Shown piece by piece: positions 1 through 64,000 of a DNA stretch of 64,000 nt. A model generated the notes under the pieces. The model saw only the letters and a list, made by a program, of their open reading frames with translations. It was not told the origin of the DNA and made no database searches. The stretch is from Phycisphaeraceae bacterium (lineage in GTDB: Bacteria > Planctomycetota > Phycisphaerae > Phycisphaerales > Zrk34). Location: assembly GCA_028282805.1 (NCBI GenBank), contig JANQHD010000023.1:186001-250000 (forward strand). Reading direction: 5' to 3'. The position numbers and the translations under genes are program-made. Numbering within the stretch: position 1 is the stretch's first letter; every line of letters begins with the position of its first letter.

Positions 1-1958
1 TAGCCGTGCCGCACCTCCAGGCCGACCAACACGAACGTCAACGCCAACGCCGCCCCCTCGATGAGTTGCACGATCGGTCCGTCCGTATCCCATTTCAGGT
101 ACACCCACGCCGCGACCACCAGCGCCAAGACCGCGCTGCCGTACACCCAGGTCAGCCAGTTCGCCCCCATGGTCAAACCGATCGGTGTGTCCAACAGGTG
201 CGGGTTGCAACACAAGCGAACGATCACACCCACGACCAGCGCCGCCGCCAGCTTGCGCAACACGCCGATGCGCAGCCACACGCCGATCAACGCCAGCGCC
301 GGCACCTCCAGCGCCCACGCCACGCTCAGGTGCGTCTCGTCGAACGCGATGGGCATCGCGATCGACACCAGCGCCGTCGCGCCCGTCGCGAAAGCCGCCA
401 ACGCCAGATCGCCCTGCGCCATCTTGGCGCGCCGCCGGTAGATCGGCACGGCCAGCGCGACCAGCGCCGCCGCGGCGACCAGCGCCACCGCCCACCAGCG
501 CACCCAACTCGGCAGGGCGTCGCTTGCCCCGGCCCAAGCGACCACGTAGAAAACCACCGCCGCGCTCGCGGCCAATACCGCCCAGCGTGCCGGCCGCACC
601 GCGCGCCACATCGCCGCGTAACCGCCCAGCAGGTACACGCCCCCCAGCGCCGCCGTGGTCCAACAGAACGCCTGCACCTCACCCGTTCTCAAATCGAACC
701 ACCACACCACGAGCATGGCCACGGTCTCCGCGGCGCACAGCCAGGCCAAGCCCTCGAACCGACTGCGCAATCGGCCGAGCACGATGCACGCACCGCCGAT
801 CAAACCCAGGTACGCCCACTCGAGCGCCGAGAAATCGCTCGCGCCGACCAGCGCCGCCAGCAGCACCGCGGCCATGACCAAACCCAACCAGATCAGTTTC
901 GAGCCGATGCGCGCGGCCAGGCTTTCGCCCTCGTCCAACGGCTTGTTCGACCACACCACCGACGCCGCCGACGCCAACAGGAACAAACCGATCCACGCGC
1001 CCTGCTCAGCGCTGTAATCGAAGCGCAACATCCACGCCCCGGCCCACGCCATCGCGGCCACCATGGTCAACACCGTCAACCACCACCACCCGCGCCGGCG
1101 CGTCACCACGATCAACCCGAGCTGCAGCACGAACAGGTACGGGAACGTGACCTCGGCCTGCGGCTCGCCGACCGCCACGATCGCCGGCGTGGCAAACCCA
1201 CCGACCAGCCCGAGTATGGCCACCAGCTGACCGTGCCGCAGCGACAGGCCCACGGCGAGCGCGGCGACCAGCCCGAGCACGCCGAAGCCCTGCAACGGCG
1301 TGAGCAAGCCGTACATCTCCGTCGCGGCGAACGTGGTGATAAACAGCACGGCGATCGCCGCCGCCGCCAGCGCCGCGGCAATCCGTTCGGCCTTGCGGTA
1401 CAACCACAAGCCCGCCGCGAGCATAATCACGCCGAACCCGTAACCCAGCCACACGCGCCGGACCTCGGTCAGCCAGTTGTTGTCGATCGAGTACTTGAAC
1501 AGGTACGCCCCGGCCAGCGCCAGCGCGATCGCGCCGATCCAAATGGGCAGCAGCGTGCCGATCCGCTCTTCCCACCCCCTACGCGGCTTGACCCGGCGCG
1601 CGGGCGGCGCCGATGCGCTCGGGGCCGGTTGAACGTGCAGCGTCCGCGGTGTCGGTGAAGCCGGCGCCTTCGCTTCGGCCACGCCCGGTTCCACGCGCGG
1701 CGGCGCCACGGGCCGAGCGGCGGGCTCGGCCGACGGCGGTGGTGGCGGCGTGCGGATCGCGTCGGCCAGACGCCGGGCCCGCGCCGCTTCGTCCGCCGAC
1801 GCTTGCCCCTTGTGAGTCAGCGCACGCAACTGGTCGCGCAGCAAACGCACGTCGCGCTCCTGCCGCTGCGCCTTGCCGTACGCCACGATCGCCAGGATCA
1901 CCGCCCCCAAACCCAACAGCAGCGCGAGAAACCCGATCGCGGTTGCGAACTCAGCCAT
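1..1958 (-). CDS. DUF2339 family multipass membrane protein (3' end outside window)
   Basis: Reading from an ATG on the minus strand the frame stays open to the window edge, so the C-terminus is missing. The start MAEFATAIGFLALLLGLGAV is a membrane segment. It is followed by a short charged helix, a Pro/Ala-rich linker (about residues 60-125) and then repeated hydrophobic segments. These include GTLLPIWIGAIALALAG and the family-typical GLVGGFATPAIVAVGEPQ near residue 240. That layout matches DUF2339, a poorly understood family of very long bacterial inner-membrane proteins. No biochemical role can be given. It is divergent from shikimate kinase, with 65 bases between the two starts. Confidence 0.85.
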   Translation of the reverse strand, partial: MAEFATAIGFLALLLGLGAVILAIVAYGKAQRQERDVRLLRDQLRALTHKGQASADEAARARRLADAIRTPPPPPSAEPAARPVAPPRVEPGVAEAKAPASPTPRTLHVQPAPSASAPPARRVKPRRGWEERIGTLLPIWIGAIALALAGAYLFKYSIDNNWLTEVRRVWLGYGFGVIMLAAGLWLYRKAERIAAALAAAAIAVLFITTFAATEMYGLLTPLQGFGVLGLVAALAVGLSLRHGQLVAILGLVGGFATPAIVAVGEPQAEVTFPYLFVLQLGLIVVTRRRGWWWLTVLTMVAAMAWAGAWMLRFDYSAEQGAWIGLFLLASAASVVWSNKPLDEGESLAARIGSKLIWLGLVMAAVLLAALVGASDFSALEWAYLGLIGGACIVLGRLRSRFEGLAWLCAAETVAMLVVWWFDLRTGEVQAFCWTTAALGGVYLLGGYAAMWRAVRPARWAVLAASAAVVFYVVAWAGASDALPSWVRWWAVALVAAAALVALAVPIYRRRAKMAQGDLALAAFATGATALVSIAMPIAFDETHLSVAWALEVPALALIGVWLRIGVLRKLAAALVVGVIVRLCCNPHLLDTPIGLTMGANWLTWVYGSAVLALVVAAWVYLKWDTDGPIVQLIEGAALALTFVLVGLEVRHG

Positions 1959-2023
1959 GGCCCTAATTCCCCACGTGTGCCCCCTATAGCGTAACACGAA
2001 CGCGTTCGGTGTACGATACTTTC

Positions 2024-2560
2024 ATGAACATCGTGCTCATCGGCTATCGCGGCTCGGGTAAAACCACCATCGGCTTGCTGTTGGCCGAGCGCTTGTCGCT
2101 GCGCTTCGTCGACATCGACCACGGCATCATGGCCCGCTACGACGACAAGTCCGTGGCCGAGATCTGGGACGAGTTCGGCGAACCGCACTACCGCGCCACC
2201 GAGTGCGACGTGACCGAACACGCCATGGCGCAAGACGGCCAGGTCGTCGCGCTCGGCGGGGGCACGCCCATGGAGCGGCGCGCCTACAACGCGATCGCCG
2301 CCGCGGCCGACACCGTGCGCATCTACCTCAAGGCCCCGGCCGAGGCGTTGCACCCGCGCATCGCCGGCGACGAGGCCAACACCGACAACCGCCCCAGCCT
2401 CACCGCCCTCGGCGGCGGGCTCGACGAGGTGCGGCACATGCTCGAAAAGCGCGAGCCGACCTACGAAACCCTGGCCGACCACGTCGTCGACGTCGCCGAG
2501 CAAAGCCCCGAGCAGGCCGCGGAACAGATCATTTCTATGATCACCGAGAACGGCATGTAA
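2024..2560 (+). CDS. aroK: shikimate kinase
   Basis: Phosphorylates shikimate to shikimate 3-phosphate with ATP in the cytosolic chorismate pathway. The 178-residue length is normal for the family. Visible motifs are the Walker A loop GYRGSGKTT at residues 7-15, the Asp pair in FVDIDH that binds magnesium and shikimate, and the glycine-rich VALGGGT loop that contacts substrate. NRPSL with the following acidic stretch lies in the lid region. The ATG giving MNIVLIGYRG is preferred over an upstream in-frame GTG because family members begin about six residues before the P-loop. The product feeds aromatic amino acid and folate synthesis. The only aroB-like gene in the window (21276-22394) is probably not the pathway enzyme. 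Confidence 0.92.
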   Translation: MNIVLIGYRGSGKTTIGLLLAERLSLRFVDIDHGIMARYDDKSVAEIWDEFGEPHYRATECDVTEHAMAQDGQVVALGGGTPMERRAYNAIAAAADTVRIYLKAPAEALHPRIAGDEANTDNRPSLTALGGGLDEVRHMLEKREPTYETLADHVVDVAEQSPEQAAEQIISMITENGM

Positions 2561-2616
2561 TAGCCACGGCATGTTGTGCGTCTTATTGCACGGTGCCCGT
2601 TTCAAAGAGGTATGTC

Positions 2617-4425
2617 ATGCGCAAGCTAATCACGCCTAATGCGATCGCGTTGCTCTTCATCGCGGCTTTGCCGCTCAGCGCCGATCAATCACAAATCGTC
2701 AAACAGGTCACCGAAGCCGTGCGCGCCTACCACGACGGCGCGGCCGACAACGGCAACGTGTTGCGCGTGATTTACTTCACGCCCGCCGACGTCGAACCGC
2801 AGGCGGACCACGAGGCGCGGCTCGGCCGGGTCATGCTCGACATGCAGGCGTTCTACCGCGACGAGATGAAACGCCTCGGCTTCGGCGACGCCGTGTTCCC
2901 GCTGGAGTTAAGCGACGGCAAGCTGAAGGTCCACCTCGTGCGCGGCAAAGACGACCACACCCAATACAAGCACGAGTCCGGCGGCAAGACCGTGCGCGAG
3001 ATCCGTGCGGCGCTCGGCGATACCGTCGACCTCGACCACGAACACGTGCTCATCTTCCACGGCATGTGCACCAAGCGCGACGACGGCAGCTACTTCCTCT
3101 ACGCCCCGTACTACGGCGACGCCAGCTCCAACCACGTCCGCGGCCTGTGCCACGCCGCCGACTGCGAGATGCTCGACCCGCAATTGCTGGGCGTCACCGA
3201 CCGGCGCGTGAGGTACGTCGAACACTACGGCAAGTTCGACCAGAAGCTCGGCGAGTTCAACACCAAATACCTCGGCGGCGTCGCGCACGAGATGGGTCAC
3301 GGCCTGGGCCTGCCGCATAACAGCCAGACGCCACAAGAGCGCCGCGAGCTCGGCACCGCGCTGATGGGCGCGGGCAACCACACCTACCGCAACGAGAAGC
3401 GCGGTGGCAAGGGCAGCTTCCTCACGCTCGCCACCGCCGTGCGCCTCGCGTCGCACCCGCTGTTCACCCACAGCAACCGTGGCCGCGCCGACGCCGTGAG
3501 CTGCGAGTTGAAAGACCTGCGGTTCACCCACGACGGCCCGACGCTGAAGGTGGCCGGCAAGGTCGACGCGTCGCCCGGTGCGTACGCCGTGATCGCGTAC
3601 AACGACCCCGACGGCCGCAGCGACTACGACGCACGCACCGCTGTGGCCGTGGTGAAAGACGGCGCGTTCGAACTGAGCTCGCCCTGTTGGACGAAGGGCC
3701 ACCACGACTGGCGGCTGACGGTCTGCCACCTCAACGGCGCGACCAGCACGTTCCGCTTCAAGTTCAACGCCAACGACAAGCACGAGCCCGACGCCGGCTA
3801 CCTCAGCGCGCAGTGGCTCCGCCGGGGCCCCGAAGAGGCGATGCGCAGCGGCGAAACGCAACGCGCCGTGCAACTGGCCAACGCGTTGCTGGAGCGTGAC
3901 GACCTGCCGCCACTCGTACAGCAACAGATGCGGCACTTGCTGTGGCTTGTCATGAACACGAGCGAGCCCGTCCGCCCGATCGATGCCAAGGGCGACACGG
4001 TGCACGTCTCCGACCTCGAATGGAAGTCGGCGAAGGTCGGGTGGGGCGAGCCGGTGACCGACCGTTATCATTTCGACCGGCGCAACCGCAACCCGGTGTT
4101 CCTCGAGATCGACAAGCGGTTCTACCCCAAGGGCCTGTACGCGCACGCCCCGTCGCGTTACGTGTTCGAGCTGGGCAAGGCTTACAAACGATTCACCGCC
4201 ATCGGCGGCCTGCAAGACGGCCACGCCGACATCGGCACGTCGGTGTTCATCGTGAAAGCCGACGGCAAGGAGCTGTACCGCTCCGATGTGCTCAAGGGGC
4301 GCACCACCTGCAAGATCGACGTGGCGGTCGAGGGCGTCGAACAGCTCGAACTGATCGTCGAATCCGGCAAGCAGGGCAACGCGCACTGCTGGTCGGTGTG
4401 GGGCGCGCCGACGCTGCACCGTTAA
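2617..4425 (+). CDS. secreted zinc metallopeptidase with C-terminal NPCBM domain
   Basis: A 602-residue exported protein with an N-terminal signal peptide (MRKLITPNAIALLFIAALPLSA). The zinc-binding motif HEMGHGLGLPH at residues 224-234 has the HExxHxxGxxH metzincin pattern. After a central region of unknown fold, the last ~140 residues (from VSDLEWKSAKVGWGEP) look like an NPCBM/NEW2 carbohydrate-binding module, including GLYAHAPSRYVFELG and the terminal CWSVWGAP. This suggests proteolysis of glycoproteins or action at polysaccharide surfaces (inference). The start follows an AAAGAGG ribosome-binding site at 2604-2610. The gene meets the glycosidase tail to tail, with the two stop codons sharing the tetranucleotide TTAA. 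Confidence 0.85.
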   Translation: MRKLITPNAIALLFIAALPLSADQSQIVKQVTEAVRAYHDGAADNGNVLRVIYFTPADVEPQADHEARLGRVMLDMQAFYRDEMKRLGFGDAVFPLELSDGKLKVHLVRGKDDHTQYKHESGGKTVREIRAALGDTVDLDHEHVLIFHGMCTKRDDGSYFLYAPYYGDASSNHVRGLCHAADCEMLDPQLLGVTDRRVRYVEHYGKFDQKLGEFNTKYLGGVAHEMGHGLGLPHNSQTPQERRELGTALMGAGNHTYRNEKRGGKGSFLTLATAVRLASHPLFTHSNRGRADAVSCELKDLRFTHDGPTLKVAGKVDASPGAYAVIAYNDPDGRSDYDARTAVAVVKDGAFELSSPCWTKGHHDWRLTVCHLNGATSTFRFKFNANDKHEPDAGYLSAQWLRRGPEEAMRSGETQRAVQLANALLERDDLPPLVQQQMRHLLWLVMNTSEPVRPIDAKGDTVHVSDLEWKSAKVGWGEPVTDRYHFDRRNRNPVFLEIDKRFYPKGLYAHAPSRYVFELGKAYKRFTAIGGLQDGHADIGTSVFIVKADGKELYRSDVLKGRTTCKIDVAVEGVEQLELIVESGKQGNAHCWSVWGAPTLHR

Positions 4426-6464
4426 CGGCGCATCGCCGCGAAGTCTTCCTTCAATAGCTTCAACATCGACGCGCCGGTCGACAGGCGTGCGGGGTAGATG
4501 CGTTCGGCCATGCGACGCGACGCGTCGATCATCTGCGGGTAGGGCGTGTCGGTCACGTCGACGAAGCCGAACTGGTAGTTCTCGCCGGGCCGGCCCACGG
4601 CGGACTGGTCACCGTAGGCGAACCAGTGCACGCCCACGACTTTCGGGTGCAGCGCTGCGCTGAGCACGTAAGCCGCGTAGCATCGGGCGCGTTGCGTCTG
4701 GTCGTGCACGCCGTACAGGCTCACCCCCAGCACGCCGCGGTCGATCGTGCCGAAGTGGAACTCGGTGACCATGATCGGCTTGTCGACGTCGCCCGGCAGC
4801 GAGCCGTTGCCGGCCGTCGGCCAGTAGTGGTTGATCGAAAACACGTCGACGTGCTTCGCCGCGGCGCGCGACACGGCTTGCGGGCAGTGGTGCACGCGCG
4901 ACCCGAGGTACAGGTGGTTGGGCATCGCGCGGCGCAGTTGTTGTTTGCAGGTGCGGTAGTAGGCGTCGGCGAAGTGGCTGTAAAAGGCCTTCTTGTCGTT
5001 GCCGTTCATGTTGTCGAGCGACTTGCCGCGTTGCTTTAAAAAGCCCACCAGCTCGCGGCGGGCGTGCAGGGTTTCGGGCGCCCGGGCGATGCGGTCGACC
5101 AGGTCGCCGTGCCAGTGAATCTCGTTGTCGATGAACACGCCCACGCACCACGGGTCGTCGCGGTGTTTCTTCGCAAGGTTGTCGAGCGTGTGACCGATGC
5201 GTTTGGCGAAGCCCGGCGCGAACGGGTCGCCCACGCCGGCGATCTTCTCATCGTCGGGGTGCCAGGTGTGCGCGATCAGCGTGTGGGCCGTGCGCCCGTC
5301 GGTGTAAAGCCGGCCCAGCGACCACGCGCCGACGGTGTTCAAGCCCCAGCTGCGCATACGGCGGTGCACGTTATCCGCGTGCAGCGCCCGCCAGTCGTCA
5401 TTGAACTTGCGGTGCAGGTTGGCCTGTGCGAAGTCGATGCGCGAGCCGTGCTTGTTATGCCAGATCGCACTGCTGCGCAGCGGGTCGTTCTCATCGGGCA
5501 CCCACGCGAACAGCGCCTCGCGCCCGTCCAGCGGCGTGCTCGCGCCGCTACCCGTGCTGTTGGCGCCAGTCGAAAAGAACAACCTGCCGGTCGGGTCGAC
5601 CAGCCACCACTTGCCTGCGTGCTTGGTCACACGGAAGAAACCCGTCGCTTCGAGCTTCGGGCCGTCGGCCCAGCCGCCGTATTGGTTGAAGCTCTTCGGC
5701 GCGGCCTTGCGCTTCAGCTCCGCCAGTTCCCGGCGGTGGCGTTGGACGAGCTGTTGATCGCTGCGCACCTTCTCGGGGTAGTCGAACACGATCGCCTGCC
5801 CGTAGCGGTCGAGGTAGGGCAGCCGTTCGAGTTTGTGGTTCGCCTCGGTGCCATACGGCCAAGCCGTGGTGAACCTGATGTTGGTCAGTTTGACCGCGTC
5901 TGACGACGAAGCGACCTGCAACTGGCACGCAATGACCTTCCGGGGGTTGAAGCCTTTCCAGTGGGTGCGGTGGCCGTTGGGCTTGCCGGACATGCTCTTG
6001 AAGATGTCGGGCCCGTCGTAGGCGCTGCCGCCGCGTTGGAAGGGAAAGCCCAACGTCGCGGTCTCGCCGGGCATGATAAACGCCTGGCTCGCGGCGCTGT
6101 TGGCCCAGTCGACGGCGCCGTCGTTGTCGAGCCGGCCGCGCACCCACACCAGGCCGTCGCCCGCGTTGGTGATGTCGAGTCGCACGTAGCTGTAGGCGGC
6201 GATGTCCCACACGCCGTCGATCGGCTTGAGCGTGAGCGACCCGGGCTTGCCGGTGAGCGTCGCGCCGCGCGGCGTCTGCTTCATCACCAACCCATCGCTG
6301 GTGCGGCCGACGGTGTAGGCGATCGGCTTAACGGGCTTGACCAGGTCGCGTATCGGCACGCTCGGCCGGTGGGCCGTGGCGCAGCTGGCCAACACCAACA
6401 GCGCGACCACGCCCACGGGCAAACGGTTGAACACGACCCGCACGGCATCGGCGTGGTTCGTCAT
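4422..6464 (-). CDS. GH50-like glycoside hydrolase lipoprotein (putative beta-agarase relative)
   Basis: A 680-residue predicted lipoprotein: a hydrophobic leader ends in a lipobox (LVLASC). An N-terminal jelly-roll-like part (SYVRLDITNAGDGLVWVRGR) precedes a TIM-barrel region announced by GKWWLVDPTGRLFFSTG, wording typical of GH50 and related agarases. Two candidate catalytic glutamates sit in clan GH-A contexts: VFIDNEIHWHG (about residue 446, acid/base) and IMVTEFHFG (about residue 569, nucleophile). Substrate is inferred only; agar or another galactan is plausible. It is the last gene of its strand run and converges on the NPCBM metallopeptidase. Confidence 0.75.
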   Translation of the reverse strand: MTNHADAVRVVFNRLPVGVVALLVLASCATAHRPSVPIRDLVKPVKPIAYTVGRTSDGLVMKQTPRGATLTGKPGSLTLKPIDGVWDIAAYSYVRLDITNAGDGLVWVRGRLDNDGAVDWANSAASQAFIMPGETATLGFPFQRGGSAYDGPDIFKSMSGKPNGHRTHWKGFNPRKVIACQLQVASSSDAVKLTNIRFTTAWPYGTEANHKLERLPYLDRYGQAIVFDYPEKVRSDQQLVQRHRRELAELKRKAAPKSFNQYGGWADGPKLEATGFFRVTKHAGKWWLVDPTGRLFFSTGANSTGSGASTPLDGREALFAWVPDENDPLRSSAIWHNKHGSRIDFAQANLHRKFNDDWRALHADNVHRRMRSWGLNTVGAWSLGRLYTDGRTAHTLIAHTWHPDDEKIAGVGDPFAPGFAKRIGHTLDNLAKKHRDDPWCVGVFIDNEIHWHGDLVDRIARAPETLHARRELVGFLKQRGKSLDNMNGNDKKAFYSHFADAYYRTCKQQLRRAMPNHLYLGSRVHHCPQAVSRAAAKHVDVFSINHYWPTAGNGSLPGDVDKPIMVTEFHFGTIDRGVLGVSLYGVHDQTQRARCYAAYVLSAALHPKVVGVHWFAYGDQSAVGRPGENYQFGFVDVTDTPYPQMIDASRRMAERIYPARLSTGASMLKLLKEDFAAMRR

Positions 6465-6855
6465 AAAATCGATTGTACCCGGGCACGATCGAAGTGAAGC
6501 AGGCTGAGGCTGCGCGATCGTTTAAGTGTGCCTAGAAAAAGACCGGCCAAATAAAGTCGGTTGGGTCTCGGGGGCCTTCGGGTTCCGCCCGCCTTCCGAC
6601 GGTCGGCTCTGGCCTGCCCGTGGCCACTCGGCCTTACTCGGCCGGGTTGTTCAAGCGAAGCTTCCAGCCAGCCAATGTAGGCTTAGGATCCTCTCTTCTG
6701 TCTCTCTCTACGAGGCCAGCTCCGCTCGATGACTCTATTGTCCGACCCCGGCGATGCGGTTGCAAGAAAAATCGGTAAACCATTGCAAATATTGCGGATA
6801 CAAACCACCCGCGGCGTGTGTTGAATTGTGTTGTCGCGGGCGGTTTTGGGTCGAT
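6465..6855. other. intergenic region, no gene seen
   Basis: About 390 bases between the divergent glycosidase and capD genes. It holds GC-rich imperfect inverted repeats around GGCC/CGGCC words (6600-6650) and a more AT-rich stretch near 6755-6800 just before capD. I find no convincing RNA gene, promoter pair or conserved ORF; open frames here overlap in several frames and lack ribosome-binding sites. Confidence 0.5.
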
Positions 6856-8349
6856 ATGCCCTGTATGTCGACCTTCCCGGACATCATCGACCGCTCGCGC
6901 CACACCCACGGCGGGCCGGCGACCCTGATCGTGGGCACCGCACGCTCGGTCCGGCAGCTCTGCCACAGCCTCCACCGGGCCGACCAACCGTTGCACCTGG
7001 TCGGCTGCGTGCTGATCTGCCCGCAACACGACGACGAAGCGCTCGGCCTGCCCGTGCTCGGCGCCGCCGATGCCCTGTCGACGATCCTGCAAATGCACCG
7101 CTTCGAGCTGGCGCTGGTCAGCGTGCCCACGGCGATGAGCCAAGCGCAGCAGCGCGTCCGGCAGACCCTCACCAAGCACGGCATTGCCACCCGCACCATG
7201 CCCACGCTCGACGACCAACTCACCGGCCGGTTCGACCAACCGAACGGTGCGATCGACCTCAATGACCTGCTCGGTCGGCCGCACCGCCCGCTCGACGAGG
7301 CGGCGATCTCCAAGCTGCTCGTCGGCCGGCGCGTGCTGATCACCGGCGCCGGCGGCAGCATCGGCGGCGAGCTGGCGCGGATCGTGGCGCGGTTCGAGCC
7401 CGCGGCGCTGCTGCTGATGGAACGCAGCGAGAACAACCTCTTCGACATCCACCGCCAGCTCCGCGCCCAGCACGCCGACACCGCGATCCACGCGATCCTC
7501 CACGACGTGACCCACGCCGAGCGCACCGCGGCCCTGTGCCGGCAGCTCCAACCCCAGATCGTCTTCCACGCCGCAGCCCACAAGCACGTGCCGATGATGG
7601 AAGACCACCCCCGCGCCGCCGTGGAAAACAACCTGTTCGGCACCAAGTCGATCGCCGACGCCGCCCACGCGTGCGCCGCCGAGCGGTTCGTCATGATCTC
7701 CACCGACAAGGCCGTCAACCCCACCTCCGTGATGGGCGCGACCAAGCGGTTGGCCGAGCTGTACATCCAGTCGCTGAACGCGACCAGCGGCACCGACTAC
7801 TCGATGGTGCGGTTCGGCAACGTGCTCGGCTCGGCGTGCAGCGTGGTGCCCATCTGGGGCCAGCAGCTGGCCGAGGGCGGGCCGATCACCGTGACCGACC
7901 CGCGCATGACGCGGTACTTCATGACCATCCCCGAGGCCGCGGCCCTGGTCATCCAGGCGGCGACGCTCGAGCACACCGCCGGGCAGGTGCTGCTGCTGGA
8001 CATGGGCGAGCCGATCCGCGTGCTCGACATGGCCAAGCGGTTCGCCCGCTGCCACGGCCTGGAGCCCGAGCGCGACGTGGCGATCGTGTTCACCGGGACC
8101 CGGCCGGGCGAGAAGCTGTTCGAGGAACTGGCCTACGACGGCGAGCAGATGGTGCCCACGGCCTGCGATTCGGTGCGGATCTGGCAGACCACGCCGCCCA
8201 CCACCGAGCGCATGGGCCGGATCATCGATACGTTCGGCGCCCTGCGCCACAGCGACGATGCGCCCGCGATCCATGCGGCGTTGCGCCAAGCCCTGCCGGA
8301 GATGCGGCCGATGGACGACGCGGCGCCGCCGTTGAGCCGGTCGGCCTGA
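6856..8349 (+). CDS. CapD/FlaA1-type nucleotide-sugar dehydratase without membrane anchor
   Basis: Likely a UDP-sugar 4,6-dehydratase/epimerase of the CapD/FlaA1/WbpM family, acting in surface polysaccharide or O-antigen synthesis. An N-terminal Rossmann-like CoA-binding portion (ATLIVGTARSVRQL) is followed by the SDR domain. The NAD-binding motif ITGAGGSIGGELAR lies near residue 160. The segment STDKAVNPTSVMGATKR carries the Met-Lys variant of the SDR catalytic pair, as in FlaA1. Typical full-length homologues begin with four transmembrane helices; these are absent and no upstream frame supplies them, so the enzyme should be soluble. The start is either of two ATGs three codons apart; the first has GGG five bases upstream. 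Confidence 0.85.
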   Translation: MPCMSTFPDIIDRSRHTHGGPATLIVGTARSVRQLCHSLHRADQPLHLVGCVLICPQHDDEALGLPVLGAADALSTILQMHRFELALVSVPTAMSQAQQRVRQTLTKHGIATRTMPTLDDQLTGRFDQPNGAIDLNDLLGRPHRPLDEAAISKLLVGRRVLITGAGGSIGGELARIVARFEPAALLLMERSENNLFDIHRQLRAQHADTAIHAILHDVTHAERTAALCRQLQPQIVFHAAAHKHVPMMEDHPRAAVENNLFGTKSIADAAHACAAERFVMISTDKAVNPTSVMGATKRLAELYIQSLNATSGTDYSMVRFGNVLGSACSVVPIWGQQLAEGGPITVTDPRMTRYFMTIPEAAALVIQAATLEHTAGQVLLLDMGEPIRVLDMAKRFARCHGLEPERDVAIVFTGTRPGEKLFEELAYDGEQMVPTACDSVRIWQTTPPTTERMGRIIDTFGALRHSDDAPAIHAALRQALPEMRPMDDAAPPLSRSA

Positions 8350-8378
8350 CCCACCGCCGACCCCATGGGAGCCGGACC

Positions 8379-8690
8379 ATGCACGACAGCCCACACCCGC
8401 CGCTGGAGATCACGATCCGCACGGCCCGCGACCAAGCCTGCTGCCTGTTGGACGGCCTGACCCGGGCGTACACCGAGGCCGAGTCGGCCCGCCGGCAGAG
8501 CTGGTCGGCCAACGGGGATCGGCCGGACGTGGGGCGGGCCCGCCTGCGCCGGGCGATCGACCGGACGCGGGAGCTGATCGGCCGGCTGGACCGGGCGGCC
8601 GAAGGGGTGGACACCGCCGACCTGGCGCACAGCCAGATGGCGATCAAAATTATCGCTCACGATCTAGACAAACTTGTCCGATATGTCTAA
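8379..8690 (+). CDS. small helical hypothetical protein
   Basis: 103 residues, no family recognised. Composition is rich in Arg, Ala and Asp and the sequence looks helical throughout (RARLRRAIDRTRELIGRLDRA). It starts 29 bases after the capD stop on the same strand and is probably cotranscribed. A small helical chaperone or regulator is conceivable, but nothing in the sequence identifies one. Codon use agrees with the neighbouring genes, which supports it being real. Confidence 0.55.
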   Translation: MHDSPHPPLEITIRTARDQACCLLDGLTRAYTEAESARRQSWSANGDRPDVGRARLRRAIDRTRELIGRLDRAAEGVDTADLAHSQMAIKIIAHDLDKLVRYV

Positions 8691-8741
8691 CATCCCCCGC
8701 CCACACGGAACGTATTCCGGGTGGCCAAGGAGTCGACCGAG

Positions 8742-8930
8742 ATGTTACGACCGAATCAGCCCGCAGCAACCGACGACGTTCACCCCGACCTGGTGCAGGT
8801 CCGCCGCGAGTGCGAGCGCGAGACGCGTTACGCCGACAACGCGCGCCGCAACTGGCTCGAAGCGCAACGCTTCGCCGCCGAACAGGCTCGGGCGATCACC
8901 CGCCGCGTGGTCCGTCAGAAGAAAGCCTGA
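8742..8930 (+). CDS. small basic helical hypothetical protein
   Basis: 62 residues beginning MLRPNQPAATDDVHP, then a single long charged helix (VQVRRECERETRYADNARR). An AAGGAG ribosome-binding site ends nine bases before this ATG, which decides the start over an upstream in-frame GTG. No family recognised. It lies 51 bases after the preceding small ORF and is followed by a strong hairpin terminator, so it may close the capD transcription unit. Confidence 0.5.
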   Translation: MLRPNQPAATDDVHPDLVQVRRECERETRYADNARRNWLEAQRFAAEQARAITRRVVRQKKA

Positions 8931-9022
8931 CGCGCCGCACACCCTTTCGCCACGACGTCGTTTCCGACGCCTGCGCGATCGCCGTTGATTCGGCGCAGCC
9001 TTCCGCAACCGAACGAACGATG

Positions 9023-9056
9023 AAAAAAGCCCGACGCTTGGCGCGTCGGGCTTTTT
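9023..9056. terminator. bidirectional rho-independent terminator
   Basis: Perfect 9-bp stem GCCCGACGC / GCGTCGGGC with a 5-base loop, flanked by six A on the left and five T on the right. It can therefore end transcription from both the small-ORF side and the convergent hup gene. Confidence 0.9.
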
Positions 9057-9082
9057 GCTTTGAGGTGCAGAGTAAACGGGGT

Positions 9083-9424
9083 TTACTTGACCATGTCCTT
9101 GAGGGCCTTGAGGGCGCGGATCTTCACGTCCTTGCGGGCGGGCTTGGCGGCGAACCACTGCTCTTCCTTGGTGAAGGGGTTGATGCCCTTGCGGCGCGGC
9201 TTGGCGGGGACCTTCTTGAGGGTCAGCTTGCACAGGCCGGGGATCGTGAAGACACCGGCGCCGCGGCGGCCGAGGTTCTTCTTGATCTGCGCGCCCAGCG
9301 ACTCGAACACGGCGGCGACCTCCTTCTTGGTCAGGCCGGTGTCGTCGGCGATGGCGCCGATCACTTGGCTCTTGGTCGGGGCCTTGGCGGGAGCGGCTTT
9401 CTTGGTGGTCTTCTTCTTAGCCAT
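9083..9424 (-). CDS. HU family DNA-binding protein with basic N-terminal extension
   Basis: 113-residue nucleoid protein that bends and compacts DNA as a dimer. A Lys/Ala-rich extension (MAKKKTTKKAAPAKAPTKS) precedes a normal HU fold: GAIADDTGLTKKEVAAVFESL for the dimerisation helices, then GAGVFTIPGLCKLTLKK and the arm (PAKPRRKGINPFTKEE). The arm has GINPFTKE where many HU proteins have GRNPxTGE. A clear GGAGG ribosome-binding site precedes the ATG, and the upstream 140 bases are AT-rich, as expected for a strongly transcribed gene. It ends at the shared bidirectional terminator. Confidence 0.93.
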   Translation of the reverse strand: MAKKKTTKKAAPAKAPTKSQVIGAIADDTGLTKKEVAAVFESLGAQIKKNLGRRGAGVFTIPGLCKLTLKKVPAKPRRKGINPFTKEEQWFAAKPARKDVKIRALKALKDMVK

Positions 9425-9574
9425 GGGTGAAACCTCCGTAAAGTTTCAGCGCGTGTGTACTGCGCCGTCCTTAGCACAGCGTGATATGCGCAGGTTATAC
9501 CGCCGCATTCCCTAGAAAAAAAGGGTATTTCTGAAATCCACGCACATTTTTTTCGGGAAAACAAGGGCGATCCG

Positions 9575-10231
9575 CTATTCGCCGAGGCGCGGCTCGGTGC
9601 CCGCGACCGTCCGCCGCAGGTTCCCGATGTGCCGGACGAACACCAAAAGCGTCATCAACCCCGTGACCAGGATGAACGGCCAGGTCCGCTCCAGCGACCA
9701 CCCGCCCACGTGCGCCGCCACCGCGTAGTAGCCCGGCAGCACCGCCGTCGACACCACGCTGGCCACCCCCACGTAACGCAGCGCCCCGGCGAACAGGAAC
9801 CACGTCACCATCGCCCCCAACGCCGGCACGGTCAAAAACGGCCAGAGCCCGAGGATCACCCCGAAACCCGTGGCAACGCCTTTCCCGCCCTTAAAACGCA
9901 GGTAAACGGGGAATATGTGCCCCAGCAGCGCCGCCACGCCCACCGTCAACCACGCCCCGCACGCGCCCGCCGACAGGTCCCCGCGGCCGAGGTAGCCGAA
10001 CAGCCAACCGCCAAACAGCGTCGGGCCCAGGCCCTTGCCCACGTCGAGAAAGAAGCAGATCAGCCCCCATTTCCTGCCCAGCATGCGCCCGGTGTTGGTC
10101 GCCCCGATGTTGCCCGAGCCGAACGTGCGGATGTCCACCCCCCGCGCAAAACCGATCAACAGCCCGAACGGGATCGCGCCCACGAGGTAGGCGGCCAAGA
10201 TCACGACATACCATCGCCAATCAGTCGGCAT
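9575..10231 (-). CDS. plsY: glycerol-3-phosphate acyltransferase (acyl-phosphate dependent)
   Basis: Transfers an acyl group from acyl-phosphate to glycerol 3-phosphate, the first step of phospholipid synthesis, in the inner membrane. The 218 residues form several hydrophobic spans, starting [19 protein letters not shown]. The family motifs are present: [10 protein letters not shown] near residue 40 and the glycine-rich [13 protein letters not shown] near residue 115. The gene overlaps the end of the upstream EEP-family gene by 11 bases, so the two are likely cotranscribed and translationally coupled. Confidence 0.93.
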
Positions 10232-11087
10232 CGAGCGCTCCTGTTCGCACGACCGCGGTCACCGGGAAGTGGTCGGAGGGGGTCCGGCCGCCCTCGTGAC
10301 CACGCAGGATCGCCGCGTGATCGGTCGACAGGTTAGCGGAAACGAAGACGTGGTCGATCTTCGCCCCGTCGGACCTGCCCCGCCAGGCGTTGAACGTGCC
10401 CACCACGTCGGCGGTGGGGTGGGCGACGCGGAACGTGTCCACCATGCCGGCGGCGCGCACCGAGTCGAGCGCGGGGTTCTGCTCCCCGGCGTTGAAATCC
10501 CCCATCAACACCACCGGCTCGCCCTCGGTCACGCGCTGGCCGATGCGCCGCACGATCAACGCCGTCGACGCGACGCGCGACGGCTGCGAGCGGTGGTCGA
10601 GGTGGCAGTTGTATACGTAGATCGCGCGCCCGCTGGCCCGCTCGATCAGCTTCGCCCACGTCGCGATGCGCGGCAGGTCGTTGCCGAAGCTCTTCGAGCC
10701 CGGTACTTCCGGCGTATCAGACAGCCAGAACGTGCCGTGGCCTGCGAGGCGCCAGCGGTCGTGACGGTAGAAGATCGGGCAGCCCTCACCAGCGCCGGCC
10801 CGGTGTTCGCGCGTGCGGCCGACCCAGCGGTAGTCGCTCAACCGCTCGGCGAGGTAACGCGTCTGGTGCGCCATCGCTTCCTGCAATCCGGCCACGTCCG
10901 GCGCTTCACGCCCGATCAGCGCCGCGACCAGCGCTTTGCGGTTCGGCCAGGCGTTGGGCCCGTCGTCCGGGTTGTCGTAGCGGATGTTGAACGTCATCAG
11001 CTTGATCGGCTCGCTCGGCACGGGCGCCGCACAACCGACGACCAACGCCAACACCCCCCCGATCGCGATGCCCAGCTTCAAACACAT
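10221..11087 (-). CDS. endonuclease/exonuclease/phosphatase (EEP) family lipoprotein
   Basis: 288 residues with a lipoprotein-like leader ([10 protein letters not shown]), so probably anchored outside the cytoplasm. The EEP fold is clear: [14 protein letters not shown], the metal-binding Glu in [31 protein letters not shown] and the closing [10 protein letters not shown]. These supply the Asn, Glu, His and Asp residues used for divalent-metal phosphodiester hydrolysis. The substrate is unknown; secreted relatives act on nucleic acids, sphingomyelin or inositol phosphates. The start lies only 15 bases from the divergent dut start. Confidence 0.85.
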
Positions 11088-11102
11088 GGCCGAGAGTGTA
11101 AC

Positions 11103-11570
<468 letters not shown>

Positions 11571-11620
11571 TCTCGTTATCAATCGGGGTGTTTAGCGACC
11601 ACCCGCGGGGCGGTGCTTTC

Positions 11621-12955
11621 TCATCGCACGAACGGCAGAAACCGCCCGAGCCTGGCGCGCAGGTTTTGTCGCGCGATCTTCCGCGCCAGCTTCTTGAGCC
11701 GCTTGTTGTCCGGCTCGACCCGGCGGGCCCGGCGGATCCAGCAGGCGGCCCGTTTGAACTGGCCCATCCGCAGGCACGCCGCGGCGAGGTTGTGCATCGC
11801 CAGCACGAACCGCCGGTCCTTGCGCACCGCGCCGCGCGCGGCGCTCACGCCGCCGACCAGGTCGCCCGTGACCAGCAACGCCACCGACCACTGGTGCAGG
11901 TAACGCGCATCGTCGGGGTACTGCTGCGAGAGCTTGCGGTAGATGCCCACCGCCTCGACCGGCAGGTTCATCTCGATCAGCACCTGGCCCAGCTCGTCGC
12001 GCTGACGCGGCGCGGCGTTGTCGACCTGGTCCAGCGCCAGCTCCGCCATCAACAGCTTGCGCGCCTCGTCCTTGTCGCCCTTGCGCAGGTGCAACGCGGC
12101 CAGCTTCGTCCGCACGCCCGGCAGCTTCTCGTCGAACTTAAGCGCCCGGTTGAGCGACTGCTGCGCCGCCTCGGCGTGGTTGCTGCGCATCGCCAGCTCG
12201 CCCAGGTAATAAAAAGCCTCGGCGTTGGTCGGCTCCAACTCGATCACCCGCCGAAACTTCTCCGCGGCCTCGATCGAACGGTCCATCTCGATCAGCAGGT
12301 TGCCCAAATCCAGCAGCGTCTCGATGTCGCCGGGCGATCGGCGGAGCTGCTGGATGAAGCAGCGGTAGGCGTGTTCCTTCTCGCCCTTGGCCCAGTGCGC
12401 ATCGGCCAGGCGGGCGTAGACCATCTCGTCGCCGGGGTCCAGCCGAAGCACCTGCTGCCAGCACCAGATCGCGCGGTCGAAGGCGCTGCGCTCGGCCAGC
12501 GACTGGCCCATGTTGAAATACGCCCGGGCGTAGTCCTCGTCGACCTGCAGGGCGAGGTAGAACATGGTCTCCGCCTGCTCGTGGTCGCCGCGCTGGGCGT
12601 ACAGCGCGATCCGCTGGGCGTACGAGGCCGCGTCGTTGGGCTTCAAACGCTCGGCCCGCTCGAAACACGGCAGCGCCTCGTCCAGCCGGTTCTCCCGGCA
12701 GAGCACCGTGCCCAGCAGGTTCAACGCGTCGGCGTCCTCGCCCTGAAGGTCGATCGCCTTGCGGAACGAATCGACCGCCTCGCCGTTGCGGCCCATCGCC
12801 TCGAGGGTCAGGCCGAGGTTGAAGTGCCACTCGCCGTTGTCGGGGTTGATCCGGATCGCCGCACGCAATTCCTGCAGCGCATCCTCCCAACGACCAGACT
12901 CGTAGAGTTCCTGGGCGCGCTCGACTCGTTGCTCGGCTTCAAACCATTCGTTCAT
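11621..12955 (-). CDS. tetratricopeptide repeat protein
   Basis: 444 residues made almost entirely of TPR units (AAIRINPDNGEWHFNLGLTL, RAERLKPNDAASYAQRIALY and about eight more), ending in a very basic tail (RLKKLARKIARQNLRARLGR). There is no signal peptide when started at MNEWFEAEQ, which has AGAGAAG just upstream; an ORF extension before it is poorly supported. TPR arrays are protein-binding scaffolds. Nothing here identifies the partner. Divergent from the HEAT-repeat gene, so the two helical-repeat proteins share a 163-base promoter region. Confidence 0.8.
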   Translation of the reverse strand: MNEWFEAEQRVERAQELYESGRWEDALQELRAAIRINPDNGEWHFNLGLTLEAMGRNGEAVDSFRKAIDLQGEDADALNLLGTVLCRENRLDEALPCFERAERLKPNDAASYAQRIALYAQRGDHEQAETMFYLALQVDEDYARAYFNMGQSLAERSAFDRAIWCWQQVLRLDPGDEMVYARLADAHWAKGEKEHAYRCFIQQLRRSPGDIETLLDLGNLLIEMDRSIEAAEKFRRVIELEPTNAEAFYYLGELAMRSNHAEAAQQSLNRALKFDEKLPGVRTKLAALHLRKGDKDEARKLLMAELALDQVDNAAPRQRDELGQVLIEMNLPVEAVGIYRKLSQQYPDDARYLHQWSVALLVTGDLVGGVSAARGAVRKDRRFVLAMHNLAAACLRMGQFKRAACWIRRARRVEPDNKRLKKLARKIARQNLRARLGRFLPFVR

Positions 12956-13118
12956 GCTTCTCTGGCCACCCGCCGAACCATTGACGCCCGGCAAATGATC
13001 CTCATCGACGGGCCGGGGACAAAATCGGACGATCTGATCGTCAAAACAGTAGACCCGCTTCCCGCCTCACTGGTTATATTGTACAGCACAGCCAGGCGGT
13101 CAGCGAGAACAGGACCTT

Positions 13119-15248
13119 GTGAAAAGCCAACACACCATGAACAGCCTTCGCCCCCAGCTTCGCCAACTTCTCATCGCACTTGGGGTTGCGGTGATATCGA
13201 TCGGCCCGCCCACCCCGGCGCTGGCGCAAAGCGAAACAGCCGCGGCCCGGCCGGAAAGCGACAGGCTCACCGCCGAGCAGAAGCGCGACCTGAACCTGAT
13301 GCTGGGCCTGCTCAAAGACGACAAGCTCGAACTGCCCCGCCGGCGCGACGCCGCGGCCAGCCTCATCGCCCGCGGCTGGCCCGCCGCCCTTGACGCGCTG
13401 GCGCTCGAACTGCGCCAGAGCGGCGACAGCACCACCCAACGCGCCATCGCCTCGGCCATCGTCGAAGCCGAAACCCCGCCCGCCGCGCTGGTCAAACCCC
13501 TGCTGGAGCTGATCGGCCACGACGAGCAGGCCCTGCGCCGCGACGTCGCCGCCGCGCTCGGCCGGTACGAAAACGGCGGTGTCGCCGAGAGCCTGATCAA
13601 GCTCGCGCTCGACGAACAGGCCGACCCGAAGGTGCGCCTCGGCGCCACTCAGGCCCTCGCCGAGCACCGCCAACGGCAGACCGTCGACGCCCTGCTGGAC
13701 CTCGCCAAGGTCGACCGCCCCCGGGCGTTGCGCGACGCGGCGTTCGCTTCACTGACCCAGCTGACCGGCATCACGACCTACGGCAAAGACCGCTCCGCGT
13801 GGGCCGCGTGGTGGCAGGCGAACCGCAACCTGCCGCGCGACCGCTGGCTGGCCCGGCTCGTGCAATCGCTCAGCAACCAGAACAACCAGCTCACCGAGCA
13901 GCAGCAGGCGCTCGAGCGTCGGCTGACCGAGTCGCTCAACCGCCTGTACGTCGCCACACCGGAAGACCAGCGCTCGGCGATGCTCGGCGAACTGCTCAAT
14001 GACGAAGCACCCGCCGTACGCCTGTTGGGCCTGCGCCTCGTCGAACGCAAGGTGCTCAACGCCCAGCCGATCAGCGACGAGGTCCGACAGGTGCTCCGCC
14101 GGCACCTGCGCGACAGCTCGGCCGAGGTGCGGGCCACCGCGGCGCTGCGCCTGCGCGACCTCGACGACTCGGCGGGCATGGACATCGCCCTCGAACGTCT
14201 GCTCGCCGAAGACCAGCCCGCCGTGCAGAACGCGTACCTGGCGCTGCTCAGCCGCGCGGTGCGCCGCGAGGCGATCGAACCCGCGCTGCTGCTGCTGGCT
14301 CGCCCCCAAAACCAACAAGCCGCGGCCGAACTGTTGATCGCCGCCGATGACGCCGAGCTGCTGACCGGCCCATCACGGCAACAGACGCTCGCCGAGGCGC
14401 GCCGCGCCCTCGCCGAAGCGCCCACCCCCGCACCCATCCGCCTGCTCGGCCGGCTCGCCCAGGCGCAAGACCACGACGCGATCGCCGCGCTGCTCGACCA
14501 CGAGCTGCCCGAGGTGCGCGCCGCCGCCGCCGATTGTTTCCTCGGCGAACACCTGCCGCTTGCGCCGCTGCTGGAAAAGATCGACGACCCGACCCTCAGC
14601 GCACGCGTGATCAACGCCGCCGGCAAGCGCGGCAACACCTACGACCAGGCGACGACGCTGATCAAGCACACACCCGCCGACAAGGACGCGCGGCCCTCGT
14701 GGCGCAGCGCCATCACCGCCATCGCCGGCCGGTTGAGCGCCGCCGACCTGGTCAAGCTCGACGCGGCCCTGGCCGACCACGACCAGCTGCGCGTGATCCG
14801 ACCCGATGTGCTGAAGCGCGCCGCCGAGATCGAGGGCGACCCCGCCGCACGGGCCACGCTCGTGCTGAGCCTGGCCCGCCTGCACCTCGACGCCGGTAAT
14901 CACGCCGCGGCGCTGGGCCTGTACGACTCGCTGAACCCCGCCAACCTCGACGCCGACCAGCGCAGCGCCCACCGCCTCGGCCGGTTCGAATCGCTCATGG
15001 CCGCCGGCGAGCACGACAAAGCCATCTCGCTGGCCGAAACCGCGCTCGAAGCCGAACCGGACCGCGCCCCCGCGATCGCCAAGCAACTCATGGACGCCGC
15101 CGAGCGGTCGCTCAAGCAGCAACAGACCGAGCAGGCCGCCGCGCTCATCGGCCACACCCAACGCCTGCTCGGCCAATCGCTCACCCCCGCCCAGCGCACG
15201 CGCCTCGACCAGCTGCGCGGCAAGCTGCCCACGCCCGCCGAGTCGTAA
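13119..15248 (+). CDS. secreted HEAT-repeat protein
   Basis: 709 residues: signal peptide (RQLLIALGVAVISIGPPTPALAQ), then HEAT/armadillo-like helical repeats such as ALRRDVAAALGRYENGG and PAVRLLGLRLVERK. A short coiled-coil-like stretch (QSLSNQNNQLTEQQQALERR) interrupts them near residue 260, and the end resembles TPR (ALGLYDSLNPANLDADQRSA). The predicted site is the periplasm. A GTG start with AGGA five bases upstream is used; an ATG six codons later is the alternative. Function unknown; planctomycetes encode many such scaffold proteins. Converges on recO with a 10-base gap. Confidence 0.75.
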   Translation: MKSQHTMNSLRPQLRQLLIALGVAVISIGPPTPALAQSETAAARPESDRLTAEQKRDLNLMLGLLKDDKLELPRRRDAAASLIARGWPAALDALALELRQSGDSTTQRAIASAIVEAETPPAALVKPLLELIGHDEQALRRDVAAALGRYENGGVAESLIKLALDEQADPKVRLGATQALAEHRQRQTVDALLDLAKVDRPRALRDAAFASLTQLTGITTYGKDRSAWAAWWQANRNLPRDRWLARLVQSLSNQNNQLTEQQQALERRLTESLNRLYVATPEDQRSAMLGELLNDEAPAVRLLGLRLVERKVLNAQPISDEVRQVLRRHLRDSSAEVRATAALRLRDLDDSAGMDIALERLLAEDQPAVQNAYLALLSRAVRREAIEPALLLLARPQNQQAAAELLIAADDAELLTGPSRQQTLAEARRALAEAPTPAPIRLLGRLAQAQDHDAIAALLDHELPEVRAAAADCFLGEHLPLAPLLEKIDDPTLSARVINAAGKRGNTYDQATTLIKHTPADKDARPSWRSAITAIAGRLSAADLVKLDAALADHDQLRVIRPDVLKRAAEIEGDPAARATLVLSLARLHLDAGNHAAALGLYDSLNPANLDADQRSAHRLGRFESLMAAGEHDKAISLAETALEAEPDRAPAIAKQLMDAAERSLKQQQTEQAAALIGHTQRLLGQSLTPAQRTRLDQLRGKLPTPAES

Positions 15249-15258
15249 CCGCCTTGAT

Positions 15259-15993
15259 TTAAGCCATTTCCCCCAACACCGTGTCCATCGTCGGCAGGTG
15301 CTTGTCGAGTATCGTGCGCGCATACGCACACAACAAACGGTTGGCGCGGTCGACGCCCTCGGCCGACGCGTCGATCGGTTGGCCGTCTTGCAGCGCAGCG
15401 AGCAACTCGATCGTGCCCCGCCGCACACGCCATCGGTCACCCGCGCCGTTGTCGATCACCAGCCCGCCCGCCGTGGCGCTGAAGCCCAACGTTTGCACGC
15501 CGTCGGGCAATGCTTCACCCGTCTGCACGTCGCGGTCGATCGTCGGCCGGTAGCCGCAATCGTCGATCAGCGCCCACTGGTACCGCAGCAACGCCGCCGG
15601 GTCGGTCGGGCTTTGCAGGCACTTTGCCAGCGCGTCGAACGAAGCCGGGTGCGGGTCGTGGTCGTGCAACAGGTGGTGCGCCAGGTCGACGCTGTACATC
15701 GCCAGTTCGAACGCCCGCAGGTCGCGGCGCACCGGCCAACAGCCGTCGGCCAAGTCCCACTCGATCAGGTTCGCCAGCTCGCGCGTGGGCTTGGTCATTA
15801 GCACCGCCTCGCCGCGCGACAGCAGCTCGAGCCCGCCGGAAAACTTGGCCATGACCGACGGCGTCTGCCGCTTGGCGCCCTTGGCCGTGGCGCTGAGCTT
15901 GCCGTGTTCGCGCGTCAGCAGCACCGCGATCTGGCTCGTCTCCGACCAGTCCATCAGCCGCAACACGATCGCGTTGTCTTTGATCGTCGCCAT
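15259..15993 (-). CDS. recO: DNA repair protein RecO (zinc-finger cysteines largely lost)
   Basis: Recombination mediator that helps RecR load RecA on SSB-coated DNA. The N-terminal OB fold is visible (KDNAIVLRLMDWSETSQIAVLLTREHGKLSATAKGAKR), followed by the helical C-terminal domain. In many RecO proteins a CxxC..CxxC zinc site follows the CGY motif; here CGYRPTIDRDVQTGEALPDG keeps only the first Cys. 244 residues, normal length. The ATG overlaps the stop of the upstream DUF423 gene by one base (TGATG), indicating translational coupling. Confidence 0.88.
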   Translation of the reverse strand: MATIKDNAIVLRLMDWSETSQIAVLLTREHGKLSATAKGAKRQTPSVMAKFSGGLELLSRGEAVLMTKPTRELANLIEWDLADGCWPVRRDLRAFELAMYSVDLAHHLLHDHDPHPASFDALAKCLQSPTDPAALLRYQWALIDDCGYRPTIDRDVQTGEALPDGVQTLGFSATAGGLVIDNGAGDRWRVRRGTIELLAALQDGQPIDASAEGVDRANRLLCAYARTILDKHLPTMDTVLGEMA

Positions 15994-16379
15994 CAATCCG
16001 CCGGCTTCTTCAGCGCCCCGATCATCACGGAAAGCCAACCAGCCATGAATGCCACGCCCCCGATCGGCGTGACCGCGCCCAGTTTGGTCACCTCCGTGAG
16101 CACCAGCGCGTAAAGCGACCCGCTGAACACCACCACCCCAAACACAAACAACCAGCCCGCAGTGCGCAAAGCCCGGTTCTGAGCGCCGCGAAGAGCGGGA
16201 TGCAACAAGATGCCCACCAACACCACCGCCAGCGCGTGGTACATCTGGTACTGCGCCGCCGTCTGCCAGTTCCCTAACCGCTCGGCCGACAGGTCTTTCA
16301 GCCCGTGCGCCCCGAACGCACCGCAGGCGACCGCCCCCAGCGCCAAGCCCGCACCGATCGCGATAAAGGTTCGACTCAT
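15993..16379 (-). CDS. DUF423 family small membrane protein
   Basis: 128 residues with about four membrane segments. The family signature is clear: GAVACGAFGAHGLKD near the start, WQTAAQYQMYHALAVVLVG in the middle and VTPIGGVAFMAGWL near the end. DUF423 (YgdD-like) proteins are widespread inner-membrane proteins of unknown role. It is the first gene of a two-gene unit with recO, joined by a TGATG overlap. Confidence 0.88.
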   Translation of the reverse strand: MSRTFIAIGAGLALGAVACGAFGAHGLKDLSAERLGNWQTAAQYQMYHALAVVLVGILLHPALRGAQNRALRTAGWLFVFGVVVFSGSLYALVLTEVTKLGAVTPIGGVAFMAGWLSVMIGALKKPAD

Positions 16380-16436
16380 GCCGCCATGTTACGCGGGCCG
16401 GTGGCCGTGGGCTATGATGGCCGGGAAGGTGCCACC

Positions 16437-17150
16437 ATGATTTCGTTCGTGATCCCCGCCCACAACGAAGCGTTGCTGATCGGCCAAACCCTACGCGCGG
16501 TGGTCGCCGCCGCGGAGGCGTTGGGCGAGCCGTACGAGGTCGTCGTGGCCAACGACGCCTCGACCGACGACACGCGCGCCATCGCCGAGTCGGCCGGAAC
16601 CCGCGTGATCGACGTCAACCACCGCCAGATCGCCGCCACACGCAACGCCGGGGCCGCAGCAGCCGCCGGTGACTACCTGCTATTCATCGACGCCGACACA
16701 CTGCTGCCCGCCGAAACGCTGCAAAACGCCTGGGCCGAGTTGCAGCGCGGCGCCGTGGCCTGCGGGGCGGAGGTGGTTTTCGAACCGGGTATTACGCCGA
16801 GCACCGCGCGGGCGCTGGCGGTATGGAACTGGCTGTCGCGCACCATGCGATGGGCGGCGGGGGCGTTCATTTTCGTGCGTCGCGAGGCGTTCGACGCGGT
16901 GGGCGGTTTCGACGCTCGCTACTACGCCGGCGAAGAGATTTTTCTTTCTGAAAAGCTCGGGCTCAAGGGCGTATTCGCGATCGTCCGCCCGCCCGTGATC
17001 ACCTCGGCCCGCAAGGAGCGTACGCACGGCCTGGTCGAACAACTCGCCCCGATTTTCCGCGCGGCGCTGACGTTCAGCTACTCCCTGCGCCGACGCGACG
17101 GCCTCGACCTGTGGTACGACGGCCAACGCGAACAGCCCACCGACGCGTGA
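16437..17150 (+). CDS. family 2 glycosyltransferase
   Basis: 237 residues with a GT-A fold: SFVIPAHNEALLIGQTL at the start, VVANDASTDDT for nucleotide-sugar binding and LFIDADTLLP carrying the metal-binding DxD. The acceptor-side motif is GGFDARYYAGEE. The acceptor is unknown. There is no membrane helix, so it should act at the cytoplasmic face, possibly in lipid or wall glycosylation. It stands alone and ends at a hairpin terminator about 50 bases downstream. Confidence 0.85.
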   Translation: MISFVIPAHNEALLIGQTLRAVVAAAEALGEPYEVVVANDASTDDTRAIAESAGTRVIDVNHRQIAATRNAGAAAAAGDYLLFIDADTLLPAETLQNAWAELQRGAVACGAEVVFEPGITPSTARALAVWNWLSRTMRWAAGAFIFVRREAFDAVGGFDARYYAGEEIFLSEKLGLKGVFAIVRPPVITSARKERTHGLVEQLAPIFRAALTFSYSLRRRDGLDLWYDGQREQPTDA

Positions 17151-17198
17151 CGCACACCAACCACCCAGCCCCCAGCCGACCGCCCATCACCTGAACAT

Positions 17199-17219
17199 CA
17201 CCCAAGTCGGGTGTTTTTT
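17199..17219 (+). terminator. rho-independent terminator of the glycosyltransferase gene
   Basis: Stem CACCC / GGGTG around a 5-base loop (AAGTC), followed by six T. It runs directly into the stop codon of the convergent regulator gene and the first copy of the TTCTAAWGTTCTT palindrome. Confidence 0.75.
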
Positions 17220-17493
17220 ATTCTAAAGTTCTTAAGAACTTTAGAACATTCTGCCCACGATCGGTCACCTTGTGTCGCACGGCGGTGCCTTCGTGGCGTT
17301 TGATGACCAGGCCCGCTACGGCCAAGCGGTTCAAGTGCGCCGAGGCGGTCTTGACGTTGATGCGAAGCCGAACGGCCACCTCAAGCACCGACAGTTCGGG
17401 CGACTTGTCGAGCAGGGCCATGATCTGGATCCGCCGGTGATTCGAAAAGCCTCGCACCATCCGCTCGAGGACCTTATACGGTTTCATCGCCAT
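17218..17493 (-). CDS. small winged-helix transcriptional regulator (ArsR-like)
   Basis: 91 residues forming one winged helix-turn-helix domain. RGFSNHRRIQIMALLDKSP is the start typical of ArsR-like dimers, LSVLEVAVRLRINVKTASAHLNRL the HTH, and GLVIKRHEGTAVRHKVTDRG the wing. No metal-binding cysteines are present, so the signal is unknown. AAGGGG lies six bases before the ATG. Copies of one palindrome lie at both ends: one 38 to 67 bases upstream of the start, the other forming the last codons (LKFLRTLE). Autoregulation through the upstream copy is a reasonable inference. Confidence 0.8.
   Translation of the reverse strand: MAMKPYKVLERMVRGFSNHRRIQIMALLDKSPELSVLEVAVRLRINVKTASAHLNRLAVAGLVIKRHEGTAVRHKVTDRGQNVLKFLRTLE
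17221..17246. repeat. palindrome family A, copy 1 (inside 3' end of regulator gene)
   Basis: Perfect 26-bp palindrome with half-site TTCTAAAGTTCTT. It encodes the last codons of the winged-helix gene and follows the glycosyltransferase terminator. The same element recurs at 17531, 40080 and 51032. Confidence 0.9.
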
Positions 17494-17530
17494 GATGTTC
17501 CCCTTGTGTTGCCGGTGAAGGGTACCATAT

Positions 17531-17560
17531 TATTCTAATGTTCTTAAGAACTTTAGAATA
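17531..17560. repeat. palindrome family A, copy 2 (upstream of regulator gene, candidate operator)
   Basis: 30-bp palindrome with one mismatched base pair; half-site TATTCTAAWGTTCTT. On the minus strand it ends 37 bases before the regulator ATG and includes or abuts AT-rich hexamers (TAGAAT, AATAAT) that could be a -10 box. The position fits an autoregulatory operator. Binding is inferred, not shown. Confidence 0.75.
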
Positions 17561-17958
17561 AATTCACGCCTGCCACACATGTTGCGTACGTCGCAAGTGT
17601 CGCACACGTTGCACTCATCGCGCCCGATGTGCACAATTCGATTGTCGAGCCAGTCGTGCTTGCCGTGTCCGTTGCGCCTGCCGCGTCTTGTGTGCCTCGC
17701 CGCGGGGTTCGACCGAGCGGGCGCGTGGGGTGGTCGCTCGCACATGTCCGTGCCCGTTGGCGATCCTGAATCGCGTGAGGCGACGGCCGGTGTTATTGCG
17801 GGGCCGTTGGCGTGCAATCTCGGCGTCGTGTGCACCGCACACCCAGAAACGATTACACTGGCGGCGAGCGAGTCACCGGTATTGGTCAACGATCATGCAA
17901 CGATCGCGACAGGCCGTGTGTTTCGTCGGGCCCAAACCGCGTGACAAGGAGTGTACGG
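17561..17958. other. intergenic region, no gene seen
   Basis: About 400 bases between the regulator and the sulfatase. The minus frame open here (17530-17889) has no ribosome-binding site, a composition unlike neighbouring proteins, and ends in LKFLRTLE only because it crosses the palindrome. GT-rich words (TTGCGTACGTCGCAAG) near 17582 form a short inverted repeat. The region presumably carries the sulfatase promoter. Confidence 0.5.
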
Positions 17959-19791
17959 ATGCTGAATCGCGTCAAGCTGGCCATGCTGTTAACCCTGGTA
18001 TTCGCTGCGCAAGCATGTGCGGCGGCGCGGCCGAATATCGTGTGGCTCGTCTCGGAAGACAACTCCAAACACTTCGTGAAGCTGTTCGACGAATCGGGCG
18101 CATCGATGCCCACGATCGAAAAGCTCGCCAAGCGCGGCCTGGTCTTCGAGCGCGCGTTCTCCAACGCCCCGGTCTGTTCCACGGCCCGCACGACGCTGGC
18201 CACCGGGTGCTACGGGCCGCGCATCGGCACGCAATACCACCGCCGCGAGAAACTCGCCGAGATGCCGCACGGTTTGAATATGTTCATGGCCGACCTGCGC
18301 AAGGCCGGCTACTACACCGCCAACAAGTCGAAGAAGGATTACAACGCCGTCGAGTCGGCCGGGTCGTGGGACGAGTCGTCCGGCAAGGCGACCTGGCGCA
18401 AGCGCAAGGCGGGCCAGCCGTTCTTCTTCATGCAGTCGTTCGGCGTCACGCACGAGGGCAGCCTGCACTTCCCCGCCAAGCAGATGAACAACCCGACGCA
18501 GACCGACCCCGCCTCGGTCAAGCTGTCGCCCAAGCACCCCGACACGCCGACCTTCCGCTACACCTACGCCCGTTACCACGACCGGCACAAAGAGTTCGAC
18601 AAGCAGGCCGCCCAAGTCGTCGCACAACTCGAAGCCGACGGCCTGATGGACGACACGTTCATCTTCTACTTCGGCGACCACGGAGGCGTGCTGCCCGGGT
18701 CGAAGGGGTATGCCTACGAGGTCGGCCTGCACGTGCCGTTGGTCGTGTACGTGCCGAAAAACTTCCAACACCTCGTCGACGCCGAGCCCGGCACGCGCCA
18801 TCAAGGCTTCGTCAGCTTCGTTGACTTCGGCCCGACCGCGCTGAACCTCGCGGGCGTGAAGGTTTCCAACAAGATCGACGGCAAGCCGTTCCTCGGCAAG
18901 GGCGTGAAGATGGCCGAGGTCAACCGGCGTGATGAAACATTCGGTTACGCCGATCGTTTTGATGAGAAGTACGACCTGGTCCGCACCTACCGCAAAGGTG
19001 ACTTTAAGTACATGCGGAACTACCAGCCGTTCAACATCGACGGGTTGGAGAACAACTACCGTTACAAGGCGCTAGCTTACAAGGAATGGCGCAAGCTGTA
19101 CGCGGCCGGCGAACTCAACGAGGTTCAAAGCCAGTTTTTTAAGCCGCGTGCGCCCGAGGCGTTGTACGACCTGTCGGTCGATCCTTACGAGACGAACAAC
19201 CTCGCCGGCAAACCCGAGCACGCGAAGAAGCTCGCGGAGATGCGCAACGCGTTGAACGCCTGGGTCAAGGCCATGCCCGACCTGAGCTTCTACCCCGAGC
19301 CTTACCTCGTCGAGCACGCCCTCGACAACGCGACGAAGTTCGGCCAATCGCGCAAGCGGCACATCGCCAAGCTCGTCGACATCGCCGACCTGCAGCTAGT
19401 ATCGTTCGACAAGGCCGAGGCCGGCATCCGCGCGGCGCTTAACTCTCCGGACCCGGTCGAGCGTTATTGGGGCCTGATCGTGTGCAGCTCGTTCGGCCGC
19501 ACGGCAAACCTTTTCGCGGAACGAGCGATCGACCTCGCAAAAACCGATCCCGACCCACTGGTGCGGACGCGCGCCGCCGAGTTCCTCGGCCTGCATCATT
19601 CCATCGACCCGGCGCCCATTATCGCCGATGCGCTCGCGAAGAGCCGATCGAAGATCGAGGCCGTGCTGGTTCTCAACAGCGCCGCGTTGCTGCACCAGAC
19701 GAACCCGGTGTACGTTTTCGATGTGAAAGCGCCCAAGGCGTTTGCGAAAGACCGCTGGGTGCAAAACCGCATCGCGTTCATCCGCGATTAA
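17959..19791 (+). CDS. secreted sulfatase with C-terminal helical repeat extension
   Basis: 610 residues with a signal peptide ([15 protein letters not shown]). The N-terminal sulfatase domain has [17 protein letters not shown] for calcium binding and the modification motif CSTAR starting at Cys73, to be oxidised to formylglycine. This is the CxAxR form rather than the commoner CxPx[16 protein letters not shown] and the His/Lys-containing strands complete the metal site. Residues after about 470 are not sulfatase-like: [20 protein letters not shown] onward looks like HEAT repeats. The start is fixed by AAGGAG at 17946-17951. The substrate is probably a sulfated sugar (inference from family and lineage). 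Confidence 0.88.
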
Positions 19792-19900
19792 GCCGAGCGG
19801 TGGTCAAATTGTCTCGGCGGGGTTTTGCTGCTACCGTGCTTCGCCGCGCGGCGCCGGTACGCCCGGGCTGTTCCCGCAAACACAAGAGTATTCACCGCTT

Positions 19901-21259
<1,359 letters not shown>

Positions 21260-21275
21260 AAACCTGTTGACCGGA

Positions 21276-22394
21276 TCAAACCGCGCTGAGCGCCCCGTCG
21301 GCGATGCGTCGGACGGCGTCGATCAGCAGCTTTTCGTCGACGGTGTGCACCGTGGCGGTCGCGCCGAACCCGGCCGGCAGGATCAGCGTCAACGGCCCAC
21401 CGAGATGTTCGCGGAACTGTTCGAGGCCAACGAGCAAGCCGCCGGTGTCTTCCAACGCGGGGTGCGACAAGTCGAACCCGAGGTCGCACAGGCAGCCGAT
21501 GATGCGCCGCGCATCGTCGTCGCGCAGCACGCCGAGCCGCGCCGCGTACACCGTGTCGATCGCCAGGCCGATCGCGACCGCGTCGCCGTGACGCAGCTGA
21601 AAGCTTGTCATCGCTTCCAGCCGGTGCGCCGACCAGTGGCCCATGTCCAGCGGACGGGCCGAGCCCTGCTCGAACGGGTCGCCGCCCGAGGTGATGTGAT
21701 CGAAGTGCAGCTCGGCGGAGCGCGTGATGATCGGTTCGGCGGCGGCGAGGTCGCGCGCGTTCAGCGCATCGATCCCGTGTTCGATTCTGTTGAACAGCGC
21801 CGCGTCCTTGATCAGCGCGACCTTGACGGCCTCGGCGAACCCGCCGCGCCAGTCGGTGTCGCTGAGCGTGGTCAGCAGCTCGGCGTCGTTGATCACGGCG
21901 ACGGGCACGGCGAAAGAGCCGAGCATGTTTTTCACGCCGTCGAGGTTGATGCCGTTTTTGACACCCACAGCCGAGTCGGCCTGGGCGAGCGTGGTAGAGC
22001 CCAGCCGCACGAGCCGCACGCCGCGGTGCACGGTGGCCGCGGCGAACCCAACCACGTCGAGCACGGCCCCGCCGCCGATGGCGATCACGTGGCTGTGGCG
22101 GTCGATGCCGGCGTCGGCGATGCGCCTGGCGATGTCGAAAAACACGGTGACATCAGTCTTGCACCGCTCACCGCCGGGCACAAGATGCGTGCCCGCGTGG
22201 CGGTCGGCCGACAGCATGTTGCGGGTGTCATTCTGCAAGCGTGGTTGCGCCAGGGCGAGGTGGTCATCGATGAACACGATGGCCCGGTTGTCGCCGATCA
22301 CCCGATCCAGTGACGCGTTGCCGGGTGAGATCGCGTTGCGCGTCACGCAGAGGCGGTGATCAAAAGTTGCACGGACCGCTTGTTCTTTTCGCAT
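21276..22394 (-). CDS. 3-dehydroquinate synthase family protein, EboD-like
   Basis: 372 residues of the AroB-type sugar-phosphate cyclase fold. The NAD loop is IAIGGGAVLDVVGFAAATVH; GVKNGINLDGVKNMLGSFA and GHWSAHRLEAMTSFQLRHGD carry metal and substrate residues. These read more like EboD of the Ebo (eustigmatophyte/bacterial) cluster than housekeeping AroB: note VKNGIN and AVINDAELL followed by GGFAEAVKVALIKD. EboD's reaction is not established. No other ebo genes are visible here. GAGGG lies before the chosen ATG. If it is in fact AroB, it would act two steps before the shikimate kinase at 2024. Confidence 0.72.
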   Translation of the reverse strand: MRKEQAVRATFDHRLCVTRNAISPGNASLDRVIGDNRAIVFIDDHLALAQPRLQNDTRNMLSADRHAGTHLVPGGERCKTDVTVFFDIARRIADAGIDRHSHVIAIGGGAVLDVVGFAAATVHRGVRLVRLGSTTLAQADSAVGVKNGINLDGVKNMLGSFAVPVAVINDAELLTTLSDTDWRGGFAEAVKVALIKDAALFNRIEHGIDALNARDLAAAEPIITRSAELHFDHITSGGDPFEQGSARPLDMGHWSAHRLEAMTSFQLRHGDAVAIGLAIDTVYAARLGVLRDDDARRIIGCLCDLGFDLSHPALEDTGGLLVGLEQFREHLGGPLTLILPAGFGATATVHTVDEKLLIDAVRRIADGALSAV

Positions 22395-22495
22395 CGTATT
22401 CCCTCGCAAAACCGTCGCGATGATGCTACCGGCTTGCCCGCAGTGCGTGCGTGTATTGCAGGTGATGTCAAGCAAAATACGGAAAAAATTGATCG

Positions 22496-22524
22496 TTGAC
22501 ACGTGCGCGCGTCAGCTTTAAGTT
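22496..22524 (+). promoter_or_regulatory. candidate dnaA promoter
   Basis: Perfect -35 box TTGACA followed after 17 bases by TAAGTT, a moderate -10 match, about 130 bases upstream of the dnaA start. It lies in an AT-richer part of the gap between the divergent EboD-like gene and dnaA. Confidence 0.4.
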
Positions 22525-22656
22525 GAGTTTGCTCTCGACGCGTCATCGGGTGCGATGAGAACATCCCGGTGCCAGGGACGGCGCCCGTGGTTTGTGGTGG
22601 ACCATGTAGCACGGCAGCCGGCGAGCCCCGGCCAGAAGAATAGAAAGAGCCGTTGA

Positions 22657-24021
22657 ATGTCGAATCCTGACCCGTCGACCTGGCGGGCGATGATCGCGTA
22701 TTTGCGCCGGCACCACGCCGATCTGTGCCGGCAGTGGTTCGAGGAGTTGGAGCCGCTGTGGTTGGCCGGGGGTGTGTTGCAGGTGCGCGCCCAATCGCCG
22801 GTGCAGCAGAGCTACCTCTCCACCAAGTGCGCCGAGGCGTTCAACGACGCGGCCCAAGCCGCGACCGGCAATCTGGTGGTGGTGCGTTTCGTGATCGACG
22901 AATCCGAGGTGCCGCGCACGACACAAGCGACCCCGACCAATACCGCCGGCGACAACGGCAACGGCCGCGAATCCCGTACCGTCGCCGCGTTCGACGACCA
23001 GATCCTGCTCAGCCCCGATTACACGTTCGACAACTTCGTGACCGGGCCGCAGAACCACCTGGCCTACGCCGCGGGCGTCGCGGTCGCGCAGCAGCCGGGC
23101 CTGGCGTACAACCCGTTCTTCATCCACGGCGGCGTGGGGCTGGGCAAAACGCACCTGCTCCAAGCCATCTGCCAGTCGATCCTCGCGGCCAACCCCGATG
23201 CGCACATCTGCTATCTCAGCTGCGACAGCTTCATCAACCACTTCATCGACGCGGTGACCAACGGCAACATGCACGACTTCCGCCACCGCTACCGCCACGT
23301 CGACGTGCTGGTGATCGATGACATCCACTTCCTCGCCGACCGCGACCGCACGCAGGAAGAGTTCTTCCACACGTTCAACACGCTGTTCCAGTCGAAGAAG
23401 CAGATCGTGCTGTCGAGCGACTCGCCGCCGCACGAGATCCCGCAACTCGAGGAGCGGCTGGTCTCGCGGTTCAACTGGGGCCTGGTGGCGCGGGTGGACA
23501 AGCCGTGTTACGAGACGCGCGTGGCGATCATCCGCAAGAAGGCCGAGGTGCGCGGGGCCAACATCCCCGACCCGGTGGTCTGTTACATCGCCTCGAAGAT
23601 CGAGTCGAACACCCGCGAGCTCGAAGGCGCAATCACCAAGGTGCAGTCGATGGCGTCGCTGACCGAGCAGACGATCACGCTCGAGCTGGCCCAGCAGGCG
23701 CTCGGCGACGAGGCGGCCACGGCCGAGCCGCAGCTGTCGATCCAAACTATCATCGACGCGGTGACCGACTTCTTCGGCGTGAAGTTGTCGGACCTGCAAT
23801 CCAAGCGCCGCCACCGCTCGATCACGGTGCCCCGGCAAGTGTGCATGTACCTCGCCCGCAAGCGGACCAACTACTCACTCGAAGAAATCGGCGGGTACTT
23901 CGGCGGGCGGGATCACACGACCGTCATGCACGCGATCCGCACGATCGACGAGCGGTCCGAGGTCGACAAGATTTTCGCCGCTCAAGTCGATGAGATCGAC
24001 CGCCGGTTGGCCACAAATTGA
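22657..24021 (+). CDS. dnaA: chromosomal replication initiator protein DnaA
   Basis: 454 residues that bind DnaA boxes and open the origin. Domain I (residues 1-80, WRAMIAYLRRHHADLCRQWF) and a short linker precede the AAA+ domain, with Walker A GGVGLGKTH near residue 162 and Walker B VLVIDDIHFL. Domain IV contains the box-binding signature GRDHTTVMHAIRTI near the end. A purine-rich AAAGAG precedes the ATG. It is followed by a 410-base AT-richer gap and the nuo genes rather than dnaN, so the usual dnaA-dnaN-recF order is absent. Confidence 0.95.
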   Translation: MSNPDPSTWRAMIAYLRRHHADLCRQWFEELEPLWLAGGVLQVRAQSPVQQSYLSTKCAEAFNDAAQAATGNLVVVRFVIDESEVPRTTQATPTNTAGDNGNGRESRTVAAFDDQILLSPDYTFDNFVTGPQNHLAYAAGVAVAQQPGLAYNPFFIHGGVGLGKTHLLQAICQSILAANPDAHICYLSCDSFINHFIDAVTNGNMHDFRHRYRHVDVLVIDDIHFLADRDRTQEEFFHTFNTLFQSKKQIVLSSDSPPHEIPQLEERLVSRFNWGLVARVDKPCYETRVAIIRKKAEVRGANIPDPVVCYIASKIESNTRELEGAITKVQSMASLTEQTITLELAQQALGDEAATAEPQLSIQTIIDAVTDFFGVKLSDLQSKRRHRSITVPRQVCMYLARKRTNYSLEEIGGYFGGRDHTTVMHAIRTIDERSEVDKIFAAQVDEIDRRLATN

Positions 24022-24431
24022 TCCAAACCCCTGTCGCGCAAGCCACGAGCAAGCGGTGAGCAACCTGTCGATTGCGCTCCGCCAAGCTGTCTGTTTCGAC
24101 AGCCCTGCCGTGTCGATTTCCGCTCGAAGATTCAAGCCGACAAAGCCCAACAGTTGCCGACAAGGTAATCGACAGGTTTTGCCTGTGGTGCGTAGGGCGG
24201 TAAGTTATTTAGCTTGAAGCGGTTGTGTGGTGCGATCGGGTGCGATACCCACAAACTGACAGCCCTTACTACGAGTAACAAAGAGATAGATACCTTTCCT
24301 GTATATAAGCCCCCTAGCCCCCGTCCACAGAGCTTCCACAGCACACCGAAACGCACCAGTCGCCCTCGACGCAAGCCCTGTGGATATCTATACTTTCCGG
24401 CCTGAATCGCCCAAAACGGGACACCGCCGCT
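24022..24431. other. candidate replication origin region downstream of dnaA
   Basis: 410 bases without a gene, AT-richer than the surroundings. It contains the 9-mer TGTGGATAT (24379-24387; complement ATATCCACA, one mismatch to the TTATCCACA box) and two further TCCACA cores at 24324 and 24335. The inverted repeat TTACT-ACG-AGTAA lies at 24266 and an AT tract at 24279-24310. Three box-like cores within about 65 bases beside dnaA fit an origin, but matches are weak and the gap must also carry the nuoD promoter. Confidence 0.35.
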
Positions 24432-25712
24432 ATGCCATTTGATCTCAAACCTTGGGACGTCGACTGCGAAACGACGCCGTACCTCGACCGCACCGAGGAT
24501 TCAGGCGACCGTTGGACGCTCAATTTCGGCCCGCAACACCCCGCGACGCACACCACCCTCCGCATTGTTCTTGAATTGGATGGTGAGCGGGTCGTCCGGG
24601 CCATCCCTCACATCGGCTACCTGCACTCCGGCTTCGAGAAGCTCGGCGAGCACCACGACTACAACCAGTACGTCGTCGTGACCGACCGCATGAACTACGT
24701 CAGCCCGATCCACAACAACATCGTCTGGCACCACGCGGTCGAAAAGCTGTTCGGCATCGAGCTGACCCCTCGTTGCAAGGTGCTCCGCACGATCATGGGC
24801 GAGCTGGCCCGCATCCAGGATCACTTGCTTTGCGCCGGGGCAGCCGCGCTCGACCTCGGGGCGTTCACGGCGTTCCTCTACGGGTTCAACGAACGCGAAC
24901 GCATCTACGACATCTGCGAATACATCTGCGGCGCGCGCTTCACCACGAGCTGGACGCGCGTGGGCGGGCTCAGCCAGGACCTGCCCGATCAGCGAGTGTT
25001 CGTCGAGAAGGTCAAGCTGTTCATCGACGAGCAGCTGCCGCCGGTCATCGCGGACCTCGAAGGGTTGCTCAACAAGAACCGCATCTTCATCGAGCGCACC
25101 AGCGGCATCGGCGCGGTGACCACCGACGAGGCGATCGCTTGGTCGCTGACCGGCCCGCTCGCCCGCGCCGCCGGGGTGAAGCGCGATCTGCGCAAGGACG
25201 AGCCGTACCTGTGCTTCGAGCCCAACTGGGACGGTCAGGGCGCCGAGCCCGTTGAGTTCAAGGTGCCGATCATGCACGAGGGCGACTGCTACAGCCGCTT
25301 CCGCGTGCGCGTGGAGGAGATGAAGCAGTCGGTCGCGATCATCCAGCAGCTGATTGATCGCATCCCCGATGGCTCGGTCAACGCGTTCGACGACCAGGCC
25401 TTCGCCCTGCCCGACAAGGCCGAGACGTACGGCTCGATCGAAGGGCTCATCCACCACTTCGAGCTGATCATGACCAACCGCAAGTGGGAGGTGCCGGTCG
25501 GCGAGATCTACGGCGCACAGGAGACGGCCAACGGCGAACTGGGCTTCTACCTCGTGGGCAACGGCGGCCCCAGCCCACAGCGCGCCCGTTGCCGCCCGCC
25601 GTCGTTTATCAACTACCAGTCGTTCCCGAAGATGATCGAGGGCCACATGCTCGCCGACGTGGTCGCGGTGCTGGGCAGCCTGAACGTCATCGCCGCGGAA
25701 CTGGATCGATAG
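24432..25712 (+). CDS. nuoD: NADH-quinone oxidoreductase subunit D
   Basis: 426-residue 49-kDa-type subunit of respiratory complex I, in the peripheral arm at the quinone site. Recognisable segments are LNFGPQHPATHTTLRIVLEL near the start, IGYLHSGFEKLGEHHDYNQ with the quinone-contacting His, RTIMGELARIQDHLL, and the closing RPPSFINYQSFPKMIEGHMLAD. First gene of a nuoD-nuoE-ORF-nuoF block. A stable hairpin lies between nuoD and nuoE. No nuoA-C or nuoG-N genes are in the window. Confidence 0.95.
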   Translation: MPFDLKPWDVDCETTPYLDRTEDSGDRWTLNFGPQHPATHTTLRIVLELDGERVVRAIPHIGYLHSGFEKLGEHHDYNQYVVVTDRMNYVSPIHNNIVWHHAVEKLFGIELTPRCKVLRTIMGELARIQDHLLCAGAAALDLGAFTAFLYGFNERERIYDICEYICGARFTTSWTRVGGLSQDLPDQRVFVEKVKLFIDEQLPPVIADLEGLLNKNRIFIERTSGIGAVTTDEAIAWSLTGPLARAAGVKRDLRKDEPYLCFEPNWDGQGAEPVEFKVPIMHEGDCYSRFRVRVEEMKQSVAIIQQLIDRIPDGSVNAFDDQAFALPDKAETYGSIEGLIHHFELIMTNRKWEVPVGEIYGAQETANGELGFYLVGNGGPSPQRARCRPPSFINYQSFPKMIEGHMLADVVAVLGSLNVIAAELDR

Positions 25713-25719
25713 CACATAG

Positions 25720-25737
25720 CCCCCGGCACGCCGGGGG
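25720..25737 (+). other. hairpin between nuoD and nuoE
   Basis: Stem CCCCCGG / CCGGGGG with loop CACG, followed by TTGGTTTGG rather than a U run. It may attenuate or stabilise the nuo mRNA so that nuoD is made in a different amount from nuoEF; this is inference. Confidence 0.5.
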
Positions 25738-25755
25738 TTGGTTTGGAGCCTCGAC

Positions 25756-26328
25756 ATGGCTTGGATTGTGAAACCCTCCGGCACGATGCAGATCGAACGG
25801 CGCAGCGAGCCGTACCTCACCGAGGCCATGCGCCGTGAGCTCGAGGCCGAGACCTTGCCGCGCTACCCGACCAAGCAGGCCGCCACGCTGCCGGCGCTGC
25901 ACATGGTGCAGCACGCCGAGGGCTGGCTGCCGTTCCAGGCCATCGAAGAGATCGCCGAGTTCCTCGACCTCGACGCGTCGGAGGTGTACGACACCGCCAC
26001 GTTCTACGAAGAGTTCTTCCTCGAGCCCAAGGGCAGGTACCTGATCCAGATATGCGAGTCGATCGCCTGCGAGCTGTGCGGCTACGTCGACCTCAAGTCA
26101 AAGCTCTGCCGGAAGTTCGACATCACCAACTGCGAGACCACCGACGACGGCAAGTTCACGCTGCAGATGGTGGAGTGCCTGGGCATGTGCGACGATGCGC
26201 CCGCGGTGCTCATCAACGGCAAGATGTACCGCAAGGTCACGTGGGAGCAGATCGAGGGCGTGCTCGATGCGCTGCCCGACGACCCCAACGAGTTCGACGC
26301 GCCCGGCATCCACCCGGCCCAGGAGTAA
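25756..26328 (+). CDS. nuoE: NADH-quinone oxidoreductase subunit E
   Basis: 190-residue 24-kDa subunit carrying a [2Fe-2S] cluster in the NADH module. The four ligands lie in CESIAC and VECLGMCDDAPA, the usual C-x4-C and C-x3-C pattern. The preceding helical part (TKQAATLPALHMVQHAEGWL) is typical. Lies 43 bases after nuoD and upstream of a small conserved-looking ORF and nuoF. Confidence 0.94.
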   Translation: MAWIVKPSGTMQIERRSEPYLTEAMRRELEAETLPRYPTKQAATLPALHMVQHAEGWLPFQAIEEIAEFLDLDASEVYDTATFYEEFFLEPKGRYLIQICESIACELCGYVDLKSKLCRKFDITNCETTDDGKFTLQMVECLGMCDDAPAVLINGKMYRKVTWEQIEGVLDALPDDPNEFDAPGIHPAQE

Positions 26329-26414
26329 GCAACGCGAGCCGGCTCGTCCCCGAGCCCGGACCCCCCGGACCACAAGTGCCGGGGCCGAGACGGCCCGGCT
26401 CGCTGAGAACAACC

Positions 26415-26600
26415 ATGAGCTGGTTCACCAAAATCTGTCGTGACGTGGGGCTGATGATCCACAACGTCCGCCACCCGCACGCCGGCAAGAAAACGGTGGT
26501 CCGAAGAGACGTGCAGGAAGAAAACCGCGGCGACGTCACGCTCCGCCGCACCACGATCGACGAGATCGAGATCAAACAACCGACCGACTCGCACAAATGA
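26415..26600 (+). CDS. small hypothetical protein between nuoE and nuoF
   Basis: 61 residues, starting MSWFTKICRDVGLMIHNVRH and ending TTIDEIEIKQPTDSHK. No family recognised. It is basic at the front and acidic at the end, has no membrane segment or cysteine pair, and sits in frame with a tight operon. Codon use matches nuoE and nuoF. It could be an accessory or assembly factor of the NADH module because of its position only. Confidence 0.6.
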   Translation: MSWFTKICRDVGLMIHNVRHPHAGKKTVVRRDVQEENRGDVTLRRTTIDEIEIKQPTDSHK

Positions 26601-26644
26601 GTATTTAGCGCCGCGGCTCCGCCGCGCTCACGAAGGCAACGACC

Positions 26645-27994
26645 ATGGCCATGACCGAACCCGTCCTCCTCCGCCGCATCCCCAGCCATCCCTGGGGCGA
26701 CCCGGCCGATCGCAAGTACGTCGACTACGACACCCATTGCAAGACCGGCGGGTACGAGGGCCTGAAAAAAGCGCTCGACATCGAACCCAAGGACTTGATC
26801 GACGAGGTCAAGGCCAGCGAGCTGCGCGGCCGCGGCGGTGCGGGGTTCAGCGCCGGTTTGAAGTGGTCGTTCCTGCCCGAGGTTGACGGCGAGCAGCGCT
26901 TCCTCGCGGTCAACGCCGACGAGTCCGAGCCGGGCACGTTCAAAGACCGCGTGCTCATGGATTACGACCCGCACCTGCTCTACGAGGGCATCGCCATCTG
27001 CATGCGGGCCTGCCACCTCGACACCGCCTACATCTACATCCGCGGCGAGTACCACGAAACGTACTACACGCTCGAGCGCGCCCGGCAGGAGGCCTACGCC
27101 AATAAGATATTCGGCGACAGTTCGATCATGGGCCAGATCAACGGCCGCAAGCCCCACGTCTACATCCACCGCGGCGCCGGCGCGTACGTGTGCGGTGAGG
27201 AGACGGGCCTGCTCGAGTCGCTCGAGGGCAAGCGCGGCTGGCCGCGCATCAAGCCGCCGTTCCCCGCGCTCAAGGGCGCGTTTGGTCGGCCGACCGTCAT
27301 CAACAACGTCGAGACCCTCGCCGTGCTCGGCGACATCGTCACCAAGGGCAGCGACTGGTTTCGCTCGCTCGGCCGGGCCTCGTCCTTCGGCGAAAAAGCC
27401 CCGGGCAGCTACGGGCCCAAGCTCTTCGGCATCTCCGGCCACGTCAACCGGCCCGGCGTCTACGAGGAAGAGCTGGGCGTGAAGATGTCGGACCTGATCG
27501 AGAACCACGCCCAGGGCGTGCGCAACGGCAAGAAGTACAAGGCCGCCATCCCCGGCGGCGTGGCCATGGGCTTTCTTGGCGCCGACCAGTTCGACGCCGA
27601 GCTCGACTTCGACTGCGGCCGGAAATACAACGTGCTCGGCCTGGGCACCGCGGGCGTCATCCTCATGGACGAGGACACCTCGATCGTCTCGGCCACCCGC
27701 AACATCGTGCACTTTTTCATGCACGAGTCGTGCGGCCAGTGCACGCCCTGCCGCGAGGGCAGCGCGTGGGTCTACAAGATCCTCTGCCGCATGGAGGAGG
27801 GCGAGGGGACGATGAAGGACATCGACCTGCTCGACGAGCTGGCCCAGTCCATGGGCGCGATGCCCGGCACGACGATCTGCGGCCTGGCCGACGGCACCAA
27901 CTGGGCGGTGAAGACCGCCATCGCCAAGTTCCGCGCCGAGTTCGAAGCGTGTTGTCGACCCTCGCAGGTGAACGTGAACGTCGCGACGGTTTAA
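26645..27994 (+). CDS. nuoF: NADH-quinone oxidoreductase subunit F
   Basis: 449-residue 51-kDa subunit that binds NADH, FMN and a [4Fe-4S] cluster. Motifs: GRGGAGFSAGLKWSFL for NADH, YVCGEETGLLESLEGKRG for FMN, and SCGQCTPCREG with a later Cys in TTICGLAD for the cluster. Two in-frame ATGs two codons apart are possible starts. It is the last nuo gene here: the next genes are a low-GC toxin-antitoxin-like pair, so nuoG and the membrane-arm genes must lie elsewhere. Confidence 0.95.
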   Translation: MAMTEPVLLRRIPSHPWGDPADRKYVDYDTHCKTGGYEGLKKALDIEPKDLIDEVKASELRGRGGAGFSAGLKWSFLPEVDGEQRFLAVNADESEPGTFKDRVLMDYDPHLLYEGIAICMRACHLDTAYIYIRGEYHETYYTLERARQEAYANKIFGDSSIMGQINGRKPHVYIHRGAGAYVCGEETGLLESLEGKRGWPRIKPPFPALKGAFGRPTVINNVETLAVLGDIVTKGSDWFRSLGRASSFGEKAPGSYGPKLFGISGHVNRPGVYEEELGVKMSDLIENHAQGVRNGKKYKAAIPGGVAMGFLGADQFDAELDFDCGRKYNVLGLGTAGVILMDEDTSIVSATRNIVHFFMHESCGQCTPCREGSAWVYKILCRMEEGEGTMKDIDLLDELAQSMGAMPGTTICGLADGTNWAVKTAIAKFRAEFEACCRPSQVNVNVATV

Positions 27995-28111
27995 AGCTGT
28001 TTTGACCCGATAACACGCGGTGTCGTCGATTGTTGCGGATCATATTCATCTGATTTCAATACCAAGTCGATCATTCGATTGATACAATCGTTTATGGCAC
28101 GGAGTTATCGA

Positions 28112-28813
28112 ATGATTCAAGTAGCTGGGGACCAGAAGTTGGGTATTGGTTTGTACACGCCAAACGAGGCGGCGTATTACGCGCGCATACCAACACAAAC
28201 ACTCACACGCTGGCTTTACGGCAATTCTGTCTCAGAGAATGTGTATCGTCCGCAACTGAAAGATTCGGATGACAGGACTGTCACATTCATTGATTTCATT
28301 CAAGCACTTGCGGTGAGAGCGTTGCGGCAACACGACAAAAAGATACCGCTCCGTCAAATCAAACAAGCGGTTAACAGGCTTTACGATGAGTATGGCGTTG
28401 AATACCCACTAGCGATGCGACATAGGTTGTATCTATTCGGAAAAGAAGTACTGATCGAATTAGATGGTCATCCAGATAAGCCTATTGAACAACTCACAGG
28501 GAAAATGCGGCGTCAGACCATAATGCGTGAAGTAGCAGAACCTTTTCTTGAAGACATAACGTTCAACCAAGAAGGATATGCGGAGATGTATGTGCCTTTC
28601 ACGCATCAGGAACGAAAAATAATCATGGATCCAAGAACACGACTTGGCCAACCATATCTTTCAGAGTCAGGTTATACGTTCCAAACGTTACTTGATGCGT
28701 ATCAGTCTGAGGGAAGCGTATTATCCGCCGCGAAGTCTTTTGGTGTAGATAAAGCAGAAATCATGTTTGCGATTAGATATGCAGACATACTCCGGAGAAA
28801 CGAAGCCGCGTGA
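28112..28813 (+). CDS. DUF433 family antitoxin-like protein
   Basis: 233 residues. An N-terminal MerR-like helix-turn-helix (LYTPNEAAYYARIPTQTLTR) is followed by a linker. The C-terminal DUF433 domain reads IIMDPRTRLGQPYLSESGY and SVLSAAKSFGVDKAEIMFAI. DUF433 proteins commonly pair with PIN-like toxins and repress their own operon. GGAG lies seven bases before the chosen ATG; an upstream ATG six codons earlier lacks one. Its stop overlaps the start of the next gene in GTGA. Base composition is clearly AT-richer than all neighbours, a sign of recent transfer. Confidence 0.75.
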   Translation: MIQVAGDQKLGIGLYTPNEAAYYARIPTQTLTRWLYGNSVSENVYRPQLKDSDDRTVTFIDFIQALAVRALRQHDKKIPLRQIKQAVNRLYDEYGVEYPLAMRHRLYLFGKEVLIELDGHPDKPIEQLTGKMRRQTIMREVAEPFLEDITFNQEGYAEMYVPFTHQERKIIMDPRTRLGQPYLSESGYTFQTLLDAYQSEGSVLSAAKSFGVDKAEIMFAIRYADILRRNEAA

Positions 28814-29217
28814 AGCTGCTTTTCGATGAGAATCTGGGGAAGCCCTTGGTTAAGGCTATCAATAACGTTGTATCGTTTGAAGAGCCACAACCAGAACTTA
28901 TTCACCTGCTTAATTTCATGGGACGCGAAGGCTCAGCAGACGATGAATGGATACCCGCTGCTTCTGCACAAGGATGGATGATCATTACTGGTGATAAGGG
29001 CAGACGAAAGCCAAAGCTTCCTGAAATATGCGTTGAGTACAATGTCAAACACATCATTATGAGTCCGAGACTCAATCACATGAATCAAGCAAGTAAGGCC
29101 CAAGCGATCATCGGATTATGGCCACAGATCAAAGAGGCATATGAAGGCGAAGGATTACGCTATCGAATGCGGAAGGGTAGTAAACATCCAATTCTAGTTC
29201 AGGACGATATTAGCTGA
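28810..29217 (+). CDS. DUF5615 PIN-like toxin-type protein
   Basis: 135 residues starting at GTG. The N-terminus MKLLFDENLGKPLV and the later SADDEWIPAASAQGWMIITGDKG match the PIN-like DUF5615/Mut7-C type, with acidic residues (Asp6, Glu7, the DDE and GDKG Asp) suited to a metal-dependent RNase site. Translationally coupled to the DUF433 gene by a GTGA overlap. Activity as a toxin is inferred from family and pairing. It is AT-rich like its partner and is followed by a strong terminator. Confidence 0.72.
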   Translation: MKLLFDENLGKPLVKAINNVVSFEEPQPELIHLLNFMGREGSADDEWIPAASAQGWMIITGDKGRRKPKLPEICVEYNVKHIIMSPRLNHMNQASKAQAIIGLWPQIKEAYEGEGLRYRMRKGSKHPILVQDDIS

Positions 29218-29271
29218 TATCTCCTAACAGCTCTCATACGGTCAAACGTCTTCATCATCATTATTCACAAG

Positions 29272-29302
29272 AAGCCCACGTTCGCCGAACGTGGGCTTTG
29301 TT
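29272..29302. terminator. bidirectional terminator between the toxin-antitoxin-like pair and trxA
   Basis: 11-bp perfect stem AAGCCCACGTT / AACGTGGGCTT with loop CGCCG, followed by TGTTGTTT on the plus strand and preceded by an A-rich stretch. It serves both convergent units. Confidence 0.85.
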
Positions 29303-29322
29303 GTTTGCGGTTGGTTATCCGT

Positions 29323-29655
29323 TTACCCCGTCGCTTCGTCGAGTGCTTCGGACATGTCCTGTTTGTTGGTCATGCCGACGAACTTCTTGACCGGCTCGCC
29401 GCCCTTGAAGACGATGACGGTGGGGATGGCGTTGATGGCGTACTTCATCGTCACCTCGCGGTTGGCGTCGGTGTCGATCTTGCCGACCTTGGCCTTACCG
29501 TCGTACTCGCCGGCCAGCTCTTCGACGATCGGGGCGAGCATGCGGCAGGGCATGCACCACTCGGCCCAGAAGTCGAGCAGCACCGGCTGGTCGCTCTGGA
29601 GCACCTCGGCCTCGAAGTTCTCGTCGGTGATTTCGAGCACGGATTCGCTGGCCAT
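29323..29655 (-). CDS. trxA: thioredoxin
   Basis: 110-residue cytosolic disulfide reductase. The fold is complete: VLLDFWAEWCMPCRMLAPIVEEL, VGKIDTDANREV, the cis-Pro motif AIPTVIVFKGGEPV. The active site at Trp33-Cys37 is WCMPC rather than WCGPC, a variant expected to alter redox potential. GGGAG precedes the ATG. Third gene of a minus-strand run after the 757-residue Trx-tailed protein and folP. Confidence 0.93.
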   Translation of the reverse strand: MASESVLEITDENFEAEVLQSDQPVLLDFWAEWCMPCRMLAPIVEELAGEYDGKAKVGKIDTDANREVTMKYAINAIPTVIVFKGGEPVKKFVGMTNKQDMSEALDEATG

Positions 29656-29740
29656 CGTTCGTCTCCCTTTCAAGGGGTTACGTCGTTTATCTTCCGGGTT
29701 CCAGGGTTCCGGGGGTGGGGCAATTCTACGGATGCCCAAA

Positions 29741-30592
29741 TCATTGTTCAACAACGCGTTTCCACCCGCTTCGATGCCTCAGCATCGCGGCGGTTACGTC
29801 GGCGGCGTGGCGGTTGGGTTTCACGTCGTGCACACGCAGCAGCCGGACGCCGGCCATCACGGCGATCGCGGTGGTGGCGACGGTGGCCTCGACGCGATCG
29901 GCCGGGTCGGGCAGGTTCAGCAGCTTGCCCATGAAGCTCTTGCGGCTGGCGCCCAGCAGCACGGGGTAGCCGGTGGCGACGAAGCGGTCGAGCCCGGCGA
30001 GCAGGGCGAGGTTGTGTTCGACGGTCTTGCCGAAGCCGATGCCGGGGTCGATGACGATGTCGTGTCGCGCGACGCCGTGGGCCTCGGCGGCGAAGGCGCG
30101 GTCGGCGAGAAAGGCCCGCACCTCGCCGACCACGTCGTCGTAGGCGGGGGCCTGTTGCATGGTCTGGGGGTCGCCTTGCATGTGCATGAGCACGATCGGC
30201 ACGCCGCGCTCGGCGACGAGGGGGAACATCGCTTCGTCGTCGCGCCCCGCGGAGACGTCGTTGACGATCGCGGCGCCCGCGTCCAGCGCCGCGGCGGCGA
30301 CGTCGGCCCGCGTGGTGTCGATCGACACGAGGCCGTGGTTATGCGCCACGCGCTCGACCACCGGCAGCACGCGCTGCCGTTGCTCGTCGCTGCCGATGCG
30401 CGGCGCGCCCGGGCGCGTTGACTCGCCGCCGACGTCGATGATGTCTGCGCCCTGGTCGATCATGCGCCGGGCCTGGGCGACGGCGGCGTCGACGTCGGGG
30501 TAGCGGCCGCCGTCGGAGAAGCTGTCGGGCGTGACGTTGAGCACGCCCACGACCAGCGGCCGGTCGGTCTGGAGCAGGGAGGTCAGGTCCAT
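29741..30592 (-). CDS. folP: dihydropteroate synthase
   Basis: 283 residues; joins p-aminobenzoate to the pterin pyrophosphate in folate synthesis. Motifs: GVLNVTPDSFSDGG, VGGESTRPGA, LVSIDTTRADVA, AIVNDVSAG, DIVIDPGIGFGKT and LLGASRKSFMG, all in canonical order. The ATG is preceded on the coding strand by the ATCTTCG tandem repeat zone. Likely independent of or cotranscribed with trxA, 85 bases downstream. Confidence 0.94.
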   Translation of the reverse strand: MDLTSLLQTDRPLVVGVLNVTPDSFSDGGRYPDVDAAVAQARRMIDQGADIIDVGGESTRPGAPRIGSDEQRQRVLPVVERVAHNHGLVSIDTTRADVAAAALDAGAAIVNDVSAGRDDEAMFPLVAERGVPIVLMHMQGDPQTMQQAPAYDDVVGEVRAFLADRAFAAEAHGVARHDIVIDPGIGFGKTVEHNLALLAGLDRFVATGYPVLLGASRKSFMGKLLNLPDPADRVEATVATTAIAVMAGVRLLRVHDVKPNRHAADVTAAMLRHRSGWKRVVEQ

Positions 30593-30604
30593 ATGATGTG
30601 CAAT

Positions 30605-30625
30605 CTTCGATCTTCGATCTTCGAT
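30605..30625. repeat. 7-bp tandem repeat CTTCGAT x3
   Basis: Three exact units, with an inverted relative (GATCGTCGATTGAAGATCGC) at about 30683-30702. Together they make a small repeat block filling the 112-base gap between folP and the next minus-strand gene. Confidence 0.8.
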
Positions 30626-30704
30626 CTGCAAGTCGGTAAAGCGCAAAAAACGACCCGGCGCACTTGGCCGGGCCGATCGGAGATCGTCGATTGAAGATCG
30701 CAGA

Positions 30705-32978
30705 TCACTTCAGGTGTTTGTTGACCAGTTCCTTGAGCTGGGCCTGGGTCGTGACGCCGACCTTGGTCGCGACTTCCTTGCCGCCGAGGTAGACCTTGGT
30801 GACGGGGACGGTCTGGATGGCCTGCGACTCGACGGTGACGTCGGCCTTGTCGACGTCGACGGAGGCGAAGCGGGCCTTGCCGTTGAACTGCGCGGAGACG
30901 GCGAGGTGGGTCTTGGCCTGTTTCTTGGCGTTGGTCGACCAGCTCGCCCAGTAGAGCACGACGGTGGGTTGGTCGTTTCGGCCGATGGCGTCGGCGAAGG
31001 CGTCGTCGTCGAGCGCGGTGACCGCGCCTTCACCGACGGCGGGAGCGGGCGCCGCGTCGGTATGGTCCCCGGCGGCGTCGGGTTGCAGCTCGTCGCCCTC
31101 CACCTCGTGGGTGTCGACGGGCATGGGCTGGACCGGCGGCGCGGGGGCGTTGGGTTGCATGCCGCCCATGGCCATCGCCCGCATGTTGAAACCGAACGTG
31201 ACGGACTGCTTGATCGTCTGCAAGGGCACGTCGACGCTCAGGCCCAGCGCGCTGTCTTTCTGCGACCCGCTGAAAGCGATCGGCGGCATGTCGGGCACGG
31301 CGGGCAGCGCCAGGCCCTGCATGCCTTGTTGCGCCATCACCTTGCTCATCATGGTCATGACCATCTGCAGGTAACCGCCGACGTTGAAGTAAGCCTCGGC
31401 GAAGCGGTCGCCGGGCAACCTCTTGCGGGCCGCGGCGATCGCGGCGTGGGACGTGAGCTTGCCCGAGCCGTCGGACGCCTTGACGATCTTGCTGAACAGC
31501 GCCTTGCCGCCGCCCTGTGCGCCGATCATCGTGTTGCCCTTGACGCCCAGGTACGTCGTCTGGTCCATCATCGCCAGGATCGAGGCGGGCATCATCGCCA
31601 TCTCGGCCGCGGCGTCGTCGGGCGGGACGATCTTGACCTTCAAGATGTCCACGGTCACACCGTCGATCTGCTCGGCCTCTTCCTTGTAAACCACGCTCAG
31701 GCCCGGCGCGTCGTCGTCCTGCGCCTTGGCCAGCTCCAGGACCCGCTCCAGGCCCCGGGTGATCTGCTTCAGCGCCTTGCGCTGCTTGGTCATGTACGCG
31801 CCGGGGTCGTCGAGCTCATAAACGTAGCCCATCCGCACCGGCGATTCGGTGTCGTTGGTCGGCAGGTACCACGCGAACTCGCTGTTCTTAACGTGTTGCG
31901 TCGCGTCGATCGAGGCGACGTAGCCGCGCACCAGGTCGCCGACCGGGCTGTCGGCCGGGATCTTCGGCACGATGTCTTCTTCGATCGCCTTGATCAGCGG
32001 CTCAACGGGGATCTGTTGCATATTGAACGCGCCGGCGATCATGAAGTTCTCGTTCGGCAGCCGGTCGAGCGAGAGCTCGCCGCTCGGGCTCTGGGCGAAC
32101 ATCTTGCCCAGCTGCGTGTCGGGCTTGAACTGCGCGGCGACGTTGAGCTTGACGCCCGCCTTGCTCAAGTCCAGCGAGGCGACCGCCGCGTCGGTCTCGG
32201 TCAGCGTGGTGTGCACGGCCGACTCGACCATCTGCACGATCGCCTTGACGCTCTCCACGCCGCCGATGATCTCCAGTTCGGCGTCGCCTGCGTTGTGGTC
32301 GAGTTCTTCCTCGAACTCGGCGAAGCCCTCCTTGACCAGCTCCGAAAGCGCCGGGCCGAAGTTCGCGACGTTGACGTACGCGAAGATCTGGCCCTCGGCC
32401 ATGTTGGCCCGGCCGAGCGTGCCGGCCTTCTTCAGCAGGGCGGCGGGGTCCTTCGCCTGTTTCGCCGAGGCCGGGCCCCTGGCGTTGGGGCCGAGCACCA
32501 GGTATTTGCCCATGACCTTGTAATAGACCCGCCCGGCGCCCTGCACGCGCGTCTCGAACATGCCCTCCTCGCCCTCGACCGCCTCGGCCTTCTCCTTAAA
32601 CGCCGCGGTGATCTTCGCCTCGTCGGCGATGGGCAGCAAGAAGTAAAACACCGGGTCGTCGCCGTCCATGGCGGCCTTGAGGTCGCTGACCACCATCGCC
32701 GCCGAGCCGTTCTCGTCGATGCCGTCCATGATGCCCACCTGCATGAACAGCATGTTCAGCGGTTTTTCCATCGGCGGGATCGGCAGCGGCAGCTGAAGGT
32801 CCTTGATGAACTGGGCCGCGGCCTTGTTCGCCTCGGCGATGCTCGGCACGACGATGACAATGTCGCTCTTCTCGTCGACCAGCGACAGCACGTCCGACGC
32901 CTTGTTCTGCGCCATGAGGCCCGACGCCAGCACCAGCAGCGCGGCCAACCCTGTGAATACGCTTCGTGTTAACTTCAT
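30705..32978 (-). CDS. large secreted protein with C-terminal cysteine-less thioredoxin-like domain
   Basis: 757 residues: signal peptide (SVFTGLAALLVLASGLMAQ), a long region of unknown family (FIKDLQLPLPIPPMEKPLN, MIAGAFNMQQIPVEPLIKAI), a Pro-rich linker near residue 640, and a final ~90 residues like thioredoxin. These read PTVVLYWASWSTNAKKQAKT, RFASVDVDKADV, TVPVTKVYLGGKEV. The usual WCxxC is replaced by WSTNAK, so no disulfide chemistry is expected; the domain may be a binding module. GAGGAGG precedes the start. The large domain resembles planctomycete proteins annotated only as hypothetical. Confidence 0.78.
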   Translation of the reverse strand: MKLTRSVFTGLAALLVLASGLMAQNKASDVLSLVDEKSDIVIVVPSIAEANKAAAQFIKDLQLPLPIPPMEKPLNMLFMQVGIMDGIDENGSAAMVVSDLKAAMDGDDPVFYFLLPIADEAKITAAFKEKAEAVEGEEGMFETRVQGAGRVYYKVMGKYLVLGPNARGPASAKQAKDPAALLKKAGTLGRANMAEGQIFAYVNVANFGPALSELVKEGFAEFEEELDHNAGDAELEIIGGVESVKAIVQMVESAVHTTLTETDAAVASLDLSKAGVKLNVAAQFKPDTQLGKMFAQSPSGELSLDRLPNENFMIAGAFNMQQIPVEPLIKAIEEDIVPKIPADSPVGDLVRGYVASIDATQHVKNSEFAWYLPTNDTESPVRMGYVYELDDPGAYMTKQRKALKQITRGLERVLELAKAQDDDAPGLSVVYKEEAEQIDGVTVDILKVKIVPPDDAAAEMAMMPASILAMMDQTTYLGVKGNTMIGAQGGGKALFSKIVKASDGSGKLTSHAAIAAARKRLPGDRFAEAYFNVGGYLQMVMTMMSKVMAQQGMQGLALPAVPDMPPIAFSGSQKDSALGLSVDVPLQTIKQSVTFGFNMRAMAMGGMQPNAPAPPVQPMPVDTHEVEGDELQPDAAGDHTDAAPAPAVGEGAVTALDDDAFADAIGRNDQPTVVLYWASWSTNAKKQAKTHLAVSAQFNGKARFASVDVDKADVTVESQAIQTVPVTKVYLGGKEVATKVGVTTQAQLKELVNKHLK

Positions 32979-33117
32979 GACGATTCCTCCTCTCGGATCG
33001 GACGTGTGCCGCACCGACCGAGTGTTAAGTTCCGAACTGGCATGCTATTGTAACAGCACCCATCGTTTCGTTTTTGCTCGACGAGCCGACTTTCTACGCA
33101 GGATTGCGACCCACGCC

Positions 33118-33747
33118 ATGCCCCTACGCGTGCTCATCACCGCCGGCCCGACCCACGAACCGATCGACCGGGTTCGCTACATCGCCAACCGTTCGAGTGG
33201 CGCGATGGGCCTGGCGCTGGCCGCCGCCGCACGCGACGCCGGGTGCGACGTGACGCTGCTGCTCGGCCCGGTCGCCGGCGATCCGCCCACGGGCATAACA
33301 ACCCTGCCCTACAGTTCGTCAAAAGATTTGACGTCGCAACTGGACCACTGTTTCAGCGGTTGTGACGTTTTAATCATGGCCGCGGCCGTCGCCGACTACC
33401 GCCCGAAGACCTACGCCGACGGCAAGCTGCCCCGCACCACCAACGCCATGACCCTCGAGCTCGAGCCCGTGCCCGACCTCGTCGCCCGCTGCGCCGCCGG
33501 CAAACGCCCCGACCAGCGCATCATCGGCTTCGCCCTCGAAGAGCCACAGGTGTTACGGAAGCGCGCCACCGAAAAGCTCAAACGCAAGGGCCTCGACGCC
33601 ATCGTCGCCAACCCGCTGGCGACCATGGGCGCCGCCGACATCGACGCCACGCTGATTTGCGCCAACGGCGACACCCTCACCCCCGGCCCGTTGCCCAAGG
33701 CCGACTTCGCGAAATGGTTGGTGGGTTGGATTTCGGGAACGGGTTAA
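33118..33747 (+). CDS. coaB: stand-alone phosphopantothenate-cysteine ligase (CoaB)
   Basis: 209 residues matching the C-terminal half of CoaBC: LITAGPTHEPIDRVRYIANRS, GAMGLALAAAARDAG, the central MAAAVADYRPKTYADGKLPR and IIGFALEE. It joins cysteine to 4'-phosphopantothenate in coenzyme A synthesis. The fused CoaC decarboxylase half is absent, so that activity must come from a separate gene, as in some bacteria and eukaryotes. Its stop codon lies inside the left arm of a long inverted repeat. Confidence 0.88.
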   Translation: MPLRVLITAGPTHEPIDRVRYIANRSSGAMGLALAAAARDAGCDVTLLLGPVAGDPPTGITTLPYSSSKDLTSQLDHCFSGCDVLIMAAAVADYRPKTYADGKLPRTTNAMTLELEPVPDLVARCAAGKRPDQRIIGFALEEPQVLRKRATEKLKRKGLDAIVANPLATMGAADIDATLICANGDTLTPGPLPKADFAKWLVGWISGTG

Positions 33748-33975
33748 CCACAGAGGCACAGAGACACAGAGGTTTTTTGTGTTTCGTTTAGCCGCGACCC
33801 GCAGGGGAGCGCGGTTGTACGCCACAAGCCAACAGGCATCAGCCAATAGACCCACGCAAGTTCTTGGTGGTTCGATGGTTGGTTTGCTTGATGGCAATTG
33901 AAAGTACGCGCTCCCCTAGCGGGTCGCGGCTAAACACAAAAAACCTCTGTGTCTCTGTGCCTCTGTGGTTAACCC
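33741..33975. repeat. long inverted repeat spanning the coaB-trmB gap
   Basis: Two arms of about 70 bases (33741-33812 and 33907-33975) enclose some 95 bases. The first 44 bases of each arm are exact complements, beginning GGGTTAACCACAGAGG. The inner part, with TAGCCGCGACCCGC and GGGGAGCGCG words, differs by a 4-base insertion and one further difference. Each outer end contains the stop codon of the adjacent gene in GTTAAC. In RNA this would be a very stable hairpin usable as a two-way terminator. Confidence 0.92.
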
Positions 33976-34643
33976 TTCTTCTTCAACGACAGCGCATTAA
34001 ACGGCCGGCCTTCGCGGCGGTACTTGCGTTCGAAGTTGGTGCCGACGACCTCGCCGTCGCCGGCGGTGGTGGGGCGCTCAAACGGTAAACGCTCGAACAC
34101 GTCGGCGACCTGCGCGACGTGGTCCTCGATCCACGCGAAGTAGTCGTCGTGGTCGGTGACGATCCGCACGAAACCGTCGGCGACCAACACGCGGTGCAGC
34201 TCGCGCAGCAGCGGCGCCTGGATCAACCGGCGCTTGTGGTGGCGGGTCTTCGGCCAAGGGTCGGGGAAGTAGATGTGCACCTGGCGGAACAGCGCATCGG
34301 GGCAGTACCACTTGACGAACACGGTCGCGTCGTAGGCGAGCATGCGCACGTGGTCGAGGCCGTGGCGGCGCAACCGGTCGGCGGCGTAGCGGGCGAACTG
34401 GCCGGCGTACTCGATGCCGAGGTAGTTGATGTGGGGGGTGTCGGTGGCCTGTTGCACGAGGAACGTGCCTTTGCCCGAGCCGATCTCGAGCTCGAAGGGC
34501 AGCGCGCGGCGGTCTTCGGGCCACCACTGGCGGATGTCGAACCGCGTGTCGCGTGGCGCATCGCCGATGGGCGGCAGGTCGTCGGGCCCGATGCCGATGA
34601 CGCCGGTGTCCAGCGCGCGGCCGCGTGCGGGTTTGATGCTCAT
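33969..34643 (-). CDS. trmB: tRNA (guanine-N7)-methyltransferase
   Basis: 224 residues; methylates G46 in the variable loop of tRNAs using S-adenosylmethionine. Motifs: LEIGSGKGTFLVQQA for SAM binding, GIEYAGQFARYAADR, and the family-specific IYFPDPWPKTRHHKRRL. The C-terminal NFERKYRREGRP matches the usual substrate-binding TxFE-K end. Its stop codon is formed by the right arm of the inverted repeat shared with coaB. Confidence 0.94.
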   Translation of the reverse strand: MSIKPARGRALDTGVIGIGPDDLPPIGDAPRDTRFDIRQWWPEDRRALPFELEIGSGKGTFLVQQATDTPHINYLGIEYAGQFARYAADRLRRHGLDHVRMLAYDATVFVKWYCPDALFRQVHIYFPDPWPKTRHHKRRLIQAPLLRELHRVLVADGFVRIVTDHDDYFAWIEDHVAQVADVFERLPFERPTTAGDGEVVGTNFERKYRREGRPFNALSLKKKG

Positions 34644-34676
34644 GACCGGATTGTAGCGGTTGGCAGGCCGGTTGTT

Positions 34677-35975
34677 TTAAGTGACGGCGGCGCCGTCGGG
34701 CGCGTCGTCGCCGGCGTCGGGTTTGTCGTCGGTGTCGGCGGGGGGCTTGGCGGCGGGCGTGCCGTGCTGCCGGAAGATCATGTAGTACAGCACCACGGGC
34801 AACAGCAGCGCCATCAGGGGCGCGACCATGAACATCGCCACGTCGGGCCCGGCGATGCCGTTGACCCAGCACAGCGCAGCCATGAGCAGGGTGCCGATGG
34901 CGATGCAGCCGACGGTGTCGCGCACGAGCGCGGGGCGGTCCATGACGGGCTGGTTGATCTTCGCCATGACGGCGATCAGCGGGTTGAGCTTGTCGGCCTT
35001 GTCGTTCGAGGCGATCACCTGCTCGGCCGGCGCTGCTTCGGCGGGCGCCGGGGCGGGGGTGGGTGCGGGCTCGTCGGCCGGCCCGATCGCCGAAGACGCG
35101 GCTTCGACCTCGTCGAGCTCCGCGCCGACGTCGGCGGCGGTGGCGAACTCCGACGGGTCGAACTCGTGTGAGTCGCCGTCGAAGGGCGATTCGACGGCTT
35201 GCTCGGCTTCCAAAGGCACGGTGGCCTTGGCCGTGGGGCCCTCGGCTGGGTCGGGTTGCGGTTTGTCGGGTTGCTCGGTCTCGCTGATCAGCTCCTCGAC
35301 GCTCTGCATCTCGTGGTCGATGTTGAGCGCGTCGTCGGCGATCGGCTCGGCCGGGGTCGGTTCGGGCTCGGCAGCGGCCACAGGCGCCGGTTCGGGTTCG
35401 CTCGCTTGTTCTTCGACGACCGGCACGTCGAGCGCTTCGTCGTCGACCACGTCGTCGGCGCTGGCCGCGAGCATGGCGTCGATCTCGCTGATGAGCTTGG
35501 CCTCGTCGTCGCCGACCAGCTCTTCGGGCATGTCGGGCGCGTCGAAGTCCGACGGGTCGAGCGTGCCGGCTGGTCCGTCGGCGGGCGGGGCGGGGTCGGT
35601 TTGCGGTTCGGCCTTCGCCGCGTCGGCCGCCTCCATCTGGTCGGCCAGCTCGTCGATCGCCGGGTCGAACGGCTCGACGCTATCAAGGTCGACCTCTTCG
35701 TCGATCGGGGTGTCGTCGGCGATCACGTCCTCGATGCTCTGCATGTCGGCCATGGGGTCGCCGTCGGTTTCGGTTGAATTGGCGGGCGGCTCGGCCTCGT
35801 CGAGCATCTGCTGGACCTGGTCGGCGAACTCGTCGCCGTTGGACGCCGCGTCGGCCTGTTCGGTCGGCGGCGCATCGTCGGCCGGCTGCTCGTTGGCCTC
35901 GGGCGTCGGTTCGTCCGAGCCGGGCCCGAGCATCTCGTCGAGCGAATCCGCCAGGTTGCGCGTCTCGTCTGACAC
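34677..35975 (-). CDS. acidic repeat protein with two C-terminal membrane helices
   Basis: 432 residues from a GTG start (VSDETRNLADSL) with GAG upstream. The first ~300 residues are very rich in Asp, Glu, Ala and Pro and probably disordered. Short amphipathic motifs recur in them: LADSLDEML, FADQVQQMLDE, MADMQSIEDVI, ISEIDAMLA and MQSVEELI. Two hydrophobic segments near the C-terminus (GCIAIGTLLMAALCWVNGI and FMVAPLMALLLPVVLYYMI) anchor it, leaving the acidic part as a cytoplasmic or periplasmic arm. No family recognised. It lies upstream of trmB, 33 bases apart. Confidence 0.7.
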   Translation of the reverse strand: MSDETRNLADSLDEMLGPGSDEPTPEANEQPADDAPPTEQADAASNGDEFADQVQQMLDEAEPPANSTETDGDPMADMQSIEDVIADDTPIDEEVDLDSVEPFDPAIDELADQMEAADAAKAEPQTDPAPPADGPAGTLDPSDFDAPDMPEELVGDDEAKLISEIDAMLAASADDVVDDEALDVPVVEEQASEPEPAPVAAAEPEPTPAEPIADDALNIDHEMQSVEELISETEQPDKPQPDPAEGPTAKATVPLEAEQAVESPFDGDSHEFDPSEFATAADVGAELDEVEAASSAIGPADEPAPTPAPAPAEAAPAEQVIASNDKADKLNPLIAVMAKINQPVMDRPALVRDTVGCIAIGTLLMAALCWVNGIAGPDVAMFMVAPLMALLLPVVLYYMIFRQHGTPAAKPPADTDDKPDAGDDAPDGAAVT

Positions 35976-36116
35976 CGTCTCGTCCCGTGGTCTTGCGGTA
36001 CACTCTTCGTCGTGCCACACGGTGGGCACGGGCATGGCGCCAAGCCATGCAATCATCATCGGTCGCCGCCGAGCGGCACTTAACGCACCCGCTCGGCCGA
36101 TAATATGAACGGAACC

Positions 36117-36863
36117 ATGGCCAAACGACGATTTTACTGCGACGACCTGACCACCGCCGCCGCTCAACTCGACGCCGAGCAGGCCACCCACGCCCGCAAG
36201 TCGCTGCGGCTGGCCGTCGGCGACGCCGTTGAACTGTACGACGGCAAAGGCGCCGTGGCGCAGGGCACGATCGCCGAACTTGGCAAAACCATGGTCGTGG
36301 CCATCGATTCGCGCCGCACCGTCGCTGCGCCGAAGCCCGCGATCGACCTCGCCGTGGCGATCCCCAAAGGCCCGCGCGCCGACGCCCTGGTCGACGGCGT
36401 CAGCCAGGCCGGCGCCGACCGCCTGATCCCGCTGGTCACCGAGTGGTCGGTTGTCGAGCCCGGCAAGGGCAAGCAGGGCCGGTTCGAGCGCATCGCCGCC
36501 GAGTCCGCCAAGCAGTGCGAGCGGGCCTGGCTGATGATCATCGAAACCCCGACGAAGCTCGAAGACCTGCTCGGCCGGGCGGGCTACGATTCAATACTGC
36601 TGGCCGACCTGCAAGACGTGCAGCAGGCGGGTTTTGACGTGCAAAACGCGTCTACATTGTTACGGTCGGCCCAGCGCATCGCGGTCCTCGTGGGCCCCGA
36701 AGGCGGCTGGTCGCCGCGCGAGCGCGAGCTGGCCACCGCCGCCGGCTGCTTGCCGTGGCGCTTCGGCCCGCACGTGATGCGGATCGAAACCGCCGCCGTC
36801 GCCGCCGTCGCGATCCTGCGGAGCATGGTTGGAAACGCAAACCACTCGGAGCAACCCAGATGA
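36117..36863 (+). CDS. rsmE: 16S rRNA (uracil1498-N3)-methyltransferase
   Basis: 248 residues of the SPOUT class. RRFYCDDLTTAAAQLDAEQA begins the PUA-like N-terminal domain, AIPKGPRADALVDGVSQAGA the SAM domain, and the knot shows VLVGPEGGWSPRERELATA and RIETAAVAAVAIL. It modifies U1498 of 16S rRNA. The ATG four codons after an earlier in-frame ATG is preferred because GGA lies just upstream. Its TGA overlaps the next start as ATGA. Confidence 0.92.
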   Translation: MAKRRFYCDDLTTAAAQLDAEQATHARKSLRLAVGDAVELYDGKGAVAQGTIAELGKTMVVAIDSRRTVAAPKPAIDLAVAIPKGPRADALVDGVSQAGADRLIPLVTEWSVVEPGKGKQGRFERIAAESAKQCERAWLMIIETPTKLEDLLGRAGYDSILLADLQDVQQAGFDVQNASTLLRSAQRIAVLVGPEGGWSPRERELATAAGCLPWRFGPHVMRIETAAVAAVAILRSMVGNANHSEQPR

Positions 36864-38005
36864 AAACGCGCACCCTGTCGTTGTTGTTCGCCGCCCTGTT
36901 CGCCGCGCCCGCCCTGGCGATCGACGACGCCCACAAAGCCAAGGCCCAGGCCGCGATCGACAACGGCCTGAAATACCTCCGCTCCACCCAGGCCGCCGAC
37001 GGCTCGTGGACCGCCAAGCCCGGCCCGGCCGTCACCGCCATGATCGCCACCGCCATGTTGCGCAACGGCGCCACCGCCGACGACCCGCACGTCGCCAAGG
37101 CCTTCGCCTTCATCAAGACCAAGCAGAAACCCGACGGCGGGTTCTACGACTCGTTCCTGCTGAACTACAACACCGCCCTCACCCTCGTCATGCTCAGCGA
37201 GATGGGCGACGACGAAGAAATCAAAACCATGATCGCCGGCGCACAGAAGTGCCTGACCGAAAACCAGTACCGCCGGCAGGTCGACCCCCACGGCAAGAAG
37301 ATCGGCAAGGAACACGCCTACTACGGCGGCGCCGGCTACGGCAAGCACGGCCGACCCGACATGTCCAACACCGCACTCATGCTCACCGCCCTGCACGACT
37401 CGGGCCTCGACAAGTCCGACCCCGCCTACGCCGCCGCCATGACCTTCCTCCAGCGCTGCCAAGGCTCCGAGGAAAACAAGATGCTCGGCAACAAAATCGC
37501 CCAGGACGGCGGCTTCATCTACGCCACCTCCATCAACAAGGACCATATCGGCACGCCCCAGTCCATGGCCAGCCCCGATGAAAAAGAACGCGCCCTCGCC
37601 GGCCACCCCATGAAATCCCGCCTCCGCACGTACGGCTCAATGACCTACGCCGGGTTCATGGGCTACCTCTACGCCGACCTGCCCAAACACGACCCCCGCG
37701 TCCTCGCCGCCAGGCACTGGATCACCAAGAACTACACGCTCGACGAAAACCCCGGCGTCGGCATGCAGGGTTATTTCTACTACTTCCACCTGTTCGCCCG
37801 CGCCATGCACGCCAACGGCGAACCGCAGATCAAACTCGCCGACGGCACCAAACACGACTGGGCCAACGACCTGATCGACAAGCTCGCTGCCCTGCAAAAG
37901 CCCGACGGCTCATGGGTCAACGAAGCCAGCAACCGCTGGATGGAGGACGACCCGAACCTCGTCACCGCCTACGCCGTGCTCGCCCTGCAATACGCCATCA
38001 AGTAA
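36860..38005 (+). CDS. secreted prenyltransferase/squalene-oxidase repeat protein
   Basis: 381 residues: signal peptide (SLLFAALFAAPALA), then alpha/alpha-toroid repeats with QW-like units, KYLRSTQAADGSWTAKPGPA, FIKTKQKPDGGFYDS and ALQKPDGSWVNEASNRW. These are the repeat family found in terpene cyclases and prenyltransferases, but the DxDD motif of squalene-hopene cyclases is absent, and secretion also argues against a terpene cyclase. Planctomycetes encode many such proteins of unknown role. Start overlaps the rsmE stop (ATGA). Confidence 0.82.
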   Translation: MKTRTLSLLFAALFAAPALAIDDAHKAKAQAAIDNGLKYLRSTQAADGSWTAKPGPAVTAMIATAMLRNGATADDPHVAKAFAFIKTKQKPDGGFYDSFLLNYNTALTLVMLSEMGDDEEIKTMIAGAQKCLTENQYRRQVDPHGKKIGKEHAYYGGAGYGKHGRPDMSNTALMLTALHDSGLDKSDPAYAAAMTFLQRCQGSEENKMLGNKIAQDGGFIYATSINKDHIGTPQSMASPDEKERALAGHPMKSRLRTYGSMTYAGFMGYLYADLPKHDPRVLAARHWITKNYTLDENPGVGMQGYFYYFHLFARAMHANGEPQIKLADGTKHDWANDLIDKLAALQKPDGSWVNEASNRWMEDDPNLVTAYAVLALQYAIK

Positions 38006-38333
38006 CACGCGCCCCGCGCCCCCAAGCCCGGCTCTGAGCGGCGTCGCCGCGAAGACCGGGATATGTCTCGCGCACAACCCCGACGCACCCGCGCAAGCAC
38101 GCCCCGCCAACCCCGTTTGCGCCTTGAAAACGAGCTTCACCCACCCCCCGCGGCACCCCCGTGCGCAAAGCGACCCAGCAGCGCGCACCCCGCCGCGCAC
38201 ACAAGTGTCGCCGTGCGCGCGCCGCGACAAATAAACCATCGATGGCGCACCACAAACCCACGCGTCACGCCCATGCGCGCCGCACCGTGGTGCGCAGATC
38301 ACGAACAGCCCGCTATTACGCGTGGGTTTCACC

Positions 38334-38354
38334 AAGCCGCTTGCGGCTTAGCGC
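38334..38354. repeat. AAGCCGC hairpin element, copy 1
   Basis: Stem AAGCCGC / GCGGCTT with a two-base loop, followed by AGCGC. The same 21 bases, differing only in the loop, recur directly at the end of purU (55128). Confidence 0.75.
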
Positions 38355-38554
38355 TCGGCCAATGAATGGATGACCCCCCATCACGGTGCAGCAAAGGCAC
38401 AGACGCCATGGCGACCGACTTTGTTCAACAGGTAGCCCGCACGCAAACCATCGGCATCCGATCATCGCGCCCAACCAACCCAACCCCCAGTGACCCCCAC
38501 CACCCCCGCCCCTCACCACAGGCCCCACCGCCATCGTTTCCGCAGAAACACCCA

Positions 38555-38647
38555 TTCCTTACAATTGTAAGAAACGCATCGCATTGCCCTCTTGCGTCGC
38601 GGCCACGCGCTCGCACGGCTTTGCCGCACATCACCCCAGCGAGCCCG
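38555..38647. repeat. palindrome family B copy 1 with attached direct-repeat unit A
   Basis: Starts with the near-palindrome TTCCTTACAATTGTAAGAAA (38555-38574) and continues with a GC-rich stretch. All 93 bases recur at 38755-38846 with scattered substitutions and one deleted base. The unit contains GCCACGCGCTCGC words but no ORF common to both copies. Confidence 0.85.
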
Positions 38648-38754
38648 CCGCCTCACCCCAAGCTTATCGCCGGCCCCGCAAGCTCAGCCCCAATACCCCG
38701 CCGCCAAACCTGCGCCACATACCCAATCCCCCAACCGCTTCAACCAATAATCCA

Positions 38755-38846
38755 TTCCTTACAATTGTAAGAAACACATCGCGTTGCCCCCTTGCATCGC
38801 GACCACGCGCTCGCGCGGCGTTGCCGCCATCACCCCAGCGAGCCCG
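38755..38846. repeat. palindrome family B copy 2 with attached direct-repeat unit B
   Basis: Begins with the same 20-base palindrome (38755-38774) exactly 200 bases after copy 1, followed by the diverged copy of the GC-rich unit. Substitutions are spread evenly, suggesting an old duplication or independent insertions. Confidence 0.85.
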
Positions 38847-39050
38847 GCCGTCCCGGCCCGGGCACGAACACACCCCTTCGCGTGTACACCCCAAACGCCA
38901 AAGCCCACACGCCACACCCGCCCCAACTTCTGGCCCCGAGTCCAAGTCCCAATCTCTGAGCCCCGAGCCCCGGGTTCCTGGTCCCGAGCCTCGGGTACCA
39001 AATCCCGCATTCCGCGTCTAAACACCCTCGTTCACAAGCCAAATATCCAA

Positions 39051-39069
39051 TCCTTACAATTGTAAGAAA
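39051..39069. repeat. palindrome family B, copy 3
   Basis: TCCTTACAATTGTAAGAAA, without the GC-rich unit that follows copies 1 and 2. It lies 296 bases after copy 2. Confidence 0.85.
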
Positions 39070-39617
39070 CACCTTTGGCCTCTACCGTTGGCTGTTGGCG
39101 CGCGTTGGCGTGCGGGGGCATGTCGGTTCGCGGTAGCTATGACGCGAGGGGAGTTGCGAATTGCAGGGCACGGTTCGTGCACGCTCGATCGGTGAAACAG
39201 TCACACCGCACCCCACGATTCGATGCGCGGCGGAAGAGCGGTGGGTGCCACGGGGTTCAATACTTGTTTACGTGCGTTGTCGAGCGTTCTGGGGCGGGCA
39301 AGCCGAGTCCACGAGCCGTGACACGCTTGACCGGGTCTCCGGCGTTACTCCGAGAATATCGCCAACCGGGTGGAGTTGAAGCCGATTTTTTGGCGACGAG
39401 TTCGACATGCTCATTGACGCTTGCCCCGCGCTCGAAGAAGGCGGGGTTCCGGGGTTCACGCGACGGACGGGCGTCATCTTGCCATCGATAGCGCAAATCT
39501 TTGTATGTCGACGCACCACGAGAGCCCCGGTCAACATATCGTGAAGTTGAGTTTGCAAATGGGAGTTTGGCAGCCGGTGCTGGCCGGTTATTCGGGGTGG
39601 TCGACACACCCACGCCA

Positions 39618-40079
39618 TCAAGGTTCACTCGCACCGCGGCACGTGCCCGGCATGATTTGAAGCGCGATTCGTTCTTGCGCGTCCACCGATCCACCGCCGC
39701 ATCGAAGATGCGGCAACGTGTCAGACCCGGCGGTGTACACCAACGGCTCGTCGCCATGAAACCCAAAGCCCGTGCGGCTCACGGCCGCGTCGAACGACAC
39801 GTCGCCTTCGCCGGTCGCCCACCTCACGAGCACCTGGCGATCAATTTCGGTCGAACGATAAACCGCTAAGGGCTGGGGGTCGCCACCGAACACGACCGCC
39901 GCGCCGCCCGTGAAGAGAACGTGCCCGAGGCAGCCATCGACCTCGCATGCGCGGTCGTCATCGCTCACGCCCGCGGCGTTCGCATCGCATCGCAGCCGAG
40001 CCAGAGGTATATCGCCATCGACGTCACTGCGACCCGTGGGGTCGTCCGCTTCCGCACGCGAGCGCTCGATGGGCCCCCT
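39618..40079 (-). pseudogene. possible C-terminal remnant of a prepilin-like or secreted protein
   Basis: A frame open for 154 codons with coding-like third-position GC over its middle part: CLGHVLFTGGAAVVFGGDPQ, then VRWATGEGDVSFDAAVSRTG. No start codon with a ribosome-binding site and no N-terminal GFTLVELL motif is visible, and the 50-bp family A palindrome lies exactly at its upstream end. The HVLFTGG segment recalls the C-terminus of planctomycete prepilin-like proteins. It could be a decayed gene truncated at the palindrome, or chance. Confidence 0.25.
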
Positions 40080-40129
40080 GCGCCTCTGTTATTCTAATGT
40101 TCTTAAGAACATTAGAATAACAGAGGCGC
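40080..40129. repeat. palindrome family A, copy 3 (50-bp perfect palindrome)
   Basis: The core with half-site TTCTAATGTTCTT is extended by a matching GCGCCTCTGTTA on each side to make 50 bases that are exactly self-complementary. It begins 11 bases after the prepilin stop codon (minus strand), so its transcript could form a loop-free 25-bp stem. Confidence 0.92.
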
Positions 40130-40140
40130 GTTCGAGGTCG

Positions 40141-41106
40141 TCAAAAGACCTGCGTGCCGCCGTTACCGTCGCTATCGGTTGTGCCCGCGGCGATGTCGGC
40201 GCGGTCGGAGAACCAGCCGAAAATGCGGTCGCCGGTCGTGAAGCCGCCGTCCTGCTGCGGCACGACGACGTAGATGCGCAAGTCGCGCACCTTCTGGAAA
40301 TCCACCGAGCCGTCGAGGAAACCGGTGTTGCCCCCGACCGCGTCGGTGTCCTCCATGCGCACGTTGTCGCTGTGGTAACTCAGGCCGCTGCCGGCGTGCG
40401 AGTACGACGAGTGGTTGTCCGGCTTGTCGGTGCTCTGTTCGTTCAGGTCGGACGCGACCGCCAGCGTGCCGTCCTGCGACATCCGCTGCGGCGCGACCCA
40501 GCAGCCGCCGTTGTCGTCGCCCGTGACCGCCGCGTAGTTGAGGTTGCTGTTGGCCGGGTTGATCGACTTGCTGCCGCCGTACTGCTTCCACATCTGCCGG
40601 CCGCCCATGATGTAGTAACCCATGCGGGCGCGGTCGATCTGGTCGTACTCGTCTTCCGCCACGTCCTCCAGCGGGTTGCCGGCGGTGTCGGTGATCTTGA
40701 AGTTGGTCACGTCCTCGCGCCCCTTGCGGTTGGGGCAGTTGAACTGCTCCAGCTCCACGCCCGACTCGTGCAGCTCCTGGTAGAAGAAGCTGTTGATCCA
40801 CGACAGGTGATCGTTCATCGCGTCCGATCGGCGGATCGAGTTGAGCACGCCCTGGTCCCGGTTGATCGTGCGGACCGACGGGTAGAACACGCCGTTGTTC
40901 TCGTCGGCGATCATGAATTGCGTCTGGCCCAGGCTGCGCAGGTTCCCACCGCACACGGCCCGCGCCGCCAGTTCCTTGGCCTTGCTGATCGCCGGCAACA
41001 GGATCGCCAACAACAGCGCGATGATCGCGATCACCACCAGCAACTCGACCAGCGTGAACCCCCGGCGGGGCGCGATGTTTGTCAACTTCGAATCGGGCAG
41101 ACTCAT
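40141..41106 (-). CDS. prepilin-type N-terminal cleavage/methylation protein
   Basis: 321 residues. The class III signal [19 protein letters not shown] (about residues 13-31) is cleaved after Gly and the Phe N-methylated by a prepilin peptidase. The hydrophobic helix is followed by [19 protein letters not shown] and a globular domain ending near [20 protein letters not shown] and [11 protein letters not shown], the family's usual end. Such proteins are very abundant in planctomycetes; pilus or pseudopilus roles are assumed, not shown. AAAGGAG precedes the ATG. A 50-bp palindrome follows the gene. Confidence 0.9.
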
Positions 41107-41664
41107 GGCTTCGCTCCTTTGGCCCGCCGAGCGCAGGCCGATCGTGTGCGCGCACCGTGGTTCGGGCGCGGGGTGTCTGTGACCTGTGAGCTGCCCGTGA
41201 TGTCGCCGGAAGGATCGCGAGCACGCCGGGTGATGGGTGTCGCGCTCCGCGGTGTTACAACGCCGCAAGCCCGCCAACGAATGCGGTGTGTTTGTGATTT
41301 TTATCAGCTTCACTTGCGCCCCCAAATCACACGGCGCGTGTTAGGGGCACATCACGGAGCGCCGGCGACCCACCGCGAAAACCGATCGCGGCTCGACCGC
41401 GCCGCCTACCGGTCACGCATACACACCCGCACGCTCGCCAACCCCTGTGCCATCGGTCGCATACCCGACCGCACCCGTTATGGTCCCACCCCATGAAGGC
41501 GGTGTGTTTCATTCCTTACAATTGTAAGGAATGAGTTTTTAGCCGATGAATGGGGTTTTGGCCTTGGTCGGGGTCGGGTGTGGGGTGTGGGGTGGTGTTT
41601 GTGAGCGGGCGAGGGGTGGCGGATCGGGTTTGGCGGGGTGGGGCAGCCGGGCTTGCGCTGCGCT
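41107..41664. other. intergenic region with palindrome family B copy 4
   Basis: 558 bases between the prepilin start and the esterase stop, both on the minus strand. It must carry the prepilin promoter; an AT-rich tract with GATAAAAATCACAAAC on the minus strand at about 41290-41310 is a candidate location. The palindrome at 41511-41532 is the only repeat seen. No gene. Confidence 0.5.
41511..41532. repeat. palindrome family B, copy 4 (perfect)
   Basis: 22-bp perfect palindrome, half-site ATTCCTTACAA. It is the most symmetric member of the family and lies about 130 bases beyond the esterase stop codon. Confidence 0.88.
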
Positions 41665-43065
41665 TCAGTCTGGCTTGGGCTGGCGCTTGATCAGCAGAAA
41701 ACCGAGCGCAAGCAGCATGATGCCGCTCGGCTCTGGCACGGCGGGGGCGAAGACGCCGGTGTTGTTGAAGCCGAAGTGGGTGCCCAGTGTGTTCAAGTCG
41801 ACCAGCGTCACGACGCCGTCGCCGTTGAAGTCGCCGCCGCCCCAGCCCGCGGGTTGGCCGAAGTTCGCGCCCAACAAGTTCAGGTCGATCAGGCTCACCA
41901 GCTTGTCGAGGTTGGTGTCGCCGAGTTCGGTGTCGATCGTTTCGCGGATCATTTCGGTCAGGTCGGAGTCGGCCTCGCCGGTGCGGCCGACGATGACGCC
42001 GTCGGCGATGAAGTCGTAGCGGGCGCTGACCGGCGGCGCGCTCTGGCCGTGCGCGGCGATGAGCAGGTCGACATCGGCGGGGTCGACGTCGCCGTCTTCG
42101 TCGAGGTCGCCGGGCGCGGCGTTCGACGGCAGCGCGCCGAGGTCGACGAGCCAGTCGTCGAGCGCCTGCGTGGTCTGTTCGAGGTAAGGGGAATTGTTGA
42201 AGAACGCGTGGGCTGCGCCTTCGTAAGCGATGAGATCGACGGTGTTGCCCAGCGCCTGCGAGGCGGCCTGGAACTCGGCGGCGCGGGCGAAGGGGACGGT
42301 GGTGTCGGCGGTGCCGTGCTGGATGAGCACGGGGGGCATGCCGGCTTCGAGCTGGTGGTGGGGGGAGATCGTCAGCGGGTCGAAGCTCGAGCCGTAGTGA
42401 TTGCGCAGGGCGTTGTAGCCGAAGCCGTTGGACGCGGTGGAGATCACGGGGTTGAACAGCGCCACGCCGCTGACGTCGAGGCTGCTCGGCGTGCCCAGTT
42501 GTGACATGGCGGCGAGGTGCCCGCCGGCCGAACCGCCTGCGATGTACAGTTCGTTCGGGTCGACGCCGAGCTCGACGGCGTTGTCGCGCACCCACTGGAG
42601 GGCGAGGTTGGTGTCGGCCATGGCCTCGACGGCGTACTGGCCCGGGTCGCCGGCCGACAACACACCGGGGTTGATGCGCAGGCCGTAGCCGATGGAGAAA
42701 GCGACCATGCCGCGCTGGGCGAGGTGGATCGACTGCGGCTCGAAGGCGTTGGGTTGGCCGTTCACCCAGCCGCCGCCGTGCACGAAGATCATCGCGGGCA
42801 GTCGCTCGGACAGGTCGCGCCCGGCGGTGTCGTAGCGGTAGAGCTGGTTCCACAGGTCGGGGCGTTTGCTGTTGAAGTTTGAGGTGTTGAAGTTGGCTTC
42901 GGCGTAGAGCTGGTACGCGTCGGGCGTGGTGAACGCGGTGGTGCCGCGCTCGACGTTGTTGCCGAGGTCCTGGATGTCGGTGAAGGCGATCTGCCCGGCC
43001 GCGGGGTTGGCGACGGCGAGGCAGAGCAGGGCGATCGTGACGTAAGGGCCAACGCGCATACCCAA
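41665..43065 (-). CDS. secreted alpha/beta-hydrolase esterase with dockerin-like repeats and PEP-CTERM
   Basis: 466 residues: signal peptide (IALLCLAVANPAAG), then an esterase domain of the hormone-sensitive-lipase type with the oxyanion motif FVHGGGWVNG and nucleophile elbow IAGGSAGGH. The catalytic Asp and His are probably in IQHGTADTTVPF and YEGAAHAFF. Three calcium-loop segments follow, like dockerin type I: DLDEDGDVDPADVDLL, NLDKLVSLIDLNLLG and DFNGDGVVTLVDLNTLG. The end VPEPSGIMLLALGFLLIKR is a PEP-CTERM sorting signal. The enzyme is probably surface-held and acts on esters in polysaccharides or lipids (inference). Confidence 0.9.
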   Translation of the reverse strand: MGMRVGPYVTIALLCLAVANPAAGQIAFTDIQDLGNNVERGTTAFTTPDAYQLYAEANFNTSNFNSKRPDLWNQLYRYDTAGRDLSERLPAMIFVHGGGWVNGQPNAFEPQSIHLAQRGMVAFSIGYGLRINPGVLSAGDPGQYAVEAMADTNLALQWVRDNAVELGVDPNELYIAGGSAGGHLAAMSQLGTPSSLDVSGVALFNPVISTASNGFGYNALRNHYGSSFDPLTISPHHQLEAGMPPVLIQHGTADTTVPFARAAEFQAASQALGNTVDLIAYEGAAHAFFNNSPYLEQTTQALDDWLVDLGALPSNAAPGDLDEDGDVDPADVDLLIAAHGQSAPPVSARYDFIADGVIVGRTGEADSDLTEMIRETIDTELGDTNLDKLVSLIDLNLLGANFGQPAGWGGGDFNGDGVVTLVDLNTLGTHFGFNNTGVFAPAVPEPSGIMLLALGFLLIKRQPKPD

Positions 43066-43135
43066 TCATGTCGCGCCGATGGCGGAAGGGCAAAGCCCAA
43101 ATGGCAAAGTGCAAAACGTTTGCGCGGCGGGCGTG

Positions 43136-44377
43136 TTAGAACGTCCAGTCCCACCGCGGCGTGGGCACGGCGGCGAACGCGCGGTCGAGGTCGCGCAGCA
43201 AACCCTCGTCGGCTCGCAGGCCGTCGGTGATCGCCAGCGCCGTCGCGTCGCACACACCCAGCCACAGGCGGGTGAAGGTGTTGACCGTGGTCGCGAGCTT
43301 GGGCAGTTTCAGGTCGTGGCCAAGTTCAGCGTTCGAGGTTTGACCGAGCGACACGACGTAGTCGCCCCCGACGCCTTGCCATGCGTTGTCGCCGTCGAGG
43401 TATTGGCCGATCGGGTCGGTCAGTTGCAGGTTGAAGCGCACAGCATCGCCCGGCAGGCGCGTGCGCGACAGGCAACCGGGCACGTCGAGCATGCGCCACT
43501 GCGACCAGGCGCCGGCGGTGATGCCCTTCTTCCACTTGCCCTCGCCGTGCGACGGCTCGCTGCGGCGGTGGGGCTGGTCGAGCAAGGCCTGTACCTGCAC
43601 GCCGGGCGGCTCGGTCATGGTGACCATGTGCACTTGGTCTTCGAACGACTTGATGACGCCGAGCAGTTCGAGCAACTGGTCACGGGTCGACCAGACAAGG
43701 TGTTGAACGCGGTCGGGTCCCACCTCGCTGTCGGCGGGCTTGAGGTAAAGGTAGTGCGTGAGCGTGCCGGACTCGTCGCGGAAGCCGAGGCCGTACGCCG
43801 ACTTCTTTTCCATGGCGTAAACCTCGATCATGCCGGGGTTGTCGAAGGTGACGTAGCCGTGCTGCTTGGCGCGGGCAGCGCGGCAACGGTGCAGTTCCTC
43901 GAAGTCGTCGAGGCCGAGCCGCACGGGCGGGCGATTGGGTGTGGGCACGCGCAGCGCCCGGGGGTCGAAGCGGACCTCGTGATCGTACGCGCCGGTGCCG
44001 AAGCCGAGGCGGTCGTAGTACCCCTGGTCGAAGATGCCCAGCGCGGCGACGAGCTTGCCGGCCTGCGCTTCGTGTGCGACCGCGTGTGCGGTGACGCGTG
44101 AGGCGAGGCGCTGCTTGCGCGCCACCCGGCTGACGGTGACGGCGGTGATCCCCGCCAGCGGTAGCGGCTCGTCGAGGTGCTGCAAGGTCGCATCGGCGGC
44201 CTGCACCATGCACTCGGTGTCGCCGTTGAGCCGGCCCACCCAGCTGCGCTGGAAGGCGGCCCAGCGGTCGAGCAGCTTGGCGTCGCGCTCGCTGGACGCG
44301 TCGGCCCAGCCGCACTCGTGCCAGATACGCAGGGCGGCGGTCTTGTCGCGGTCGTGGTTGTAGGGTTCGATGCTCAC
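43136..44377 (-). CDS. Eis-like GNAT N-acetyltransferase
   Basis: 413 residues, GTG start with GGAG upstream. The N-terminal half reads like Eis: LPLAGITAVTVSRVARKQRL is the acetyl-CoA loop region, and FDQGYYDRLGFGTGAYDHEV resembles the IYGRFGYG signature. The C-terminal part (LARTRLP, FTRLWLGVCDATALAIT) is compatible with the sterol-carrier-like domain of Eis proteins. Eis enzymes acetylate amines on antibiotics or peptides; the substrate here is unknown. Divergent from gcvT. Confidence 0.75.
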   Translation of the reverse strand: MSIEPYNHDRDKTAALRIWHECGWADASSERDAKLLDRWAAFQRSWVGRLNGDTECMVQAADATLQHLDEPLPLAGITAVTVSRVARKQRLASRVTAHAVAHEAQAGKLVAALGIFDQGYYDRLGFGTGAYDHEVRFDPRALRVPTPNRPPVRLGLDDFEELHRCRAARAKQHGYVTFDNPGMIEVYAMEKKSAYGLGFRDESGTLTHYLYLKPADSEVGPDRVQHLVWSTRDQLLELLGVIKSFEDQVHMVTMTEPPGVQVQALLDQPHRRSEPSHGEGKWKKGITAGAWSQWRMLDVPGCLSRTRLPGDAVRFNLQLTDPIGQYLDGDNAWQGVGGDYVVSLGQTSNAELGHDLKLPKLATTVNTFTRLWLGVCDATALAITDGLRADEGLLRDLDRAFAAVPTPRWDWTF

Positions 44378-44446
44378 TGGGCGTCTCCGGTCGGGCTGAT
44401 TGGACGGCCGGCCTTGGGGTACTATGATGCCGTCGCTTCGCTTGTG

Positions 44447-45577
44447 ATGAAAGGGATGACGTTGAAACGCACGCCATTTTTCAAGCACGCCGCCGACCGC
44501 AACGGGAAGTTTGTCGATTTCGCGGGGTGGGAGATGCCGATCCACTTCGGCTCGATCATCGACGAGCACAAGGCCGTGCGCGAGCACATGGGCATCTTCG
44601 ACGTCTCGCACATGGGCCGGATCCACTTCAAGGGCCGCCACGCCCGGCGGCTGCTCGAACGCGTGTGCACCCGGCGGGTGAGCGACATGAAAGAAAAGAC
44701 CTGCCGGTACTCGCTGGTGTGCAACGAAACCGGCGGCGTGCTCGACGACGTGCTGGTCTACCGGTTCGCCGACCACTGGCTGATGGTGTGCAACGCGTCC
44801 AACCGCGAGAAGCTGCTGGCGCACTTCGAGGCGGTCAAGGGCGAACTCGTCGTGAAGATCAACGACGAGACCGAGAAGACCGCCATGGTCGCGATCCAGG
44901 GGCCCGGGGCCATGGACTACATCACCAACTTCTCGAAAGAGATCCCGCAGCTCAAGCGGTACGCGTTCACCATCAAGAACCTGCTCATTTTGAAGCTTGT
45001 CGTGTCGCGCACCGGTTACACCGGCGAGGACGGCATCGAGATCATCCTGCCGGCCAACGTCGTCGACATGGCGCTGAAGCTGCTGGTGAAGAAAGACGAG
45101 AAGGGCGAGGACATGGTGCCGCCCATCGGCCTGGGCGCGCGCGACACGCTCCGCCTCGAAGCGGGCATGCCGCTCTACGGCCACGAGCTGACCGAAACCA
45201 CCGACCCGATCAGCGCCGGCCTCGGCTGGGCGGTGTCGCTGGACAAGGACGAAGACGACCAGTTCGGCGACCCCGAACCGTTCATCGGCCTCGACGCGCT
45301 GAAGAAGATCAAATCGCAAGGCCCGGCGAAAAAACTGGTCGGCCTGAAACTCGACGGCCAGCGCACGCCGCGCCAGGACATGCCCGTGCTCGCCAACGGC
45401 GCGCCGGTCGGCGCCGTAACCAGCGGCTGCCTGTCGCCTACGCTCGGCTGCCCCATCGCCATGGCCTACGTCGATGTGGCGCACGCCGAGGTCGGCACGA
45501 CGCTCACCGTCGACTTCGCCGGCAAACCCGCCGACGCCGAGGTGGTGGCGCTGCCGTTCTACAAGCGGTCAACGTGA
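44447..45577 (+). CDS. gcvT: aminomethyltransferase (glycine cleavage T protein)
   Basis: 376 residues. Takes the aminomethyl group from lipoyl-H protein to tetrahydrofolate, releasing ammonia. Typical blocks are VDFAGWEMPIHFGSIIDEHK, MGIFDVSHMGRI, the folate-site SRTGYTGEDGIEI and GARDTLRLEAGMPLYGHEL. Three close start choices exist (ATG 44447, ATG 44456, TTG 44462), with AAAGGG best spaced for the last. No gcvH or gcvP adjoins it and no glycine riboswitch is recognised upstream. Confidence 0.92.
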   Translation: MKGMTLKRTPFFKHAADRNGKFVDFAGWEMPIHFGSIIDEHKAVREHMGIFDVSHMGRIHFKGRHARRLLERVCTRRVSDMKEKTCRYSLVCNETGGVLDDVLVYRFADHWLMVCNASNREKLLAHFEAVKGELVVKINDETEKTAMVAIQGPGAMDYITNFSKEIPQLKRYAFTIKNLLILKLVVSRTGYTGEDGIEIILPANVVDMALKLLVKKDEKGEDMVPPIGLGARDTLRLEAGMPLYGHELTETTDPISAGLGWAVSLDKDEDDQFGDPEPFIGLDALKKIKSQGPAKKLVGLKLDGQRTPRQDMPVLANGAPVGAVTSGCLSPTLGCPIAMAYVDVAHAEVGTTLTVDFAGKPADAEVVALPFYKRST

Positions 45578-45641
45578 GTCGGCGGTCAGCAGGCCAACTC
45601 GCTGACGCATGAACCGGGCTCGCGTAACTTGAGGCAATCTG

Positions 45642-45986
45642 ATGAAGGAAGTCACCGACAGAATCGCATCTGCCGTATCAAACAGTGGTCTCGAGCCGTT
45701 TCTTATGCATGGTTTCGCACGGTGCGCACTAGAAACCGATTACAAAACCATCATCGAGCTTAACGAGGTACTACCCAAGATTATTCCTGATTGGAATATT
45801 GACGATTGGGCTGTTGGTCATGATGGTGCGGGGAACTACTTCGTCGTTTCAAGAAGCGGTCGTTACGCGGGTGTTCGTCTCTGGGATCACGAGGTGTGCG
45901 AACTTTGCGAGGAGTTCGCAAGCGTTGATGATTTTATAGAAGAGTGCCTCGCGATAGAGCGAGATAACCAACAATCCGTTGAATAG
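45642..45986 (+). CDS. low-GC SUKH-like small protein
   Basis: 114 residues with base composition clearly AT-richer than its neighbours. The pattern WAVGHDGAGNYFVVSRSG followed by VRLWDHEVCELCEE and FIEECL resembles the SMI1/KNR4 (SUKH) family, often immunity proteins to toxins. No toxin gene adjoins it, so an orphan immunity or defence cargo is the likeliest reading. The ORF is followed after 14 bases by the GTAGGGTRCGTCGA repeat. Confidence 0.55.
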   Translation: MKEVTDRIASAVSNSGLEPFLMHGFARCALETDYKTIIELNEVLPKIIPDWNIDDWAVGHDGAGNYFVVSRSGRYAGVRLWDHEVCELCEEFASVDDFIEECLAIERDNQQSVE

Positions 45987-46000
45987 GGTGGTTGAAAGCA

Positions 46001-46034
46001 GGTAGGGTACGTCGAACCTGCGAGACGCACCACC
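46001..46034. repeat. GTAGGGTRCGTCGA repeat, copy 1
   Basis: 34 bases starting GGTAGGGTACGTCGAAC and ending GAGACGCACCACC, itself an imperfect inverted repeat. It directly follows the low-GC SUKH-like gene. The second copy follows another low-GC gene at 55741. Confidence 0.8.
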
Positions 46035-46075
46035 TCCGGCCACGTCGCCCGCGCTCGATGGCGTGCGTGGTGGGG

Positions 46076-46993
46076 TCAGGGCCGCATGTCGATCACGCGC
46101 AGGGACTGGGGTAGTGCCTTGATCGTCACCGGTGTGCGGTTGGACGGGTCGCCGTCGACCTGCACGGGCGCGCCGGTGTTGCAGCGCAGTTCGATTGTTT
46201 CGGCGGTGCCGGCGTGTACGTCGGGGCGTTTGAGGTGGCGGGAGCGCAGCCAGACCGAGGCGAGGTAGGTCGTGAACTTGACCAGGCCGGGCTTCTCGAA
46301 CACGAGCCAGTGCAGCTTGCCGTCGTCGGCTTTTGCTTCGGGCGTGAACGACAGGCCCAGCGCGTAGCGGTTGAAGTTGAACACCATCGCGTGGGTGCCG
46401 GGCACGGTGCGGCTGTCGGCGATCAGCTCGATCGGCGGGTAGCCGTAGCCGAGGGCGGCGCTGATGATCGGGCGGGCGTAGCTCAAGCGCGTGACGCGCT
46501 TCAAATGGTCGGCCCGCACGCGCCACTTCTGCACGCGCTCGACGGTGTCGGCGTCGATGCCCACGGAAGCGACCACGGCGAACTTGCGGTCGTTGGCGCT
46601 GCCCAGGTCGATGGTGCGCGTGCGCCCGCGCGCGATCGCCTCGGCCAGCGGTTCGGGTTTGCGGAAGCCGAACTGCCGGGCGAACAGGTTCTCGTTGCCC
46701 ATCGGCAGCACTGCCAGGGGGATCGCGGTCGTCTCGTTGATCACGCCGCCGACGGTGCCGTCGCCGCCCGCGGCCACGACGCACCGGCAGGTGTGTTGCC
46801 ATTCGGGGTCGTTGAGCACGGCGGTGTGTTCGACCGGGTCCCACAGCGTCCGGCTGGGCAGGCCGTGTTGGTCGAGCGCATTCTGTAACCGATCTACCAG
46901 ACGCCGGTTCGGCCCCGACCCGCTGTACGGGTTGGCGACGATGGCGACCCACGGTTCATTCTTGTTGATCTTGTGACTCACGCGGCACGTCAT
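46076..46993 (-). CDS. diacylglycerol/lipid kinase family protein
   Basis: 305 residues of the DAG kinase catalytic fold. VAIVANPYSGSGPNRRL begins the nucleotide-binding part, and CVVAAGGDGTVGGVINE is the GGDGT signature for ATP and lipid. PMGNENLFARQFG follows. The C-terminal lobe ends with PVQVDGDPS. It likely phosphorylates diacylglycerol or another lipid (family inference). The start region is unclear: ATG at 46993 or nearby TTG and GTG codons, all inside the App1 gene, which overlaps it by about 38 bases. Confidence 0.82.
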   Translation of the reverse strand: MTCRVSHKINKNEPWVAIVANPYSGSGPNRRLVDRLQNALDQHGLPSRTLWDPVEHTAVLNDPEWQHTCRCVVAAGGDGTVGGVINETTAIPLAVLPMGNENLFARQFGFRKPEPLAEAIARGRTRTIDLGSANDRKFAVVASVGIDADTVERVQKWRVRADHLKRVTRLSYARPIISAALGYGYPPIELIADSRTVPGTHAMVFNFNRYALGLSFTPEAKADDGKLHWLVFEKPGLVKFTTYLASVWLRSRHLKRPDVHAGTAETIELRCNTGAPVQVDGDPSNRTPVTIKALPQSLRVIDMRP

Positions 46994-48041
46994 CTCCAAC
47001 GAGCGAGTCGGGCAGTGTGACAGCTTTCGCCTCGTCGAACAACACCCACCGCGCCGCGGGCACGCCCTGCATCGCCGCGGCCATGCGGGGGTTGCCCGCC
47101 TTCTCGCTGGTGGTGTTGCGCAGCAGGATCAGCGCGACCTGGTCGGGCCGGTCGCGCGCGAGTTGGCCGTACACCTCGGGGTCTTTTTCGCCGGTGTCGC
47201 CGATGAGCACGAACCGCCGCCCGGCGAAGTCGTCGAGGATCGGGTTGATCTGTTTGGGTTTCGTTTTCTCCGGCGAGGCGAACAGCTTCTCGAACCCGCC
47301 GTCGGCGACGCGGAACGTCTTCAAATGAAACGTGCCGGCGGGCACGTTCTCTTTTTTGAAGAACGCGTCGAACTCGCCGTACAGCTGCCACGGCGACGAC
47401 GAGACGTAGTGGAACACCGCGCCGCGCTGTTCGAGTCGGCCGAGCAGGGCGGGCACACCGTCGACGATTTCGAACTCTTTAAGGAACGTGCGTTCGAGCA
47501 GCCGTCGGGTGTCGCGCACGTCGCTGTGCTTGAGGGTGTCGTCGATGTCGCAGATCACCGACAGGCCGGTCGGCCCGATGGGGTGCACGGTCCCTTGAAA
47601 AGCGCGCGAATCGCCCGGCCGCAGCGCCACGTCGGCGGTGAGCGGCTGGTCGGGCGGCGCGTCGAACGCCACGTCGCGTGTGGCGTGGCCGTTGGGCTCG
47701 GTCGGCCCGACCGCCACCCGCTGGCCCGCCAGGTCGAGGCGCACGGTCTTGCGGCGTTCGTTGTCGACCATGAACATCCGCGCTCGGCGTCGGAAGATTT
47801 TCGACTCGGCCGCGTCGGGGTCGAGGCCCAGCGTGCGCCGCAGCGCCCCCAGCGCCGCGCCGCGCGACGCCGAGTCGGTCTCCGGCTCGTACACCCACAC
47901 GTGCAAGGTCGCCGCCCAACGCCCGGCCTTGTCGCGGTGGGCGTACGCCGGCAGCACCGTCACCCATTCGTCGGCCTTCAGGTCGGACACCGCGCCGCCC
48001 GGCGCAGCGACCATCGTGCAAAGCAGCAGCGTTGTGATCAT
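46956..48041 (-). CDS. App1-like phosphatidate phosphatase (DUF2183), secreted
   Basis: 361 residues with a signal peptide (MITTLLLCTMVAAPGGA). The catalytic domain carries the HAD-type DxDxT in VICDIDDTLKHSDV, then FHYVSSSPWQLYGEFDAFF and IGDTGEKDPEVYGQL, the App1 signature order. The family dephosphorylates phosphatidic acid. Its overlap with the downstream lipid kinase, which may make phosphatidate, makes a lipid-phosphate pair plausible (inference). Possible cell location: envelope. Confidence 0.85.
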   Translation of the reverse strand: MITTLLLCTMVAAPGGAVSDLKADEWVTVLPAYAHRDKAGRWAATLHVWVYEPETDSASRGAALGALRRTLGLDPDAAESKIFRRRARMFMVDNERRKTVRLDLAGQRVAVGPTEPNGHATRDVAFDAPPDQPLTADVALRPGDSRAFQGTVHPIGPTGLSVICDIDDTLKHSDVRDTRRLLERTFLKEFEIVDGVPALLGRLEQRGAVFHYVSSSPWQLYGEFDAFFKKENVPAGTFHLKTFRVADGGFEKLFASPEKTKPKQINPILDDFAGRRFVLIGDTGEKDPEVYGQLARDRPDQVALILLRNTTSEKAGNPRMAAAMQGVPAARWVLFDEAKAVTLPDSLVGDDVPRESQDQQE

Positions 48042-48137
48042 GCGGCGTCACCCCACGCGTGAGTTGCGATGCGTCAGTTTATGCACCGACCCCGGCCCGA
48101 CGCCAACCGGCCCGCCCGCGTCGGTTATCATGGGGCC

Positions 48138-48359
48138 ATGGACAGCGAAAACAACGAGCCACGCCTGGTCGCGATCGAGGAGAAGATCGCGTATTTCGAG
48201 AAGTACGCCGCCGACCTCAACGACGCCGTGGTCGACCTGTCGAAGCAGCTCGACGCGATGCGCCGCGAGCTGAAGCGGGCCGAGTCGCGCTTCGACGAGG
48301 CGGTGGCGAAGCTCGACGCCCCCACCGACCCCGCCGACGAAAAGCCCCCGCACTATTGA
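48138..48359 (+). CDS. slyX: SlyX family protein
   Basis: 73 residues, one coiled coil: PRLVAIEEKIAYFEKYAADL then VVDLSKQLDAMRRELKRAES. The sequence fits SlyX, whose role is unknown. The ATG giving MDSENNEPR is used; an upstream in-frame ATG at 48069 adds residues with no family match. Followed after 3 bases by the HNH-like ORF and so probably cotranscribed. Confidence 0.82.
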   Translation: MDSENNEPRLVAIEEKIAYFEKYAADLNDAVVDLSKQLDAMRRELKRAESRFDEAVAKLDAPTDPADEKPPHY

Positions 48360-48362
48360 CTC

Positions 48363-48746
48363 ATGCCCACCGACCGCACCCAGACCGCGCCCGGCGACGA
48401 CGCGTGCGCCCTGTGCGGGCGGACGGGCGTGCGCTTGACCAAACACCACCTCGTGCCGCGCTGCCGGACGCGCAAGAACCTCAAGAAACCCGCCCAACGC
48501 GCCGAGGCCCGCGCCCGCAAGCACGAGACGGCCAACGTCTGCAGCGACTGCCACCGCACCCTGCACGCGACGTTCACCGAGCGCGAGCTGGAAACGACCT
48601 ACAGCACGCTCGAAGACTTGCGCGCCCACCCGCAGATCAAAAAGTTCATCGCGTGGGTGCAAAAACACCCGACCGACCGCAAGGTCAGTGTACGATGGAC
48701 CAACGAACGCAAGGGCGCAAAACACAACCGGCGCAAGCGGCGCTGA
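48363..48746 (+). CDS. HNH-like zinc-binding protein
   Basis: 127 residues. Two Cys pairs, CALCGRTG and VCSDCHRTLH, flank LTKHHLVPRC, the layout of HNH/zinc-finger endonuclease-like domains; the second His-rich element HRTLHATFTE completes it. The C-terminal tail is very basic (RKGAKHNRRKRR), suiting nucleic-acid binding. Nuclease activity is not certain because the family has non-nuclease members. Translated just after slyX. Confidence 0.7.
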   Translation: MPTDRTQTAPGDDACALCGRTGVRLTKHHLVPRCRTRKNLKKPAQRAEARARKHETANVCSDCHRTLHATFTERELETTYSTLEDLRAHPQIKKFIAWVQKHPTDRKVSVRWTNERKGAKHNRRKRR

Positions 48747-48804
48747 CCCGCCTGGGCCGGCCGATCGCAGGGCCGCGCCGCGCCAACGAAGAAAGGGAAC
48801 CACG

Positions 48805-49251
48805 ATGATGAACACGAAAACGGTCACCGTCGCGATGGCGGTCATGGCGTGCACCTTGCTCGCCGGTTGCCAGACCGCCGAGCAGACCGGCGAGGGACTG
48901 ATCAACGTCGGCGCCAGCGTCGTCGACGAGACGGGCAAGGTCATCGGCACCGTCGCCGACGAGTCCGGCAGGGTTGTCGACGGCGCCGGCAAAGAGATCG
49001 GCAAGGCCGCCGACGCCACCGGCCAAGTGATCGACGACACCGGCAAGGTCATCGGCGAAGTCGCGCAACCGGTCGTCGAGGTCGGCGCCGACGTGGTCGA
49101 CGGCAGCGGCAAGGTGATCGGCGCCGTCGCCGACGAGACGGGCAAGGTCGTCGACGGCACGGGCAAGGTCATCGGCCAAGTCGTCAAGGGCACGGGCGAG
49201 GTGGTCGACGCCACCGGCCGGGTGATCGGCCGCGTCTTCACCGGCGAGTAA
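48805..49251 (+). CDS. repeat lipoprotein with VVDxTGKVIG units
   Basis: 148 residues. A signal peptide ends in lipobox LLAGC. The rest is built from degenerate repeats of 10 to 12 residues, e.g. VVDETGKVIGTVADESGR, VIDDTGKVIGEV, VVDGSGKVIGAVADETGK and VVDGTGKVIG. The alternating hydrophobic-Asp-Gly-Lys pattern suggests a beta-type repeat fold at the envelope. No named family identified. Preceded by GAAAGGGAACC ribosome-binding sequence. Confidence 0.7.
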   Translation: MMNTKTVTVAMAVMACTLLAGCQTAEQTGEGLINVGASVVDETGKVIGTVADESGRVVDGAGKEIGKAADATGQVIDDTGKVIGEVAQPVVEVGADVVDGSGKVIGAVADETGKVVDGTGKVIGQVVKGTGEVVDATGRVIGRVFTGE

Positions 49252-49277
49252 CACCGCACGCCGATTGGCGGCGGAAT

Positions 49278-49406
49278 GTTCAATGGCCAATCACCAATGA
49301 CCAATCAATGACCAATGTCCAATGCCCCAAGCGCCCGCTTTGATTGATCATTGCACATTGCACATTGCACATTGGTCATTGGTCATTGGTCATTGGTCAT
49401 TGGTCA
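49278..49406. repeat. 7-bp tandem arrays of TTGGTCA and TTGCACA with inverted relatives
   Basis: On the right, three TTGCACA units (49351-49371) are followed by five exact TTGGTCA units (49372-49406). On the left (about 49278-49325), the complementary word AATGACCAA recurs in a looser array. Together they fill the gap between the lipoprotein gene and msrA; the last right-hand unit contains the msrA stop codon. Confidence 0.88.
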
Positions 49407-50102
49407 TTCTGACTCTTGCGGTTTCAACAACTCCGGAAACTTCTGTCGCGCCTTCTCGGCCTTGGGCAGGGCGGCGGCGCGGACGTAGGGTTGTGTGGGG
49501 TTCTGTCGCGCGTAGTCTTGGTGGTACTGCTCGGCCGGGTAAAAAGCGTCGAGCGGTTCGAGCGTGGTGACGATCGGCTCGCTGAACACGCCCGCCTCGT
49601 ACAGCTGCGCGATGTACGACTCGGCGGCGGCCTTCTCGGCGTCGTCGTGATAAAAGATCGCCGAGCGGTACTGCGTGCCGACGTCGTTACCCTGGCGGTT
49701 GCGTTGCGTCGGGTCGTGCGTGGCGAAGAAGACTTTCAGCAGCTGGCCGAAGCTGATCACGCTCGGGTCGTAGGTGATGCGGATGACCTCGGCGTGACCG
49801 GTCTCGCCGGTGCACACGGCCTGGTAGTTGGCGGTCTCGGCCGAGCCGCCGGCGTAACCGCTGACCACGTCGCTGACGCCGTTGAGCTGTTCGAACACCG
49901 CCTCGGTGCACCAGAAACACCCGCCGGCGAACACGGCGTGCTTCTCGCCGGCGTCGCCCGCGGGTTGCGTCTGCGCGGCTGTGTCGGTTTTGGGTTCGGG
50001 CAGCTTGTCGCTCTGACCGGGGTCCGGGCGGCTGCACGAGAACCCGCTGAACATCATCAGCATCATGATCGCGGTGCTCCACGTGGTACGGTGCGTGCTC
50101 AT
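49404..50102 (-). CDS. msrA: peptide methionine-S-sulfoxide reductase, exported
   Basis: 232 residues. An N-terminal segment (MMLMMFSGFSC) resembles a lipoprotein signal with Cys23. The MsrA domain starts HAVFAGGCFWCTEAVFEQL, with the catalytic Cys in GCFWC, and continues GYAGGSAETANYQAVCTGET and THDPTQRNRQGNDVGTQYRS. It repairs oxidised methionine in envelope proteins using thioredoxin-type donors. The reading frame ends inside the TTGGTCA tandem array. Confidence 0.92.
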   Translation of the reverse strand: MSTHRTTWSTAIMMLMMFSGFSCSRPDPGQSDKLPEPKTDTAAQTQPAGDAGEKHAVFAGGCFWCTEAVFEQLNGVSDVVSGYAGGSAETANYQAVCTGETGHAEVIRITYDPSVISFGQLLKVFFATHDPTQRNRQGNDVGTQYRSAIFYHDDAEKAAAESYIAQLYEAGVFSEPIVTTLEPLDAFYPAEQYHQDYARQNPTQPYVRAAALPKAEKARQKFPELLKPQESE

Positions 50103-50142
50103 CGTACCCGTTCGATGCCCCAAGCCGGCCGGGGGTCACGCG

Positions 50143-50835
50143 TTACCCGCCGTCGCGCTGTTGGACCCGCAGCATCTCGGCCGCGCCGAGGGTGTGGGCC
50201 TCGGTGATGGATAGCCGCTCGCCCTCGGCCGCGGGCCGAACGAGGACGAGTGTGTACGTGTGCGCGTCGAGGTATTGATCGCAGGCCCGGCGGTACAGCT
50301 CGGTCTGCAATGAGTCGCAAACGACAAGCTCGTCACCCGCTCGGCCCGCGATCACGACCCAGTGGTAGGTGTTGACCTTGGTCAGCGCGACGGCGTAGTG
50401 GCCGGCGTCGAGGTGCTCGATGAGCCGTTGCCGGTCGTTGGGGTTGTGGGGGTCGATGGGGTCGACGTGGAAGCCGTCCTGCGCGAGCACGCGGAACAGG
50501 TCGGGGTGGATCGTGCCGGTGGTGTCGGGGTCGGTGTTGATGAAGGGCTTATCGGTGCCGAGTCGGAAGCGCAAGCCCAACCGGTTCGGGTCCAGCCCGT
50601 AACTGCGGTGCAGCGACGACAGCGCGTGCAGCCCGCACGTGTGGGGTTCGGTCTGCGTTTCGGGCACGATGGGGCTAGGCGTGGCGTTGGGCTGGGGTTG
50701 GCCGACCATGCCGTACTTGAGGTGGTAGTAAGCGGGCCCGCCGTGCGCGAAGAGCAACACGACCCCCAGCAGCACCAACCCCGGCAGGCCGATCGCCACG
50801 ATCACGCGCTTGCGTTTCCACCACTTCTTGCTCAC
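50143..50835 (-). CDS. membrane-anchored C39-like cysteine peptidase
   Basis: 230 residues from a GTG start. A basic leader and a single transmembrane helix (VIVAIGLPGLVLLGVVLLF) precede a papain-like domain. The catalytic Cys lies in EPHTCGLHALSSLHRSYG, the His in NTYHWVVIAGRAGDE and an Asp in VVCDSLQ, the order of C39 peptidases. C39 enzymes cleave double-glycine leaders of peptides or act as general peptidases. No precursor or ABC transporter gene adjoins it. Its gene is 40 bases upstream of msrA on the same strand. Confidence 0.72.
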   Translation of the reverse strand: MSKKWWKRKRVIVAIGLPGLVLLGVVLLFAHGGPAYYHLKYGMVGQPQPNATPSPIVPETQTEPHTCGLHALSSLHRSYGLDPNRLGLRFRLGTDKPFINTDPDTTGTIHPDLFRVLAQDGFHVDPIDPHNPNDRQRLIEHLDAGHYAVALTKVNTYHWVVIAGRAGDELVVCDSLQTELYRRACDQYLDAHTYTLVLVRPAAEGERLSITEAHTLGAAEMLRVQQRDGG

Positions 50836-51031
50836 GCACACATTGTACCGGATTGCCCGCGTCGGCACCCCACCGGCGGCCGTGCTCGCCGCATTGCTTC
50901 GCCGCCCTTGCGCGCGACGTGGCCCACCACGCCCGACACCCGTGTGTGATGGGCTCGTGCGTGGGCACGTTTGTGTGCACGTGGCTACAAGCACATACGG
51001 CTGAGCGACCACGCGGCGGGCGGTGGGAATA

Positions 51032-51059
51032 ATTCTAAAGTTCTTAAGAACATTAGAAT
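51032..51059. repeat. palindrome family A, copy 4
   Basis: 28 bases with half-site ATTCTAAAGTTCTT and one mismatched central pair. It lies 49 bases beyond the stop codon of the GspF gene and about 200 bases upstream of the C39-like gene, both on the minus strand. Confidence 0.88.
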
Positions 51060-51108
51060 AACAAATCGCGATATCACGCTATGTGTGAAGGGGTTTGGGG
51101 TGTTGGTC

Positions 51109-52137
51109 TTACATGCTGTCGAGCACGCTGCTGTAGCCGCTGGCGATGCGTTGGAAGAGGGAGAACATCTGCCAGATGATGAAGATGCAGATCAACAGGT
51201 ACACCAGACGCGGGACCCATTGGGCGGCCCGCTTGATCGCGGCGATGTAGGTTTCGTTGGCGTACTTGCCGAGGCGCACGAGCGACTCGTCGAGCTTGCC
51301 GGCGGTCTCGCCGACCTCGACCATGGCCCGCCATTCGAAGGGCCAGAGCCCGGCGGTCATGGTTTCGCTGATGTTTCCGCCGGCGTTGACGGTTTTGGCC
51401 ATCTTGCGCACGGCGCGGCGGTAGACGCTGTTGGGCGTGACCGACTCGGTCAGCGACAGCGCGTCGAGCAGCATCAGGCCGGCCTGGGTGGCCATGCCGA
51501 GCGTCGACGCGACCACCGCGCGGTTGCGCACGCGTTCGACGCCGGAAAAGATGGGCGTCGACAAAAACAACCAGTCGATCGGCGAGCCGACGACCGCGGT
51601 CGCGTCGAGGCCGCGCCTCGGCGTCGCCCACGCGCGCAGCCGGTTGAGGGCCGTGACCAGCGCGATCGCACCGAAGAAGATGCTTAGCGGTATGCCGGCC
51701 CGGGTGAGGTACTGCTCGGTCGAGATTTCGCCGAGCAGGAAGGGCACGATCGGCGCGACGAACGCGGCGACGATCAGCACCGCGCCGGGCAAGATCAGTT
51801 GGCCGCGCATCTCCTTGCGTGCCCGGTGGAGCATGGCGCGGCGTTCGGTGACCAGGTCGAGCGCCAGCGCCAACTTGCCCGACGCCCAGCCGGCGACGAT
51901 CATCGCGCGGTCGCTGTAGGGCACGGTGTTCGACAGTTCGCCGAGCGCCGCTTCGAGGTCGTCGTTCTGCCGGACGCGTTCGGCGGTGCGCCGCAACGCC
52001 CGCCGCGCCCGGCCGGTGGTGAGCTTGCTGGCGGTGTCGATGGCCTTGTCGAAATCGACGCCGGCGTCGTACTGCACACGCCAGGCGTGCAACGCCTCGG
52101 TCACGCGTCGGTCGATGGGGTCGTCAAACACCTTCAC
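51109..52137 (-). CDS. type II secretion/type IV pilus platform protein (GspF/PilC family)
   Basis: 342 residues, GTG start with GGAG eight bases upstream. Hydrophobic spans ILPGAVLIVAAFVAPIVPFL, LSIFFGAIALVTAL and VPRLVYLLICIFIIWQMF match the three transmembrane helices of GspF/PilC proteins. The domain repeats YDAGVDFDKAIDTASKLTTG and MATQAGLMLLDALSLTESV are present. It would form the inner-membrane platform for pilus or pseudopilus assembly. ATPase and other core genes are not in the window, but two prepilins are. Confidence 0.83.
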   Translation of the reverse strand: MKVFDDPIDRRVTEALHAWRVQYDAGVDFDKAIDTASKLTTGRARRALRRTAERVRQNDDLEAALGELSNTVPYSDRAMIVAGWASGKLALALDLVTERRAMLHRARKEMRGQLILPGAVLIVAAFVAPIVPFLLGEISTEQYLTRAGIPLSIFFGAIALVTALNRLRAWATPRRGLDATAVVGSPIDWLFLSTPIFSGVERVRNRAVVASTLGMATQAGLMLLDALSLTESVTPNSVYRRAVRKMAKTVNAGGNISETMTAGLWPFEWRAMVEVGETAGKLDESLVRLGKYANETYIAAIKRAAQWVPRLVYLLICIFIIWQMFSLFQRIASGYSSVLDSM

Positions 52138-52276
52138 ACGTCGTCTCCGTGGGCCAACACTGTAATGCATAGACCCCGGCGCGTCGCGCTTTTTCAGAAC
52201 AACCGGCCACAATTCACTGGCGGGTGGCGGGGCTGAGGTAATAATACGAGCGCCGAATCACCGGCGGAGGTGAGCC

Positions 52277-52885
52277 ATGGCCGGGCGAAAAGTGATCGTG
52301 GGTTTGTTAGCGGCGTGCGTGTCGGCGGTTTGCGCGAGCGGTTGCAGCGAAGACGAGCCGACCGCTCAGCCAAAACCCGACGAACCTCAACCACAAGCGC
52401 AAGCCCCGGCCGAGCCCCCGGCGCTGGTCGCGTGGCGCGAGCAACAGAACGCGTTAAACGCGCGGTTAGACGAAGCACACGCCGCGCTTGACGAGGCCCA
52501 GCAACGGTGGGCCGAGGTGTCGGGCATTGAAATCGTCAATCTGCGCGCCGAGCGTGACGCGCTGGGGGTGAAGCTCGAGCCGTTGGAGGAGGAGCTGGGC
52601 CGGGTCAACGGCGAGGTCCGCAAGATCGACCGGCAGTACAAAGCGAAGCGTTTGGTCATGCCGCGCCAGGTGCGGCGGCGGTACATCGCGCTGGGCAAAG
52701 AGAAGAAGGCGCTCAAGGCCGAGGCGGACGCGCTGCGGGCGGAGTTGAAGCGGGCCAACGCACTGATCGGGCGTTACGACCGGGCCAGGGCGGGGTTGGA
52801 CGCTGCGGCCGCCGGGCTGGCGCAAGCCAAGGCCGCGCTCGCCGAGTTTGATTCGACGGTGAAAGCGACGCCGCCGCAGCGCTGA
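52277..52885 (+). CDS. coiled-coil lipoprotein
   Basis: 202 residues. A signal peptide ends in lipobox CASGC, and a Pro/Gln/Ala-rich linker precedes long coiled coils: NALNARLDEAHAALDEAQQR and IVNLRAERDALGVKLEPLEE, then GLAQAKAALAEF near the end. No family recognised. It would sit on the inner face of an outer membrane or on the inner membrane with a rod-like arm. It is followed by a prepilin-like gene. Confidence 0.72.
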   Translation: MAGRKVIVGLLAACVSAVCASGCSEDEPTAQPKPDEPQPQAQAPAEPPALVAWREQQNALNARLDEAHAALDEAQQRWAEVSGIEIVNLRAERDALGVKLEPLEEELGRVNGEVRKIDRQYKAKRLVMPRQVRRRYIALGKEKKALKAEADALRAELKRANALIGRYDRARAGLDAAAAGLAQAKAALAEFDSTVKATPPQR

Positions 52886-52997
52886 AACCGCTTGCGCCGG
52901 GGGTTTTCGTGCGGGGTTCGCGGTTTTTGTGTAACACCATGCGCCGCCGGGCGTAACAATGGCATGGGGCGGGTGTGTTATTGCGCGAGGCGTCGAA

Positions 52998-53549
52998 GTG
53001 AACACGACAGATCGACAACGCCGCCGAACGTGTGCGGGCTTCACGCTCGTGGAGCTGCTGGTGGTGATCGGCGTGATCGCGCTGCTGATCGGCGTCGCGT
53101 TTCCGGTGCTCAAGCCGGCGCTGAGCAAGAGCAAGCGGGTCGTGTGTTTGAGCAACCTGCGGCAGCTGGGCGTGGGCTTTCAGGCGTACCGCGACGACCA
53201 CGGCGGGGCGGTGCCGATCTGTCAGACGCTGCCGGTCGACCCGGCGCGGCCGGCGCTGAACACGGTGCTCGCGGACGACGGGTTCGAGGGCGGCAAGGCG
53301 TGGCGCTGCCCGTCGGACGCCGAGCTGCACAAGTCGATCGGCGTGAGCTACGAGTATTTTCTGGGGATGATGGGCATGATGGCCGACTCGCCGAAGGACC
53401 TGGGCAAGCTGGTGTCGGACATGGACCGGGGCCAGGGCCAGATGCCCGTGCTGATCGACGCCGACGGCTGGCACCCCGGCGGGCCGAACCAGGTCGACCG
53501 CAACGCCTACTACTTCGACGGCCGCGTCGACTGGCTGGGCGCCGAATGA
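52998..53549 (+). CDS. prepilin-type N-terminal cleavage/methylation protein
   Basis: 183 residues from a GTG with GAGG seven bases before it; an earlier in-frame ATG lacks one. Class III signal: [20 protein letters not shown], cleaved after Gly. The mature domain has VVCLSNLRQLGVGFQAYRDD and ends RNAYYFDGRVDWLG, the family's usual C-terminal pattern. Probably a pilin-like secreted protein. Starts a short unit with the following ORF. Confidence 0.88.
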   Translation: MNTTDRQRRRTCAGFTLVELLVVIGVIALLIGVAFPVLKPALSKSKRVVCLSNLRQLGVGFQAYRDDHGGAVPICQTLPVDPARPALNTVLADDGFEGGKAWRCPSDAELHKSIGVSYEYFLGMMGMMADSPKDLGKLVSDMDRGQGQMPVLIDADGWHPGGPNQVDRNAYYFDGRVDWLGAE

Positions 53550-53568
53550 ACGCAGCGCGGAGGTGCGC

Positions 53569-54180
53569 ATGACCAAACCCATCAAGCTGATCGCGGCGTG
53601 CGTGTTGCTCACGGCGGGCGTGGGGTTGACGGTTTATCACCTGGCGACCCGTTTGCCGGACCCGGGCTCGGCGGACCTGGAGGCGATCGGCAAGTTCGTC
53701 GCCAGCGAGCGGTTCGCGGCGCTGAGCGTCGAGCAGCGCCAGCCGTACATCGAGGCCCTGTTCGCCCAGCGTGAGAAGATGACCCCCGAGGTCCGCGAGC
53801 GGCTCGAGCAGCACTGGAAGCAGAAGTTCGAGGACGACCGGGGCGCGGCCATGCGGGCGATGATGCGCATCGGCATGAGCATGATGGCCACCGAGGCCCG
53901 CAAGTACCACGACATGACCCCCGAGCAGCGCCGGGCGCGCATCGCCCAGATCCGCTCGGGCAAGGGCGGGCTCATGTTCGGCGGCGGCCAGCGGCCCCAG
54001 CGCACCCCCGAGCAACGCCGCGCCGACCGCAAGAAGATGCGCCAGCGGATGACCCACGGCGACGAGGAATCGCAACAGCAGATGGGCCAGTTCGTCGGCG
54101 CGATGCTCGAGACCTCCGAGCCCGAGGACCGGGCGAAGATGTTCAATTTCTTTTCCGACCTCGCCGAGGCCGACCGCTAA
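53569..54180 (+). CDS. hypothetical protein with helical charged domain and N-terminal membrane anchor
   Basis: 203 residues. One N-terminal transmembrane helix (LIAACVLLTAGVGLTVYHLA) is followed by a Met-, Arg- and Glu-rich helical region (MTPEVRERLEQHWKQKFEDD, RRARIAQIRSGKGG). The motif MTPEQRRAR occurs near residue 125, with a close RTPEQRRAD repeat about 25 residues later. Preceded by GGAGG, five bases before the ATG. No family recognised; its position after a prepilin gene may indicate a related envelope role. Confidence 0.65.
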   Translation: MTKPIKLIAACVLLTAGVGLTVYHLATRLPDPGSADLEAIGKFVASERFAALSVEQRQPYIEALFAQREKMTPEVRERLEQHWKQKFEDDRGAAMRAMMRIGMSMMATEARKYHDMTPEQRRARIAQIRSGKGGLMFGGGQRPQRTPEQRRADRKKMRQRMTHGDEESQQQMGQFVGAMLETSEPEDRAKMFNFFSDLAEADR

Positions 54181-54234
54181 ACCCAAACCCGCCGTGAAAC
54201 GATACAATCTCCACCCTCGGAGGTTGATATCGTT

Positions 54235-55128
54235 ATGCCAGACAAAGTCACTGCCGTCGTCAGCGTGCTGGGCCAGGACCAGAAGGGCGTGGTCGCCGTC
54301 TTCGCGACCTACCTGGCCGAGCACGGCGTAAACATCGAAGACATCCAGCAGCACGTGGTGCGCGGCATGTTCGTGATGGACATGCTCGTGGACCTGGCCG
54401 ACATGACCCTGTCGCTGGACGAGCTGATCACGGGCCTGCTTCAAACGGGCCAGCAGATCAACATGGAGGTGCGCGTCTCGCTGCGCAGCGAGAAGCGCGA
54501 CAAGAAGGTCGCCATCTTGTGCAGCAAGGAGCCGCACTGCCTGGAGCAATTGATCGCCGACCAGAAGGCCGGCAAGTTCCGCGGCAAGATCGACGTCGTG
54601 CTCGCCAACCACGAGACGCTGCGCCCCGTCGCCGAGGCCGCGGGCATCGACTTCGAGTGGATGCCGTCGACCGACAAGCCGGCGCACATGACGTGGGTCC
54701 GCGAGACGATGCAGCGGCGCGGCATCGACCTGGCGCTTTTGGCGCGCTACATGCAGATCCTCACGCCCGACGTGTGCGAGGCGTTCCGTTACCAGATCAT
54801 CAACATCCACCCGTCGCTGCTGCCGCACTTCCCCGGCGCCAAGCCCTACCACCAGGCGTGGGAGCAGGGCGTGCGCGTCAGCGGCTGCACCGCGCACTTC
54901 GTCACGGAAGACCTCGACGAGGGGCCGATCATCTTGCAGGACGTGTTCCACATCGACGTGGGCGTCGACCAGCCGGAGGACGTGCGCCGCAAGGGTTTGC
55001 AACTCGAAGCCGAGGTGCTGAGCAAGGCGGGTCAGTTCTTCTTGAACGAGCAGTTAGTGGTCGTCGAGGGCCGCGTGGTGTTCAAGCCCGGCCTCGGCAC
55101 GCTCGAAGACCACGTGCCCGACGAGTAA
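54235..55128 (+). CDS. purU: formyltetrahydrofolate deformylase
   Basis: 297 residues. Hydrolyses 10-formyl-tetrahydrofolate to formate and tetrahydrofolate. An N-terminal ACT domain (VSVLGQDQKGVVAVFATYLA) precedes the formyltransferase fold with catalytic Asn-His in INIHPSLLPHFPGAKPY and the Asp in TAHFVTEDLDEGPII. The MTWVRETMQRRGIDLALLAR region is typical. Its stop overlaps an AAGCCGC hairpin element. It could balance one-carbon pools with gcvT and folP. Confidence 0.92.
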   Translation: MPDKVTAVVSVLGQDQKGVVAVFATYLAEHGVNIEDIQQHVVRGMFVMDMLVDLADMTLSLDELITGLLQTGQQINMEVRVSLRSEKRDKKVAILCSKEPHCLEQLIADQKAGKFRGKIDVVLANHETLRPVAEAAGIDFEWMPSTDKPAHMTWVRETMQRRGIDLALLARYMQILTPDVCEAFRYQIINIHPSLLPHFPGAKPYHQAWEQGVRVSGCTAHFVTEDLDEGPIILQDVFHIDVGVDQPEDVRRKGLQLEAEVLSKAGQFFLNEQLVVVEGRVVFKPGLGTLEDHVPDE

Positions 55129-55148
55129 AGCCGCTCGCGGCTTAGCGC
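55128..55148. repeat. AAGCCGC hairpin element, copy 2 (overlaps purU stop)
   Basis: Stem AAGCCGC / GCGGCTT with loop TC, then AGCGC. No U run follows at once, but TTGTTTTC begins three bases later, so a weak terminator role is possible. Confidence 0.7.
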
Positions 55149-55212
55149 AGCTTGTTTTCTCACGCGGTTCTGCATTTATAATTCCGATTTGTGGCACTTA
55201 ATAGGGACAATC

Positions 55213-55698
55213 ATGAGCGTGCTTGAAGCTATTGCGATCATTGTCGGTGTGGTAACAGGTGTGTCTGGCCTCGTATTGGGCATCCTCAACCACAAGCATC
55301 ATCGCGATACCACTCGTCCCCGTCTCATTGTTCGGCCACGCATCTTAACACTCGTCGACCGGGACACCAAAGAAACCGAGAAGAACGTCGGTGTAATAGA
55401 AGTCTGCAATGTAGGGCATGTACCAGTAATCGGTTCGACTGTAGGGTTTAAGGCTAAGCGCAAGGGAGAAAAGGGATACATAATTGTGGCGCCTAAGCCG
55501 ATCAATGGGGAGCAGTGGCCAGGGGAATTGAAGCCTGGGCACGTTGTGATGTTGCGTATGTTGCTCGACTCACTTCCTAACGCTGGCCAGCTTGGCTCAG
55601 CATTTGCTACCACCATCGTTGGTGATACGTTCGTAGCCTCCAAGCGCGACACGCGAATTTTTGAGGAAAATTTACGAGATATGAAATCGTCCGAATAA
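55213..55698 (+). CDS. low-GC hypothetical membrane-anchored protein
   Basis: 161 residues with lower GC than its neighbours. An N-terminal hydrophobic helix (IAIIVGVVTGVSGLVLGIL) is followed by a soluble, probably beta-rich domain: RPRLIVRPRILTLVDRDTK, VIEVCNVGHVPVIGSTVGF and PGELKPGHVVMLRMLLDSL. No family identified; similar layouts occur in phage or defence-associated orphan proteins. Followed after 42 bases by the second GTAGGGTRCGTCGA repeat. Confidence 0.6.
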   Translation: MSVLEAIAIIVGVVTGVSGLVLGILNHKHHRDTTRPRLIVRPRILTLVDRDTKETEKNVGVIEVCNVGHVPVIGSTVGFKAKRKGEKGYIIVAPKPINGEQWPGELKPGHVVMLRMLLDSLPNAGQLGSAFATTIVGDTFVASKRDTRIFEENLRDMKSSE

Positions 55699-55740
55699 CC
55701 ACCGGATGCTGTTGCCCTCAGCCTGCCAGCCATCAGCAAG

Positions 55741-55826
55741 TAGGGTGCGTCGAGTCCGCGAGACGCACCATCTCAATCGTATACGAACGCCAACTGTGGT
55801 GCGTTTCGAAGACTCGACGCATCCTA
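55741..55826. repeat. GTAGGGTRCGTCGA repeat, copy 2, as a large inverted repeat
   Basis: Left arm 55741-55770 begins TAGGGTGCGTCGAG and ends GACGCACCA; the right arm 55796-55826 is its complement with about four mismatches in 30 bases. The 86-base element can fold into one long hairpin. It follows a low-GC orphan gene, as copy 1 does. Confidence 0.85.
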
Positions 55827-55862
55827 CGTGGTCAAATCAAAATATAACGGGGATGGAACGCC

Positions 55863-56774
55863 TCACACCGCGCGGCGGGCGGTGGTGGTTTGGCCGTTGC
55901 CGTTGTAGCTGCCGTTGCCGTTGGTGGGCTGGCCGTCGGCGCCGTGGGCGCGGCTGATGCGGGCGTTGAGCTTGCGCAACGCCTCGGCTTCGATCTGGCG
56001 GACGCGCTCGCGGGTCAGGCCCACGCGCTGGCCGATCTCCTTGAGCGTCAGCGGCTCTTCGCCGTCGAGCCCGAAACGCAGACGGAGGATCGTCGCCTCG
56101 CGCTCGTCGATCGCGTCGAGCAATTTGTAGATGGTCTGGATCTCATCGACGGCCTGCACGGACTGGGCGGGCGTCGGGGTGGTGTCGTCGGCGAGCATCT
56201 CGCCGAGGCTGATCGGTTCGCCGTCGTCGCCGACCGGGCCCTGGCTGGGGCGTTGGAAGGCGCGGATGGCGTGCTTGATCATGCGCACCTTCTCGAGCGG
56301 CACGTCCATGGCCTTGGCCAGCTCGTCCTGCGTGGGCTGGCGGGAGAACTCGTCCTCGAACTCGCGCATGACGCGCTTGCACTGGGCGACGAGCTCGACC
56401 ATGTAGGCGGGCACGTGGATCGGTTGCACGGCGTTGATCAACGAGCGCTTGATGGCCTGCTTGATCCACCACGAGGCGTAGGTGCTGAAGCGCGCGCCCT
56501 GGGTGGGGTCGAAGGATTCGACGGCCTTGAGCAGGCCGATGTTGCCCTCTTCGATCAGGTCGATCAGGGGCAGGCCGCGGTTGGAGTAGTTCTTGGCGAT
56601 GGAGACGACGAGCCGGAGGTTGGCGCGCGCCATATGGTCCCGAGCCTGCGGGCAGTTCTCACGGATGATCTGCCAGGCGAGCTCTTTCTCTTGGTCCGCG
56701 GTCAGCAGCGCGACCTCATTGATCTGCTTGAGGTACAACTGCAGACTGCTGGCAACCTCGTTGGACCGGGACAT
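55863..56774 (-). CDS. sigma-70 family RNA polymerase sigma factor (group 1/2)
   Basis: 303 residues. Region 1.2 ([21 protein letters not shown]), region 2 with -10 recognition ([20 protein letters not shown] and [17 protein letters not shown]), region 3, and region 4 with the -35 HTH ([20 protein letters not shown]). The length lacks the extended N-terminus of housekeeping RpoD, so it may be a shortened primary factor or a general-stress factor. The C-terminal tail is Asn/Gly-rich ([11 protein letters not shown]), unlike other sigma factors. Divergent from nadA. Confidence 0.92.
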
Positions 56775-56990
56775 ACCTCTAACGACCCTCCGTCGAGCAA
56801 AGAGGCCGAACCAGGTTCACGAACGGACTGGCGTGGTGGCCTCCACGGATCACTTTATCAAGGCAACGGGCCTGAATTCAAACGACGATTCCAAGAACCG
56901 CGCGACTCTTCTCCACCTACAATGTCATTTTCGGTTCGCTGTAGGCTCGGCTTAACCCCGGGGCCGGTCTGGGACGTGTGGCGCCGAGCC

Positions 56991-57019
56991 TGAAGAGAAC
57001 CCCTCCGTCCCGCTATAAT
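56991..57019 (+). promoter_or_regulatory. candidate nadA promoter
   Basis: A perfect TATAAT at 57014-57019 with TGAAGA 17 bases upstream as a weak -35 box. It lies about 40 bases before the nadA ATG and 215 bases from the divergent sigma-factor start. Confidence 0.5.
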
Positions 57020-57059
57020 ACCGGGACGCGCGTCGAAATGCACGATTGGAATTCGATTG

Positions 57060-58262
57060 ATGTTGTGGCAACCTTCATTACCGGACCGTTACGCCCGGCT
57101 GGGCGACGCGGAGATTCACGCCGCGATCGCCGCCCGCAAGGCCGAGCTGGGCGACTCGGTGGTCATCCTCGGCCACCACTACCAGCAGGACGACGTGATC
57201 GCCCACGCCGATTTCACCGGCGATTCGTTCAAATTAAGCCAGTTGGCGGCCGAGAAGGTGCGCGAGGTCGGGGCCCGATACGTCGTGTTCTGCGGCGTGC
57301 ACTTCATGGCAGAATCCGCCGACATCCTTACCCCGGATGACACGACCGTCATCTTGCCCGATTTATCAGCCGGCTGCTCCATGGCCGACATGGCCAGCGA
57401 TGATGACGTGGAGGACGCGTGGGAGCAGATCACGGGCCTGCTCGAGGAGGAGGGGTTTGTCGGGCGGGTGGTGCCGATCACGTACATGAACTCGTCGGCG
57501 GCGATCAAGGCGTTCGTCGGCGAGCGCGGCGGGGCGGTTTGCACCAGCTCCAACGCGCGGGCGGTGCTGGAGTGGGCGTTTGCGGGCGGCGACGAGCCCA
57601 GGCGCGACGGCGAAAGCATTAAGTTGCTGTTTCTGCCCGACCAGCACCTCGGCCGAAACACGGCCGCGGACATGGGCTACGACGTGGGGACACAGATGTG
57701 CCTGTGGGACCCGCAGGCGCCGTCGGACCTCGGCGGCAACGAAGCGCAAACGCTGTTGCGCAGCGACGTCATATTGTGGAAGGGCCACTGCTCGGTGCAC
57801 AAGCTGTTCCGCCCGGAGCACGTCGACCAGGTCAAGGCCCAACGGCCCGCCACGACGGTGATCGTGCACCCCGAGTGCGAGCACGAGGTGGTGAGCAAGG
57901 CGGACCTGAGCGGTTCGACGGAGGGCATCATCAAGGCGATCGACGCGGCCGAGGTGGGCAGTTACTGGGCGGTGGGCACGGAGGTGCACCTGGTCAAGCG
58001 TTTGGCCGACGAAGCGGCGCGGCGCGGCGTGCACGTGCGTATTTTGTCGGAGTGCCAGTGCCTTTGCACGACGATGTACCGCATCGACCCGCCGCATTTG
58101 TTGTGGGTGCTGGACAACCTGGCCGAGGGGAACGTGGTGAACCCGATCCGCGTCGACGAGCAGACGACGCGCTGGTCGCTGGTGGCGTTGGAGCGGATGC
58201 TTTCGATCACGGGCCGCGGCTCGCTGGGCGCGGTGGCGCCGGCGGCACAGCCGATCGACTGA
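57060..58262 (+). CDS. nadA: quinolinate synthase
   Basis: 400 residues. Condenses iminoaspartate with dihydroxyacetone phosphate to quinolinate in NAD synthesis, using a [4Fe-4S] cluster. VVILGHHYQQDDVIAHADF opens the domain; cluster ligands lie in LSAGCSMAD, IVHPECEHEV and the SECQCLCTTM region. The ATG at 57060 follows an in-frame TTG one codon earlier. No nadB or nadC adjoins it. Confidence 0.93.
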   Translation: MLWQPSLPDRYARLGDAEIHAAIAARKAELGDSVVILGHHYQQDDVIAHADFTGDSFKLSQLAAEKVREVGARYVVFCGVHFMAESADILTPDDTTVILPDLSAGCSMADMASDDDVEDAWEQITGLLEEEGFVGRVVPITYMNSSAAIKAFVGERGGAVCTSSNARAVLEWAFAGGDEPRRDGESIKLLFLPDQHLGRNTAADMGYDVGTQMCLWDPQAPSDLGGNEAQTLLRSDVILWKGHCSVHKLFRPEHVDQVKAQRPATTVIVHPECEHEVVSKADLSGSTEGIIKAIDAAEVGSYWAVGTEVHLVKRLADEAARRGVHVRILSECQCLCTTMYRIDPPHLLWVLDNLAEGNVVNPIRVDEQTTRWSLVALERMLSITGRGSLGAVAPAAQPID

Positions 58263-58337
58263 GCGCGCGTGCGGTGGTTTAGTTATTCAAACTTTCGTTA
58301 TTCATTCGAGCTTCGAGTTTGTCGGGAAGGGGCAGGC

Positions 58338-61300
58338 ATGAACGAGCAAGCCAAGACGGGACGCGCGCAGCCGAAACGTAAGAAGGGGTTGTTGCGGTGG
58401 TTGTTGCGGTTGGGTGTGTTGGGTTTGTTGTTCGTGGGGGTGTTGGTGTTTTTCGCGCCGACGATCGCTTCGAGCGGTTGGGGCAAGGCGAGGATCACCG
58501 GCGCGATCAACGGCACGATCGCCGGCACGGTGAGCATCGACGCGCTGGAGCTGCGCTGGGGCAGCGGGCAGACGATCACCGGCGTCACGCTCAGCGACCC
58601 GGACGGCAAGGCCGTGGTCACGCTCGGGTCGGTGAGCACGGAGGCTTCGCTGTGGTCGCTGGTCAGGGGCGGGCGCGACCTGGGTAAGACGTCGGTCGAG
58701 GGGTTGGTGGTGGACCTGGTGGCCGGCGCGGAGGGTTCGACGAACCTGCAACGCGCGATCGCGCCGACGGAGGTCGACGAAGAGACCGACACCGACCGGC
58801 AAGATCAAGCCGACGCCGACGCCGGCACGCCGATGACCGCGTCGCTGGTGGTCAACGACGCAAAACTGACGCTGACGCAGGCGGGGCGCGACCCGGTGTA
58901 CGTCGAGCGTTTGCGGCTTACGGCGGACCTGCCGGCCGAGGGGCCGATCGCGTTCGACCTTTCCGCCGACGCGCGGCAGGCCGGCGCCACCGGCAAGGTC
59001 GTCGGCGATGGCACGTACGACGTCGACGCCAACGCGCTGGTGGGCAAATTGAACGTCAGCGACCTGCCGACGGCCGGGCTCGACGCGCTGCTGAACCAGG
59101 GCGGCGTGCTGATCGAAGCGGTCGGCGAGCGCATCGAATCGGTTAGCGTCACCGCGGCCAAACCCGATGCGCAGGGCGCGCAAGCGATCGCGGTCGTGAT
59201 CAAGTCGCCGCGCCTCAGCGGCACGATCGACGCGACGCTGGCCGACGGCGAGCTGACGGGCCAGGGCCACCTCAGCCACACGACCACGCCCGCACTGGTC
59301 GCGGCGCTGGTGCGCCACGACGAGCAGCTCAAGCCGCTCAAGCTCGACGGCGACGTGCTGGTCAACTGGCAGCTCGCTCAGGGCAAGCTGCCGGCCGGGC
59401 CGTTCGACCCGACCAAGGTGCGGGGCCGGATGATCGCGACCGTGTCGCGCGGTGGGTTGACTTACGTCGACGAAAAACAGCCGACGCGTTTCGAGTGGGA
59501 CGGCATCAGCCTCACCGCCGCGACCGACCCCAACGCGACGCTGGCCGACGGCGTGCGTGTGTCGCTCAACTCGAAGACCCGGCTCGACGGTCAACCGGGC
59601 GCGATCGACCTGAAGGGGAAGGCTGAAAACCTGTTCGACGAGGAGCACAAGCCGCAGATCGGCAAGGCGAACGTCGACGCGGAACTCGCCGCGACCGGGT
59701 TGCCGATCGCGCTGGCCGACCGGCTGGCCAAGCAGGACGGCAAGCTCGTCGAGGCGCTGGGCGACAAGCTCAACGTCAACGCCACCGCCCAGCGTGCGGC
59801 CGCCGACAAACCCATTGAGGTCAAGGTCAACGCCGACTCGGCCACGCTCGTCGCGAAGCTCGGCGCGTACATCGACGAGAAGTTCGTCGTGCAAGACGGG
59901 AGCACGGTCGAGCTCAAGCCCACCGCCGAGCTGCTCAAGCGTTACGTAACCGACGCGTCGGGCTACGCCGTGGCCACCGACCGGCCGATGGTGTTGACGA
60001 TCAACCGGCTCGCGTGCCCGATGCCGAGCGACGAGGTCGCGTTCATGCAGCCGGACAAGACGCAGCTTGACGTCGAGGTGGCGTTGCCGCAGATGGCGGT
60101 GACCGACCCGACCGATGCGGCGCAGCCGATCGGCCCGCTGGTGGTCAGTGGCGGCAAGGTTGACGTGAAGGCCGACAAGCTCAGCGCGCCGCGGATCGGC
60201 GTCGTTGCCAACGTCAGCTCGCACGGCGACGGTTTGGTTGCGGCGTACGGCGCGAGACAGTTGTGGCTCAAGGCCTCGGCCGACACCACGCTCGACGGCG
60301 CGTATGCGCTGGGCGACATCGACCTGGTGGTGGCCGTGGGCAACCGGACGCGCGACCTGCAACCGATCGACAACGTGGAGGTGAAGGCGCGCATCGCCAA
60401 GGGCTTCGAGCGGCTTGGGCTGCGCGAGCCGACGACGATCAACTACCGCGTGATGCCCGCGATGCTCGCCGCCGAAAAGGGCCAAGCGACGCTCAAGCGG
60501 CCGACGCCGGTTGTGTTGCGGCTCAACCGGCTCGACGTGCCGCTCAAGGGCTTTGCGCTGTCGGGCGTGAAGGCGGACGCTTCGTTCAAGGCAAACGAAC
60601 TCGAACTGGCCGGCGACCCGCGGTTCGAGGGCGCGAAGCTTTCCGACCTGGCCGGCAGCGTCGCGCTCGACGGCGGCGCGAAGCTCGCCGTGGCGCTCGG
60701 CGGCACGACGCTCGTGCCCAACGCCGCGCAACCCGGCTCGGTCAAGGCCGACGTGAACCTCAGCCAATGGCTCGACAAAGACGGCAAGCCCGCGCTCGGC
60801 GCAGCCAAGGGCAAGGCGGTCGTCACGCTCGACGACGTGCCCGCGCCGTTTGTCGATGCGCTGGCGCAGCAGGGGGGCAAGCTGCCGGCGGTGCTCGGCG
60901 ACGCGGTCGACCTGGCCGTCAACTACGACGCGGCCGGCCGGAAGAAGACGCTGACCGTACGGGCCGACAGCGCGCACCTGAAGGCGCGCGGCGCGTTCGA
61001 GGTGACCGAGGCCGACGCGCTGAGCATCACCGAGCCGCTCGGCGTGACGTGGGTGATGACGCCCGCCGCTCACGCGCAGCTGACCAGGCCCGCCGACGGG
61101 AAGCCCGCGCCGATGAGGCTGACCAAGCCCGTCACGTTCAACGTCAAGGCGGCGAAGCTGTCGGACCTGCCGATGGGCGGCGAGCGGTTCGACCTGCGCA
61201 AGCTGGCGGTGGGCGCGACGGTCGACGCGACGATGATCGTGCTGCAGGACGCGAAGACGCAGCACCTCACGACGATCACGGCGCTGAAGGGTCGGGTCGA

Positions 61301-62495
61301 CGCCGCGCCGCTCGGCTCGGGGCTGAGCGCGAAGTTCAACGGCATCGTCGGTTACGTCGACCCCAAGGCCGCCGACGGCGAGCCGGTGACCGGCACGCTC
61401 GACTTCAACGCGGCGCTGCGCGACCTGTTCAATGAGCAGGGCAAGTTGGACACCGCCGCGCTGACCGCGGACATCAACGCCAAGCTCGCCGAGCTGCCCG
61501 TGGTGGCGCTCGACCAGCTGGCCGCGGCCGACGGCCGGGTGCTCGCGTTGCTCGGCGACCGGGCGCAGGTCGACCTCGACGCGAAGATCGTCAAGGGCAG
61601 CGGGCCGTTCACCTTCGCCACCACCAGCCCCAACGCGACCGCGAAGCTCGTCGGCCGGTACGCCGCCGGCGTGGTTACGCTCGACGAAGACGCCACCGCG
61701 ACCGCCAAGGTCACGCGCGAGCTCGGCCAGAAGCTGCTCAAAGACATCAATATTTTGCTCGAGTCGGCCTACTCGTCCGACGAGCCGATCAAGCTCACCG
61801 TGCCGGCGCAGAACTTCAAGCTCGACCTCAACGAGTTTGACATCACCAAGGTCAACGCCGAGCAGGTGAAGCTCGAGCTCGGCACGATCAAGCTCGACAA
61901 CAGCGGGCTGTTGCCGGGGATTCTCTCGGCGGTCGGCCGGCGCAACACGGACCAGATGGAGGCGCAGTTCACGCCGCTGGTCACGACGATGAAAGAGGGC
62001 AAGCTTCATTACGACCGCCGGCTCGACATGCTCGTCGACGGCAGCTTCCACATCGCCAACTTCGGCGACGTGGACTTGAAAAACCGCCGGCTGCACATGA
62101 TCGTCGGCCTGACCGCCGACACGCTCGACAAGACCTTCGGCGCCGAGGGCCTGCCGGCGGACACGATCTACCAGATCCCCGTGACCGGCCCGATCGACAA
62201 GCCGAAGGTCGACGTCGCCGGCGCCGCCGTTGAGCTCGCCACGCTCAAGGAGCGCGCCAAGCTCGCGAAGAAGAACCCGCTCGTCGGCGCGCTGCTCGAA
62301 GGCTTGCTCAAGGACATGCGCAAAGACAACCTGCCCGTGCCGCCGAAGTCGCAGGACCCGCTGCCGTGGGTCGTCAAGGCCCCGCCGCGCCAAGCGGAAC
62401 CCGAGCCCGAACAACCCAAGCGGCCCGAGAAGAAGCGCGAAAAGTCGCTTGAGGAACAGCTCATCGAAGAAGGTTTGAAGAGCATCTTTGATTGA
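58338..62495 (+). CDS. large AsmA/TamB-like envelope protein
   Basis: 1,385 residues. A basic stretch and a single N-terminal membrane anchor (RLGVLGLLFVGVLVFFAPTI) precede a very long beta-rich chain. Repeated short motifs occur throughout (LDGQPGAIDLKGKAEN, DVKADKLSAPRIGVVANVSS), and the end resembles AsmA-like C-terminal parts (LLPGILSAVGRRNTDQMEAQ, MKEGKLHYDRRLDMLVDGSF, then IVGLTADTLDKTFG). The final residues are Lys/Glu/Pro-rich. Such proteins carry lipids between membranes as long beta-grooves. AAGGGG lies before the ATG. Function is inferred from architecture. Confidence 0.78.
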   Translation: MNEQAKTGRAQPKRKKGLLRWLLRLGVLGLLFVGVLVFFAPTIASSGWGKARITGAINGTIAGTVSIDALELRWGSGQTITGVTLSDPDGKAVVTLGSVSTEASLWSLVRGGRDLGKTSVEGLVVDLVAGAEGSTNLQRAIAPTEVDEETDTDRQDQADADAGTPMTASLVVNDAKLTLTQAGRDPVYVERLRLTADLPAEGPIAFDLSADARQAGATGKVVGDGTYDVDANALVGKLNVSDLPTAGLDALLNQGGVLIEAVGERIESVSVTAAKPDAQGAQAIAVVIKSPRLSGTIDATLADGELTGQGHLSHTTTPALVAALVRHDEQLKPLKLDGDVLVNWQLAQGKLPAGPFDPTKVRGRMIATVSRGGLTYVDEKQPTRFEWDGISLTAATDPNATLADGVRVSLNSKTRLDGQPGAIDLKGKAENLFDEEHKPQIGKANVDAELAATGLPIALADRLAKQDGKLVEALGDKLNVNATAQRAAADKPIEVKVNADSATLVAKLGAYIDEKFVVQDGSTVELKPTAELLKRYVTDASGYAVATDRPMVLTINRLACPMPSDEVAFMQPDKTQLDVEVALPQMAVTDPTDAAQPIGPLVVSGGKVDVKADKLSAPRIGVVANVSSHGDGLVAAYGARQLWLKASADTTLDGAYALGDIDLVVAVGNRTRDLQPIDNVEVKARIAKGFERLGLREPTTINYRVMPAMLAAEKGQATLKRPTPVVLRLNRLDVPLKGFALSGVKADASFKANELELAGDPRFEGAKLSDLAGSVALDGGAKLAVALGGTTLVPNAAQPGSVKADVNLSQWLDKDGKPALGAAKGKAVVTLDDVPAPFVDALAQQGGKLPAVLGDAVDLAVNYDAAGRKKTLTVRADSAHLKARGAFEVTEADALSITEPLGVTWVMTPAAHAQLTRPADGKPAPMRLTKPVTFNVKAAKLSDLPMGGERFDLRKLAVGATVDATMIVLQDAKTQHLTTITALKGRVDAAPLGSGLSAKFNGIVGYVDPKAADGEPVTGTLDFNAALRDLFNEQGKLDTAALTADINAKLAELPVVALDQLAAADGRVLALLGDRAQVDLDAKIVKGSGPFTFATTSPNATAKLVGRYAAGVVTLDEDATATAKVTRELGQKLLKDINILLESAYSSDEPIKLTVPAQNFKLDLNEFDITKVNAEQVKLELGTIKLDNSGLLPGILSAVGRRNTDQMEAQFTPLVTTMKEGKLHYDRRLDMLVDGSFHIANFGDVDLKNRRLHMIVGLTADTLDKTFGAEGLPADTIYQIPVTGPIDKPKVDVAGAAVELATLKERAKLAKKNPLVGALLEGLLKDMRKDNLPVPPKSQDPLPWVVKAPPRQAEPEPEQPKRPEKKREKSLEEQLIEEGLKSIFD

Positions 62496-62510
62496 CGCGT
62501 CACACACGAA

Positions 62511-62531
62511 GCCGCGAACGGTGTTCGCGGC
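62511..62531 (+). terminator. first of two tandem hairpins after the AsmA-like gene
   Basis: Perfect 9-bp stem GCCGCGAAC / GTTCGCGGC with a 3-base loop and no U run. It may reinforce the second hairpin or protect the mRNA end. Confidence 0.6.
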
Positions 62532-62532
62532 C

Positions 62533-62558
62533 GCCGCGGATCCCATCCGCGGCTTTTT
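62533..62558 (+). terminator. rho-independent terminator after the AsmA-like gene
   Basis: Perfect 9-bp stem GCCGCGGAT / ATCCGCGGC with loop CCC, followed by five T. The convergent hydrolase gene ends three bases beyond. Confidence 0.88.
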
Positions 62559-62560
62559 GT

Positions 62561-63670
62561 TTACGCGGCGTCGGCGGGTGGGGTGGGTGCTTCTTTGCGC
62601 TCATCGGTGGGTTGCGTGGCCGGTTCGCCTTGTGCTTCTTCTTCGACCACCTCGGTCTCGATCAACGACAGGATGCGCGGCAGGGAGAACAAGAAGCTGT
62701 AGTGCGTGCCGGGCACGACGACGTGGTGGTCGTCGTTGAGGCCGATGGCCTTGGCGAGCCGCTCGCCGTTGCGCAGGGGCACGACGGTGTCGTCGGCGGC
62801 ATTGATCAGCCAGGTGCTGGCCGGGTCGAGGCGGTGGGCAACGGTCAGCGGTTCGACGGCTTCGAGCAGCTCGCGCAGCTGCTCGTCGTCGTAGCCGGCC
62901 TGTTGCAGCTTGCGGCGCACGTAGGCCGCGTCGCGTTTGCCGTTGGTCAGCACGTCGAAGGTGTCGCCGCCGGAGATGATGAAGAAGGCGTGGTCGAACG
63001 CGCCGTCGAGCGAGGCGGTGACGGTGGCGATGAACCCGCCGAGGCTCGGGCCGACGATGGAGATGCGGTCGTTTTGCACCTGCGGGATCGCGGCGATCGC
63101 GTCGCGGGCGCGGCGGGCGTCGGCGACGGATTGGTGGGCGTGCTCGAGGGTGACCACGCTGGGGTACTTACGCGGCGGGTCGGTGCGCCGGCCGAAGCCC
63201 GGCATCTCGATGACGAACACGTGGATGCCCTTCGGTTGCAAGCCCCCGGCGAGCATCTTCGCCACGACCAGGCGCGGGTGGATCGAGTGCACGACCAGCA
63301 CCGCCGGCGCGTCGATGACCCGGCCGTCGGCGTCCTTCGCGGCGAACCAGCGCAGGCGCACCCGGTCCTGGTTGGGCTTGCCCGCTGGGCGGGGCGAGGG
63401 GAACGTGAGCACCTTGTCGCAGCGCAGGCCCGACTCGGGCGGCACGACCGTCACGTCGAACGCGACCGGCTCCCACCGCAGGCTCTTCAGCGTCTCGTTG
63501 GCGTCGGTCTTGTCGTCGGTTTGGATCGCCAGCGTGTCTTGCGCGGCGTAGACCGGGTCCTGCCCCGCCCCCGGATCCGCCCCCGGATCGCCCCCCGGAT
63601 CGCCCCCCGGATCGGCCCACGCGGCCGAGACGAACAGCCCGCACAACAGGATGGTCGCTAAGTCACGCAT
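62561..63670 (-). CDS. secreted alpha/beta hydrolase
   Basis: 369 residues. A signal peptide (TILLCGLFVSAAWA) is followed by a Pro/Gly/Asp repeat (PGGDPGGDPGADPG) that comes from a 12-base tandem repeat at about 63571-63611, then the hydrolase domain. Elements: VLVVHSIHPRLVVAKM, VIEMPGFGRR, the nucleophile elbow SIVGPSLGGFIATV and the late His in VVPGTHYSF. Possible substrates are esters or amides outside the cytoplasm. Tail is Glu/Pro-rich. Not in an operon. Confidence 0.83.
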   Translation of the reverse strand: MRDLATILLCGLFVSAAWADPGGDPGGDPGADPGAGQDPVYAAQDTLAIQTDDKTDANETLKSLRWEPVAFDVTVVPPESGLRCDKVLTFPSPRPAGKPNQDRVRLRWFAAKDADGRVIDAPAVLVVHSIHPRLVVAKMLAGGLQPKGIHVFVIEMPGFGRRTDPPRKYPSVVTLEHAHQSVADARRARDAIAAIPQVQNDRISIVGPSLGGFIATVTASLDGAFDHAFFIISGGDTFDVLTNGKRDAAYVRRKLQQAGYDDEQLRELLEAVEPLTVAHRLDPASTWLINAADDTVVPLRNGERLAKAIGLNDDHHVVVPGTHYSFLFSLPRILSLIETEVVEEEAQGEPATQPTDERKEAPTPPADAA

Positions 63671-63984
63671 GATTCAGAGTATATCGGCCCGATCGGCGTC
63701 GCTGCACATCATTCTCCAAAGGGGTAGACGCAACCGCCCGGGCGACCGCTTCACGTGTCAGATTGGCAGCCGTTTGGCCGCCCAGCGGGGCCGATGGCAG
63801 GGGGTCCGATAGTTTTGAGGTTTTTAATGCTTACTTGGCAAAGACTTGCGCCACTCGATGTTGGCGCGCCCGTTGCCGATAGGGCTAATTGACGCGATTC
63901 GTCTGCGCCGTCGGTGCTCGCCAGGTGGCGGGCCCGGGGGCACAATGACGGCCGCGGGACTGCGAAAGAAAGAGGTACACCAAG
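63671..63984. other. intergenic region, no gene seen
   Basis: 314 bases between the divergent hydrolase gene and an ORF starting at 63985. A 64-codon minus frame here has no ribosome-binding site. The region includes an AT-rich stretch at 63810-63840 where promoters could lie. Confidence 0.45.
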
Positions 63985-64000
63985 ATGGCGACTCCAATTG
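63985..64000 (+). CDS. start of a gene cut off by the window edge
   Basis: Only five codons (MATPI) are present, preceded by AGAGG nine to fourteen bases upstream, which supports a real start. Product cannot be identified. Confidence 0.4.

Follow-up and report, generated by a model that had tools for sequence, protein, structure and literature searches.

In the 64,000-nucleotide stretch of DNA analysed here (the window), a coaB-like gene carrying the C-terminal domain of DNA/pantothenate flavoprotein (32803-33747, + strand, with a provisional start; PF04127, DFP) converges on a trmB-like methyltransferase gene (33969-34643, - strand; PF02390). A long inverted repeat, already noted in a preliminary description of this DNA, extends from one stop codon to the other. 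An inverted-repeat search assigned it outer arms of 44 nt each, 100% complementary and 147 nt apart, the right arm (33932-33975, - strand) being the exact reverse complement of the left arm (33741-33784, + strand). Each arm is made of an end, GGGTTAAC, followed by three iterons, which read CACAGAG at 33749-33755, 33757-33763 and 33765-33771 on the left and CTCTGTG at 33945, 33953 and 33961 on the right. As had also been described, both stop codons lie within the GGGTTAAC ends, the TAA of coaB at 33745-33747 (+ strand) and that of trmB at 33969-33971 (- strand), and the inner segments differ by small indels: their GTTTAGCCGCGACCCGC words align after a 5-nt indel, which is followed by indels of 1-3 nt. 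The inner arms proper (33786-33807 and 33914-33935) are 22 nt long and 91% complementary. GGTTAACC occurs at both ends of the copy, but it is palindromic and lies within the arm.

The predicted RNA fold of 33735-33980 reaches -175.7 kcal/mol (z -19.7), a value equalled by none of 200 shuffles, and that of the other strand -166.4 kcal/mol (z -17.2). The arm word of the window gave four matches at up to three mismatches, against 0.15 expected. The fold and this excess indicate that the inverted repeat is not a product of chance. The window holds two further exact inverted repeats of at least 20 nt within 400 bp, at 17.2-17.5 kb and 40.1 kb, which are of different sequence. Separately, we observed a 26-nt near-perfect palindrome, TTCTAANGTTCTTNAGAACNTTAGAA, at 17221-17246, 17533-17558, 40092-40117 and 51033-51058 of the window. 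It has about 30 sites in the genome to which the window belongs (G000, 3.9 Mb) when two mismatches are allowed (30 matches per strand), against none for the reversed control, and a small ORF flanked by two of its copies, at about 17.25-17.5 kb, resembles a helix-turn-helix regulator by eye. This palindrome is a candidate operator, or else another palindromic repeat.

Nested within the outer arms is a pair of REP-like modules. The left one, GTTTAGCCGCGACCCGCAGGGGAGCGCG, was found by core-word search at 33786-33813 (+ strand), and its inverted copy, located by the same search and by alignment, at 33907-33935 (- strand), so that the two form a REPIN-like pair around a spacer at 33814-33906. Since the words at both places are REP-like, we regard the window copy as a hairpin-only element whose loop contains a REP pair. 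The spacer belongs to a composite shared with three other places in the genome (L036, L043 and L039), which follow the same plan and whose aligned bases are 80-86% identical to the window copy over the whole elements; two of these three carry one outer arm only. The word GCCGCGACCCGNNGGGGAGCG occurs at 28 places in G000 (20 exact, 8 with one mismatch), single or as inverted pairs, and the inner module accordingly shows both the two inverted REPs and the single copies that characterize REPINs. REPs flanking a RAYT gene were found in relatives only: in G001 (C339) and G006 (C117), Y1_Tnp matches have REP words on either side. Two side observations were made near REP words. At L056 (711-1229) in G000, a 172-aa ORF situated some 170 nt away from a REP word resembles an HUH transposase by eye (SWHAH motif), and it had no hit in Pfam or PHROGs. 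At L055, L060, L062 and L069, tandem repeats of the CCGGAATCCGGAGT type adjoin REP words between genes and form another intergenic repeat family.

In G000, the pattern CACAGAGRCACAGAG with up to two mismatches gave 61 matches (42 exact) against 29 for the reversed pattern, and the stricter CCRCRRAGRCRCRRAG gave 44 against 1. From this genome 18 stretches were fetched and 14 read, L045-L048 being left out as two-mismatch matches taken for chance. Gene contexts were read from the ORF table and the sequences rather than from an annotation, because the codon caller misassigned several of these loci, including L042 and L033. Two inverted arms were present at thirteen places, counting the window copy: eight lie between co-directional genes (L031, L032, both places in L033, L034, L036, L040, L042), three between convergent genes (window, L037, L038) and one between divergent genes (L041), and one is undecided (L039). 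One-armed places were seen at L035, L043 and a second site in L039; L044, a diverged case, was left out of the count. When the positions of the arms were tabulated against stop codons, the stop coincided exactly with TTAACC or TAACC at 9 of the 14 gene ends that face the twelve decided copies. The proposal of an element kept at convergent gene ends thus stands as to the element and the stops close by, but its preference for convergent ends does not, eight of thirteen copies being co-directional. Nor is placement restricted to gene ends, as some copies lie upstream of genes and some in divergent regions. Among 31 hairpin-only copies in three relatives, a crude gene caller placed 20 between co-directional, 7 between divergent and 4 between convergent genes. 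The same caller, pooling these relatives with G000, gave median distances of 9 nt to a stop and 64.5 nt to a start, with some large outliers. No verified case of a copy inside a gene was met, one of the 31 copies in relatives (L301) being flagged as inside by the crude caller.

One of the two places in L033 turned out to be a coding version of the element. Between hisC and hisB (3040-3466), the arms enclose a 122-aa ORF of the GxxExxY family (TIGR04256, 140.1 bits against a cut-off of 35; PF13366, 134.7 against 22), that is, a predicted PD-(D/E)XK nuclease gene in a span of 427 nt. This junction and four others were compared with their counterparts in relatives, first of all in a genome of the same genus (G001), which belongs to a species with 73-82% identity over the aligned DNA. 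There, the coaB|trmB junction is empty, with the stops 21 nt apart and nothing recognisable between them; the C-terminus of CoaB has the length seen in the window, and the stop is TGA. The same convergent pair, without the window element, is found in G003-G007 with gaps of 353, 30, 83, 74 and 216 nt, the gap in G006 containing an arm-like word by eye. The hisD|hisC junction is empty in G001 (stop/start overlap) and G007 (19 nt); G000 has a hairpin of about 80 nt there, and G006 a complete GxxExxY element whose arms are different. At hisC|hisB, the GxxExxY gene is present in G000 and G006 and frameshifted in G001; an arm-like remnant without the gene is left in G003, and the junction is free of the element in G005 (12 nt), G007 (54 nt) and G008 (24 nt), the hisC stop of G008 being supplied by a single REP-like word. 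The geneX|rsmD junction is empty in G001 (TGA plus 6 nt, with the same C-terminus as in G000) and holds a different hairpin in G006. The nusB-like|ftsY junction of G001 is empty as well (18 nt), so that four of the five junctions compared are empty in this genome; for the L042 junction no homologue was found in G001. As judged from the aligned sequences, the elements occupy gene junctions that are empty in relatives, though loss in G001 is possible, the empty sites coming from a species at this degree of divergence. We also observed, at geneX|rsmD in G008 (L317), a ACAGGATTAACAGGATG repeat with its inverted counterpart; its presence where G000 and G006 carry different hairpins suggests a recurrent insertion spot.

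We weighed the possibility that the host retains the hairpin at gene ends as a bidirectional terminator, the function proposed in the preliminary description, or as a structure protecting mRNA. The very stable folds of the two strands and the position of the window copy exactly between two convergent stops would suit such a role. Yet no terminator-like site was found between 33500 and 34200 (no GC-rich stem followed by a T run, against a shuffle mean of 0.9, in a scan allowing only loops of 3-8 nt), and Rfam offered, as a structured RNA, only a weak Mcr7 match (17.9 bits against a gathering score of 380). Co-directional copies outnumber convergent ones and include those at the his-operon and nusB-like|ftsY junctions; copies inside tight operons such as hisD-hisC-hisB disfavour a terminator, as an efficient one would be expected to silence the downstream genes. 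Moreover, homologous junctions in relatives do without the hairpin. We therefore consider this explanation improbable, and the reading of the window hairpin as a convergent-gene terminator is not supported and was rejected as the main one.

The association of arms with GxxExxY genes was then assessed at 80 GxxExxY loci from named genomes, the best of 116 relatives found. Inverted arms (alignment score of at least 14) bracket the gene at 59 of these 80 loci, against 3 of 794 shifted windows, and inverted pairs of iterons flank it on both sides at 53 of 80 loci, against 1 of 794 control windows; pairs in the opposite orientation were found at 5 of 80. Fifty-seven of the 59 armed loci, including two archaeal ones (Methanobacteriota), could be placed by name in 16 phyla. 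In an independent set of related genomes, represented by one locus each, arms were present at 25 of 29 loci against 1 of 110 controls, and three of the four misses have cut-off flanks. No inverted repeat was scored at 21 of the 80 loci, and a few of the scored repeats, such as those of L145 and L158, do not consist of iterons. The elements span 431-781 bp (median 519; at most 670 in 54 of 59), and since the GxxExxY gene takes up about 360 bp of this, there is little space for a second gene.

The arms obey a common grammar, YTYAC-CRCNNAG-n-CRCNNAG-nn-CRCNNAG, with a single base usually separating the first unit from the second and two bases the second from the third (49 of 90 three-unit arms), while the units themselves differ among elements (CGCAGAG, CACAGAG, CACGGAG, CACGAAG, CACTAAG and others). 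Identity between arms averages 0.87 within an element and 0.62 between elements (n = 47), the best of 10,000 permutations giving about 0.70 and none exceeding 0.71. Similarity of the proteins tracks similarity of the arms (Mantel rho 0.35, p 0.0005, n = 33). The window arms have the grammar of these terminal inverted repeats, their end reading TTAAC, a variant of the YTYAC end that was tallied at four ends. The window copy measures 235 nt in total and holds the nested REP pair and no GxxExxY gene between its arms, which makes it a hairpin-only derivative. Like a MITE, it is short, non-coding and bounded by terminal inverted repeats; its coding relative in G000 does not encode a transposase as that of a MITE would, the 427-nt span leaving no room for one. 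No common target-site duplication was seen by eye in the own-genome and GxxExxY elements inspected. The window feature is best read as a non-autonomous, MITE-like derivative of a GxxExxY element.

Arms of this kind could also arise in place, an 8-nt unit undergoing local slippage and template switching, with no mobility involved. Quasi-palindrome correction leaves tandem iterons and perfect arms, and this is the trace that the tandem iterons and the perfect 44-nt arms of the window would represent. Such a local process does not account, however, for one iteron grammar bracketing a single gene family across many phyla, nor for the recurrence of whole hairpins across one genome: G057 contains eight of about 175 bp, separately located and 83-93% alike, and a more distant ninth one. 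We regard a purely local origin as very improbable. In the same genome (L271-L283), hairpins with CACGAAG arms were observed nested within outer CGCCAAG iteron arms, from which it appears that one iteron hairpin can insert into another or grow around it.

A tree of GxxExxY proteins (77 loci and the query) mixes phyla, requiring 31 changes where the least possible number is 17 and the shuffled mean 49.8, and Planctomycetota do not group together in it more than expected by chance (a value as low in 85 of 500 shuffles); this tree rests on a short protein, and 30 of its 74 inner branches are open. A phage source was considered and rejected, as no GxxExxY match was obtained at E 1e-5 in 50,697 phage records and none in PHROGs; among plasmid records, 8 of 72,556 have a match. 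Two further observations concern individual loci. L121 and L122 have an identical protein and identical printed flanks in two bins, one of Methanothrix and one of Paceibacterota, from seemingly related samples, which is likely to reflect contamination of one of them. At L164, L166, L169 and L170, in four genomes of two families, GxxExxY elements lie between what seem to be the same two genes, the downstream one being dnaJ by eye; this shared site may represent either old inheritance or a hot spot.

Residues D67, E76 and K78 are invariant in 51 GxxExxY sequences, and the protein is a predicted PD-(D/E)XK nuclease with intact D..ExK residues. Its AlphaFold2 model (pLDDT 95) found its best PDB match in the Cas4 protein SSO0001 (Foldseek E 2.5e-3; VIA Z 9.4, rmsd 3.1 over 97 residues). 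The next matches were to exonuclease, restriction-type and resolvase folds, all at Z below 8, and may reflect only a common arrangement. By sequence, no solved relative was found at E up to 1. Cas4 carries an iron-sulphur cluster, of which GxxExxY gives no sign, no cysteine being found among its invariant and nearly invariant columns. The protein was also tried as a defence gene and rejected as such, PADLOC returning only weak Cas4 models (E 0.0095 and 0.019).

The GxxExxY gene has a preferred orientation with respect to its neighbours. When genes were called by ORF length, 23 elements between co-directional genes were on the same strand as these and none on the opposite one, shared sites being counted once. 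A codon model applied to 52 non-duplicate armed loci gave 39 same-strand, 2 opposite, 2 convergent, 3 divergent and 6 incomplete cases; for the 21 loci without arms it gave 7, 2, 5, 0 and 7, respectively. In relatives, leaving out L168, whose left neighbour was not callable, the 24 decided loci comprised 19 same-strand, no opposite, 5 convergent and no divergent cases, or 16, 0, 5 and 0 of 21 when one recurrent site was counted once. The 5' neighbour of GxxExxY was co-directional at 44 of 49 called loci of the broad set, the other five elements not lying downstream of a co-directional gene, and at all 24 in relatives. The upstream stop is at a median of 13 nt from the element edge (28 values in the broad set). 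A ribosome-binding-like 4-mer before an in-frame start was seen near the gene at 44 of 73 loci, sometimes inside the arm, in a count made without a control. As the gene usually lies directly 3' of a co-directional host gene, it is, on this arrangement, probably transcribed by read-through from that gene.

Co-occurrence was followed in 61 genomes of the order, GxxExxY being scored as present at a match of at least 100 bits, a cut of our own. The arm pattern had 706 matches in these genomes against 23 for the reversed pattern. The median number of arm words, to which full elements add their own, was 15 in the 31 genomes with GxxExxY and 0 in the 30 others (p 1.5e-8), and at least five arm words were found in 24 of 31 against 2 of 30. 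With the family's own cut-off, the latter figures became 25 of 38 and 1 of 23 (p 3.4e-6); both p values are too small, because the 61 genomes are related. There are exceptions on both sides: G003 and G022 lack a 100-bit match yet show 12 and 10 arm words, and in G013 and G040 the gene is present but arm words are absent. From the association we infer that GxxExxY drives the movement.

The movement could instead be due to an HUH transposase of the Y1/RAYT type, which would move the arms as single-stranded-DNA hairpins, with GxxExxY travelling as cargo or as an addictive passenger. Hairpin movement by HUH systems leaves no target duplications, and none was seen at the present elements either. 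The window copy contains nested REP modules, and Y1 transposase matches are common, occurring in 45 of the 61 genomes and in 29 of the 31 with GxxExxY. Because of this last overlap, the 61 genomes separate the two candidate movers poorly. Nevertheless, in the 30 genomes without a 100-bit GxxExxY match, Y1 made no difference, at least five arm words being found in 1 of 16 genomes with Y1 (G003) and 1 of 14 without. Furthermore, GxxExxY fills the space between the arms, and the sequences of protein and arms covary. We consider an HUH mover unlikely, while giving it more weight than the other alternatives.

Our favoured explanation, which we hold to be probable, regards the window feature as a non-autonomous copy of a mobile arm-GxxExxY-arm element, whose nuclease moves arm-bounded DNA into gene junctions. 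GxxExxY would recognise the arms, either as duplex iterons or as the hairpin or cruciform that they form, and cut, whereupon the arm-bounded DNA would be copied or moved into gene junctions. It would act in cis for its own element and in trans for hairpins, its gene riding on read-through transcription from the upstream host gene. The window copy would have come to lie at the abutting ends of coaB and trmB, its TTAACC ends supplying both TAA stops, and no host function would be needed. More tentatively, and with slightly less than even confidence, we propose that these elements form a new class of mobile DNA: transposase-free, starting at about 430 bp, and relying on a single PD-(D/E)XK nuclease of about 120 aa to move DNA bounded by iteron arms, in cis as well as in trans, into junctions of mostly co-directional genes across Bacteria and Archaea, with stops kept or supplied.

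The name GxxExxY states only a motif, and the family's own inverted repeats give it a testable role, while the widespread hairpin repeats of environmental genomes gain a probable source in GxxExxY elements. We know of no case in which an enzyme of the PD-(D/E)XK class transposes by itself. If the nuclease alone drives movement, the element would be a very small autonomous one, near the lower size limit for self-moving DNA, and would act as a natural system for inserting DNA into intergenic gaps. The junctions compared also illustrate how the ends of genes and the spacers of operons are rewritten, stops and spacers in conserved operons such as his changing state between neighbouring genera. The open-access literature of PubMed Central yielded no description of the association between GxxExxY and the arms, one being possible in subscription papers or on bioRxiv, and no relevant paper on the arm words; the open-access papers found to name GxxExxY do so in passages that do not deal with mobility.

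Several known systems resemble these elements in part. The fold of GxxExxY is, by model comparison, like that of the PD-(D/E)XK nucleases Cas4 and lambda exonuclease, but the protein has only about 120 aa and its gene lies inside its own repeat-bounded element. REPs and REPINs, with their RAYT (HUH) genes, are likewise short hairpin repeats at gene ends that often supply the stop codon of an ORF, and their non-autonomous copies are tied to a gene for a mobility protein, as is proposed for the window case. One report states that GTAG REP ends often give flanking ORFs a TAG stop (PMC3733652). Unlike REPs beside an HUH gene, the outer arms of the window type are three-unit iterons that bracket a PD-(D/E)XK nuclease gene, and their ends are devoid of a GTAG or CGTC tag. 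MITEs share with the window copy a short, non-coding nature, many copies and terminal inverted repeats common to a longer coding relative, but here that relative has no known transposase and no consistent target-site duplication was seen by eye. Finally, homing endonuclease genes resemble the GxxExxY element in that a lone nuclease gene makes up a compact selfish unit; the GxxExxY elements differ from them by their inverted iteron arms, their many unrelated target junctions per genome and their hairpin-only copies, which, to our knowledge, are not features of homing.
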